50,278 nucleotides of DNA from an uncultured Alphaproteobacteria bacterium. Its GTDB lineage: Bacteria > Pseudomonadota > Alphaproteobacteria > VGEJ01. The DNA lies in NCBI GenBank assembly GCA_913041535.1, contig CAJWJK010000005.1, forward strand, positions 72,984 to 123,261. Direction: 5' to 3'. This document shows positions 1 to 50,278 of this stretch, one piece after another. The notes below the pieces were generated by a model. It was not told where the DNA came from and searched no databases. It was given only the letters and a program-made list of their open reading frames with translations. The position numbers were made by a program, and so were the translations under genes. The stretch's first letter is position 1. The number at the start of each line of letters is the position of its first letter.

Positions 1-1
1 C

Positions 2-655
2 GCCGTGTTATGGATTATGTCGCTTTCGCCGGGATCTTTAACCACCGGTTTTGCGGTGCCTTTTGTAAAAGATTTGTTAATTAATCTCGGATGGCTGTTT
101 TTGCCCATCGCTATTATCGTGGTTGTAGGGTCATCGAATGCAGTTAATCTGACAGATGGACTTGATGGCTTAGCAATTGTGCCCGTAATGATAGCGGCTT
201 CAGCATTTGCATTGATTTCATATTTTGTTGGTAACGCGGTATTTGCTGATTACCTTCAAATTCATCACGTGCCAGGGTCTGGAGAACTTGCTGTATTTTG
301 TGGTGCTCTTGTGGGGGCAAGCCTTGGTTTTCTTTGGTATAACGCACCACCGGCAATGGTTTTTATGGGTGACACTGGTAGTCTTGCGCTGGGTGGCGCG
401 CTGGGTGCCGTTGCCGTAATCACCAAACATGAGTTGGTATTATCGATTATCGGAGGTCTTTTTGTGCTCGAAACGGTCTCTGTAATCGTTCAGGTCACCT
501 CCTTTAGGCTTACTGGGCGTCGAGTATTTCGCATGGCACCGTTGCATCATCATTTTGAACAGAAAGGGTGGGCAGAGCCTACGATCGTTATACGATTCTG
601 GATTATTGCTTTAGTCCTAGCGCTTATTGGTTTGGCAACTTTGAAATTGCGGTGA
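2..655 (+). CDS. mraY: Phospho-N-acetylmuramoyl-pentapeptide-transferase MraY (C-terminal part)
   Basis: MraY transfers phospho-MurNAc-pentapeptide from UDP onto undecaprenyl phosphate at the inner membrane, giving lipid I. The gene enters from the left edge, so its start is outside the window and about 217 C-terminal residues are visible, out of roughly 360 in the family. The visible part has several hydrophobic membrane segments and three family motifs: [14 protein letters not shown] with the active-site Asp residues (about nt 137-181), [11 protein letters not shown] (about nt 364-396) and the histidine motif HHHFEQKGW (about nt 544-570). The reading frame is open to the first base. murD follows after 4 bases, so the two are almost certainly co-transcribed in the division and cell wall cluster. 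Identification is very secure; only completeness is affected by the edge. Confidence 0.97.
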
Positions 656-659
656 GACG

Positions 660-2048
660 TTGATTGTTGTGAATGAATTCCGAAGTCAGATGGTGATGGT
701 GCTTGGATTAGGTCGAAGTGGCATGTCTGTTGTTCGTTCTCTGACAGCTGGTGGAGCTCACATTATTGCATGGGATGATAATGAGGAAACTCGTGCTAGA
801 GCCCAAGAGCGGGGAGTTGAGATTGTGGATCCACAGCAGGTGGAATGGTCCCGCATTGCCGCGATGGTGCCCAGTCCGGGGATTTCAATTTCCAACCCCG
901 GTATTCATCCAATAGTTTCTGCCGCGCGTACTGCTAACGTACCAATACTAGGCGACATTGAGCTTTTCGCCCGCACTGGACAAGTAGCATCAATAGTTGG
1001 GATTACTGGCACCAATGGCAAGTCTACGACCACAGCACTTATTGGGCATATTCTTGAACAAGTTGGACGTTCCGTCAGAGTGGGCGGAAACTTTGGTACA
1101 CCGGTACTGGATCTAGAACCCGTGGGATCTGATGGCGTCTTTGTTTTAGAGTTGTCATCGTTCCAGCTTGAGCTTACCGAGTCGCTTTGCTGTGACATCG
1201 CGTCGTTACTGAATTTAAGTCCAGACCATCTTGACAGACACGGCTCGATGAGCAGTTACGTGGCTGCTAAGAAGCGGATCTTCTCGGCTAATTGCCACAG
1301 CCAGATAGCAGTGGTTGGTATTGATGATAAATATTCGCGATCCGTCTTTGATGAACTCATGGAAAGTCATCATAGTTCTCTCGTGCCAATCAGTGCGAAA
1401 CGTCCTTGTGAGGGTATTTATGTGCTTGGAAATGTATTACATGAGCATCTTCATGGGGAAAGTTTTCAGACCAATCTTGATATAACTAAAGGATTACCTG
1501 GTTCTCACAATATGCAAAATGCGGCCGCAGCTTATGCTGCTGCCCGTGTGCTGGGGATATGTGCGTCAAGTATTGTTCAGTCTCTAAATAGCTATGGGGG
1601 ACTTCCTCATCGCCTTCAAGAGTTTGCTCAGATTCGCAATGTCAGATTTGTTAACGACAGTAAGGCAACTAATGCTTCTGCAGCTTCGCGAGCACTGGAG
1701 TGTTTTGAAAATGTGTTTTGGATAGCTGGAGGTCGCTTAAAACAGGATGATATAGAATCTGTATGGCCGTATTTGGAGAACGTGCGCCACGTGTTCCTAA
1801 TCGGTGAGGCAGCAGATAAATTTTCCCAGGCATTGTCTGGTCGAGTGCCTTACACGCTATCCGGGGATCTTCAGCATGCTGTAGTCGCAGCTTTTGAAAT
1901 GGCCCAGACTGAGGTTGCTAGCGCAGTTGTGCTCTTAGCTCCAGCGTGTTCATCATACGATCAATGGTCGAATTTTGAGGAAAGAGGCGAGGCTTTCCAA
2001 AACTGTGTAGAGAAACTGTCAATTGCAGTTGGGCCCGCGGCGATATGA
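660..2048 (+). CDS. murD: UDP-N-acetylmuramoyl-L-alanine--D-glutamate ligase MurD
   Basis: This cytoplasmic, ATP-dependent ligase adds D-glutamate to UDP-MurNAc-L-Ala. The 462-residue product has the three Mur ligase regions. The N-terminal UDP-binding fold carries GLGRSGMS. The central ATPase has the P-loop GTNGKSTT near residue 117, then SSFQLE and NLSPDHLDRH. The C-terminal domain has FVNDSKATN and a stretch near the end with ACSSYDQWSNFEERG. The most upstream start is TTG at 660, with GGTGAG overlapping the mraY stop as a weak ribosome site; GTG at 669 in the same frame is a good alternative. The end overlaps ftsW by four bases (ATGA), typical of translational coupling in this cluster. 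Confidence 0.96.
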   Translation: MIVVNEFRSQMVMVLGLGRSGMSVVRSLTAGGAHIIAWDDNEETRARAQERGVEIVDPQQVEWSRIAAMVPSPGISISNPGIHPIVSAARTANVPILGDIELFARTGQVASIVGITGTNGKSTTTALIGHILEQVGRSVRVGGNFGTPVLDLEPVGSDGVFVLELSSFQLELTESLCCDIASLLNLSPDHLDRHGSMSSYVAAKKRIFSANCHSQIAVVGIDDKYSRSVFDELMESHHSSLVPISAKRPCEGIYVLGNVLHEHLHGESFQTNLDITKGLPGSHNMQNAAAAYAAARVLGICASSIVQSLNSYGGLPHRLQEFAQIRNVRFVNDSKATNASAASRALECFENVFWIAGGRLKQDDIESVWPYLENVRHVFLIGEAADKFSQALSGRVPYTLSGDLQHAVVAAFEMAQTEVASAVVLLAPACSSYDQWSNFEERGEAFQNCVEKLSIAVGPAAI

Positions 2049-3229
2049 TCTCATCAAAAAAAATTGACCCCATGTTTGGGCGGACCGATGTAAGCCTTGT
2101 CGGGAGATGGTGGTGGACTGTCGACCGCTTGTCACTTGGTGCGCTGATTTTGTTGATTGTTATCGGAGCAGTTCTTGTCATGGCGGCGAGTCCGCCAGTG
2201 GCTTTGCGGCTTGAGCTTGATCCCAATCATTTCATTTATAGAAAACTGCTGTTGGTCATACCAGCGATAGTCATCGTCATATTTACCTCAATGCTTTCAC
2301 CGGGGGTGGTTCGCCGGATTGCCACGATAGGACTGGCTATATCGTTGGTGTTACTGTTCTGGACTGTTATTGGTGGAACCGAAGTCAAGGGTGCTCGTCG
2401 CTGGATCTCTTTAGGAGGTCTGTTACTTCAGCCTTCCGAGTTGGTTAAGCCTACATTAGCTATTACTGCCGCTGCAATTCTTGCTGGCGCTCCAGTAAGG
2501 AAAAGCCGCTGGGCACACTTGATTACTGCAGCATTATTGGCGCTTGTGGTTGGACTTTTACTTATGCAGCCGGATTTTGGCATGGCCATGGTCGTTTCTG
2601 GCGTATGGTTTGTACAATTATTTGTGGCAGGAATATCACTTTATTGGGATATTGGATTGTTGCTTTGTGTAGGTCTTGTAGCGCTGGTTTCTTATTTATA
2701 TTTGCCGCATGTCGCAGGGCGTATTGATCAGTTTATTGACCCAGCCATCGGGGATAGGTACCAGGTTGATAAAGCTTTAGAGGCGCTTCGCGTCGGAGGT
2801 TTTCTCGGGAGAGGCCCAGGTGAGGGGCAGGTAAAATCAGTGCTTCCTGACGCACATTCAGATTTCATATTTGCAGTTGCAGGTGAAGAGTTTGGTGTAT
2901 TAGCTGGTCTTATTATTGTTATGCTTTTTGCTTTAGTGGTAGTGCGTGGTCTGTGGCGGCTATCTAGCGAGAAAGATTCATTCGTTCTGCTTTCAGCAGT
3001 AGGACTCTTGGTCCAATTTGGTGGCCAAGCCGTGGCCAATATTGGGGTGAATCTTCACCTGCTGCCAACCAAAGGAATGACGCTTCCGTTCATCAGCTAT
3101 GGAGGTTCGTCGATGCTTGCTATGGCGATTGGTATGGGGATGTTCCTTGCGCTAACCAAGGAACGGGTTGGGAGCCGCAATCTAAATGGTTGGTCTAAAT
3201 TACAGCACTATGGAGCTATGAACCAATGA
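2045..3229 (+). CDS. ftsW: Septal peptidoglycan polymerase FtsW (SEDS family)
   Basis: FtsW is the division-specific SEDS glycosyltransferase that polymerises lipid II at the septum together with a class B penicillin-binding protein. The 394-residue protein has about ten hydrophobic segments after a basic N-terminal tail. SEDS landmarks are visible: GARRWISLGG followed by LQPSELVKP (about residues 116-137), the PDFGMAMV segment, DAHSDFIFAVAGEEFG in the middle, and PFISYGGSSMLAMAIGMG near the C-terminus. The second SEDS protein of this window, rodA at 47816, sits in the rod-shape cluster, so genome context separates the division copy from the elongation copy. The start ATG overlaps the murD stop and the end overlaps murG, both by ATGA. 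Confidence 0.96.
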   Translation: MISSKKIDPMFGRTDVSLVGRWWWTVDRLSLGALILLIVIGAVLVMAASPPVALRLELDPNHFIYRKLLLVIPAIVIVIFTSMLSPGVVRRIATIGLAISLVLLFWTVIGGTEVKGARRWISLGGLLLQPSELVKPTLAITAAAILAGAPVRKSRWAHLITAALLALVVGLLLMQPDFGMAMVVSGVWFVQLFVAGISLYWDIGLLLCVGLVALVSYLYLPHVAGRIDQFIDPAIGDRYQVDKALEALRVGGFLGRGPGEGQVKSVLPDAHSDFIFAVAGEEFGVLAGLIIVMLFALVVVRGLWRLSSEKDSFVLLSAVGLLVQFGGQAVANIGVNLHLLPTKGMTLPFISYGGSSMLAMAIGMGMFLALTKERVGSRNLNGWSKLQHYGAMNQ

Positions 3230-4332
3230 ATGGACCTATAGTGCTTGCAGCTGGTGGTACGGGCGGACACATGAATCCCGCACGGGCACTCGCTGATGAA
3301 TTTACTACTCGCGGACGTAAGCTAGCGCTATTCACTGACTATCGTGGAGATAGAATTGGTGAGTCCTTGGTGGATGTTGAGACAGTTCAAATTTCCTCGG
3401 CTTCTACATCTGGAAAATGTGGAAAAGGTCATTTCCAGACACTTAAAATGATAATTACAGGAATACGGCAAGCGCGAAGGGCGCTTATTCGTCTTCAACC
3501 TTCAGCGGTTATAGGTTTTGGGGGATACCCATCTCTCCCAACTATGTTGGCAGCTAAGTTATCGGGTTTCCCAACTCTTTTGCACGAGCAGAATGCTGTT
3601 CTTGGTCGTGTTAATAGATTTCTGGCACCTTGGGCAACAGCAACAGCTCTATCAATTGCAAATACAGATCGCGTTCCAAGATTAACTCGCCAAAAGGTTT
3701 ATGTTACTGGAAATCCGATTCGTCGTGAGGTTTCCGACATTAGAAAGAAACCATACCAGGTTCCATCAAGCGATGGACCAATAACGTTATTAGTATTTGG
3801 AGGAAGCCAGGGGGCCTCGGTTCTATCACTGATAGTTCCGGTCGCTATCGCAAGGATCAATCGAGGACTGCGTGTTCGTTTGCAAGTTAGTCAACAATGT
3901 CGGCCCGAAGATCTTGCGATTGCTCGATCAGAGTATATGAAAGCAGATGTGCGTGCCGATGTTGCGCCGTATTTCTCTGATTTGCCGAAACGTCTTGACT
4001 CAGCTCATCTAGTGATTTCCCGCTCAGGTGCTTCAACTGTGGCAGAGTTAGCTGCAGCGGGACGGCCAGCTCTTCTAGTGCCATATCCCTCGGCTACTGA
4101 TGATCATCAAACAGCAAACGCGCGCGTATTAAGTGACTTGGGTGGCGCTGAATTGATTCAAGAGAAGGATTTCACCTCTGATGGATTAGCGAGGAAGCTT
4201 GATGAAATACTGATTGATCATGAGCACCTAGCGGCCACGGCAAAGGCAGCCAGTTCAATCGGGTTAACCGATGGGGCTATAAAACTAGCGAACCTTGTCG
4301 AATCTGTAGCCGAATTGAGACATCCGCAATGA
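3226..4332 (+). CDS. murG: UDP-GlcNAc:lipid I N-acetylglucosaminyltransferase MurG
   Basis: MurG is a peripheral inner-membrane glycosyltransferase (GT-B fold) that adds GlcNAc to lipid I to make lipid II. The 368-residue product begins with the nucleotide-sugar and lipid loop [13 protein letters not shown] (from about residue 10), has [14 protein letters not shown] near residue 120 and GNPIR in the interdomain region. The C-terminal donor-binding half has GGSQGAS (about 192), [17 protein letters not shown] (about 265) and [15 protein letters not shown]. Length matches the family. It overlaps ftsW and murC by four bases on either side. Confidence 0.97.
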
Positions 4333-5768
4333 GGAATCTTCCGCTAAGCATTGGGACTATTCACTTCGTTGGTGTTGGCGGCATCGGAATGAGTGGAATA
4401 GCGGAAGTCATGCATAATCTAGGTTATAAAGTACAAGGCAGTGATCAAGTTGAGAACTCAAATGTCTGTAGGTTGCGGGATCTCGGCGTGCACGTGGCTT
4501 CTGGTCATTCATCCAGAAACCTGGGTGAGGCTGAGGTTGTAGTAACATCCTCTGCCATACCAGATGATAACCCTGAACTTGTCGAAGCCAGGGGGCGACT
4601 TGTCCCTGTAGTTCGCCGAGCAGAGATGCTTGCAGAGTTGATGCGCTTGAAATGGTCAATCGCGGTTGGTGGAACACACGGTAAAACCACAACGACTTCC
4701 TTGATTGCTGCTGTTCTGGATGCAGCGGGTCACGATCCAACTGTCATTAATGGCGGAATAATAAATGCTTATGGAACCAACGCTCGTCTCGGAGGTGGAG
4801 ATTGGATGGTAGTGGAAGCTGATGAGTCAGACGGAACGTTTATCAGGCTTCCAGCAACGATTGCAGTTGTGACAAATATTGATCCTGAGCACCTGGATTT
4901 TTATGAAAACTTTGACGCAGAACGTGATGCATTTAAAACATTTATAGATAATGTTCCCTTTTATGGATTTGCTGTCCTCTGTGTTGATCATCCTGAGGTG
5001 CAAGCAATGATTGGTCTAGTCTCAGATCGCAAGATTGTGACATATGGTAGGAATCCACTCGCCGACGTTCGGGCCGTGGACGTTGAGCTAACGGCTGCAG
5101 GGTCTTGCTATACCGTGGAATTTGCGGATCGTCTATCCGGGTCTGTATCTCGAATGGAGAAATTGGAACTCCCTATGGTTGGGGCACACAATGTTCAGAA
5201 TTCGCTAGCAGCAATAGCGATAGCGAATGAATTGGGAATTTCGCACGCTATAACTCGGTCAGCTCTGTCTGAGTTTCGTGGCGTCCGTCGACGGTTTACT
5301 AAAATTGGTGACGTCGATGGTGTCAGTGTGATCGACGATTATGCTCACCATCCGGCTGAAATTAGTGCGGTATTGGCTGCTGCCCGCCAAGCATATAGTG
5401 GACGTGTAATCGCAGTTGTACAGCCACACCGATATAGTCGCCTTGAAAGCTTATTCGAAGAGTTTTGCAGTTGTTTCAATGATGCAGACGTGGTCATGGT
5501 TGCTGATGTGTATGCGGCTGGTGAGGATGCTGTGGATGGGGTGGATCGTGATGTTTTGATTGAGGGCCTTAGGCGCCATGGTCATCGACAAGTGGTTGGG
5601 CTTAGTGATCCAAGTTCATTGGCAGTGGAGGTAGGTAAAGTTGTAGTTTCAGGGGACGTCGTTCTCTGTCTTGGTGCAGGGTCAATTACGCAATGGGCAC
5701 AAGCGCTCCCGGGCGAGTTGGAGCAGTTTTACGCGCAGGATTCTGTAAAAAGGGCTGTGAAATCGTGA
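4329..5768 (+). CDS. murC: UDP-N-acetylmuramate--L-alanine ligase MurC
   Basis: MurC adds the first residue, L-alanine, of the peptidoglycan stem peptide in an ATP-dependent reaction. The 479-residue protein shows the N-terminal Rossmann motif [15 protein letters not shown], the Mur ligase P-loop [10 protein letters not shown] (about residue 114), EADESDGTF (about 163), [10 protein letters not shown], and in the C-terminal domain [10 protein letters not shown] (about 336) and QPHRYSRL. The start ATG overlaps the murG stop. The end overlaps the preferred GTG start of murB by four bases. All features are standard for an active enzyme. Confidence 0.97.
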
Positions 5769-6724
5769 CTGAGATTAACAGAAACCTACATAGACTTGTT
5801 AAGCGGTTACCGAAAGTACGTGGTCGTTATTCGGAGGACGTTTCTCTGGCCAAAATCACTTGGTTTCGAGTGGGTGGGCATGCGGAGGTCATGTTCAAGC
5901 CCGCCGACATTGATGACCTAGAAGATTTTCTTGCTAAAAAACCGGGCGATGTTCCAGTTACAGTCTTGGGTGTTGGTTCTAATGTTTTGGTACGTGATGG
6001 CGGCATACCCGGTGTGGTTGTTCGCCTGGGACGGGGTTTTGCCGATATGAATGCGGAAGGTGATCAGATTCATGTTGGCGCTGGAGCCTTGGACGTGAAC
6101 GTTGCGCTGACTTGCGCTGAGGTGGGTATTGGAGGTCTAGAGTTTCTTTGCGGTGTGCCTGGTACTATAGGTGGTTCGATAGTTATGAATGCCGGTTCTT
6201 ATGGATCTGAGATTAAAGATGTCTTTGTTTCAGCCACTGTATTGGATAGTCAAGGCAGGAAATACCGTGTCACGAAAGAGGATGTCGTATTTGGCTATCG
6301 TAAAACGTTACTACCTGCAGGCTGTATTGTTGTTGATGGACTGCTTAAAGGTTGTAAGGGTGATAAAGCACAGATTACTGAAAAAATGATGGCAATTCGG
6401 AAGGTAAGAGAGAAGAGCCAACCGATAAGGGCTCGTACGGGAGGGAGTACCTTTGCAAATCCTGAACCTTCACAGACTAAGGATCTGGCATGGCAGTTAA
6501 TTGAACGTGCTGGTTGCAGGGGACTGAGGGTTGGCGGTGCGATGGTCTCGGAGAAGCATTGTAACTTTCTTGTGAATACCGGTATGGCTACCGCTGCAGA
6601 CATAGAATGCCTTGGAGAGAAAGTACGCGAGAGGGTAGCTTCGGTGACTGGTGTCCACTTGCGCTGGGAGATTCAGTGTCTTGGTAAGGCTAAAGTGGAG
6701 AACTCTGATAGGGCTAAAACATGA
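5765..6724 (+). CDS. murB: UDP-N-acetylenolpyruvoylglucosamine reductase MurB
   Basis: MurB is the FAD- and NADPH-dependent reductase that completes UDP-MurNAc synthesis. An open frame extends upstream to 5693, well inside murC. I choose GTG at 5765 because it overlaps the murC stop as GTGA and gives 319 residues, close to the family length of about 300. Family features are ITWFRVGG near the N-terminus, [18 protein letters not shown] in the FAD-binding domain, the loop [27 protein letters not shown], and GGSTFANP (about 226), whose Ser aligns with the proton-donating serine. After that comes [15 protein letters not shown]. The stop overlaps the ddl start. Confidence 0.95.
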
Positions 6725-7632
6725 AATCACATGTAGCTGTTCTTATGGGAGGCTGGTCGGGTGAGCGAGAGGTTTCCCTTATTAGCGGGGGGGCTGTTAG
6801 TAAGGTATTGCAGAGTCTGGGGAACAGAGTAACTGAAATTGATGTTGGACCAAACATTGGTGAAGTGTTGTCACAGTTGCAACCAGACGTTGCCTTTAAC
6901 GCGTTACATGGCCGTTTTGGTGAGGACGGCTGTATTCAGGGGGTCCTTGAAACACTCGGTATACCCTATACACACTCTGGTGTGTTGGCCTCAGCTTTAG
7001 CCATGAACAAGCCTGCGGCAAAAAAATTATTTGCAACTAGGGATATACCGTCACCTGAAGGAAAGGTAGTGCCTTGGGAGGTCGCCTCTTCTGGACGGGT
7101 CATGGAACCTCCTTATGTTATAAAGCCGTTAGGCGAGGGTTCAAGCCTTGGAATTGGAGTGATTAAATCCGTTGAAGAAGAGTCTCAATATTTGACTGAT
7201 GAGTGGTTGTACGGCGATCACGTCTTGGTTGAGCGATACATCCCAGGCCGCGAGCTTACCGTGGCTATCATGGATGATCGAGCATTGGGTGTCATGGAAA
7301 TATTGTCACATGGCTCCTTTTACTCTTATGACGCTAAATACGTTGAGGGAAATTCAGAGCATCTATTACCTGCGCCTCTGTCAACAAAAGACTACGAAGT
7401 AGTGCGCTCTCTGGCTCTTGAAGCACACCGGTGTTTGGGTTGCCGCGGGCTAACTCGTGCGGACCTTCGTTATGATGATACCAAAGTTCCGGGAGAATTC
7501 TTTCTGCTAGAAGTTAACACTCAACCTGGAATGACCCCAACATCTTTGGTGCCAGAAATTGCTATGGATGCTGACATTAGCTTTAAAGACTTGGTGAGTT
7601 GGATTTTGGAGGATGCAAGTTGCGGTCGTTGA
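6721..7632 (+). CDS. ddl: D-alanine--D-alanine ligase
   Basis: This ATP-grasp ligase makes the D-Ala-D-Ala dipeptide that MurF adds to the stem peptide. The 303-residue product begins with GGWSGEREVSLISGG, the D-alanine binding loop. It has ALHGRFGEDGCIQG (about residue 62), the ATP-grasp region KPLGEGSSLGIG, RADLRYDD (about 247) and the metal and phosphate motif EVNTQPGMTPTSLVPE (about 264). ATG at 6721 overlaps the murB stop. The 3' end overlaps the proposed ftsQ start by 13 bases, and the ftsQ ribosome site lies inside the last codons of ddl, so the two are probably translationally coupled. Confidence 0.96.
   Translation: MKSHVAVLMGGWSGEREVSLISGGAVSKVLQSLGNRVTEIDVGPNIGEVLSQLQPDVAFNALHGRFGEDGCIQGVLETLGIPYTHSGVLASALAMNKPAAKKLFATRDIPSPEGKVVPWEVASSGRVMEPPYVIKPLGEGSSLGIGVIKSVEEESQYLTDEWLYGDHVLVERYIPGRELTVAIMDDRALGVMEILSHGSFYSYDAKYVEGNSEHLLPAPLSTKDYEVVRSLALEAHRCLGCRGLTRADLRYDDTKVPGEFFLLEVNTQPGMTPTSLVPEIAMDADISFKDLVSWILEDASCGR
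7608..7612 (+). promoter_or_regulatory. Strong ribosome binding site deciding the ftsQ start
   Basis: The sequence GGAGG sits seven bases before TTG 7620, within the end of ddl. It is the best Shine-Dalgarno match near the ddl/ftsQ junction and favours the TTG 7620 start over the upstream in-frame TTG at 7599. Confidence 0.65.
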
Positions 7633-8519
7633 GCAAGGATGGACCTGTTCGTGGCAGGACACCGCGGAAAGGGAGGCATTCCAGGATTTCCGTTGCCGCA
7701 AATCGTGGCACTCGATTACCTCGTCGTTTTGGGAAGAGTGTTACTAAACGTGTGGTGGTGTCATGTATAGCAGTGGCTACCATAGTCGTAGCCGTTGGGG
7801 CCGTCGCGGCGGTGGCGACCGGCAGTTTTAACGGCATAGATCGCACGTTTTCGCGTATGTCATATTTCACGTCTTTAGGACTCGGACTTGAAGTTCGGCA
7901 GATTATTGTTGATGGGCGTGATCGGGTTAGTTTATCTGAGTTGGCGGGGGCGCTTGCTATATCTAAAGGTGATTCGATTATTCAATTTGATCCCATTCAG
8001 GCTCGTAAACGCATACTGAAAATCGATTGGATTGAAGATGCTTACGTAACGCGACTCTTGCCGAATACCATTCATGTTGAAATTCAGGAGCGTCAGGCAC
8101 GTGCTCTTTGGCAAGTGAATGGAAAACTTGCACTTATTGATAGTTCTGGCGTGATCCTGACTACCAAGAATCTCGAACGATTCTCTAAGATGCCACTTGT
8201 TGTCGGCATTGGTGCTGGGACTCGCGCTGAAAACATTCTTGCAAAATTGGCGACAGAGCCATGGTTGTTCAGGCGTTTCGAGGCGGCCGTACTGGTTTCC
8301 AATAGGCGTTGGAATATTCATCTGGATAATGGGATAAAGGTCATGTTGCCAGCCAGTGATGTACAGATTGCATGGCAGAGGTTTGCGGAGCTTGACGAAG
8401 TTTATGGTCTGTTGGGACAGGACATAGAACTTGTTGATCTTCGAGTTCCTGGTCGATTGGTTGTTCGATTGTCTAAGTCTGCTTCCCTTCTACGAGAAGA
8501 TCCAGGAGAGAGTACGTGA
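7620..8519 (+). CDS. ftsQ: Cell division protein FtsQ
   Basis: FtsQ is a bitopic inner-membrane protein that links early and late divisome components through its periplasmic domains. I place the start at TTG 7620 because GGAGG lies at 7608-7612, seven bases upstream. An in-frame TTG at 7599 lacks such a site. The 299-residue product has a strongly basic cytoplasmic N-terminus (RGRTPRKGR), one membrane helix at about residues 45-70, a POTRA domain (LEVRQIIVDGRDRVSLSEL, then FDPIQARKRILKIDWIEDA) and the FtsQ beta domain with ERQARALWQVNGKLALID. Its sequence is divergent, as is usual for FtsQ, but POTRA order and position between ddl and ftsA make the call safe. Confidence 0.92.
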   Translation: MRSLSKDGPVRGRTPRKGRHSRISVAANRGTRLPRRFGKSVTKRVVVSCIAVATIVVAVGAVAAVATGSFNGIDRTFSRMSYFTSLGLGLEVRQIIVDGRDRVSLSELAGALAISKGDSIIQFDPIQARKRILKIDWIEDAYVTRLLPNTIHVEIQERQARALWQVNGKLALIDSSGVILTTKNLERFSKMPLVVGIGAGTRAENILAKLATEPWLFRRFEAAVLVSNRRWNIHLDNGIKVMLPASDVQIAWQRFAELDEVYGLLGQDIELVDLRVPGRLVVRLSKSASLLREDPGEST

Positions 8520-8559
8520 GGATAACTATAGGGTCTGATTTTTTGAGGTTAATTTGACC

Positions 8560-9804
8560 ATGGCTATAGGACGAAATGGCTTGTTGGTTGCGCTGGACAT
8601 TGGCAGTACGAAAGTTTCGGCATTCGTTGCAAGAGTGGATGAAGGTAGCCATATGCGTGTCCTTGGCATTGGCCACCAGGTGTCTGTGGGAATGCGATGC
8701 GGCTCCGTAGTTGATATGGACCTTTTGGAGCGTTCCATCCGTGTAACTATTGATGCAGCGGAGCGCATGGCTGGCGAAATTGTTAGTGAAGTTTTTGTCA
8801 ATATGTCATCGGGGCAATTGGGATCGCAAACGGTAGGCGTGGATGTTGAGGTTTCTGGAAAAGAAGTTTGCGAAGATGATGTGCACCGTGTCCTAAAACA
8901 GGCAAAGTCTCAGGCGGAGCCTGGTCAACGTGAGGTGCTGCATGTCATTCCGACCGGATATTCAATTGATGGTGTGAGAGGTATAAGGGATCCTCGGGGC
9001 ATGTTTGCAGGGCGCTTGGGTGTGGATATCCATATTGTTACTGCTGGGCAGGCGTCCGTTAGAAATCTTGTGGCGTGTGTCGAGCGTTGTCATCTTGGTG
9101 TTTCATCTTTAGTCGCGTCTCCTTATGCGGCGGGACTGGGAGCGCTTGTGGAGGACGAAAAAGATTTGGGTGTCACCTTGATTGATATGGGCGGTGGAAC
9201 AACTTCGATTGCTATCTTTTATGATGGAAATTTAATATGGGCTGATTCAATCCCGTATGGTGGTGAGCATGTAACGCATGATATTGCTCGAGGCTTATCA
9301 ACACCTACCGAATATGCGGAACGCATGAAGACTTTGTATGGGAGCACTCTTCCTAGCACTGCAGACGATCGAGATATGATTAATGTACCAATGGTTGGAG
9401 ATAGTGAAGGGGACTCCAATACAGCTGTATCTCGTTCAGCTCTTGTTCAAATAATTCAACCGCGTGTGGAGGAAATATTTGAACTTGTAAGAGATAGGAT
9501 AGGTATTTCAGGTGCGGCGAAACTAGCGGGTCGCCGTGTTGTACTGACTGGTGGGGCCTGCCAGCTACAGGGGGCGAGTGAACTCGCTGCTCGTATTCTG
9601 GATAGACAGGTGCGCATTGGTCGACCAATAAGAATCCGGGGCCTTGCCGATTCGACGGCGGGTCCAGCCTTTGCAGCGTGTTCTGGACTACTGCATTACG
9701 CTGCATCGGGCCAGGGTGATGCACAAAAAGAGAAACGATGGGACGAAGAGGCGCCGCGTAGGCGCCTTGCCAGGATGGGTGAATGGTTACAATCGCATTT
9801 ATAG
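8560..9804 (+). CDS. ftsA: Cell division protein FtsA
   Basis: FtsA is an actin-like ATPase that anchors FtsZ filaments to the membrane and recruits later divisome proteins. The 414-residue product has ALDIGSTKVSAFVAR (phosphate-1 region, about residues 11-25), the 1C domain after it, LIDMGGGTTSIAIF (phosphate-2, about 207) and LTGGACQLQG (adenosine motif, about 329). The last 15 residues (RRRLARMGEWLQSHL) resemble the amphipathic membrane-targeting helix of the family. GAGG at 8545-8548 could serve either TTG 8554 or ATG 8560 in the same frame; I prefer ATG. It lies between ftsQ and ftsZ as usual. Confidence 0.95.
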   Translation: MAIGRNGLLVALDIGSTKVSAFVARVDEGSHMRVLGIGHQVSVGMRCGSVVDMDLLERSIRVTIDAAERMAGEIVSEVFVNMSSGQLGSQTVGVDVEVSGKEVCEDDVHRVLKQAKSQAEPGQREVLHVIPTGYSIDGVRGIRDPRGMFAGRLGVDIHIVTAGQASVRNLVACVERCHLGVSSLVASPYAAGLGALVEDEKDLGVTLIDMGGGTTSIAIFYDGNLIWADSIPYGGEHVTHDIARGLSTPTEYAERMKTLYGSTLPSTADDRDMINVPMVGDSEGDSNTAVSRSALVQIIQPRVEEIFELVRDRIGISGAAKLAGRRVVLTGGACQLQGASELAARILDRQVRIGRPIRIRGLADSTAGPAFAACSGLLHYAASGQGDAQKEKRWDEEAPRRRLARMGEWLQSHL

Positions 9805-9858
9805 GGTCAGTGTCGCATGGCCCAATGCCGGGAACCATGTCCAACTTTGGAGGCCTAC

Positions 9859-11613
9859 ATGACTATTAACCTCACTATGCCAACGGCGGTCACAGAGCTA
9901 CAGCCTCGTATTGTCGTTTTTGGAATTGGCGGAGCTGGCGGAAACGCCGTCAACAATATGATAAGCGCTCAACTTGAGGGCGTGGAGTTCGTTGCCACAA
10001 ACACTGATGCGCAGGCACTTTCACAGTCCCTTTGTGACCGTCAGATTCAACTGGGAGTGAGTCTGACTCAAGGTCTTGGTGCCGGATCAAGACCGGAAGT
10101 AGGCCGCGCTGCAGCGGAGGAAGCGAAGGATCTTATTCTGGAACACTTGCATGGAAGCCACATGGTTTTCATAACAGCTGGCATGGGAGGAGGCACCGGC
10201 ACTGGTGCTGCTCCAGTCATTGCACAGCTGGCGCGTGATGCTGGGATACTCACGGTTGCAGTGGCAACGAAACCATTTCATTTTGAAGGCGCCCACAGAA
10301 TGGCGATTGCAGAACAAGGGATTGAGGAACTTCAATCGTACGTTGATACGTTAATCATGATCCCAAATCAAAATCTGTTTCGGGTGGCGAATGAAAAAAC
10401 GACCTTTGCAGATGCGTTTAAAATGGCCGATGACGTTTTATATTCAGGAGTTAGAGGGGTTACGGACCTTATGGTTATGCCAGGCCTTATAAACCTCGAC
10501 TTTGCTGATATCCGTTCAGTCATGATGGAGATGGGTAAAGCCATGATGGGAACTGGGGAAGCTGGTGGCGAAAGGCGTGCAACGGAAGCTGCCGAAGCCG
10601 CAATCTCCAATCCTCTTTTAGATGATGTATCAATGAGAGGTGCACGCGGCGTTTTGATAAACATCACTGGCGGGCCCGATATGACCTTATTCGAGGTTGA
10701 TGAGGCCGCAAACCGTATTAGAGACGAGGTTGATCCTGATGCCAACATTATCTTTGGTTCCACATTTGATCAGGATCTTGAAGGATCAATGCGGGTTTCA
10801 GTGGTGGCTACAGGAATTGAAGCAGAAGGGGTGGAAAGACAGCGTGATACATTAACTCGAATCCCAGATGCAATCTCTAGTCAAATATCGGAATCACCTG
10901 AGAGAGTTAACGCTGATGGGCTTAATTCATTCTCTGAAGTAGTACCTCTGCATCGTAATGACTTGGCTAATTCTGGAATGCCGGGAATAACATCCTCGCA
11001 TCAAGAAACAGGCGAGGAAAGTGGAGCTTCAATGGATTTACCTCGGGAGAATCGTACATCTTCTGCAGCAGAGATCCCAAGTGCATCTATGATCGGAAAT
11101 GCGGCAGTGAGTATTGAGGAAAACCCGACAAAAGAGGTTGTTCAATCGGATCCCGATGTCTCGGATCCCACTAGCCTACAACCACCTTCGGAATTAGCGT
11201 TAAAGGACTCGTCGGAAGATCATTTTATTCCACCACCTGCTGCAGAGCTTGACGCGCCTCGCAAATCGCTCGGTCGTCCTGAACCTTTCGCTGAGGCGGC
11301 CATCGCTAACGCTGGTACCAGCGGACATCGCCCCAGTCTTCTTGAACGCATGACAGGGTCTGGCCGTAGCCGAAAGCTTGCCGATAGAGTCGCTTCAATA
11401 GGAAGCTTAACGGGTAAAGAATCTGATTCCGATCTTGACGTTAAGGTGCTGCCCGCTGCGTCTACAGTGAAATCGCCGAGATCGGCAGATATTAAACCGC
11501 AAGAATCATCATCAGCGTCTTCCGCGGGGGATCTTGTTGATCGTGGCATGTCAGCACAACCGGATGATGACTTGTTAGAGATCCCAGCATTTCTTCGTCG
11601 ACAAGCCAACTAA
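9859..11613 (+). CDS. ftsZ: Cell division GTPase FtsZ
   Basis: FtsZ is the tubulin-like GTPase that forms the Z-ring. The start is ATG 9859, preceded by GGAGG at 9849-9853; the frame is open upstream but without a better site. The 584-residue protein has [14 protein letters not shown] near the N-terminus, the tubulin signature [10 protein letters not shown] (about residue 110), and the synergy loop [11 protein letters not shown]. The globular part ends around residue 318. A Ser-, Pro- and acid-rich linker of about 250 residues follows, and then the conserved C-terminal peptide [12 protein letters not shown] that binds FtsA and other partners. The total is far longer than the roughly 380 residues of E. 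coli FtsZ, but long linkers are usual in Alphaproteobacteria. Confidence 0.98.
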
Positions 11614-11651
11614 TAGAAATGGTAACACTCTGTAACTAAATGTGATTTGTT

Positions 11652-11687
11652 GGTTCCGAGGGCAATTGGTAGAAGTCCCTCGGAGCC
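11652..11687 (+). other. Strong inverted repeat between ftsZ and lpxC
   Basis: Arms GGTTCCGAGGG (11652-11662) and CCCTCGGAGCC (11677-11687) pair over 11 positions, with one G-T wobble, around a 14-base loop. No run of T follows, so it is not a classical intrinsic terminator. It could be a processing or RNA-stability hairpin, or a partial terminator, separating ftsZ from lpxC messages. Folded by eye. Confidence 0.55.
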
Positions 11688-11773
11688 GCTCGTTATGCAA
11701 CAATTATGCATTCGTCTGGGTATCGTGACTGTTGAGAGTATCGAACCGTTTTCGGCCTAGAGGAGGCCACAAG

Positions 11774-12685
11774 TTGATAGTTCAAAAACAACAAACACTT
11801 AATAAGCATATCAGTTGTACTGGAATTGGCCTTCACAGCGGGGCTAAGGTGGATATGACATTGAAGCCGGCAGACCCTGACACAGGAATTGTGTTTCATC
11901 GTATTGATGGGCCAGAGTTTCACTCCATTAAAGCTGAATGGGCTAATGTCAGCGATACTCATATGTGTACTACTGTAAGTAATGATGCTGGCGTTAAGGT
12001 AGCCACCATTGAGCATCTAATGGCTGCGCTAATGGGGTGTGGTATTGATAACGCGGTAGTTGAAATAAACGGCCCGGAAATCCCAGCAATGGATGGCAGT
12101 GCGGCGCCCTTTGTTTTTTTGATTGAGTGTGTGGGAATTGTTGAGCAAGACGTGCCACGAAGGGCCATACGCGTGGTTCGTGAGGTCGAAGTTCGTGACG
12201 GAGATCGCTATGCTCGCTTAGAACCGGGTGAAGGATTTTCTGTTGATCTGGAGATAGATTTTGACAACGCACTAGTGGCTCGACAACGTTTATCCTTTGT
12301 TGCAGGCAACGGAGCGTTTAAGGATCAATTAAGCCGCTCTCGAACATTTGGTTTCGAGCAAGAAGTAGAGAAATTGCATGCCTTGGGACTAGCCCGTGGC
12401 GGTTCACTGAACAATGCTGTGGTTATAAGTGGGGACAAGGTACTGAATCGGGGAGGGCTCCGTTATAAAGATGAGTTTGTTCGGCACAAGGCGCTTGATC
12501 TCATTGGAGATCTTTACTTGGCTGGCATGCCTATAGAGGGTCACTTCAGTGGCTTTTGCTCGGGCCACAGTTTGAACAATCGTCTGCTGCGGAGATTGAT
12601 GGAAGATGATTCGTTGCGGCAAACGGTTGTGTGCAAGACATCTCTAGACGAGTGGTCTACGGAGGCGATCGGCGTCGGGGCGTAG
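11774..12685 (+). CDS. lpxC: UDP-3-O-acyl-N-acetylglucosamine deacetylase LpxC
   Basis: LpxC is the zinc hydrolase of the first committed step of lipid A synthesis, so the organism makes lipid A-type lipopolysaccharide. I choose TTG 11774 as start because GGAGG at 11762-11766 lies seven bases upstream; the frame remains open to 11732. The 303-residue product begins QKQQTLNKHISCTGIGLHSG, a typical LpxC N-terminus. It has the zinc histidine in IEHLMAAL (about residue 80), GPEIPAMDGSA, SRTFGFEQEVEKL, the zinc motif HKALDLIGD (about 238) and the catalytic histidine in SGHSLNN (about 265). It closes the division cluster, as in many proteobacteria. Confidence 0.96.
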   Translation: MIVQKQQTLNKHISCTGIGLHSGAKVDMTLKPADPDTGIVFHRIDGPEFHSIKAEWANVSDTHMCTTVSNDAGVKVATIEHLMAALMGCGIDNAVVEINGPEIPAMDGSAAPFVFLIECVGIVEQDVPRRAIRVVREVEVRDGDRYARLEPGEGFSVDLEIDFDNALVARQRLSFVAGNGAFKDQLSRSRTFGFEQEVEKLHALGLARGGSLNNAVVISGDKVLNRGGLRYKDEFVRHKALDLIGDLYLAGMPIEGHFSGFCSGHSLNNRLLRRLMEDDSLRQTVVCKTSLDEWSTEAIGVGA

Positions 12686-12855
12686 CGTAATTAATAGAGT
12701 TAGTACGTCAAGCTTCAATTTTTTCTATCTGACCCCAGTGCAAGGTATTTTCTTGAAGCACTGTAAGGACGTCAGTGCCGTGGACATGGGGTTAAAATCG
12801 GGTTATCTCCTGGATTCTTTTGTACGTATTTGCAGCATTGAAACCGCTACGTGTG

Positions 12856-12861
12856 TATAAT
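12856..12861 (+). promoter_or_regulatory. Probable -10 box of a bamD promoter
   Basis: A perfect TATAAT occurs here, 21 bases before ATG 12883. The -35 element is unclear: TTGCAG at 12830 is 20 bases away, and the CATTG element near 12836 is rather close. If real, transcription would start near 12868, which rules out reading frame starts upstream of it. Confidence 0.45.
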
Positions 12862-12882
12862 GCTGGCTTAAGAGATTTCTTT

Positions 12883-13737
12883 ATGAGTCTACATATGTGT
12901 GTTTCTCTAAGTGTTTTGAAAACTAAGCGCTATCGAGCACTATGTGTGGTAACAATTTTGATTTTTGGGTTTCAGTTGCTCGCGGGGTGTGCGGTAGACA
13001 ATGCCGACTACGTAGAGAAACCTGTTGAAACTCTATATAACGAAGCGCTTGATGCATTGTTGGATGGACGTTACAGCGATGCATTCCGTGGTTTTGAAGA
13101 AGTAGAGCGTCAACACCCATATTCTCCATGGGCAACCAAGGCGCAACTTATGGCTGCTTATAGCTACTACGTTTCAAATAAGTACGATGAAACTATTCTT
13201 GCAGCCACCCGCTTCATACAGTTACACCCCGGACACCCTGACATAGCATACGCATTTTATCTGAGAGCAATATCCGATTATGAGCGAATTGCGGATGTTG
13301 GTCGTGACCAAGCTGTAACGGAGAATGCGCTGAGGTCTTTGAGAGAAGTAAGTCGAAGATTTCCGAAGACGGATTATGCGCGTGATGCCCGGTTAAAGAT
13401 TGATCTCGCCCTTGATCATTTGGCAGGAAAAGAAATGAATATTGGACGTTACTACCTTTCTCGCGGACACTTTGGTGCAGCAATAAATCGATTTCGCCGA
13501 GTTATCGATGAATATCAAACAACGACTCATGTTCCTGAGGCGCTTCACAGAATAACTGAAGCATATTTATCTTTGGGGATAGTCGAGGAAGCACGGGTGA
13601 CAGCATCGGTTCTAGGTCATAACTTTCCGGGCAGTCGTTGGTATTCAGATAGTTATGTGCTTCTAACTGGGAAAGATGCAGACCCTTCTGAAGCCGATAA
13701 ATCGTGGATGAGCCGCACCTTCGGCGAAATCTTCTAG
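12883..13737 (+). CDS. bamD: Outer membrane assembly lipoprotein BamD
   Basis: BamD is the essential lipoprotein of the BAM complex, which inserts beta-barrel proteins in the outer membrane. ATG 12883 gives 284 residues, with a basic N-terminus, a hydrophobic core and the lipobox LLAGC with the lipidated Cys at about residue 36. The mature part is made of TPR-like helical repeats: ETLYNEALDALLDGRYSDAF, then VERQHPYSPWATKAQLMAAY and FIQLHPGHPDIAYAFYLRA, all typical of BamD. The frame is open to 12820, but a TATAAT box at 12856 makes that start unlikely; ATG 12895 is another option. recN follows after 13 bases, suggesting one transcript. Confidence 0.93.
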   Translation: MSLHMCVSLSVLKTKRYRALCVVTILIFGFQLLAGCAVDNADYVEKPVETLYNEALDALLDGRYSDAFRGFEEVERQHPYSPWATKAQLMAAYSYYVSNKYDETILAATRFIQLHPGHPDIAYAFYLRAISDYERIADVGRDQAVTENALRSLREVSRRFPKTDYARDARLKIDLALDHLAGKEMNIGRYYLSRGHFGAAINRFRRVIDEYQTTTHVPEALHRITEAYLSLGIVEEARVTASVLGHNFPGSRWYSDSYVLLTGKDADPSEADKSWMSRTFGEIF

Positions 13738-13750
13738 TATCGGTAAAGCT

Positions 13751-19369
<5,619 letters not shown>

Positions 19370-19514
19370 CGCTTATTTGAGTTCGTCTTTCTAGACTTTT
19401 AGGTTTTTTGTTAGTGCATATACCGTTTAGGGCACGTTTGATGGCATTGGTATCCAATTCATATTTATATATTAGCACTTAAGCAAAGAATTATAGGCCT
19501 GCAACTACATGACG

Positions 19515-20402
19515 CTAGCGACGAAAGATCAAGGTCTCCCATTCAGAGTACGCTGTTCTGTACTCTAATCTACATCCTAGGGAGACATAACGTGCAATTA
19601 AAGTACGAGCTTGTGAATGGAGCAACCCAGATAGTATCAAATTGCCCCCGTGAGTAAGCCGGTTAATGATAACTGGCGCCATAGAGAAAATAGGACGGAA
19701 CAGTAGATTCATTACAATTAGATCATATGGACCTTTACGAAGAACTACTGACTCACTTGCTCCGTTTGCAAGAAGCACTTGCACAGTTCTCGATAATCCG
19801 TTCATTGCAATATTTTGGCGAGCAATCTTAACGGATTTTGGATCGTTGTCGGTAGCGATTACTTGTCTTTGGAATAGATGTGCCATTGTCATTGCAAGGA
19901 TTCCGGTTCCAGTCCCTACATCGAGGGGATGGAGGAATGTACGTTTGAGTGCCAATTGTTGGATTGCTTCAAGACAGCCCCTTGTGCTGTCGTGTCGACC
20001 TGTTCCAAACGCTTCACCAGCATCAATGCATAGGCGGATAGGAGCACCACGTGCCGTATCATGTGTACCGTGGATCAAGAGCCTATTAATACGAACTGGC
20101 TGATGGAAAGTTAATGATCGATGCACCCAATTCTCTGACGGCAGCCAGTCCAATCTAGTTGTGAATGGTTCAAGTTCTGCAGCAGAAGAAATGTCAAGTA
20201 GCTGTCGCTTTAATGTATGAAGGTTGGGACGGTGCTTGGTTAAAATGCTGATTATGCGTTCCGTCTGCGATGAAATTTGATTTGTGAAAATTGAAATCGA
20301 GAGGACATTGTTCTCAAATAATCTTTCAATTAGAGGTACCGCGCAGCAGGGTGCCATGACTTCGATTCGCCAGATACCAGGAAGGTTATCTATGTCAGGC
20401 AC
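19515..20402 (-). CDS. prmA: Ribosomal protein L11 methyltransferase PrmA
   Basis: PrmA trimethylates ribosomal protein L11 using S-adenosylmethionine. The frame is open to TTG 20453 within uvrD, but GTG 20402 overlaps the uvrD stop by eight bases and gives a 295-residue protein starting PDIDNLPGIWRIEV, which fits PrmA N-termini. The family signature AFGTGRHDSTRGCLE is present, followed by the SAM-binding motif DVGTGTGILAM, ATDNDPKSVKIARQN and the substrate-side motif IVMNLLFRP. The N-terminal L11-recognition region is divergent. It lies directly downstream of uvrD on the same strand. Orthology to PrmA rather than a generic methyltransferase rests mainly on the AFGTGxH motif. Confidence 0.85.
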   Translation of the reverse strand: MPDIDNLPGIWRIEVMAPCCAVPLIERLFENNVLSISIFTNQISSQTERIISILTKHRPNLHTLKRQLLDISSAAELEPFTTRLDWLPSENWVHRSLTFHQPVRINRLLIHGTHDTARGAPIRLCIDAGEAFGTGRHDSTRGCLEAIQQLALKRTFLHPLDVGTGTGILAMTMAHLFQRQVIATDNDPKSVKIARQNIAMNGLSRTVQVLLANGASESVVLRKGPYDLIVMNLLFRPIFSMAPVIINRLTHGGNLILSGLLHSQARTLIARYVSLGCRLEYRTAYSEWETLIFRR

Positions 20403-22638
20403 GTTCAACGAAAGATTGTACGACTGTCTTTGGGCCTGCCTTTTCAAACTCAATTCTTAGTCGGTTTCCATCGATAGACACAATGGGTCCGTAACCAAAT
20501 TTTTGGTGAAAAACGCGGGTGCCGATAGTCAATTCTGGCGTGGAGTCAGTCGCTCCTTTGTCAGCCTGTTTTTGGCGAGATGAAGATAATCCAACCTCAG
20601 GTGCGCTCTTATTTTCGCTTCCCTTCGAAGATGAATCGGAAAAGCTCCCATATCCTCCAAGGTCGGAGACGTAATGGATATGGTTATCAGGAAGTTCTCG
20701 GACGAAGCGAGAGGGGTTACTAGATTGCCACGAATTATAGATACGTCGGCTAGATGCAAACGAAATGTCGAGCCTTTTACGCGCACGAGTAACCCCAACG
20801 TGAGCAAGTCGGCGTTCTTCCTCTAGTGCTTCTATGCCGCCTTGGTCTAGTGCACGTTGATGAGGAAACAAGCCCTCTTCCCAACCAGGCAGAAAAACTA
20901 CATCAAATTCGAGCCCTTTAGCTCCATGGAGTGTAACCAAGTTGACAGCATCATTTTTTGAGTTTGTTTCGTTGTCCATTATGAGACTAACGTGATCATG
21001 AAAAGAGGTTAGTGAATCAAACTCTTCCGTTACTGACACAAGCTCTTTAAGGTTTTCTAGCCTACCTGGAGCATCCAGGCTGCCAGCTCTTTTCCACATT
21101 TCTGTGTATCCAGATCCGTCAAGTACTAGTTCGACAAGTCGTGCAAGCTCTGTACATGTTAAGAGTTCTCGCCACCGTACCACTAAATCCAGAAAGTCTC
21201 TGAGGGCACGGCGTGCCTGCGGCCGAATTTCGTCTGTTTCTAGTAGAAAAAGGGCCGAATCGTAAAGTGATTTTTGTTCGGCCCGGCCTAGGCGATACAT
21301 AGTTTGTATGGTGGCGTTGCCAATTCCACGTTTTGGCACGTTAATGATACGCTCAAATGCTAGATCATCGTCTGAAGAATGGATTAAGCGCAGATAAGCT
21401 ATCGCATCTCGAATTTCTTGGCGTTCATAGAAGCCAACTCCACCTACTATCCGATAAGGAATGTCATACGTTAGAAAGCGGTCTTCAAACTCCCGTGTTT
21501 GGAAGCTAGCGCGCACCAATATTGCGATTTCATCTAGGTTTACCCCACTTCTGTGGAGACTTTCAATTTCCTCAGCGATAACACGAGCTTCCTCCTCTCC
21601 ATCCCAAAAACCACGAACTGAAACCATTTCTCCTTCATTACTTTCAGTCCATAGAGTTTTTCCAAGACGACTCTTATTGTGTGAAATCAAATCTGACGCA
21701 CAGGATAGTATATGAGCTGATGATCGGTAGTTGCGCTCTAAACGAATGATGTGTGCGCCAGAAAAATCGTGTTCAAAGCGCAGAATGTTGTCAACTTCCG
21801 CACCGCGCCAGCCATAAATCGACTGATCATCATCTCCTACGCAGCAAAGGTTATTTTCTCCTTGGGCAAGTAGGCGAAGCCATAGGTACTGTGCGACGTT
21901 TGTGTCTTGGTATTCATCTACCAGAAGATATTTGAAGCGGTTATGATAATCTTTTAGAAGATCTGGGTGCTTGGAGAATAATGTCAGGCAATGCAATAAC
22001 AGGTCACCGAAGTCTACAGCGTTTAAGTCCGTTAGGCGTTTTTGGTAGGTTTTATAAAGTGTAGACGCTTTCCCCATAGCGAATTCTCCACCGTCTTCGG
22101 GCTCAATTTGATCAGCGGATAAGCCTTTGTCTTTCCAGCGGTCTATTACGTTAGCAAGACCGCGAGGTGGCCATCGTTTATCATCAAGATTAGCGTCTCG
22201 CAAAATCTGTTTTAAAAGCCGCAGTTGGTCATCAGGGTCGATTATTGTAAAGCCGGGTTTAAGGCCTACAAGCTCAGAATGTCGCCGCAGAATCCGAAGT
22301 CCGTTGGCATGAAATGTGCCAAGCCACATGCTCTCAACACTTCCGCGTGCGAGGGTCTCTACCCGATCGGCCATCTCTCTCGCCGCTTTGTTGGTAAATG
22401 TGACAGCAAGAATTTGGCTTGGCCACGCGAGTCGTTCCTGTAGTATGTGAGCGATTCGGGTGGTTAATACACGCGTCTTGCCAGTGCCTGCCCCAGCGAG
22501 CACAAGTAAAGGTCCTTCGGTGGTTAGAACGGCTTCTTGCTGAGCTTCGTTTAGGTGTTTCAGATAAAGGGGTTTGGTCTCAGCCTCTGGGAGGTTGAGA
22601 CGACTTGCGTGGCTATCATTGGGTGCAGTTTTATTCAC
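20395..22638 (-). CDS. uvrD: UvrD/PcrA-type superfamily 1 DNA helicase
   Basis: A 3'-5' ATP-dependent helicase of the UvrD/Rep/PcrA group, acting in excision repair, mismatch repair and removal of obstacles from DNA. The 747-residue protein has the SF1A motifs in order: Q motif LNEAQQEAV, motif I LAGAGTGKT (about residue 46), Ia TFTNKAAREM, II LVDEYQDTN (about 239), III GDDDQSIYGWRGA, IV RLERNYRS, V VTLHGAKGLEFDVVFLPG and VI LAHVGVTRARKRL. A C-terminal domain with GTRVFHQKFGYGPIVSID matches the Tudor-like RNA-polymerase-interacting tail of UvrD/PcrA. Start ATG 22638. The name uvrD versus pcrA is a matter of convention. Confidence 0.95.
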   Translation of the reverse strand: MNKTAPNDSHASRLNLPEAETKPLYLKHLNEAQQEAVLTTEGPLLVLAGAGTGKTRVLTTRIAHILQERLAWPSQILAVTFTNKAAREMADRVETLARGSVESMWLGTFHANGLRILRRHSELVGLKPGFTIIDPDDQLRLLKQILRDANLDDKRWPPRGLANVIDRWKDKGLSADQIEPEDGGEFAMGKASTLYKTYQKRLTDLNAVDFGDLLLHCLTLFSKHPDLLKDYHNRFKYLLVDEYQDTNVAQYLWLRLLAQGENNLCCVGDDDQSIYGWRGAEVDNILRFEHDFSGAHIIRLERNYRSSAHILSCASDLISHNKSRLGKTLWTESNEGEMVSVRGFWDGEEEARVIAEEIESLHRSGVNLDEIAILVRASFQTREFEDRFLTYDIPYRIVGGVGFYERQEIRDAIAYLRLIHSSDDDLAFERIINVPKRGIGNATIQTMYRLGRAEQKSLYDSALFLLETDEIRPQARRALRDFLDLVVRWRELLTCTELARLVELVLDGSGYTEMWKRAGSLDAPGRLENLKELVSVTEEFDSLTSFHDHVSLIMDNETNSKNDAVNLVTLHGAKGLEFDVVFLPGWEEGLFPHQRALDQGGIEALEEERRLAHVGVTRARKRLDISFASSRRIYNSWQSSNPSRFVRELPDNHIHYVSDLGGYGSFSDSSSKGSENKSAPEVGLSSSRQKQADKGATDSTPELTIGTRVFHQKFGYGPIVSIDGNRLRIEFEKAGPKTVVQSFVERA

Positions 22639-22828
22639 GATATTCTTATAACATGTTGTACGTGGCTAAGTTCAGGGCCTACGGCGTTTATTTCTGATTA
22701 CAGGCGGCGACTGAGTTTTACGTTTGTGAAAAATGCACCGCGAAGTAGACGAATTCACCATGAGTAGTGAACAACAAAAAGTTCTCTATTCGGCGGTACT
22801 GTTGCAGTAGATTCGTTTTGTGCGTGTG

Positions 22829-23338
22829 TCATTTGCATTGACCTAATGATGATTCAGCGCAGACCGTGACTCCATCACTCCAAATTGCTCCTGAAAGGTC
22901 AGCATTCAGCAGATCAACCCCTGACATGACTGCATTTGTAAAGTCAGCATCACGCAGGATTGTTCGGAATAATCGAGCTCGTTCTAGATTCGCGCCTCGA
23001 AAAGATGCACCAGTAAGGTTTGCTTTGGTAAAATCGGCCTCCGTTAAACTGGCATTATCGAAACGTGTTCCAACAAGATGCGCAGTTATAAATTTTGTGC
23101 GGCGACCTTCGATTCGAGATAAATTACTGTTTGAGAGATCAGCACGGTTAAATCGCGCATCACGTAGTCGGCTTCCTGATATATCGACGCCGGACAGGTT
23201 TCGTTCCTCAAAATAGCAGCGAGACCAATCAACACCGGGTCGTGCTGGATCTGAACAAGCGGCATTAGCAATCCCGTTTTGGTACGTGGGAACGAGAAAC
23301 AGTACAAGCAACACTGTTATTAGTGCGGTTCTGATCAC
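22829..23338 (-). CDS. Exported pentapeptide-repeat protein
   Basis: Function unknown. The 169-residue product starts with a Sec signal peptide (MIRTALITVLLVLFLVPTYQ, then a probable cleavage after ANA near residue 27). The mature part begins CSDPARPGVDWSRCYF and then runs as pentapeptide repeats of the A(D/N)LXX kind from about residue 48 to 155, for example NLSGVDISGSRLRDARFNRA and DFTKANLTGASFRGANLERA. Such repeats fold as a right-handed quadrilateral beta helix. Two C-terminal cysteines (CAESSLGQC) and two N-terminal ones could form disulfides in the periplasm. It lies 8 bases upstream-side of no partner of known function: the thioesterase gene ends at 23347, so it may be the last gene of a three-gene unit. 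Confidence 0.85.
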   Translation of the reverse strand: MIRTALITVLLVLFLVPTYQNGIANAACSDPARPGVDWSRCYFEERNLSGVDISGSRLRDARFNRADLSNSNLSRIEGRRTKFITAHLVGTRFDNASLTEADFTKANLTGASFRGANLERARLFRTILRDADFTNAVMSGVDLLNADLSGAIWSDGVTVCAESSLGQCK

Positions 23339-23346
23339 TGGTTACT

Positions 23347-23850
23347 CTATCCTTTCTTTATTGATATTTTTCGACCTGAAAACTCTGGATTCGTTAGGTA
23401 TTTGTGCATGCTTTGTAGGTTCTTAAGGGTCTCCAGAGTACCATGCGAGAAAGGTGTCGAGCGTCGAATCTGCATGTTGACATGAAGCGTGATGAATTCA
23501 ATTGATGCGGCATGATATTCCTCATCCGTTTGGTGCATCTCGCAATACCAGTGAATACGCTTGGTATCGAAGTCAAGCAACTGGCCGGAAAACCTGATTG
23601 GATCACCTTGCCGGACTTCACGCAAATAATTGATGTGACTTTCCAAGGTGAATGTCGAGCACTGGGTACTCTCCATATACTCTTTCCCTAGACCAATGCG
23701 TGTGTATAACCTGTCCGTAGCGTAGTCGAAAGCTAGAACGTAATACGCCACATTCATGTGCCCATTGTAATCGATCCACTCGGGACGAACCTTATCGACA
23801 CCGAGGTCAAGGGGAGCCTCAAACTTATTTGACGCAAAACTCATAATCAT
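23347..23850 (-). CDS. Acyl-CoA thioesterase-like protein (4HBT hot-dog fold)
   Basis: The 167-residue product matches the 4-hydroxybenzoyl-CoA thioesterase hot-dog family, which hydrolyses acyl-CoA thioesters. The catalytic loop is seen as WIDYNGHMNVAYYVLAFDYA (about residues 25-44), with Asp27 and the following NGHMN. Then come a hydrophobic helix, TFTLESHINYLREVRQGDP and beta strands. In sequence style it resembles thioesterases linked to carnitine or betaine metabolism (WIDYNGHMN variant), but no such pathway is visible here. The ATG overlaps the stop of the upstream GFA gene by four bases, so the two are translationally coupled. Substrate unknown. Confidence 0.82.
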   Translation of the reverse strand: MIMSFASNKFEAPLDLGVDKVRPEWIDYNGHMNVAYYVLAFDYATDRLYTRIGLGKEYMESTQCSTFTLESHINYLREVRQGDPIRFSGQLLDFDTKRIHWYCEMHQTDEEYHAASIEFITLHVNMQIRRSTPFSHGTLETLKNLQSMHKYLTNPEFSGRKISIKKG

Positions 23851-24323
23851 TCCTCATACAGGCCATGGGCCTGATGCCAATTCTCTATGCTTGTGTCAGG
23901 ATAACCATTAAAGAGTTGGTTGGTCGAATTTTGTTGCGGTCGTTCGACCCACTCAGGGGCAAATTGAAGCATTATGTGCACATAGGCTGGTGTTCTTGGT
24001 AGTTTGGTATCGATCGCAGAGGCAAATGGGTGGACAAGTTCCGGCCAACGTGAATCCCAAATCCAAAGTCCACTGCCGCAGAATCCACAGAAATGACGAT
24101 GTGCCTCGCTAGTAGAACCATTAATGGTCGCCTGATATATACGAATGTGTTTTCGCCCATTGACAAATAGTGTCCTGTTATATCCCAAAAGGTTAATTGC
24201 GTAACCGCCACTTCCAGCAGTTTTTCTGCATAAGGTGCAATAGCAGAGCATAAAGGGATATGGAGTGCGAGAGGTGACTGAGAATTGTATTTTCTGGCAA
24301 TGACACGAGCCACTTAATTGCAT
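23847..24323 (-). CDS. GFA (glutathione-dependent formaldehyde-activating-like) family protein
   Basis: The 158-residue product has the cysteine pattern of the GFA/CENP-V zinc-binding family: GSCHCQKIQF near the start, CYCTLCRK (about residues 27-34) and CGFCGSGLWIW (about 78-88). These cysteines usually bind two zinc ions. Family members such as Gfa were proposed to assist glutathione-formaldehyde adduct formation, but most, including probably this one, have no proven substrate. Start ATG 24323, upstream region shared with the divergent FAD-linked dehydrogenase. It overlaps the downstream thioesterase gene. Confidence 0.82.
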   Translation of the reverse strand: MQLSGSCHCQKIQFSVTSRTPYPFMLCYCTLCRKTAGSGGYAINLLGYNRTLFVNGRKHIRIYQATINGSTSEAHRHFCGFCGSGLWIWDSRWPELVHPFASAIDTKLPRTPAYVHIMLQFAPEWVERPQQNSTNQLFNGYPDTSIENWHQAHGLYEE

Positions 24324-24354
24324 GTCACATTAATCCTTTTTCGGTCAGTTAGTA

Positions 24355-24382
24355 ACTATAGGATGTAGAGGCAATCTATAGT
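24355..24382. promoter_or_regulatory. Inverted repeat in the divergent promoter region
   Basis: Perfect arms ACTATAG (24355-24361) and CTATAGT (24376-24382) are separated by 14 bases in the 145-base gap between two divergent genes (GFA at 24323 and the FAD-linked dehydrogenase at 24469). The dyad could be an operator. No regulator gene is adjacent, and no factor is assigned. Confidence 0.35.
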
Positions 24383-24468
24383 ACTTGTTAGGATAGTTTC
24401 GTGGGTAAGGTTGATGAAGTATACATTGAGTCGTAGTTTGAGGACTGGACGAAATTACGGAGCATTTC

Positions 24469-25854
24469 ATGGAGAAACAGTCCACAAGAGTTGATACAGC
24501 CATACAGGAACTGGTTGCCAATCTAGGTGAACGTCTATCAACCGTTCCAAGCGTATGTGCACAACATGGGCAAGATGAGTCATTTCACAAGCCGCATAGT
24601 CCGGACGCTGTGGCATTTGTCAGCTCAACAGAGGAGGTAATTGAAGTTGTTAAGATCTGTGCTAACCACAGCGTACCCATTATCCCTTTTGGGACTGGGA
24701 CTTCGCTTGAAGGTCATGTTGCAGCCTTATCTGGTGGTATATGTGTAGATCTGACTGGTATGAATGAGTTGCTATCCATAAATGCGGCAGACCTTGATGC
24801 AACGGTGCAGGCTGGGGTAACGCGACGGCAGCTTAATGAGAATCTGCGACATGAGGGGCTGTTTTTTCCGATCGATCCAGGTGCTGACGCGTCTATTGGT
24901 GGAATGGCCGCAACACGCGCTTCAGGTACAAACGCTGTACGCTATGGAACCATGAGGGAAAATGTACTTGGTTTAAGTGCTGTGATGCCGGATGGACGGG
25001 TAATAAAAACTGCACGCAGGGCCCGTAAATCTTCCGCTGGCTATGATTTAACGCGTCTTCTTGTTGGGTCAGAGGGAACGCTCGGCATAATAACGGAAGT
25101 AACATTGCGATTGTACGGTGTGCCCGAATCCGTGACTTGTGCGGTGTGTTCATTTCCGACGTTGCAGGCGGCCGTAGACACGGTGATTCTGACTATTCAG
25201 TCTGGTATTCCAGTTGCTCGTATTGAGTTACTTGATGACGCTATGATAGATGCTACCAATCGGTTTTCTAAACTAGATAATGCCCTAGCACCAACATTGT
25301 TTCTAGAATTTCACGGAACCAGAACTGGTACGGAAGAACAGGCAGAAATGGTCCAACAAATTGCCTATGATCATAAGGGAGGGGAGTTTCGGTGGGCTAG
25401 TCATGCTGAGGATCGCAACCGGCTCTGGCGGGCGAGGCACGATGCTGCTTATGCCGCGAAGGCATTAAGACCTGGTTGCCAAATGTGGCCGACAGACGTT
25501 TGTGTCCCCATTTCACGTCTCGCTGAATGTATTTCTGCAACTAAGGATGACGTTGATGAATCTTTCTTAATGGCACCAATTGTTGGACATGTCGGTGACG
25601 GGAATTTTCATTTGACGTTTCTTGTTGACCCAGATTGCCCCAAGGAGATAGCTGAAGCTAATCGAATCAATGAGCGGCTGATTGATCGGGCATTATTAAT
25701 GGATGGCACGTGTACCGGTGAACACGGAGTTGGGTACGGGAAAGTTGATTTTCTTGTTGCTGAACATGGGGAGGGGGTAAATATTATGCAGGCGATTAAG
25801 AGCGCTATTGACCCTCAAAATATAATGAATCCAGGGAAAGTAGTCCGTGTTTGA
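24469..25854 (+). CDS. FAD-linked 2-hydroxyacid dehydrogenase (D-lactate dehydrogenase / GlcD type)
   Basis: The 461-residue flavoprotein belongs to the FAD-binding PCMH family that oxidises D-lactate, glycolate or related 2-hydroxyacids. The FAD-binding domain shows PIIPFGTGTSLEGHVAALSG (from about residue 70), a second half with DPGADASIGGMAATRASGTN and SEGTLGIITEVTLRLYG. The C-terminal cap domain has WPTDVCVPISRL, GHVGDGNFHL (metal-type histidines) and GTCTGEHGVGYGK near the end. It looks like the stand-alone mitochondrial-type D-lactate:cytochrome c dehydrogenase rather than GlcD of the three-subunit glycolate oxidase, because no glcE or glcF is next to it. Single-gene unit with its own promoter region. 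Exact substrate is uncertain. Confidence 0.85.
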   Translation: MEKQSTRVDTAIQELVANLGERLSTVPSVCAQHGQDESFHKPHSPDAVAFVSSTEEVIEVVKICANHSVPIIPFGTGTSLEGHVAALSGGICVDLTGMNELLSINAADLDATVQAGVTRRQLNENLRHEGLFFPIDPGADASIGGMAATRASGTNAVRYGTMRENVLGLSAVMPDGRVIKTARRARKSSAGYDLTRLLVGSEGTLGIITEVTLRLYGVPESVTCAVCSFPTLQAAVDTVILTIQSGIPVARIELLDDAMIDATNRFSKLDNALAPTLFLEFHGTRTGTEEQAEMVQQIAYDHKGGEFRWASHAEDRNRLWRARHDAAYAAKALRPGCQMWPTDVCVPISRLAECISATKDDVDESFLMAPIVGHVGDGNFHLTFLVDPDCPKEIAEANRINERLIDRALLMDGTCTGEHGVGYGKVDFLVAEHGEGVNIMQAIKSAIDPQNIMNPGKVVRV

Positions 25855-25876
25855 CGTCTTTTCATCGTTTAATATT

Positions 25877-25904
25877 AATTAACTCTGCGGATGCAGAGTT
25901 AATT
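25877..25904. terminator. Palindromic terminator-like hairpin between convergent genes
   Basis: A perfect 12-base-pair stem, AATTAACTCTGC (25877-25888) with GCAGAGTTAATT (25893-25904), closes on a GGAT loop. It sits in the 66-base gap between two convergent genes and could serve both. The T-tract is weak on either strand, so it is terminator-like rather than a textbook example. Confidence 0.6.
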
Positions 25905-25920
25905 GCTTCACGATGTCTCA

Positions 25921-27585
25921 CTACAAAGTGAGCTCAATTTCACCAAGGCGTTTAGTAAGCTTGAGGTTTTCAGAGTAATCTACCGGAATTGCTATAATAG
26001 CCGGGCCTTGCTGTTGGAAGGCTTCATGGAGAAGATCAGGAAGTTGACTGGCTTTAGTAAGCGTCCTTCCCCACGCGCCAAAACTTTTTGCTAGAAGTTC
26101 AAAATCCGGATTAGAGAATGCAAGATCTGAGTGTTCACCGTCGAACTGGTTTTGCTGCTTCCATTTGATTAATCCGTACTCACCGTCAAGCCATACCATG
26201 GCAACGATATTTAGCTTGTTACGGACTGCAGTCTCAATATCTTGAACGTTCATCATAAAACCAGCATCACCGTTTATAGATAATACCCGGCGTTCTGGGT
26301 GCGCAATTTTAGCTCCAATAGATCCTGGAAAAGCAAACCCCATTGAGCAGAAACCATTTGAAATGAGACAAGTATTGGGCTCATCGCATTGGTAGTAGCG
26401 AGATACCCACATTTTGTGAGCTCCGACGTCGGACAACAGGATGTCTTTAGGACCAAGGCATTCACGAACATCCCACAAAATTTTCTGCGGTTTCATTGGT
26501 ACGACTTCGTCATCTTTTTCCATGGCGAAGTCATCTAGTATGGTTTGACGAAGCTCTGCCCAATCGTTGATGTTAAATAGTGGCAGTTTATCATCAGGTC
26601 CGGAACGCTTATCCATTTCCTCGCTCATTTGCCACAATGCATCCGCAACGTCCGCTACTACATCAACTGTGACAGGATAACAGTCGTCGACTTCAGCAGG
26701 CATGAAATCAACATGTACAATTTTCTTTCCGGGTACTTTGTTCCAGTGTTCAGGACTATATTCAACGAGGTCATAACCTACTGCGATAACTACATCGCAG
26801 CTATTGATAGCTGGAACGATATGATCTTTACCCTGGAGGCCAATAGTAAATAGGCTGCACGGATGGCTGCGAGGTACAGCCCCCTTCCCCATGAATGTAT
26901 TTACTACCGGAATGCCCGTTTTTTCGGCAAAGATTTGGAGTTGTTTGGCTGCGCGCTTTCTTACAGCTCCGTTGCCTGAAAGGATAATAGGCTTTTTTGC
27001 TTGTGAAATGATATCGATAGCTTGCGCCACTGCCTTATGATCCGCTGCTGGTCGACGGGTTTTGTACGTTGGCATCGGTGCCGCATCAGTTTCATGCTTT
27101 GCAAGGTCTTCTGGGAGCTCCAGTACGCAGGCGCCTGGCTTTTCTGCTTCAGCTATTTTGAACGCTTTTCGAACCATTTCTGGAATATTGCGCGCGTTGC
27201 TAACTGTCTCCGCCCACTTGGATATTGGTCGGAACATCGCGATCGAGTCCATATTTTGATGACTCTCTTTGTGTAATCGATCGGTGCCGGCTTGGCCTAT
27301 AATTGCGATCAAAGGAGCACGGTCCATGTTGGCATCGGCAACGCCAGTTACAAGATTAGTTGCGCCAGGCCCGAGTGTAGCGAGGCAAACACCAGTTTTG
27401 CCTGTGAGTCTACCGTAGGTGTCAGCCATAAATGCTGCAGCTTGCTCGTGTCGACACAGCACGAACTCTATAGCACTTTGCTTAAGTGAAATCATCACGT
27501 CAGCATTCTCCTCACCAGGAATGCCAAAAATATGAGTAACGCCCTCCGCTTCCAAGCAGCGTACGAAAAGATCAGATGCTTTCAT
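25921..27585 (-). CDS. Acetolactate synthase-like ThDP-dependent enzyme
   Basis: The 554-residue product has the three domains of ThDP enzymes of the acetohydroxyacid synthase type: the pyrimidine-binding domain with GIPGEENADV and the activating glutamate E47 in RHEQAAAFMADTYGR, the central domain (KKPIILSGNGAVRKRAAKQL), and the PP-binding domain with SINGDAGFMMN (about residue 430). The nearest named group is the catabolic, single-subunit AlsS-like set. The anabolic ilvB is elsewhere in this window, and no ilvN lies here. The usual WNDSxY stretch after the diphosphate motif reads WLDGEYGLIKWKQ, with Leu in place of the usual Asn, so substrate and metal geometry deserve a check. It is the last gene on this minus-strand stretch. 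Confidence 0.85.
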   Translation of the reverse strand: MKASDLFVRCLEAEGVTHIFGIPGEENADVMISLKQSAIEFVLCRHEQAAAFMADTYGRLTGKTGVCLATLGPGATNLVTGVADANMDRAPLIAIIGQAGTDRLHKESHQNMDSIAMFRPISKWAETVSNARNIPEMVRKAFKIAEAEKPGACVLELPEDLAKHETDAAPMPTYKTRRPAADHKAVAQAIDIISQAKKPIILSGNGAVRKRAAKQLQIFAEKTGIPVVNTFMGKGAVPRSHPCSLFTIGLQGKDHIVPAINSCDVVIAVGYDLVEYSPEHWNKVPGKKIVHVDFMPAEVDDCYPVTVDVVADVADALWQMSEEMDKRSGPDDKLPLFNINDWAELRQTILDDFAMEKDDEVVPMKPQKILWDVRECLGPKDILLSDVGAHKMWVSRYYQCDEPNTCLISNGFCSMGFAFPGSIGAKIAHPERRVLSINGDAGFMMNVQDIETAVRNKLNIVAMVWLDGEYGLIKWKQQNQFDGEHSDLAFSNPDFELLAKSFGAWGRTLTKASQLPDLLHEAFQQQGPAIIAIPVDYSENLKLTKRLGEIELTL

Positions 27586-27694
27586 AATTCTTACCCCGGG
27601 ATATTAGTGTAGTAGAAGTAGACAATAAATTCGCCAGCAAAAACTCATGCCACATGTGTCACTTGAAAAATTAAGGAGACGGCTTACCATATAC

Positions 27695-27895
27695 TCAACT
27701 TGCTTCAGGAGACTCGTTTGGTTTTCTAATACGGCTTTTCTCCGCGGGGCCTTGGCGTTTTGCCGTGTTCTTTCTGACCTTTCCTTTTTTCGTTTTGGAA
27801 TCCGATTCGTCCGCTTTGGATTTAGACGCACGCTTGGAACGCTCTAATTTTTCCTTCTTTTCGCGGTATTTATTAAGATCAACAACTTTACCCAT
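27695..27895 (-). CDS. Small basic DUF4169 family protein
   Basis: A 66-residue, lysine- and arginine-rich protein of unknown function. The N-terminus (MGKVVDLNKYREKKEKLE) matches the start of DUF4169 proteins, which in Alphaproteobacteria usually lie by fumC and a ribbon-helix-helix gene, as here. After residue 20 the sequence becomes low-complexity and charged (KADESDSKTKKGKVRK), so it is probably helical or disordered. The N-terminal VVDLNKYREKK resembles the C-terminal tail of SspB encoded about 2 kb upstream. I use ATG 27895. Family membership rests on a short region and on context. Confidence 0.7.
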   Translation of the reverse strand: MGKVVDLNKYREKKEKLERSKRASKSKADESDSKTKKGKVRKNTAKRQGPAEKSRIRKPNESPEAS

Positions 27896-28092
27896 TACAG
27901 TAATCCTGTTGTAGGTGCTTACTCACAACCAACTTCCCATAGAATAGCTGAAACACAGGCTTATTGAAAATGCATGTTTTGGTGGTTGAGAATGTTAACC
28001 AATTCGTACTTTGGTTGGAATCTGTAACTATGTCTATCTGTAGTTGAAGGTGCTTTCTGTGCAACGGTCGGTAAAGAGGGTTAGTCGCGAAA

Positions 28093-28326
28093 CTAGCTAG
28101 CTTTCAGATGAGAAGCTTTTTCAAGAGTATCTTCGAGTACAAAAAGACGAATTGCACTGGAGAGGGTCCCTACTCGAGAACTATCAATCGCAGTAATCAA
28201 TGCATTTATTGAGCAACTTCTGCTATCAGCGATAATGCGCAATTGATTCCAAAACTGATCTTCAACTGAGATGCTCGTGCGATGGCCGTTCAATACTACC
28301 GAGTGACGGCGGAGTGTATAGCTCAT
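28093..28326 (-). CDS. Ribbon-helix-helix domain protein
   Basis: A 77-residue protein. It carries HRTSISVEDQFWNQLRII, the expected beta strand and first helix of a ribbon-helix-helix fold (about residues 15-33), followed by a second helix, SINALITAIDS, and a C-terminal helix, SSAIRLFVLEDTL. The family in Alphaproteobacteria is found beside fumC and DUF4169. The fold suggests DNA binding as a dimer, but the target is unknown. It lies 24 bases downstream of fumC and 197 bases upstream of the DUF4169 gene; that gap shows no other gene. Confidence 0.75.
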   Translation of the reverse strand: MSYTLRRHSVVLNGHRTSISVEDQFWNQLRIIADSRSCSINALITAIDSSRVGTLSSAIRLFVLEDTLEKASHLKAS

Positions 28327-28350
28327 TGCCGGTTCTTTGTCCTATAAGGC

Positions 28351-29760
28351 CTATAACTTTGGCCCAATCATGCGCTCGGGTCGAACAAGTCTGTCAAACT
28401 CATCTTCTGTCACAAACCCAAGCGTAAGGGCTGCTTCTCGAAGTGTGGTGCCATCTTCATGGGCCTTTTCTGCAGCTTTCGCTGCATTGTCATATCCTAT
28501 ATGCGGTGCAAGTGCAGTAACTAGCATTAGAGACTGTTTCATAAGCTGATCAATGCGGGCCTGATTGGGTCTAATTCCAACGATGCAATGCTCAGTAAAG
28601 CTTTTAGAGCTATCGGCGAGTAGGCGTATAGATTGCAAAAGGTTGTATGCCAGTATTGGCTTAAACACATTGAGTTCCATATGACCGTTGGATCCAGCTA
28701 TGGTTATAGCGACATTGTTGCCCATAACCTGTGTGCATACCATGGTCATCGCTTCGCATTGAGTTGGGTTAACCTTGCCGGGCATTATTGACGAGCCTGG
28801 CTCATTTTTAGGCAAACTTAGTTCCCCTAAACCAGACCTTGGCCCTGAGCCAAGAAGCCGAATATCGTTTGCTATTTTCATAAGGCTGGATGCAATAGTA
28901 TTAAGAGCACCGGACATTTCTACAATGGCGTCATGGGCAGCAATAGCCTCAAATTTGTTGGGGGCAGAAGAAAATGGAAGGCCAGTAATTGACGAGATCT
29001 CGGCCGCAACCCTTTTATCAAATCCAAGCTTGGTATTGAGGCCGCTGCCTACTGCGGTGCCGCCTTGAGCGATTTGGTGCAGGGACGGAAGTGCTCGCTC
29101 TATTCGGCTAATGCCGTTTCTGATCTGAGTGGCATATCCAGAGAACTCTTGACCGAGAGTGAGGGGTGTAGCGTCCTGAAGATGTGTTCGCCCAATCTTT
29201 ATGATGTTTCTCCATTCATCTGCCTTCTTTATGAGGGCATCGTACAGCGAATTGAGTTTGGGCATTAGTTCGTGCTGTGTTTGCTCTGCTGCTGCAATAT
29301 GCATTGCGGTAGGAAAAGTATCGTTTGAGGATTGTCCCATGTTTACATGGTTATTTGGATGAACGGGTGTTTTGGAGCCAAGATCGCCGCCAAGTATCTC
29401 AATAGCGCGATTTGCAATCACTTCGTTGACATTCATATTTGATTGCGTGCCGGATCCAGTCTGCCAAACGACAAGTGGAAAATTATCATTAAGGTTGCCT
29501 TGTATAACTTCATCGGCAGCGCTGGCAATCGCATCCCGAAGGTTAGGGCCGAGATAACCAAGTTCTGCATTAACAACGGCTGCCGCACGTTTCACGATAG
29601 CTAGTCCACGTATGATAGGGAAGGGCATAAGTTCGTAGCCAATATTAAAATTACCTATGCTGCGCTGTGTTTGAGCTCCCCAATACTTGTTTGCCGGCAC
29701 TTGTATTGACCCAAATGTGTCTGTTTCCGTGCGTGTCCCTCTAGCGGTATCATTCTCCAT
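28351..29760 (-). CDS. fumC: Class II fumarate hydratase FumC
   Basis: FumC interconverts fumarate and L-malate in the citric acid cycle and, unlike class I fumarases, needs no iron-sulfur cluster. The 469-residue protein has the superfamily signature [17 protein letters not shown] near residue 320, which includes the flexible catalytic-serine loop. It also has [38 protein letters not shown] and [19 protein letters not shown], all substrate-site segments. Length is as in E. coli FumC (467). It sits 38 bases downstream of sspB and 24 upstream of the ribbon-helix-helix gene. Confidence 0.97.
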
Positions 29761-29798
29761 TGTTTTATCACTTTAGCTTTAACTTGCCAGTTGGTTAA

Positions 29799-30281
29799 TC
29801 ATTTCTTTCGGAATTCGTTGAGATTAACAATATCAGCCTTTGCGGTCATCTTTTCAAAAGTTTGTTGGCGTTTATCAGTCCCAACAGAGGCCTTTGACAC
29901 TTCCCGTTTATTATCTGCTGTTTCTTCGGGTGGTCCGAATTGGAGTCCAAATTGGGCGCTGGGGTCGGCAAAGGTTGTTATAGCCATGAACGGGACAAAG
30001 ATACGTTCATCAACAGCGTTAAAGCGGAGTTTTACCTGGAATCCATGATCTGCGACTTCTAGATCCCAAAACTGATGCTGTAGAACTATAGTCATCGACG
30101 AAGGATGGTGCTCCTTAAGGCGCTCAGACAACAGGGATTCTGCGTCATCTGTGCGGAATGAAATGTAGAAGTGTTGGTCACCAGAAAGGCCATATTCTTG
30201 TACTTGGACCAAAATGTCCTTAACAACAGATCGCAAAGCATCTTCGACAATCGATGTGTAGTTGACGGGATGATTTTCCAT
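29799..30281 (-). CDS. sspB: ClpXP adaptor protein SspB (alphaproteobacterial type)
   Basis: SspB binds ssrA-tagged proteins and delivers them to ClpXP. The 160-residue product has a folded N-terminal domain (about residues 1-115; landmarks HFYISFRTDD, SMTIVLQHQFWDLEV, LRFNAVDERIFVPFMAITTF), a charged linker, and a short C-terminal tail, ADIVNLNEFRKK, which fits the ClpX-binding motif position in SspB proteins. The gene lies about 65 bases downstream of ssrA on the same strand. This neighbourhood strongly supports the call. The order ssrA, sspB, fumC on the minus strand suggests shared transcription for at least sspB and fumC. Confidence 0.93.
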   Translation of the reverse strand: MENHPVNYTSIVEDALRSVVKDILVQVQEYGLSGDQHFYISFRTDDAESLLSERLKEHHPSSMTIVLQHQFWDLEVADHGFQVKLRFNAVDERIFVPFMAITTFADPSAQFGLQFGPPEETADNKREVSKASVGTDKRQQTFEKMTAKADIVNLNEFRKK

Positions 30282-30344
30282 CGCAATGGCAACCCTCGGA
30301 TGTTGTGTGTCCGACGTTGGGACAATAGTACGAAGCTCGGTACG

Positions 30345-30676
30345 GTTAAATAGGTCTCACCTTTACGCTAAGCCAAGTGGGGAGCTTCTGTTGCCCGGTG
30401 CTCCCCGAACCGCGCTCACCTATTGCTAGGCAGCAAGGCGGGCTTCGCCCGCATAGTTGTCATTGGCAGTTTTATGCCTGGTCCGATAACGGCGGTACCA
30501 TGCCGAGCGAAGACTATATCTTTAATGCGCGCGTCGATCCTGATTCGCCCCCAACAGAAGCCGCCCAAACTAGGAAAAAACCATGTCTCGGCTTATGGTG
30601 GAGGCGCCGGGTACTGCCCCCGGGTCCGCTACGCCTATTACATAAAGCGTTTATCGCTATAGTCGTTAAACGACTC
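30345..30676 (-). ncRNA. ssrA: Two-piece (circularly permuted) tmRNA gene
   Basis: Read on the minus strand, an acceptor piece (about 30676 to 30596) ends in CGCCTCCACCA, and a coding piece (30552 to about 30345) begins GGGGGCG. The two ends form a 7-bp acceptor stem with a G-U third pair, the alanine identity element. The acceptor piece has a 5-bp T-stem CCGGG/CCCGG with a 7-base loop GGCAGTA. The coding piece holds the tag, a 7-bp hairpin (30379-30385 with 30400-30406) and a 7-bp outer pair AATAGGT/ACCTATT ending at 30349. Pieces are separated by a 43-base segment, 30553-30595, which itself forms a 6-bp stem. This permuted layout is established for Alphaproteobacteria. The outer ends are estimates. 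Confidence 0.93.
30426..30467 (-). other. tmRNA tag reading frame, ANDNYAGEARLAA-stop
   Basis: From the resume codon GCC at 30467 the frame reads ANDNYAGEARLAA then TAG (30428-30426). With the alanine on the tmRNA the tag is AANDNYAGEARLAA. The first residues AANDNY match the SspB-binding part and the final LAA matches the ClpX degron. Six bases of GCGGGC and GCCCGC around a GAA loop form a perfect hairpin inside the tag frame. Confidence 0.93.
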
Positions 30677-30680
30677 CTAC

Positions 30681-30709
30681 AATATAGCTATATAAGAAAG
30701 GCTTTTGAA
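30681..30709 (-). promoter_or_regulatory. Candidate ssrA promoter
   Basis: On the minus strand, TTCAAA (30709-30704) and TATATT (30686-30681) are spaced by 17 bases. Transcription would begin near 30674-30676, just before the acceptor piece. The -10 is close to consensus and the -35 has three of six. Confidence 0.55.
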
Positions 30710-30804
30710 GTGTTGATGGCAAATTGTATTTAATAATTGTTTGTTGCTGGTGGCCGCTCCCTCGTAAATGTAAAGTATACTTCTTCTTAACATGTCGGTA
30801 GCAG

Positions 30805-31743
30805 ATGACTGTCAATTCGGATCAGAACGCAGAGATTGAGGCTCAGAGGTCAGCTGCGCAGCCTACGCGCAGGGTCGTAGCTAAAGGGCTTGAAGAAATT
30901 CTTTACCAGATAGTTCCTGTGTTAGATCACGGATTTATCAGAGTAATTGACTATATGGGTGATGACTCGGCAATCGTGCAGGCAGCGCGGGTATCCTATG
31001 GTCGTGGCACCAAACGAGTGAGTGAGGATAGGGGGCTGATACGTTATCTCATGCGGCACCGACACACGACACCATTCGAAATGTGTGAGATAAAGTATCA
31101 CTGTAAACTTCCTATTTTTGTGGCCCGACAGTGGATCCGTCACCGTACTGCGAACGTTAATGAGTATTCAGCTCGGTATTCGATTTTGGACAATGAATTC
31201 TATATTCCTAATGCTGAGCATCTTGCGTCGCAGTCAGATGCTAATCGTCAAGGGCGTTCAGGAGTATTGGAGGGTGAGGAAGCACAAAGAGTTCTTCATC
31301 TGCTTCGGGATGATGCGGAGAATGCATATATGCACTACGCAGAAATGCTCAACGAGAATTCCCAGGAGCAAAAGCCCTATCCCGAGAGAAGTGGGTTGGC
31401 GAGGGAATTAGCAAGGATGAATCTTTCGCTTAATTTTTACACCCAATGGTATTGGAAAATTGACCTCCAAAATCTTATGCATTTTTTGGAACTTCGAGCT
31501 GATCCTCATGCCCAGTACGAGATTCGAGCGTACGCTGACGCTATGCTAGAAACGATTCGACATTGGGTCCCTCACACTTTTCAGGCTTTCATGGATTATG
31601 GAATCGGTGGCGTGCGGTTATCGTCCGGTGCCTTAGAGATTGTTAAGCGCCTTATCAACGGAGAATCGGTAAGTCGGGAGGATACAGACCTTTCGGCAAG
31701 AGAGTGGAGTGAATTGATGGCCATACTAGGTATAGAAACATAG
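30805..31743 (+). CDS. thyX: FAD-dependent thymidylate synthase ThyX
   Basis: ThyX methylates dUMP to dTMP using FAD, NADPH and methylenetetrahydrofolate, replacing the ThyA reaction. The 312-residue product carries the defining motif [11 protein letters not shown] (about nt 31137-31169), matching RHR followed seven residues on by Ser. [15 protein letters not shown] and [20 protein letters not shown] are further family regions. The first 30 residues ([19 protein letters not shown]) are likely disordered. ATG 30805 is the start. The gene is on its own between the minus-strand ssrA and mrp. The finding implies a folate and thymidylate economy like other ThyX users; thyA may be absent, but this window cannot show that. 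Confidence 0.96.
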
Positions 31744-31767
31744 ATGTTTCATGCTGGCAGAGGATCG

Positions 31768-32886
31768 TTATTCTACAATAATGCGAGGAGTCGATTTCGT
31801 CGTAGCCTCCACTGCCGCATCAATCTGACGGCATAAATTAGTAGCAATACTGCAGTAAGCTCCAGCTTCAATCGAGTCTGGTTGAGTGGCTACAATCGGC
31901 TGACCTGAGTCTGATGTTTCGCGGATAGAGAGGTGTAGAGGAATTTCTCCTAGGAATTGCGCTTTAAACTCATCTGCCAGTGTTCTAGCACCACCATGAC
32001 CAAATATTTCCGATCTAGTGCCACATGAGGGACAAAGGTAAAAACTCATATTTTCTACAATTCCAAGCACTGGCACATTAACCTTGGAGAACATGTTCAT
32101 TCCTTTGCGAACGTCGGAAAGCGCCACATCTTGTGGTGTTGAGACAATTATTGCTCCTGTTAGGGGGACGCGCTGACACAGAGTCAACTGAGCATCCCCG
32201 GTGCCGGGAGGAAGATCTATAACGAGCACATCGAGAGGACCCCAGTTTACATCACGCAAAAGTTGCTCTATGGCACTCTGGACCATTGGACCGCGCCAAA
32301 TCATGGGTGTGTCATTTGGTACTAGGTATCCGATTGACATGGTGACTATGCCAAAACCAGTTAAGGGCTCAATCATTTTTTTCTCGTTAGACGTGGGCTT
32401 TTGGTCAATTCCCATCATACGGGGTATGCTTGGCCCGTAGACGTCGGCGTCTAACAGGCCGATGGTAAGGTCAAGTTTGGATAGAGCTAGCGCTAGGTTG
32501 ACGGCCGTTGTAGATTTTCCAACACCACCTTTAGCCGATGCCACTGCTACAATTGCCTTGATGTTTGGAATGTTTTCCCCTTTTAGTGTGCGCTTTTGAT
32601 CTTTTGAGGATGGTAAACCCGGGGATTGTTTGTGCGCAGTCAACACCGCAGTAACTGATAATGCTTCTGGGATGGCCATTACGGCTTGTTCGCATGCTTG
32701 CCGCAATGGTTCTTTATCTGCACCTACATCTGACGGAACTTCGATAGCAAAGAAAACATTCCCATTCTTAATAACTAAACCTGTGATCATGCCGCTACTG
32801 ACAACATCCGACTCTCTGTGGGAGTCGTGCACGTCGCGTAGCGCGTTTAGAACACTTTCTTCACTTAACTGTGACACATCGAGCAC
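31768..32886 (-). CDS. mrp: Iron-sulfur cluster carrier protein Mrp/ApbC
   Basis: Mrp-type ATPases carry or transfer iron-sulfur clusters to apo-proteins in the cytosol. The 372-residue protein has a DUF59-like N-terminal domain (about residues 1-90), the deviant Walker A loop ASAKGGVGKSTTAVNLA (about 112), LLDADVYGPSIPRM, LIDLPPGTGDAQLT (Walker B region) and the cluster-binding pair YLCPSCGTRSE (about 285). A C-terminal region with FLGEIPLHLSIRETSDSGQP closes the family profile. It diverges from hflK, with the shared promoter region between 32887 and 33051. Confidence 0.94.
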   Translation of the reverse strand: MLDVSQLSEESVLNALRDVHDSHRESDVVSSGMITGLVIKNGNVFFAIEVPSDVGADKEPLRQACEQAVMAIPEALSVTAVLTAHKQSPGLPSSKDQKRTLKGENIPNIKAIVAVASAKGGVGKSTTAVNLALALSKLDLTIGLLDADVYGPSIPRMMGIDQKPTSNEKKMIEPLTGFGIVTMSIGYLVPNDTPMIWRGPMVQSAIEQLLRDVNWGPLDVLVIDLPPGTGDAQLTLCQRVPLTGAIIVSTPQDVALSDVRKGMNMFSKVNVPVLGIVENMSFYLCPSCGTRSEIFGHGGARTLADEFKAQFLGEIPLHLSIRETSDSGQPIVATQPDSIEAGAYCSIATNLCRQIDAAVEATTKSTPRIIVE

Positions 32887-32907
32887 CCCTTGACTTTAAA
32901 AAGTACG

Positions 32908-32927
32908 ATACAATGATACTGTTGTAT
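32908..32927. promoter_or_regulatory. Inverted repeat in the mrp/hflK divergent region
   Basis: ATACAA (32908-32913) and TTGTAT (32922-32927) are perfect inverted arms separated by 8 bases. They lie 21 bases upstream of the mrp start and about 20 bases upstream of the hflK -35 box, so they could be an operator for either gene. No factor assigned. Confidence 0.3.
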
Positions 32928-32944
32928 TTTGTTACGACGTTCGT

Positions 32945-32973
32945 TTGCACAATCTTATATGCTGTCATATAAA
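32945..32973 (+). promoter_or_regulatory. Candidate hflK promoter
   Basis: TTGCAC (32945-32950) and TATAAA (32968-32973) are separated by 17 bases. Transcription would start near 32980, about 70 bases before hflK. It is one of the best sigma-70-type matches in the window. Confidence 0.6.
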
Positions 32974-33051
32974 CCAGAGCAGAGGCTGTCAATTGTTTTG
33001 GCTTCTAGTACGTTATTGTTAGTTTATCCCTAATCTGAGGGTCTTTGAAGG

Positions 33052-34167
33052 ATGCCGTGGAATAACCAAGGCAATGGAGGCGGTGGTGGTGACCGTGGAC
33101 CGTGGGGTCGCGGTGGCGGCCAGGGGCCGACTGGGGGCAATGGCCCTGGTGGTCAGCCCCCGGACCTTGAAGAATTGCTTCGGCGAGGTCAAGATAGATT
33201 TCGGGGTTCGGTTCCGCGTGGATTCTTTGGATTACGCGGAATTATAATAGCGGGTCTTGTAATTATCGTTCTTTGGTTGGCAAGCGGTTTCTATCGCGTT
33301 CTTCCTGATGAACAAGGTGTTGTGCTTCGGTTTGGTGAGTGGACTGCAACTACAGAACCCGGACTCAATTACCATTTACCAAGCCCGATAGAGAGTGTTC
33401 TCACTCCCCAAGTCACACGTGTCAAGCGTACCGATGTTGGATACACCTCTGGTGGTGATCGTGGTCGTGCCAATACTATTCGGGATGTGCCAGAGGAAAG
33501 TCTCATGCTTACCGGAGACGAGAACATCATAGACATTGATTTCCAGGTATTCTGGGTTATCAAAGATGCTGGTGAATTTTTATTCAACGTTGAAAACCCA
33601 GAAGCTGCAGTAAAAGCAGCTGCTGAAAGTGCGATGAGAGAGGTCGTTGGTGAAACTCCTATTCAACTTGCTTTGGCAGAGGGTCGGCAACAAGTTGAAG
33701 GGGGCACCCGTGATCTTTTGCAGGCGATTCTAGATTCCTATAAGGCAGGAATAGCCATTCGTGAAGTTAAACTGCAGAAAGTGGATCCACCAGAAGCGGT
33801 AATTGATGCATTTCGAGATGTTCAGCGTGCACGTGCTGACCTAGAACGGCAGCGGAACGAAGCCGAAGCGTATGCTAACGATGTTATTCCGCGTGCTAGG
33901 GGTGAAGCTGAACGCGTTCTTCAAGAGGCTGAGGCATACAAGCAGCAGATTGTTGCTGATGCTGAGGGTGACGCCGCGCGTTTTCTTTCGGTTTATGAGG
34001 AGTACGCGCGAGCTAAGGATGTCACGACCAAACGGATTTATTTGGAAACCATGCAAACGATTTTCGCTGGTATGAACAAGGTTATTGTGGATCCGGGCGT
34101 AGGTTCAGGGGTAGTGCCTTATCTTCCATTGCCGGAATTACGTAAGCAGACGCAGGCTGCGCCATGA
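33052..34167 (+). CDS. hflK: Membrane protease modulator HflK
   Basis: HflK forms, with HflC, an inner-membrane SPFH complex that surrounds and modulates the AAA protease FtsH. The 371-residue product has the typical Gly-, Pro- and Arg-rich N-terminus (NGGGGGDRGPWGRGGGQGP), one membrane helix at about residues 61-83, and the periplasmic SPFH/band-7 domain (VLPDEQGVVLRFGEWT, EPGLNYHLPSPIESV, LMLTGDENIIDIDFQVFW). A helical region rich in Ala, Glu and Arg follows. Start ATG 33052. hflC overlaps by four bases. Confidence 0.95.
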   Translation: MPWNNQGNGGGGGDRGPWGRGGGQGPTGGNGPGGQPPDLEELLRRGQDRFRGSVPRGFFGLRGIIIAGLVIIVLWLASGFYRVLPDEQGVVLRFGEWTATTEPGLNYHLPSPIESVLTPQVTRVKRTDVGYTSGGDRGRANTIRDVPEESLMLTGDENIIDIDFQVFWVIKDAGEFLFNVENPEAAVKAAAESAMREVVGETPIQLALAEGRQQVEGGTRDLLQAILDSYKAGIAIREVKLQKVDPPEAVIDAFRDVQRARADLERQRNEAEAYANDVIPRARGEAERVLQEAEAYKQQIVADAEGDAARFLSVYEEYARAKDVTTKRIYLETMQTIFAGMNKVIVDPGVGSGVVPYLPLPELRKQTQAAP

Positions 34168-35045
34168 GACGTTTGACGATGATTATAGCGGGCGGACTTC
34201 TACTACTGTTTGGTATAGTAACTCTTAGTTCCCTATATACGGTCCACCAGACAGAGCAGGCACTGGTGCTGCAGTTTGGAGATCCTCGTCGTGTGATTAC
34301 GGACCCTGGTTTGCATTTAAAATGGCCTTTTGTAGAAAATGTAGAGAAACTTGATCGTCGTATTCTTGGTTTTGATGCGGTGCCAGAAGAGATTATAGCA
34401 GTTGATCAGAAACGTTTGGTCGTTGATGCATTCGTTCGCTATCGCATTGTGGATCCGTTGCAATTTTATAAGGCTGTTCGTGAACAGCGAACGGCGGAGG
34501 AACGATTAAGGACACTGTTAAGTTCGAATCTGCGTCGTGTTCTAGGATCTGTTCCTTTGACTAATTTACTTACTGGTGAGCGAGCGTCTCTTATGGGTGA
34601 CATACGAGACCTGGTCAATGAACAGGCAGGAGAACTTGGTATAGAAGCGATTGATGTTCGAATTAAACGGGCAGATCTTCCCGAAGCTAACAATCAGGCA
34701 ATTTATGCGCGAATGAATACTGAGAGGGAACGTGAGGCACGTGAGTTTAGAGCTCAAGGCGCGGAAATATCTCAACGGATCCGATCGCGTGCCGATCGTG
34801 AGAAAACCGTTTTGTTGGCGGAGGCCCGCAAGCAGTCTCAGATTCTCCGTGGTCAAGGCGACGGACGACGCAATCGGATATTTGCCGATGCGTTTAGCAC
34901 CGATCCAGAGTTTTTTGCGTTCTATCGTTCAATGGAAGCATATAGAGAGGCTCTTGGTAGTAATGACACAACGTTGATTTTATCTCCCGACAGTGAATTT
35001 TTCCGTTTCTTCGGTAATCTTGATGGTGCCGAATCTAGTGAATAG
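34164..35045 (+). CDS. hflC: Membrane protease modulator HflC
   Basis: HflC is the partner of HflK in the FtsH-associated SPFH assembly. The 293-residue protein has an N-terminal membrane helix (about residues 5-26) followed by the SPFH domain: VHQTEQALVLQFGDPRRV, PGLHLKWPFVENVEKLDRR and DAFVRYRIVDPLQFYKAV. Then come the helical ALNTEREREAREFRAQG-like region and a C-terminal tail. ATG 34164 overlaps the hflK stop as ATGA, so the two subunits are made together. Length is close to E. coli HflC (334) but shorter. Confidence 0.95.
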   Translation: MRRLTMIIAGGLLLLFGIVTLSSLYTVHQTEQALVLQFGDPRRVITDPGLHLKWPFVENVEKLDRRILGFDAVPEEIIAVDQKRLVVDAFVRYRIVDPLQFYKAVREQRTAEERLRTLLSSNLRRVLGSVPLTNLLTGERASLMGDIRDLVNEQAGELGIEAIDVRIKRADLPEANNQAIYARMNTEREREAREFRAQGAEISQRIRSRADREKTVLLAEARKQSQILRGQGDGRRNRIFADAFSTDPEFFAFYRSMEAYREALGSNDTTLILSPDSEFFRFFGNLDGAESSE

Positions 35046-35119
35046 ATTCTTTACGTTGAGGTCAGTTATATCCGTATATGCGCCTCTAAGCGCTTTTGTC
35101 AGTAAACCATGAGAAACTA

Positions 35120-35308
35120 GTGAGGGAGCTAGCTCTAGCTTTAGCTCTAGTGATGGTGATCGAGGGTGCCCTCTATGCGCTGTTTCCCGCGGGTATGAGG
35201 CGTTTGATGAAATCGGTACTTAATCAATCGGAGAACTCCCTTCGCTGGACAGGCTTGGTTCTTGCCATTGCTGGGTTTACCCTAGCATGGGTGGTACGTA
35301 GAAGTTGA
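35120..35308 (+). CDS. DUF2065 family small inner-membrane protein (YjeT-like)
   Basis: A 62-residue protein with two hydrophobic helices: LALALALVMVIEGALYALF and WTGLVLAIAGFTLAWVV. This is the DUF2065 pattern, and E. coli YjeT likewise follows hflC, so context supports the name. Function unknown. I choose GTG 35120, preceded by GAGAA, which gives the usual family length. TTG 35096, in frame, would add eight residues. It lies 74 bases past hflC. Confidence 0.75.
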   Translation: MRELALALALVMVIEGALYALFPAGMRRLMKSVLNQSENSLRWTGLVLAIAGFTLAWVVRRS

Positions 35309-35375
35309 TATTTACAACGGCCTGATGGCAATTCTGTTGAGTATGTAAATTGATTAACGGAGATTTGCGTGCAAA

Positions 35376-36842
35376 ATGAAGTACCAAGAGATGAATAGTG
35401 CTCGATTTGACCGTCAGCTACTGCTGTTATGGAGCGCTGTTTTTCTAATAGCGAGTACGTTAATTTACGGTCCAGCTTGGTCGCGAGGCGCGCCAGACAG
35501 CTTTGCCGATTTGGTTGATCGGCTATCGCCGGCTGTGGTTAATATTTCGACGACACAAAAGGTCAAGTCGGGGGGAAGGACTGTCCCTTTGCCGAAGACT
35601 TCACCAGGCTCACCATTTGAAGAGTTTTTTAAGGAATTTTTTGAGGAGCGGCAATTGGAACGCTCACCAAGAAGGAACGTTACCTCTTTGGGGTCTGGTT
35701 TCATAATCGATAGTGCCGGTATCATAATTACCAACAATCACGTTATTGCCGAGGCTGATGAAATCACAGTCATCTTAAGCGATGATACAGAACTGGAGGC
35801 CGAGATTATTGGCCGTGACGAACGTACCGACCTAGCCGTTTTGAAGGTTGATGCAGAACGGGTATTACCCAGTGTACGTTGGGGGGACTCAGAATTAGCG
35901 CGAGTTGGCGATTGGGTGTTAGCAATCGGGAATCCATTTGGTCTAGGAGGTAGCGTTACAGCAGGAATCATTTCTGCACGAGGCAGAGATATTAATGCTG
36001 GGCCCTACGATGACTTCATCCAAACTGATGCGCCGATTAATAGAGGGAATTCGGGCGGCCCCCTTTTTGGAATGGATGGTTATGTTATTGGGGTTAACTC
36101 AGCAATCTTTTCACCTTCGGGTGGCAGCATAGGTATAGGATTCTCGATTCCATCCTCACTTGCTCGTCCGATAGTGGAGCAGCTTCGCAAGTATGGTCGT
36201 GTTCGTCGCGGTTGGTTAGGGGTGCGGATTCAAACTGTGACTGAAGAAATTGCTGAAGGTATGGGTCTTGATGAGGCGCGCGGGGCCCTGGTTGCAAGTA
36301 TTATCAATGAGGATGATCCAGCTCATGGGCGAATTGAGCCTGGAGATATTATTTTGAGCTTTGACGGTGTTACTATCACAGATGTTCGGTCTCTGTCCCG
36401 AACAGTAGCAGATACACCGGTTGGAAAAACCGTTAAGGTTGAGGTTTGGCGCCGTGGTTCGGAGCGCACTATATACGTTACAATTAGTGAGTTGACGGAA
36501 TCGAAGACCTTAGCCGCCGTACAATCTTCAAAGCCAGAGAGTGCAGAGATATTTGGCATGTCACTGGCCCAACTTACTGAGGGGCTACGGAGAAAATATG
36601 GTGTTTCTGATCAGATCGACGGGGTTGTTGTGACATCAGTTGATCCGAACAGTCGCACCGCTCAAAAGGGCATCCAGGAAGGTGATGTGATTACTGAAGT
36701 TAGCCAGCAGTCGGTTCGTACCCTAAGTGAGTTGATTGGCAAAATCGAAGAGGTAGAGAGAGCAAGACGTAAATCCGTAGTTCTTACTATAATTCATAGA
36801 GGAGAACTAAGATTCGTTGCAATTCGTATAGAGGGTGATTGA
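35376..36842 (+). CDS. degP: Do-type periplasmic serine protease/chaperone (DegP/MucD family)
   Basis: This HtrA-family protease degrades or refolds damaged envelope proteins. The 488-residue product starts with a hydrophobic signal segment (about residues 14-31; LLLLWSAVFLIASTLIYG). The trypsin-like domain has its triad as His122 (NNHVIAEADE), Asp152 (RTDLAVLKV) and Ser226 (GNSGGPLFG). Two PDZ domains follow (GWLGVRIQTVTEEIAEGMG and VVVTSVDPNSRTAQKGIQEG). It follows the HflKC genes, so an envelope quality-control cluster is evident, although linked transcription is not proven. ATG 35376 is the start; ATG 35391 is possible. Which of DegP, DegQ or MucD is orthologous is not decided here. Confidence 0.93.
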   Translation: MKYQEMNSARFDRQLLLLWSAVFLIASTLIYGPAWSRGAPDSFADLVDRLSPAVVNISTTQKVKSGGRTVPLPKTSPGSPFEEFFKEFFEERQLERSPRRNVTSLGSGFIIDSAGIIITNNHVIAEADEITVILSDDTELEAEIIGRDERTDLAVLKVDAERVLPSVRWGDSELARVGDWVLAIGNPFGLGGSVTAGIISARGRDINAGPYDDFIQTDAPINRGNSGGPLFGMDGYVIGVNSAIFSPSGGSIGIGFSIPSSLARPIVEQLRKYGRVRRGWLGVRIQTVTEEIAEGMGLDEARGALVASIINEDDPAHGRIEPGDIILSFDGVTITDVRSLSRTVADTPVGKTVKVEVWRRGSERTIYVTISELTESKTLAAVQSSKPESAEIFGMSLAQLTEGLRRKYGVSDQIDGVVVTSVDPNSRTAQKGIQEGDVITEVSQQSVRTLSELIGKIEEVERARRKSVVLTIIHRGELRFVAIRIEGD

Positions 36843-36952
36843 TTGTTTCAAAAGGGGGCAACTCTGTACCCGTGCTCAATCATACTTTCTGCATTAATTT
36901 TGCCGACGAAATGTGATCCGCAGTGGGAAACTATTTGACCTGCAGGTAATCT

Positions 36953-37867
36953 TTGAAGAGCAGTGTAATACTTCTATCTGGGCCAACGGCAAGCGGAAAG
37001 TCGGAGTTAGCGATGAGGCTGGCTCAGTATCTAAATGGCATAATCGTCAATGCCGACAGTATGCAGGTTTATGATGGTTTGCGCTTGATCACGGCGCGTC
37101 CCAGCGTTGCAGATGAAGCACAAGTTCCGCACCGTCTCTACGGTTATGTCCCGTTAAATCATACATATTCAGTAGGCATTTGGGCAAGCGACGTGCGGCT
37201 TGAGATTGAAAAAGCTAGTAGGGAGCGACGTGCAATTATCTTAGTCGGAGGCACGGGTTTATATTTTCGAGTACTATTAGAAGGTTTGACGCCGATTCCA
37301 CAAACGCCGGATCAAATACGTATCGAGGTACGACAACGATTTGCAACAATGGGACGCGAAGCGTTCCGTGCCCAACTCGCTACCAGGGACCCGTGTAGTG
37401 CAGAGCGATTTAACGATCCGCAGAGGCTAATTCGTGCAGCAGAAGTTGTTGAGTCCACCGGCGTTCCACTGTCTATTTGGAAAACGCGACCAAAGGTGGG
37501 TGCCATATCACCTCCAAACCTTCAGAAGGTTCTACTGCTCCCGCCACGTACTCAAATTTACGAACGTTGTGATCAACGACAAAGAAATATTGTTATTGGG
37601 GGTGGCATCAGGGAGGCCGAGGAAATTCTAAAACTAAGCCTAGATCCATCGTTACCAGCGATGAAGGCTCTCGGACTCCCATATATAATGGAATATCTAA
37701 AGAACGGTGTCTCTCTTGAGGCAGTGATAGAGGAGGTACAAAGGTCAGTTCGTAATTATGCAAAGCGCCAATACACTTGGTTTCGTCAACAGATGTCGGA
37801 TTGGAGTGTAATTGAATCCGTGGGCTCAGAGGTTGATGTTTGTCAGGTGGTGAACAGTAAGACCTAA
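36953..37867 (+). CDS. miaA: tRNA dimethylallyltransferase MiaA
   Basis: MiaA adds a dimethylallyl group to A37 of tRNAs that read U-initial codons. The 304-residue protein has the P-loop LLSGPTASGKSELAM (about residues 7-21), the ADSMQVYDGL segment, VPHRLYGYV, the catalytic region ILVGGTGLYFRVLLEGL, and the downstream KALGLPYIMEYLKNG and RNYAKRQYTWFRQQ. The family usually reads ADSMQVYRGLDIGTAKP, so this copy is divergent at LRLITARPS but keeps the fold. The start is TTG 36953, with a weak CAGG upstream; the P-loop at residue 10 leaves no other choice. Confidence 0.94.
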   Translation: MKSSVILLSGPTASGKSELAMRLAQYLNGIIVNADSMQVYDGLRLITARPSVADEAQVPHRLYGYVPLNHTYSVGIWASDVRLEIEKASRERRAIILVGGTGLYFRVLLEGLTPIPQTPDQIRIEVRQRFATMGREAFRAQLATRDPCSAERFNDPQRLIRAAEVVESTGVPLSIWKTRPKVGAISPPNLQKVLLLPPRTQIYERCDQRQRNIVIGGGIREAEEILKLSLDPSLPAMKALGLPYIMEYLKNGVSLEAVIEEVQRSVRNYAKRQYTWFRQQMSDWSVIESVGSEVDVCQVVNSKT

Positions 37868-37921
37868 TACAGACCATCGGTTGACCTAAGTTTATAGAGA
37901 GTCTAATTTCGCCCCAGAGGC

Positions 37922-37990
37922 TGCGCTAGCGCAACAGGCTTGCGGCCTAACGGCCCGCCATAGTGTATCGCTAGGCGCTTGTCTTCTTTA
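37922..37990 (+). terminator. Structured region upstream of ilvB: terminator or attenuator-like
   Basis: GCGCTAGCG (37923-37931) can pair with CGCTAGGCGC (37969-37978) with one bulge, enclosing a GC hairpin (GGCC 37944-37947 with GGCC 37952-37955). The stem is followed by TTGTCTTCTTT. The first arm is also a self-palindrome, TGCGCTAGCGCA (37922-37933). It could end the miaA message or act as a control structure for ilvB. Folded by eye; no leader peptide with branched-chain residues was seen. Confidence 0.45.
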
Positions 37991-38013
37991 GAGTTGGTAT
38001 CAGAGCAGGCGGC

Positions 38014-39771
38014 ATGTCCATGCAACGAATGATTGGTACGCAGATAATCCTGCAAGCCCTGGTTGACCAAGGGGTTGAGGTGATTTTTGGTTATCCGGGG
38101 GGGGCGGTGCTCCCCATATACGATGAGATATTTAAGCAAAACCGGTTGCGTCACATTTTGGTTCGACAAGAAGCTGGTGCTGTCCATGCGGCAGAGGGTT
38201 ATGCGCGATCAACGGGTCGCGTTGGTACAGTGTTGGTAACTTCAGGCCCGGGAGCAACCAATGCCGTAACGGGTTTAGCGGATGCATTTATGGATAGCAC
38301 TCCACTTGTCTGTTTAACCGGACAGGTGGCAACACATATGATTGGTAATGATGCATTTCAGGAAGCAGATACTGTAGGGATTACCCGTCCATGTACTAAG
38401 CACAATTACCTTGTTAAGGACGTTGACGACCTTGCTCGGGTAATGCATGAAGCATTCTTTGTTGCGAGATCTGGTCGTCCAGGTCCAGTAGTTGTAGATC
38501 TGCCAAAGGATATCCAACTTGCAGAGGGCACATACACGCCTTCAGACAATTCTACTCATCGCACCTATTGTCCTCGTGTGGAGGGTGATTCGGTACAGGT
38601 AGAGCGGGCGGTTGACCTGATTTCTAATGCAAGCCGACCTATTATCTATGCAGGGGGTGGTGTTGTTAACTCAGGGCCGCGAGCATCAGAGCTTCTAGTC
38701 GAATTGGTTAATATGACTGGTTATCCTGTGACAACCACAGTTATGGGCTTGGGTAGCTATCCGGGTACCGATGCCAAATGTCTTGGTATGCTGGGTATGC
38801 ATGGTACGTATGAAGCCAACTTGGCAATGGCGCATTGTGATGTAATGGTGGCAGTAGGCGCCCGATTTGATGATCGTGTGACCGGCCGGCTTGACGCATT
38901 TTCAAAAGGCTCAAAGAAAATTCATATAGATATTGACCCATCTTCAATCAACAAGAACGTCCCTGTAGACGTTCCGATCATAGGTGATGTTGGAAATGTT
39001 CTGGGGCAGATAAATACATTGCTCAAACAGCGTTTGTCTAATTCTGATCCTCGGAAACTTGATCAATGGTGGGAACGCATAGAAGAGTGGCGCTCGCGGA
39101 ATTGCTTGGCATATCAAAAGTCGGATTCGGTGATTAAGCCGCAATTTGCTTTAGAACGGTTGTACCAGCACATAAAGGACTTAGACGTGTACATAACCAC
39201 AGAGGTGGGGCAACATCAAATGTGGGCAGCCCAGTTCCTTAAATTCGATGCTCCTAATAGGTGGATGACATCTGGTGGGTTGGGTACCATGGGTTACGGT
39301 CTGCCAGCTGCAATGGGTGCCCAAATTGCTCACCCTAGTTCGTTAGTTATAGATGTGGCGGGGGAGGCATCAGTGCTGATGAATATTCAGGAACTCTCAA
39401 CGATTGTTCAGTACAGATTGCCAGTCAAAGTCTTTATACTTAACAATGAGTACATGGGCATGGTGCGCCAATGGCAGGAGATCTTGCATGGCGGCCGGTA
39501 TGCTGAAAGCTATGTTGATGCCTTGCCCGATTTTGTAAAACTTGCAGAAAGTTTTGGGGCGGTGGGCCTGCGTGCGGAGAAGCCCGCTGAAGTTGATGCC
39601 GTTATCGAAGAGATGTTGAATCTTGATAGACCAGTGATCGTTGATTGTCGTGTAGACAAAAAAGAGAACTGTTTTCCGATGATTCCATCAGGGGCCGCTC
39701 ACTATGATATGATCCTTGGGCTTGACGATGAATCGCCAGAAGGGACTGACCAGGGGCTGGCGTTGGTATAG
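38014..39771 (+). CDS. ilvB: Acetolactate synthase large (catalytic) subunit, anabolic
   Basis: This ThDP enzyme condenses pyruvate, or pyruvate and 2-oxobutyrate, in the first shared step of valine, leucine and isoleucine synthesis. The 585-residue protein has GYPGGAVLPIYDEIF near the N-terminus, the activating Glu53 in RQEAGAVHAAEGYA, the central domain, and the PP-binding domain with DVAGEASVLMNIQEL, ILNNEYMGMVRQWQE and a C-terminal tail. The GDG of most family members reads GEA, a variant I recall from other Alphaproteobacteria. Start ATG 38014 (ATG 38020 possible). ilvN and ilvC follow, so the pathway genes form one block. Confidence 0.95.
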   Translation: MSMQRMIGTQIILQALVDQGVEVIFGYPGGAVLPIYDEIFKQNRLRHILVRQEAGAVHAAEGYARSTGRVGTVLVTSGPGATNAVTGLADAFMDSTPLVCLTGQVATHMIGNDAFQEADTVGITRPCTKHNYLVKDVDDLARVMHEAFFVARSGRPGPVVVDLPKDIQLAEGTYTPSDNSTHRTYCPRVEGDSVQVERAVDLISNASRPIIYAGGGVVNSGPRASELLVELVNMTGYPVTTTVMGLGSYPGTDAKCLGMLGMHGTYEANLAMAHCDVMVAVGARFDDRVTGRLDAFSKGSKKIHIDIDPSSINKNVPVDVPIIGDVGNVLGQINTLLKQRLSNSDPRKLDQWWERIEEWRSRNCLAYQKSDSVIKPQFALERLYQHIKDLDVYITTEVGQHQMWAAQFLKFDAPNRWMTSGGLGTMGYGLPAAMGAQIAHPSSLVIDVAGEASVLMNIQELSTIVQYRLPVKVFILNNEYMGMVRQWQEILHGGRYAESYVDALPDFVKLAESFGAVGLRAEKPAEVDAVIEEMLNLDRPVIVDCRVDKKENCFPMIPSGAAHYDMILGLDDESPEGTDQGLALV

Positions 39772-39851
39772 AACCTTGTTGCATTGAGTTATAAATGAAC
39801 AGATAACGGTCTGAAATCGCCATTCTAGTTTAAGGTTGTTCGGGTATTTTC

Positions 39852-40361
39852 GTGGAAGAAGAGAAGAAACATCGTCACACTATATCGGTGCTAGTCGATA
39901 ACGAGGCCGGCGTTTTGGCGCGCGTAATAGGTCTGTTTGCAGGCCGAGGTTATAATATTGAGAGTTTGACGGTTGCTGAGGTGGATGAGATCGAACACTT
40001 ATCACGTATCACAATAGTAACCTCAGGTACGCCTATGGTAGTGGAGCAGATCAAGGCCCAGCTCGATCGCTTGGTGCCGGTTCATGCTGTTGGTGATCTA
40101 AACATGAGCGGACCCCATATTGAGCGAGAACTGGCTTTGATTAAAGTGTCTGGCTCTGGCGATGCGCGGGTGGAAAGTCTTCGCATAGCAGATATTTTCA
40201 GGGCTAGGGTAGTTGATAGTACTACTAAATCCTTTGTATTTGAAATGACGGGGTCAGCGGAGAAGCTGAATGCATTCATTGCACTGATGAAACCTCTTGG
40301 TTTAGTAGAGGTGGCTCGTGCAGGCGTCGTGGCAATCAGCCGTGGTGTTGACTCTACTTGA
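39852..40361 (+). CDS. ilvN: Acetolactate synthase small (regulatory) subunit
   Basis: The regulatory subunit gives IlvB its valine sensitivity and full activity. The 169-residue product has an N-terminal ACT domain with HTISVLVDNEAGVLARVIGL and RGYNIESLTVAEVDE (the usual effector-site Asn and Gly region), then a C-terminal domain (ELALIKVSGSG, then FVFEMTGSAEKLNAFIALM). GTG 39852 is the only suitable start, and 80 bases separate it from ilvB. Length matches the IlvH-type subunit of about 163 residues. Confidence 0.95.
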   Translation: MEEEKKHRHTISVLVDNEAGVLARVIGLFAGRGYNIESLTVAEVDEIEHLSRITIVTSGTPMVVEQIKAQLDRLVPVHAVGDLNMSGPHIERELALIKVSGSGDARVESLRIADIFRARVVDSTTKSFVFEMTGSAEKLNAFIALMKPLGLVEVARAGVVAISRGVDST

Positions 40362-41417
<1,056 letters not shown>

Positions 41418-41794
41418 AGTAAGAGATGTTTTTCTGGGCAAACCTTGTCCATAATCGCAAACAATTATGCGCTGACGCTTAACATTCAGGTATAGCTTGT
41501 CTATGGTTTAGTTGGTGTGGGTTGCTTTGTTGGTTGTATATCATTGGCAATTGATGTGTTTTGTCTTTGGTCAACCATCAATTTGCATCGTTTATAGAAT
41601 ACTAAACTATGATAAGCTTAGTTCTAGTGACCTTTGGAAATGGACACTATGTTGGTATGTGCTAAAGAAATTAAGCTTTTGGATGTTTTGGCAGTTGCAT
41701 TTGCCTCTACGGGTAAAATTGCTATGGATTGTGGCGATTAGTGGAAGCCAAGTTTAGCCTGCGCTAATTTCGGGCTGGATGAAGGATCAATAAC
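41418..41794 (+). other. 377-base intergenic region between ilvC and leuA
   Basis: No gene with family support was found here. The only longer frame (41512-41757, 81 codons) starts at a TTG without a ribosome site and is rich in Trp and Leu without resemblance to a known family, so I do not call it. The sequence is AT-rich with T/G-rich tracts (for example around 41500-41540). No strong hairpin, T-box or riboswitch was recognised. It presumably holds the leuA promoter and leader. Confidence 0.6.
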
Positions 41795-43348
41795 ATGAGC
41801 GATACCTTGCATTCGGACAGAGTTCGCATTTTTGACACCACATTGCGTGACGGGGAACAGTCGCCAGGTGCATCGATGAATCTTGATGAAAAAATTCGAA
41901 TTGCTGAGATTTTGGAACAAATGGGCGTTGATGTAATAGAAGCCGGGTTTCCAATAGCTTCCAATGGTGATTTTGAAGCAGTTCATGAAATATCCAAAAT
42001 TTTGCGCGAATCAACTGTATGTGGTCTTGCGCGTGCCGATAAGAAGGATATTGAGCGAGCAGCTGAGGCTTTGAAGCCAGCGCGACATAAGCGTATTCAT
42101 ACATTCATATCTACTAGTCCATTGCATATGAAATATAAACTTCAGATGGATCCGGAGGATGTGTGCCAAGCGGTAATTGACAGTGTCAAGTGGGCTCGTA
42201 ATCTTTGTGATGATGTTGAGTGGTCTCCAGAAGATGGGACTCGAACTGAGCATGATTTTCTCTGTCGCACAGTAGAGAGCGCTATTAATGCTGGGGCCAC
42301 TACGATTAATATTCCAGATACAGTTGGCTACTCGACCCCTGATGAGTTTGGCTCCTTAATTTCTATGCTATTTTTGAGAGTGCCGAATATAGATAAGGCT
42401 ATAGTGTCCACTCATTGCCATAATGATCTTGGTTTAGCTGTAGCCAATTCTTTGGCAGGTGTAGCCAATGGAGCTCGGCAGGTAGAGTGTGCTGTAAATG
42501 GTTTAGGAGAGCGCGCTGGAAACGCAGCGTTGGAGGAGGTGGTGATGTCATTGCACACACGTTCTGACATCTTGCCATATAGAAGTACTATTAAAACAGA
42601 ATTTATCACTAGGGTGTCGCACCTTGTATCCACTGTTACTGGCTTTGTTGTTCAGAACAATAAGGCTATTGTTGGGGCTAATGCCTTTGCACATGAAGCG
42701 GGCATTCATCAGGACGGTATGCTTAAACATTCCGGAACCTATGAGATCATGACTCCTGAATCTGTAGGTCTGGTACAATCAAAGCTTGTTCTGGGTAAAC
42801 ATTCTGGCCGACACGCCTTCCGGTCTAAACTTCAAGAACTAGGTTATGATCTTGGAGACAACGCTATTGAAGATGCATTTACCAGGTTCAAGAATCTTGC
42901 AGATCGTAAGAAAGATATATTTGATGACGATTTGGTGGCAATTGTAGATGATGAAGTTTTGAGAACAAATGATCGTATTAGATTACTGTCAATGAAGGTA
43001 ATTTGTGGTACTCACGACCGACAAACTGCTGACTTAGAGCTTGAGATCGATGGAACCACTAAAGCCACTTCAGCTACGGGAGACGGCCCTGTTGACGCCA
43101 CATTCAATGCAATCAAGGATCTTTTTCCTCACAAAGCATTGCTTCAACTATACCAAGTGAGCGCGGTGACTCAGGGAACTGACGCTCAGGCAGAGGTGAC
43201 GGTGCGACTTGAGGAGAATGGTAAATCAGTAAATGGACAAGGAGCGGACACGGATACTCTTGTTGCATCAGCACGAGCGTACGTTAACGCGTTAAACAAG
43301 CTTTTAGTAAAAAGGGATAAAACGGCTCCAAGAGCGCTATCGGCTTAA
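41795..43348 (+). CDS. leuA: 2-isopropylmalate synthase LeuA
   Basis: LeuA condenses acetyl-CoA and 2-oxoisovalerate in the first committed step of leucine synthesis. The 517-residue protein has the TIM-barrel motif FDTTLRDGEQSPGASMN (from about residue 13), the divalent metal motif STHCHNDLGLAVANSL, GLGERAGNAALEEVVM, and HEAGIHQDGMLKHSGTYE in the accessory region. A C-terminal regulatory domain follows (about 390-517), where leucine feedback is usually sensed. It is the long bacterial type with ATG 41795 as start. It follows ilvC, so leucine synthesis is fed by the preceding genes. Confidence 0.97.
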   Translation: MSDTLHSDRVRIFDTTLRDGEQSPGASMNLDEKIRIAEILEQMGVDVIEAGFPIASNGDFEAVHEISKILRESTVCGLARADKKDIERAAEALKPARHKRIHTFISTSPLHMKYKLQMDPEDVCQAVIDSVKWARNLCDDVEWSPEDGTRTEHDFLCRTVESAINAGATTINIPDTVGYSTPDEFGSLISMLFLRVPNIDKAIVSTHCHNDLGLAVANSLAGVANGARQVECAVNGLGERAGNAALEEVVMSLHTRSDILPYRSTIKTEFITRVSHLVSTVTGFVVQNNKAIVGANAFAHEAGIHQDGMLKHSGTYEIMTPESVGLVQSKLVLGKHSGRHAFRSKLQELGYDLGDNAIEDAFTRFKNLADRKKDIFDDDLVAIVDDEVLRTNDRIRLLSMKVICGTHDRQTADLELEIDGTTKATSATGDGPVDATFNAIKDLFPHKALLQLYQVSAVTQGTDAQAEVTVRLEENGKSVNGQGADTDTLVASARAYVNALNKLLVKRDKTAPRALSA

Positions 43349-43368
43349 TCATTTAAGTGCGTCATTAG

Positions 43369-44472
<1,104 letters not shown>

Positions 44473-44520
44473 TATTGGAAGCCGCGTCTCGGAACTGAAG
44501 AGCGGTGAAGGGTAGCGCAA

Positions 44521-45372
44521 ATGAACACAACTAGGAGCCGCTTAAAGGGTTTAGCGGTTCCGGTAAAGGTTGTTGTGCAGCGTTTTGCATTGGTAATGCT
44601 GATTGTTGCGGCGTCTGCAATGATCCTTTTGGGTAAGGCTGATACGTTAGTCGTAGAGCGGTTTCGGCTTATATTAACCGATGTTTCAGCTCCAATAGTG
44701 GAGGTTGTTTCTCATCCAGTGGCTGCATTTGGTGGCATGGTTAGGGGCCTAAATCAGATTTGGCACCTTCGGTCGGAAAATGAGAGATTGCGTGAAGAGG
44801 TTGAGCGTTTATCTAATTGGCAGTCTGTCGCAAGAAGGTTAGAGAGTGAGAATGCCATCTATAAGGAACAATTGCACTCTAGTGTGGAACCAAGAGTTGC
44901 ATTCGCATCAGCGCGTGTCATTGCAGATTCTGGTAGTCCTTTCGTGCGCACAATGCTGCTCAATGCAGGTGCTCGTGATGGAATCAGCAATGGTCAAGGA
45001 GTCGTAGCCCAAGTCGGACTTGTGGGGCGGATTGTAGATACAGGATCGAGGTCGAGTCGCATTTTATTAGTGACTGACCTTAATTCTCGTATACCGGTTG
45101 TTCTTGAACGATCTCGCCATAGAGCAATTTTGGTCGGTAACAATTCAGAATTGCCTCGTCTAACTTTTCTAAACGGCGGAGTAATGATTGAAGTTGGTGA
45201 TCGTGTAGCGACATCTGGTCATGGAGGCCTTATTCCGCCTGGTGTCCCTGTTGGTCGTGTGGTTTCAGTTATTGATGGAGTGGCAGTCGTTCAACCGTTT
45301 GTTGATTTGGATCGTCTAGAATACGTCCGTATACTTCGGTTTGAGTTGCCGCGATTATCAGGGGCTGACTAA
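44521..45372 (+). CDS. mreC: Rod shape-determining protein MreC
   Basis: MreC is a bitopic inner-membrane protein whose periplasmic part activates PBP2 and joins the elongasome. The 283-residue product has a basic cytoplasmic start, one membrane helix (about residues 20-41; FALVMLIVAASAMILLG), a coiled coil (HLRSENERLREEVERLSNW, about 80-110) and the beta-rich MreC domain (SARVIADSGSPFVRTMLLN, then GLVGRIVDTGSRSSRILL, GHGGLIPPGVPVGRVVSV). It follows mreB after 48 bases and the gene runs close to the mreD start. Confidence 0.95.
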   Translation: MNTTRSRLKGLAVPVKVVVQRFALVMLIVAASAMILLGKADTLVVERFRLILTDVSAPIVEVVSHPVAAFGGMVRGLNQIWHLRSENERLREEVERLSNWQSVARRLESENAIYKEQLHSSVEPRVAFASARVIADSGSPFVRTMLLNAGARDGISNGQGVVAQVGLVGRIVDTGSRSSRILLVTDLNSRIPVVLERSRHRAILVGNNSELPRLTFLNGGVMIEVGDRVATSGHGGLIPPGVPVGRVVSVIDGVAVVQPFVDLDRLEYVRILRFELPRLSGAD

Positions 45373-45388
45373 GTACGTTGTGGATGGT

Positions 45389-45904
45389 ATGAGGAGTGAA
45401 TGGGCGTCTCATACTCGTGCAGCGGTTTGCCGCGTGACGCCAGTAATACTAATTTTTCTGATGGTTCTTCTGGGCCTTATGCCTATCGGTATACCGTATG
45501 TTGATCCTGTTACACCAGCCCTTGGCATTATCTCGGTATACTATTGGAGCATACATCGACCAGAATATTGTCCAGCAGCTGGCGTATTTATTATAGGGTT
45601 ATTTCAAGATGCGCTTAGCGGAACGCCAATGGGAATGAGTTCGCTAATTTTTTTGGGTGTCTATGGAGTAGTTGTGTCACAACGGCGCGTACTCATTGGC
45701 AAAAGTGTTCTGGTTGAATGGCTGGGGTTTTTAATACTTGGCTCCGTTGCTATCACATCTCAGTGGGCTTTAAGTGCTATGTTTTTCGAATTTTTCATTG
45801 ATCCACGTCCTGCTTTGACACAGTGCTTGTTCTCTGCTGCATTCTATCCATGCGTTGCGTGGATCTTTGGAAGGGTGCGGCGGAGCCTAATGGAAACTGT
45901 TTGA
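45389..45904 (+). CDS. mreD: Rod shape-determining protein MreD
   Basis: MreD is a polytopic inner-membrane partner of MreC in the elongasome. I choose ATG 45389, giving 171 residues; GTG 45380 is possible, and the frame is open from 45341 inside mreC. The protein is almost entirely hydrophobic, with about five or six helices (PVILIFLMVLLGLMPIGIPY, FIIGLFQDALSGTPMGMSSL and others). The segment GLFQDALSGTPMGMS fits the family's conserved loop. The stop is two bases before mrdA. Low sequence conservation is usual in MreD, so order in the cluster is part of the evidence. Confidence 0.9.
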   Translation: MRSEWASHTRAAVCRVTPVILIFLMVLLGLMPIGIPYVDPVTPALGIISVYYWSIHRPEYCPAAGVFIIGLFQDALSGTPMGMSSLIFLGVYGVVVSQRRVLIGKSVLVEWLGFLILGSVAITSQWALSAMFFEFFIDPRPALTQCLFSAAFYPCVAWIFGRVRRSLMETV

Positions 45905-45905
45905 G

Positions 45906-47810
45906 ATGCGAAGAGACCTTGGACTGCAGAAAATTCTGACTCGTCGTGCTTCTATACTCACCGCGTGTCAGGCTGGGTTGTTGTTTTTGCTGGCAGGCCG
46001 CCTTTATGACCTTCAGGTTGTACAGTCTGATCTATACAAACTACTCGCTGATGAGAACCGTATTAATCTGCGTCTTTTGCCGCCACGTCGCGGCAAGATT
46101 CTCGATAGATTTGGGATTGAGATAGCAACTAACCGATTGAATTATAGGGTTGTTTTGGTTCCTGAGGATACAGGAGACGTTGAGAGGACTATGGACGCTC
46201 TATCGGAGCTTATTTCAATTAGCACCCATGAGCGGCGCAAGGTTCTTCGAGAAGTGATGAGAAATCGATCTTTTGTTCCAGTCATGGCCGCGGAAAATCT
46301 AACATGGGAAGAATTTTCAAAGGTGAATGTCCATAGTCCAGACTTGCCGGGAATACATCCGGAGGTTGGAGAATCGCGACACTATAGGTTGGGGGAGGCG
46401 TTTGGTCATGTTGTTGGCTACGTGGCGACAGTAGCTGAGGATGAACTTAATGGGGATCCTCTTCTTGAACTGCCAGGTTTTAGAGTTGGTAAGAGTGGTG
46501 TTGAGAAAACCTATGACCTTAAGTTGAGAGGGACAGCGGGTAACAGAAGAGTGGAGGTTAATGCCTACGGTCGTATTATTCGCGAGCTTGCGCGAAATGA
46601 GGGTAAACCAGGTGTTGATACCACCCTAACCATCGACGCTGATCTGCAGCATATGGCTTACAAGCGCTTAGGTGGTGAAAGTGGGTCAATAGTTGTTGTT
46701 GATGTGCATACGGGAGAAATTCTTTCACTTGTATCTACTCCAGGCTTTGATCCTAACGCATTTAATGTTGGACTGGATCAGGAAACATGGCATTCGCTTC
46801 TAAATGACGCCAGGGCTCCACTAATCAATAAGGGAATATCTGGCCAATATCCTCCTGGCTCCACATTTAAGATGATGGTTGGGCTTGCTGCACTTGAAGC
46901 AGGAATAGTAGGCCCTAACCACTCAGTGCAATGCAAGGGGTCGGTTCGGCTGGGAAATCACGAATTCTATTGTTGGAAAGAAGGGGGGCACGGGCATGTT
47001 GGATTCGTGGATGCATTTGTACGTTCATGTGACTCTTTTTTCTACGACGTTGCGCTACGAACCGGTGTGACGAGGATTGCTGAAATGGCCCATCGGTTTG
47101 GTCTTGGTAGCACTGCCAATATTGAATTACCGTCTGAGCGCTCAGGACTGATTCCTACTAAGGAATGGAAGCAAGCTGTTCGGGGTGAGCCGTGGCAGAA
47201 AGGTGAAACACTTGTTACTGGCATAGGGCAAGGTTACGTATTGGCGACGCCATTGCAATTAGCAACGATGACAGCTCAAATTGCTAATGGAGGGCACAAA
47301 CTGCAACCCCATGTGGTGCGTAACACTTCATCTGGTAATACCGAGGCGTCGGATAAATTGATAGACGGAGTTCACTCATCCACTCAAAGTGGTTTATCAT
47401 TGGGGGTCAGCAGCGAAGCGCTAGAGCTAATTAAAGCTGGTATGGAGGGTGTAACGCAAAGAAGAACTGGCACAGCTTTCCGTTCGCGGATATATGATGT
47501 TCGTTACGCGATGGCAGGAAAAACTGGAACGTCTCAGGTTCGTCGAATATCGAAACGCGAACGTCTAGCTCGTATACGAAAAAATGAAGAGAAACCATGG
47601 ATAGAAAGAGATCATGCCTTATTTGTGGGATATGCTCCTATGGATGCTCCACAATTCGCAATATCGATAGTGGTTGAGCACGGTGGGTCAGGGGCGAAAG
47701 TTGCTGCTCCTATAGCGCGAGATGTACTTCTTGAGGTCCAACAACTTCAATTCAGAAGAAAACGATCGCACCCGGGATTCCAACAAGCCGTCCGTACAGA
47801 GTTAGGCTAG
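45906..47810 (+). CDS. mrdA: Penicillin-binding protein 2 (elongasome transpeptidase)
   Basis: PBP2 crosslinks the side-wall peptidoglycan as partner of RodA. The 634-residue protein has a short cytoplasmic tail, a membrane helix (about residues 17-36), a dimerisation domain with NRLNYRVVLVPED and the pedestal region, and the transpeptidase domain. Active-site motifs are GSTFKMM with the catalytic Ser319 and Lys322, the second motif SCDSFFYDV, and the third KTGTSQV (about residue 539). ATG 45906 follows mreD directly and rodA follows after 5 bases. All motifs are intact, so beta-lactam sensitivity of this target is expected. Confidence 0.96.
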   Translation: MRRDLGLQKILTRRASILTACQAGLLFLLAGRLYDLQVVQSDLYKLLADENRINLRLLPPRRGKILDRFGIEIATNRLNYRVVLVPEDTGDVERTMDALSELISISTHERRKVLREVMRNRSFVPVMAAENLTWEEFSKVNVHSPDLPGIHPEVGESRHYRLGEAFGHVVGYVATVAEDELNGDPLLELPGFRVGKSGVEKTYDLKLRGTAGNRRVEVNAYGRIIRELARNEGKPGVDTTLTIDADLQHMAYKRLGGESGSIVVVDVHTGEILSLVSTPGFDPNAFNVGLDQETWHSLLNDARAPLINKGISGQYPPGSTFKMMVGLAALEAGIVGPNHSVQCKGSVRLGNHEFYCWKEGGHGHVGFVDAFVRSCDSFFYDVALRTGVTRIAEMAHRFGLGSTANIELPSERSGLIPTKEWKQAVRGEPWQKGETLVTGIGQGYVLATPLQLATMTAQIANGGHKLQPHVVRNTSSGNTEASDKLIDGVHSSTQSGLSLGVSSEALELIKAGMEGVTQRRTGTAFRSRIYDVRYAMAGKTGTSQVRRISKRERLARIRKNEEKPWIERDHALFVGYAPMDAPQFAISIVVEHGGSGAKVAAPIARDVLLEVQQLQFRRKRSHPGFQQAVRTELG

Positions 47811-47815
47811 ATGAT

Positions 47816-48964
47816 ATGGAGACAGCGACCTGGGGGAATCAGGGAAAATTAACCATCCGTCAAAAGCTTTGGGCGTTGGACTGGCCTCTTGTAACGTTAA
47901 TTTGCGTCACTGCTGTTATTGGAATAATCATCCTTCTGTCGTCGACCAATGGCCAATGGGAAGGCCTAATTCTCCGGCAGTCCATTCGTTTTGGAATAGC
48001 ATTGGTCGCCATGATAATTATTGCTCTCGTAGATATTCGATTCTGGATGCGATACGCGTACACATTGTATGGCGCTGCCTTTGTAATGCTTGTTGCTGTC
48101 GAATTGATGGGGTCCGTTGGCATGGGTGCACAGCGTTGGGTGGACGTAGGTATCATCAGACTGCAACCATCTGAACTGATGAAAGTCGCCTTGGTATTGG
48201 CGCTGTCCCGTTATTTTCACGGGTGCACGTTAGACGATATAACTCGACTCAGGCGGCTGATTATTCCTACGGGGATGATTGTCTGTCCTGTAGCTTTAGT
48301 GCTTCGTCAACCGGATCTGGGGACAGCTATTTTGTTGGTTTTTGGTGGCGGCGCAATATTTCTTTTAGCTGGCGTAAAGCTATGGAAATTTGCCGCATTT
48401 GTGGCGGTTATAGTGGGTAGTTTGCCATTTGCTTGGCGCTTACTTCATGATTATCAGAGAGAGAGGATTTTGACTTTTTTAGATCCTCACCGCGACCCAC
48501 TGGGTGCCGGATATCATATTCTTCAGTCAAAAATCGCTCTTGGATCAGGTGGGGTGTTTGGCCGTGGATATATGAAAGGGACCCAGACTCATTTGAATTT
48601 TTTGCCGGAAAAACAGACTGACTTTGCTTTTACGATGTTAGCGGAGGAATTTGGTCTGATAGGAGGACTTGCTTTGCTTGTTCTTTATACGATCATTCTA
48701 ATCTACTGCATTTTCATGTCACTCCAGGCAAGAAGTCATTTTGCCCGCTTATTAGGGTTAGGAGTTGCAAATACTTACTTTCTCTACGTATTTATTAATA
48801 TTGCCATGGTGACGGGGTTAATACCTGTTGTGGGGGTTCCGTTGCCATTGATTTCCTATGGGGGAACGGCAATGATTACTTTGTTGGCTGGGTTTGGTCT
48901 CGTAATGTGCGTTTCCATTCATCGAGAAACAACGATCCCTAGGTCACAGTTGTGGCAACCATGA
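47816..48964 (+). CDS. rodA: Elongasome peptidoglycan polymerase RodA (SEDS family)
   Basis: RodA polymerises lipid II along the side wall together with PBP2. The 382-residue protein has about ten membrane helices and the SEDS landmarks GAQRWVDVGIIRLQPSELMK, RQPDLGTAILLVFGG, the DFAFTMLAEEFGLIGG segment (catalytic Asp region) and PLISYGGTAMITLLAGFGL. Compared with the ftsW copy at 2045, the cluster position and the RQPDLGTA motif identify it as RodA. It follows mrdA after 5 bases and ends 6 bases from the convergent enoyl-CoA hydratase gene. Confidence 0.96.
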   Translation: METATWGNQGKLTIRQKLWALDWPLVTLICVTAVIGIIILLSSTNGQWEGLILRQSIRFGIALVAMIIIALVDIRFWMRYAYTLYGAAFVMLVAVELMGSVGMGAQRWVDVGIIRLQPSELMKVALVLALSRYFHGCTLDDITRLRRLIIPTGMIVCPVALVLRQPDLGTAILLVFGGGAIFLLAGVKLWKFAAFVAVIVGSLPFAWRLLHDYQRERILTFLDPHRDPLGAGYHILQSKIALGSGGVFGRGYMKGTQTHLNFLPEKQTDFAFTMLAEEFGLIGGLALLVLYTIILIYCIFMSLQARSHFARLLGLGVANTYFLYVFINIAMVTGLIPVVGVPLPLISYGGTAMITLLAGFGLVMCVSIHRETTIPRSQLWQP

Positions 48965-48970
48965 TCTTCA

Positions 48971-49768
48971 TTACTGGCCAGTGAATTTGGGTGTGCGCTT
49001 GGAAATAAAAGCTTCAACTGCTTCCTCAAAATCAGCTGTTGCCGTGCTGTTTCCCAATTGTGTGGCCTCGGCACTGAGCTGTTCGTCTAGGGAGCTTAAC
49101 CATGACGTGTTGAACAGAGATTTTGCATTGGCGTAGGCCTGTGTGGGCCCAGATGCAAGTCTTAATCCTAGTTTCTCTGTCTCCGTTTCTAATTGTTTGT
49201 CATCCACGACACTGTTTACAAGGCCGTAGCTTAGCGCAGTCTGGGCATCAAACCGGTCAGCTAGTAGTGCAAGCTCTCTTGCTCGTCTTTCCCCGATAAG
49301 TCTTGGCAAAAAGTATGTACTACCTCCATCGGGACTCAAGCCCATTCGTGCGTAAGCTAATGTGAAAAATGAAGTATTGCTAGAGATCGTTATGTCACAC
49401 GCCATTGCAAGGCTAATACCGAATCCGGCAACAGCGCCTCGCGTGCTAGCTACCGCTGGCTTTGGAGCTTGTCGGAGAGCCGTAATGATTTGATGTACTT
49501 GGCCCGCAAATAGCTCGAAGTGTTTGGCTCGGGTATTTCGGTCCGCTCCCATGACTTCGGCAAACATCTTTACATCGCCACCGCTACAAAAACTCTCGCC
49601 AGACCCCGTTATGATTATGCAGCGTACGGTCGAATCATTGCCTGCATTCGTTATCGTTTCAAGAAGACTCTGTGCCATCGCGCGATCCAGAGCGTTGCGA
49701 CTAGCGGGGCGATTTAGGGTCAGTTTGCAGACGCCTTTTCTATGTTCAATTAGTAGGGGTTCGTTCAT
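48971..49768 (-). CDS. Enoyl-CoA hydratase/isomerase family protein (PaaG-like)
   Basis: A crotonase-fold enzyme of 265 residues acting on acyl-CoA thioesters. The oxyanion-hole segments are FCSGGDVKMFAE (about residue 62) and TRGAVAGFGISLAMACD (about 110-126). The catalytic region reads ARMGLSPDGGSTYFLPRLIG, with Asp after Pro as in PaaG-type isomerases rather than the two glutamates of hydratases. So an isomerase activity, such as 2-(1,2-epoxyphenyl)acetyl-CoA isomerase, is possible, but no pathway neighbours support it. A DUF1330 gene lies just upstream on the same strand. Start ATG 49768. Confidence 0.85.
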   Translation of the reverse strand: MNEPLLIEHRKGVCKLTLNRPASRNALDRAMAQSLLETITNAGNDSTVRCIIITGSGESFCSGGDVKMFAEVMGADRNTRAKHFELFAGQVHQIITALRQAPKPAVASTRGAVAGFGISLAMACDITISSNTSFFTLAYARMGLSPDGGSTYFLPRLIGERRARELALLADRFDAQTALSYGLVNSVVDDKQLETETEKLGLRLASGPTQAYANAKSLFNTSWLSSLDEQLSAEATQLGNSTATADFEEAVEAFISKRTPKFTGQ

Positions 49769-49796
49769 GAGTATTTCCTAGTAGTGCATTAGGGCC

Positions 49797-50087
49797 TTAA
49801 TCTATGCCATCTACGATTATTAGTTCAGAGGTGGTAGATTGATGGCGTAATTTAATAAGCTCCTGGTATTCTGGAGATTGATAGAAAGTTTCGGCAGCCT
49901 CGCGGTTAGAGAACTTAATTACAACTATACGGCGGTGTTCTGGAGGGCCTTCGAGAGTTTGGACCGGGCCACCACGAACTATGAATTGTCCGCCAAAATT
50001 TGAAAGCGTTTGCGGACTTTGTTCCGTATACTTCTTGTATGCTTCGTGATCATGGACATCAATTCGCGTAATTAGATATGCAGACAT
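49797..50087 (-). CDS. DUF1330 family protein
   Basis: A 96-residue protein of the dimeric alpha/beta-barrel DUF1330 family, of unknown function. Markers are MSAYLITRIDVHDHEAYKKY at the start, GGQFIVRGGPVQTLEGP in the middle and VVIKFSNREAAETFYQSPEY, all typical. Members are often single-domain and resemble antibiotic biosynthesis monooxygenases in fold, but no cofactor or substrate is known here. It sits 28 bases upstream of the enoyl-CoA hydratase gene and could be co-transcribed with it. Confidence 0.88.
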   Translation of the reverse strand: MSAYLITRIDVHDHEAYKKYTEQSPQTLSNFGGQFIVRGGPVQTLEGPPEHRRIVVIKFSNREAAETFYQSPEYQELIKLRHQSTTSELIIVDGID

Positions 50088-50188
50088 GTAAACAACTCCA
50101 GAAGGTAATTATATTCTAATTGTTTAACAGGTATTCTGTGAATATGTTAGCTTCGTTTAGGTAAGCATAAGGCCAGTACTTGCAAAGG

Positions 50189-50217
50189 TCGACAAGTGTG
50201 TAGAGCTTTGCTATAGC
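50189..50217 (+). promoter_or_regulatory. Candidate tRNA-Lys promoter
   Basis: TCGACA (50189-50194) and TATAGC (50212-50217), separated by 17 bases, precede the tRNA. The implied start near 50224 would be at or next to the tRNA 5' end, giving almost no 5' leader. The -10 has four of six consensus bases, so confidence is modest. Confidence 0.35.
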
Positions 50218-50224
50218 CGGTATG

Positions 50225-50278
<54 letters not shown>

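What the first reader, a model, noticed from the sequence alone, without database searches (positions are those of the whole stretch)
29799..30676. ssrA and its degradation adaptor sspB are adjacent and co-oriented
The tmRNA supplies the tag that SspB recognises (AANDNY region) and LAA that ClpX recognises; sspB begins about 65 bases after the coding piece. No clear T-run terminator is seen between them, so read-through could couple tag supply and adaptor supply. Such adjacency hints at selection on their ratio.
Basis: partly seen in the sequence, partly recalled or inferred. Interest (0 to 1): 0.55.

Follow-up and report, generated by a model that had tools for sequence, protein, structure and literature searches.

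The report
Tagging RNA beside its adaptor gene
The RNA gene that tags unfinished proteins for destruction lies just before the gene for the adaptor thought to deliver tagged proteins to the protease; this order is common across Alphaproteobacteria, and the tag's adaptor-binding part tends to decay in lineages that lack the adaptor.

Summary
A permuted alphaproteobacterial tmRNA gene (tag AANDNYAGEARLAA) and sspB lie on the minus strand, 53 nt (ARAGORN end) or 94 nt (Rfam end) apart, with no intrinsic terminator found between them; fumC follows. The order is not peculiar to this genome: among 231 SspB-bearing Alphaproteobacteria checked, 167 have ssrA directly upstream of sspB and co-oriented, and 25 more within 8 kb. 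None of 42 other Pseudomonadota has the pair on one contig within 8 kb.

Read-through is plausible, but a comparative terminator test vanished after G+C stratification, spacing is loose (9 to 334 nt), and an order without sspB packs fumC just as tightly behind ssrA. Selection on the ratio of tag to adaptor is not shown.

The functional pairing gains support from tags. Of 220 tags from SspB-bearing genomes, 196 begin ANDN, against 3 of 13 from genomes without an SspB match. In one order (6 of 6 genomes) sspB is missing, ssrA abuts fumC, and the tag reads ANDDY or AK[S/R]DY with LAA kept. Some SspB-bearing lineages carry displaced or doubled ANxN motifs in longer tags. The locus is ordinary; the tag-adaptor co-variation is worth following.

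The parts
30376..30713 (-). ssrA: permuted alphaproteobacterial tmRNA gene (Rfam bounds; ARAGORN gives 30335-30688)
   Evidence: RF01849 253.4 bits, RF04321 148 bits; ARAGORN tmRNA*
30426..30467 (-). tag reading frame ANDNYAGEARLAA plus stop; mature tag AANDNYAGEARLAA with the charged alanine (the added alanine is recalled from tmRNA biology)
   Evidence: ARAGORN coding part 222-263 of the gene; sequence
30282..30375 (-). ssrA-sspB gap (Rfam end to ATG; 30282-30334 from the ARAGORN end): no terminator found on this strand, no clear promoter
29799..30281 (-). sspB: ClpXP adaptor for ssrA-tagged proteins, 160 aa, C-terminus IVNLNEFRKK (ClpX-docking role recalled, not tested)
   Evidence: PF04386 E 3.3e-37; PDB 2nys, 2qas, 2qaz
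28351..29760 (-). fumC: class II fumarase, next gene downstream on the same strand
   Evidence: PF00206 and PF10415; co-oriented FumC downstream of sspB, within the 4 kb held, in 33 of 80 named loci
30805..31743 (+). thyX: thymidylate synthase, divergent on the upstream side of ssrA
   Evidence: PF02511 E 8.7e-56

Best explanation
This is the alphaproteobacterial form of the trans-translation and ClpXP disposal pair. ssrA makes a two-piece tmRNA that adds AANDNYAGEARLAA to stalled nascent chains; the SspB encoded just downstream binds the N-terminal AANDN part and hands the protein to ClpX, which grips the C-terminal LAA (tagging and delivery inferred from the known families). The order ssrA-sspB, sometimes followed by fumC, is probably ancestral in the class (inferred from its breadth). 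With no terminator found in the 53-94 nt gap, some transcripts from the ssrA promoter probably run into sspB, so part of sspB expression likely depends on ssrA transcription (inferred, not shown). Selection holds the tag's ANxN epitope while SspB is present and relaxes when it is lost (supported by comparative counts).
For: Identity. Class-wide order: 167 of 231 direct, 192 of 231 co-oriented within 8 kb; SspB on the same strand after the tmRNA in 20 of 27 further loci; 66 of 80 named loci within 300 nt. Not found outside the class in this sample: 0 of 42. No terminator found here. Estimated gaps as short as 9-18 nt in five genomes and at most 44 nt in a quarter of 162, the shortest leaving no room for a promoter between the genes. 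Tag: ANDN start in 196 of 220 SspB-bearing vs 3 of 13 SspB-lacking (Fisher 2.6e-7); [AVSPC]NxN anywhere in 214 of 220 vs 4 of 13 (6.8e-10). Among small genomes (<= 1.6 Mb) the motif is in 28 of 31 SspB-bearing tags vs 1 of 10 tags from three lineages without SspB (5.7e-6).
Against: Direct adjacency is absent in 64 of 231: 25 co-oriented at 0.4-8 kb, 24 on different contigs (some of them assembly breaks), 12 far or not co-oriented, 3 without a tmRNA match. The terminator difference is not robust to G+C. 52 of 162 paired tmRNAs do have a T-rich tail. Promoter-like sites in 17 of 110 gaps could mean that sspB has its own start. NCBIfam gave no match for this SspB. The Fisher tests ignore shared ancestry; the well-supported loss lineages number about three. 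G025 keeps ANDN without SspB, and so do G157 and G170, which lie in families where another genome has SspB and may be false negatives or recent losses.
Confidence: 0.72

Rival explanations
1. Passive ancestral neighbourhood: ssrA and sspB were next to each other in the ancestor and stay so by inertia. sspB has its own promoter and no shared regulation is under selection.
For: Wide spread of gap lengths, 9 to 334 nt; separations of 0.4-8 kb in 25 of 231; fumC packed 25-67 nt behind ssrA in 6 of 6 genomes of the order without sspB; promoter-like sites in 17 of 110 gaps against 0 of 90 inside tmRNA, with a failed positive control; T-rich tails in 52 of 162 paired tmRNAs.
Against: Retention of the pair in most of 231 genomes across the class, while fumC was found downstream in only 33 of 80 named loci; gaps too short for an intervening promoter in some genomes.
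Confidence: 0.4
2. Selection on a fixed tag-to-adaptor ratio through one processed transcript: tmRNA maturation releases the sspB mRNA, so one promoter sets both.
For: Conserved order and co-orientation; no terminator found in this window.
Against: tmRNA is normally far more abundant than an adaptor mRNA (recalled), so a fixed ratio would need strong partial termination or rapid decay; no terminator depletion after G+C control.
Confidence: 0.15
3. The SspB-like ORF is not a tag adaptor in this organism but a related protein with another client.
For: Binding was not tested here; NCBIfam gave no match.
Against: Strong PF04386 match and PDB sequence matches, one of them deposited as SspB; tag motif and SspB presence co-vary over the class.
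Confidence: 0.04

Closest known systems
Caulobacter crescentus tmRNA and SspB-alpha with ClpXP (Keiler 2000; Lessner 2007; recalled, seen only as references or mentions in passages of PMC8138137 and PMC8119881)
   Same: Permuted two-piece tmRNA gene, AANDN-type tag (recalled for Caulobacter), SspB of the alpha type; PDB 2qas/2qaz match here (that these two are the Caulobacter protein is recalled)
   Different: Different tag C-terminal part (EARLAA here). I could not read either paper, so whether they report the gene order is unknown to me.
Escherichia coli ssrA, sspB and ClpXP
   Same: Same pathway logic: adaptor epitope at the tag's N-terminal side, ClpX signal at the C-terminus (tag AANDENYALAA and this division of labour in passages of PMC8138137)
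   Different: tmRNA in one piece and ssrA not next to sspB (both recalled for E. coli); 0 of 42 non-alpha Pseudomonadota have the two neighbouring

Membership tests
alpha_tmRNA (RF01849), permuted tmRNA | Covariance-model match over the gathering score across the whole model | tested here: met
   253.4 bits against 50, model 1-355
alpha_tmRNA (RF01849), permuted tmRNA | Tag frame ending in a ClpX-type LAA after an ANDN start | tested here: met
   ANDNYAGEARLAA
alpha_tmRNA (RF01849), permuted tmRNA | Precursor processed into two mature pieces | not testable with these tools
   Needs RNA
SspB (PF04386), alpha type | Domain match over the curated cut-off | tested here: met
   128.4 bits against 27; aligned with 18 relatives, 12 invariant columns
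SspB (PF04386), alpha type | Binds the ssrA tag | not testable with these tools
   Only indirect: co-variation of tag motif and SspB presence
SspB (PF04386), alpha type | C-terminal ClpX-binding tail | tested here: inconclusive
   C-terminal FRKK shared with 2nys; its role is recalled, not tested
ssrA-sspB transcription unit | One transcript spanning both genes | not testable with these tools
   Sequence allows it; no RNA data

The most novel reading that the evidence does not exclude
In Alphaproteobacteria the SspB-binding epitope of the tmRNA tag is a movable module, roughly [A/V]-N-x-N, kept by selection only while SspB is encoded. It decays on SspB loss while the ClpX signal stays, and in several SspB-bearing lineages it has shifted inside longer tags or been doubled (for example ANDNAQFVAANDNFVVEGDIAIAA), perhaps giving bivalent tags that engage both sites of an SspB dimer.
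Probability: 0.35. Interest if true: 0.6.

Novelty: new member of a known kind. Interest (0 to 1): 0.36.

Why it matters
What may matter is the by-product: lineages without sspB in which just the tag part that SspB is thought to bind has decayed, and SspB-bearing lineages with two copies of that part. Together they make the alphaproteobacterial tag-adaptor interface testable by evolution, and they mark good organisms in which to measure how much the adaptor contributes.

Tried and rejected
Generic terminator scan (stem >= 5, loop 3-8, T-rich tail): 7 of 162 paired (shuffle rate 0.035) and 8 of 57 unpaired (shuffle rate 0.063). It misses the tmRNA's own terminal hairpin because of its large loop, so I measured T content behind that hairpin instead. 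The difference did not survive G+C stratification, except for one of five position bins (+7..+17, p 0.035 at GC >= 0.55).

The plus-strand ORF 30377-30733, antisense to the tmRNA, has no Pfam match: rejected as a gene.

Literature: ten searches listed no paper that, from its title and start of abstract, reports the ssrA-sspB order, its co-transcription, or tag decay on SspB loss. I saw passages only of PMC8119881, PMC11915505 (no mention of SspB), PMC8138137, PMC2704228 and PMC7804408 (says sspB is present in most Proteobacteria and absent elsewhere). Lessner 2007 and Keiler 2000 are not held, so the order may well be in print.

Rows dropped before counts: 35 of 266 SspB-bearing class genomes are not in the coordinate count; 27 of them were looked at through loci. 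Five of 167 adjacent genomes (G111, G030, G177, G079, G087) were not fetched, so gap statistics rest on 162. Three of 23 class genomes without an SspB match are not named in the output. Of the other 20, 7 had no alpha-tmRNA match and 3 only a match under the cut-off; 10 tags were used, plus 3. 28 of 223 tmRNAs had no ARAGORN tag, and 2 of 27 later ones; the tags of G157 and G170 were read from frames, as ARAGORN found no gene. One search's small-genome set has 31 ARAGORN tags of 48 genomes. One search was given 46 of the 72 non-alpha genomes with an SspB match.

Full report
What is there. On the minus strand of the window lie, in order, a permuted tmRNA gene (Rfam 30376-30713; ARAGORN 30335-30688, tag ANDNYAGEARLAA), sspB (29799-30281) and fumC (28351-29760); thyX (30805-31743) diverges on the plus strand. 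SspB matches PF04386 at E 3.3e-37 and three solved proteins, 2nys, 2qas and 2qaz. The distance from tmRNA end to the sspB ATG is 53 or 94 nt, depending on the program. No terminator-like site was found on this strand, and the terminal tmRNA hairpin is followed by ACTTGGCTTAG. The window belongs to a 2.09 Mb genome in 39 contigs.

Is the order conserved? In a class-wide draw of 289 genomes, 266 have SspB. For 231 of these (151 with the best SspB scores, own genome included, and 80 of the rest) I compared tmRNA and SspB coordinates (scripts 15 and 23). In 167 the tmRNA is directly upstream, co-oriented and within 400 nt of the SspB match; in 25 co-oriented at 400-8000 nt; in 24 on different contigs; in 12 far or not co-oriented; in 3 there is no tmRNA match. 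The lower-scoring set behaves like the top set (60 of 80 and 107 of 151 direct). Of 27 further SspB-bearing genomes with a tmRNA locus, 20 have SspB on the same strand after the tmRNA, in the 1.5 kb or less held there. Of 80 named loci (the best of at least 590 candidates, so close to the query), ARAGORN finds a tmRNA in 69, in each upstream and co-oriented, 66 of them within 300 nt; 5 of the other 11 hold under 300 nt of upstream sequence. Outside the class, 46 of 72 SspB-bearing Pseudomonadota were searched for tmRNA. 42 have one over the cut-off, none on the same contig as sspB within 8 kb; the closest of the 10 same-contig cases is 235.5 kb away. The arrangement thus looks old and class-wide, and this window is one more case.

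Does it mean coupling? In 162 paired genomes with sequence, the estimated gap to the sspB start has median 86 nt, lower quartile 44 nt and range 9 to 334 nt. The shortest gaps leave no room for a promoter between the genes, which favours shared transcription there. Paired tmRNAs have fewer T-rich tails behind the terminal hairpin than unpaired ones (52 of 162 vs 29 of 57, p 0.016), and the difference is stronger with about one genome per family (21 of 74 vs 17 of 29, p 0.006). It disappears at G+C of 0.55 or more (21 of 100 vs 5 of 21) and is not significant below that (31 of 62 vs 24 of 36, p 0.14). A promoter scan gave 17 of 110 gaps at p <= 0.05 against 0 of 90 inside tmRNA, which would favour a separate sspB start, but it also gave 0 of 90 upstream of ssrA and so failed its positive control. 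The junction shows no unusual fold. Read-through in this window is therefore plausible and unproven, and nothing here shows selection on the ratio of tag to adaptor. A warning comes from an order in which sspB is missing (0 of 6 genomes have it). In all six, fumC follows ssrA on the same strand, 25-67 nt after the ARAGORN end if the nearest in-frame start is used. Tight packing behind ssrA is thus not special to sspB.

Does the tag follow the adaptor? ARAGORN tags from SspB-bearing genomes begin ANDN in 177 of 195, and in 196 of 220 once 25 further genomes are added. Tags from genomes without an SspB match begin ANDN in 3 of 13. The order without sspB has ANDDYAELPLAA, ANDDYAELALAA (twice), AKRDYAEYALAA, AKSDYAEYALAA and AKSDYAEYSLAA. 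A second lineage (f84) has ANESYAIAA and ANESYALAA; its thyX neighbour on one side recalls the tmRNA surroundings printed for 'Candidatus Pelagibacter ubique' in PMC2704228 (passages). A third (f26) has ANDNELALAA and AKNNQLALAA. These ten tags end in LAA or IAA. Because small genomes have odd tags, I compared only SspB-bearing genomes up to 1.6 Mb: 28 of 31 with an ARAGORN tag keep [AVSPC]NxN, against 1 of 10 tags of the three lineages; an ANDN start is kept by 18 of those 31, so the looser motif carries this control. These counts ignore shared ancestry, and three lineages are few. Exceptions: G025 keeps ANDN without SspB; G157 and G170 keep it in families where another genome has SspB; G115 without SspB has ANQNNAFVVACNDNAPIAIAA; six SspB-bearing tags lack the motif, among them G261 (ANNYVAPRVALAA), whose SspB score is the weakest of the class draw (E 1.3e-16).

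Moved and doubled epitopes. Among 30 SspB-bearing tags of 15 residues or more, 18 carry an [AVSPC]NxN after residue 4, against a mean of 3.6 and a maximum of 11 in 2000 shuffles. Examples are ANDNAQFVAANDNFVVEGDIAIAA, ANDNNAFVAANDNSVVAGEAIAA and AKTTKARRVTAANRNTVIGVRVAA. Of the five tags with two ANDN-type copies, the N-D-N codons of the copies differ by synonymous changes in three (G117, G199, G044) and are identical in two (G269, G257); the three fit selection on the peptide, the two do not exclude a DNA repeat. The motif was chosen after seeing the tags, ARAGORN may misplace the start of unusual tags, and several of these genomes share a family, so this is a lead and not a result.

Verdict. 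The co-variation of tag and adaptor is the part that deserves follow-up. Whether it is already in print I could not establish: my searches listed nothing on it, and the most relevant papers are not held.

Noticed in passing
L136, L150, L134, L188, L157 (G117, G199, G269, G257, G044): tmRNA tags with two copies of an ANDN-type motif, such as ANDNAQFVAANDNFVVEGDIAIAA; the N-D-N codons of the copies differ synonymously in three of the five and are identical in two.
   Followed up: partly
L260, L261, L262, L356, L357, L366 (one order, 6 genomes): sspB is absent, fumC follows ssrA directly on the same strand (25-67 nt), and the tag's ANDN has become ANDD or AK[S/R]D while LAA is kept.
   Followed up: partly
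window 33052-36842 (+), with 31768-32886 (-): hflK, hflC and a DegP/HtrA-type protease gene start 2.3 to 4.7 kb from ssrA, beside an Mrp/ApbC-type iron-sulfur carrier gene (just under its NCBIfam cut-off): a cluster of protein quality-control genes.
   Followed up: no
L127, L128, L042, L140 (G065, G246, G200, G106): The contig ends at or within one base of the tmRNA match, so some 'different contig' cases may be assembly breaks or integration sites.
   Followed up: no
L121, L122, L123, L124 (G275, G125, G206, G010; one family): Unpaired tmRNAs whose matched end is followed by a second copy of the terminal CAACAGAA hairpin, as if one hairpin had been duplicated or the match ended one hairpin early.
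   Followed up: no

Follow-up and report, generated by a model that had tools for sequence, protein, structure and literature searches.

The window, a 50,278-nucleotide stretch of alphaproteobacterial DNA, carries a single tmRNA gene, located on its minus strand and almost certainly the chromosomal housekeeping ssrA gene in its alphaproteobacterial, circularly permuted form. The permuted, two-piece reading is supported by three kinds of sequence evidence: a covariance model match; a call by ARAGORN, which uses a different method; and the anatomy of the gene. The Rfam model RF01849 (alpha_tmRNA) matches from end to end (model positions 1-355 of 355; E 4.4e-74), scoring 253.4 bits where the gathering cut-off is 50 bits. 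A newer general model, RF04321 (tmRNA_permuted), matches 30658-30426 with 148 bits. ARAGORN calls a permuted tmRNA with the tag ANDNYAGEARLAA, and positions 222-263 of that call, its coding part, correspond to window 30467-30426. Together, the full-length minus-strand match and the permuted call bear out a sequence-only reading that had proposed a split tmRNA gene here. Of the span which that reading gave, 30345-30676, the location stands; the 5' limit does not, as the gene reaches to about 30688-30713.

The sequence analyses yielded no evidence against a housekeeping permuted ssrA. Integration of genomic islands can leave gene fragments behind. A rival reading is that this tmRNA copy is degenerate and non-functional, either a pseudogene or what is left of an integration site, and that a working gene lies at another place in the genome. 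In its favour, tmRNA genes are favoured integration sites of genomic islands (PMC11915505). However, this gene is full length, with acceptor stem, CCA, tag, and stop all intact, and RF01849 has no second match in the genome, whose completeness is rated 100%. The single complete copy contradicts the pseudogene, to which we assign practically no probability.

The gene displays the two halves in permuted order (Table 1). Read on the minus strand, the acceptor half ends CGCCTCCACCA at 30596 and lies 5' of the coding half, which starts at 30552; both positions, as previously proposed, are exact in the raw sequence. The intervening spacer has counterparts of 8-68 nt in relatives (one surveyed locus, L005, excluded). 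Between the two pieces, GGGGGCG and CGCCTCC form an acceptor stem with seven of seven pairs, the third being the anticipated G-U. The tag frame and its stop, likewise anticipated, run from the GCC resume codon at 30467 to a TAG ending at 30426. No intrinsic terminator was seen, and a σ70 promoter match is at chance level only; such scans are little informative for this class.

Table 1. Features of the permuted tmRNA locus in window coordinates
Feature	Position	Strand	Basis
Permuted tmRNA gene ssrA, extent of RF01849 match	30376..30713	-	RF01849 253.4 bits; ARAGORN 30335-30688
Acceptor piece, 5' end approximate (inferred)	30596..30688	-	T-arm GCGGACCCGGGGGCAGTACCCGGCGCC, encoded CCA 30598-30596
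Internal transcribed spacer, 43 nt, removal expected	30553..30595	-	Sequence
Coding piece, starts GGGGGCG, 3' end approximate	30376..30552	-	RF01849, ARAGORN, raw sequence
Tag frame, GCC AAT GAC AAC TAT GCG GGC GAA GCC CGC CTT GCT GCC TAG (ANDNYAGEARLAA, then stop)	30426..30467	-	ARAGORN
Inverted repeat GCGGGC-GAA-GCCCGC within the tag frame; the extra Gly codon is part of it	30438..30452	-	Sequence; marginal against shuffles
sspB, next downstream gene	29799..30281	-	PF04386 E 3.3e-37, 128.4 bits (cut-off 27)
thyX, opposite side of tmRNA	30805-31743	+	

Permuted genes for two-piece tmRNAs are well established in Alphaproteobacteria (the RF01849 family, with Caulobacter as the studied case); the Caulobacter RNA is reported to work in trans-translation (Keiler et al. 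2000, reviewed in PMC3985003). The window gene shares with the alpha_tmRNA family the permuted order, the acceptor stem with G-U at the third pair, the CCA end, the alpha-type T-arm, the ANDN...LAA tag, and the 3' GGCAACAGAA hairpin. There is no structural difference between them, and the tag is ANDNYAEARLAA with one added glycine. A sample of 385 genomes from the class has this family in 352, and 53 of 59 relatives carry it too. A survey of loci L001-L079 is not an even sample, because the loci were mostly picked by best tmRNA score; the third acceptor pair is G-U in 70 of the 71 examined there. Acceptor pairs in relatives include GGGGACG/CGTCTCC, GGGGGTG/CACCTCC, GGGGTCG/CGACTCC, and GGGGCCG/CGGCTCC, so the lower pairs vary on both sides together (the script demanded at least six of seven pairs). 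A 2025 tmRNA database of about 97,000 unique sequences holds 11,946 unique permuted ones (PMC11915505). The window ssrA is an ordinary further instance of this catalogued gene form.

Recognised neighbours flank the tmRNA on both sides, sspB (to 30281, minus strand) and thyX (from 30805, plus strand), and the earlier observation that the gap holds no coding gene is thereby upheld. A mechanically listed plus-strand ORF of 118 amino acids crosses the tmRNA and has no Pfam family match. At the far end of the window, 50225-50278 is a tRNA gene cut by the window end (RF00005, 38 bits).

Beyond the tmRNA, sspB is followed by fumC. SspB is the adaptor through which tmRNA-tagged proteins reach ClpXP, and the window copy is the only sspB in the genome. 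Its product has relatives in the PDB (2qaz, 'SspB Protein'; 2qas; 2nys) with E values of 1e-23 to 9e-27 over most of its length. Entries 2qaz and 2qas are the Caulobacter protein and 2nys that of Agrobacterium; binding of ANDNYAGEARLAA by the window SspB is a prediction.

The same arrangement recurs elsewhere. Among the 63 surveyed loci with enough downstream sequence, 43 have a same-strand SspB domain beginning no more than 1.2 kb from the coding-piece start (median 284 nt); L005, a wrong-strand placement with too little downstream sequence, was left out of this count. The tagging RNA and the adaptor for its tag are usually neighbours, and the two are possibly co-transcribed. A limited search of the literature found no report of ssrA-sspB adjacency.

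The tag itself departs only slightly from a familiar form. ANDNYAEARLAA is a common tag found in many relatives, and the window tag is that sequence plus one Gly codon, with its AANDNY and LAA ends intact. The sequence-only reading had described GEAR inserted between ANDNYA and LAA; an insertion is present, and is better read as a single Gly codon within ANDNYA-EARLAA. In the only other same-family genome compared, the tag is ANDNDAGLARIAA, with glycine at the same place. With and without the extra glycine the window tag reads AANDNYAGEARLAA and AANDNYAEARLAA, respectively. Surveyed tags span 10 to 25 residues, so a tag of 13 residues is unremarkable. (Among the ARAGORN calls, tags of 20-25 residues occur at L017, L024, and L049, and unusual tag starts or ends at L014, L044, and L050; examples of these long or atypical calls are AKDSINDNTPALVAANGNYLAARAA, with an 8-bp stem in frame, and ANDNFVACNDNYGDAISVAA, with the NDN motif repeated.)

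The suggestion that the tag might be new is weakened accordingly. A scan of one genome per species, covering about 85,000 species, found the identical tag in exactly one other record, JANQKC010000014.1 (L053), from the metagenome-assembled genome Alphaproteobacteria bacterium PL25a_bin.144. That locus likewise has the permuted form, the same 13-residue tag, and sspB directly downstream. Its tmRNA is 75% identical to that of the window in DNA, and its SspB 42% identical; it therefore belongs to another organism. Because the tag is identical in a separate MAG and one glycine away from a very common form, it is not strikingly new. A text search of open-access papers did not find the exact window tag, but it did not find the common tag ANDNYAEARLAA either and is hence uninformative. 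A phage-borne origin was considered and rejected: the tag pattern has no match in viral contigs.

Does the extra codon serve a purpose? A perfect GCGGGC-NNN-GCCCGC repeat is present in all three Gly-carrying tags (window, L041, and L053), and the loop differs in the same-family genome (GCGGGC-TTG-GCCCGC). The stem alone is calculated at -10.4 kcal/mol. This perfect, G+C-rich, 6-bp stem would suit an mRNA-like domain peculiar to the lineage, in which a regulated hairpin slows or pauses the ribosome past the resume codon. Against this, the stem is marginal, since 3-7% of shuffles of the variable part (3% for the window tag) reach a stem of at least 6 bp; its sequence is identical in all three tags, so there is no covariation; and ribosomes readily unwind stems such as GCGGGC/GCCCGC. 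Nor do longer tags carry a general excess of structure, and the hairpin as a general trait of such tags was rejected (no difference; Mann-Whitney p 0.65). We regard a regulated hairpin as highly improbable. We also consider it very unlikely that in this lineage the inserted Gly codon, by making a G+C-rich hairpin and setting the end of the tag bound by SspB further from the end bound by ClpX, tunes tagging or delivery to ClpXP.

The remaining components of trans-translation are encoded in the genome: one smpB (PF01668, E 4.1e-54), and both clpX and clpP. By analogy with studied relatives, the housekeeping ssrA proposed here would be transcribed as a single RNA in which the acceptor half precedes the coding half. 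Excision of the spacer by RNase P and 3' processing would then leave two RNAs joined through the acceptor stem and a helix below the tRNA-like domain. Alanyl-tRNA synthetase would charge the CCA end, following the rule of a G-U third pair. The charged two-piece RNA, together with SmpB, presumably would enter stalled ribosomes and append alanine plus ANDNYAGEARLAA. Finally, the neighbouring SspB would be expected to bind the AANDNY part of the tag, and ClpX the LAA end, committing the tagged protein to degradation by ClpXP. Each of these steps, from transcription and processing through charging, tagging, and degradation, is drawn from those relatives; gene anatomy, family membership, and the presence of smpB, sspB, clpX, and clpP are direct observations.

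The significance of all this hardly goes beyond annotation. A tag variant with one extra glycine is added to the record, and an alphaproteobacterial family from which few genomes have been sampled is confirmed to possess the full gene set for trans-translation and for SspB-ClpXP, with ssrA placed beside its own adaptor gene.
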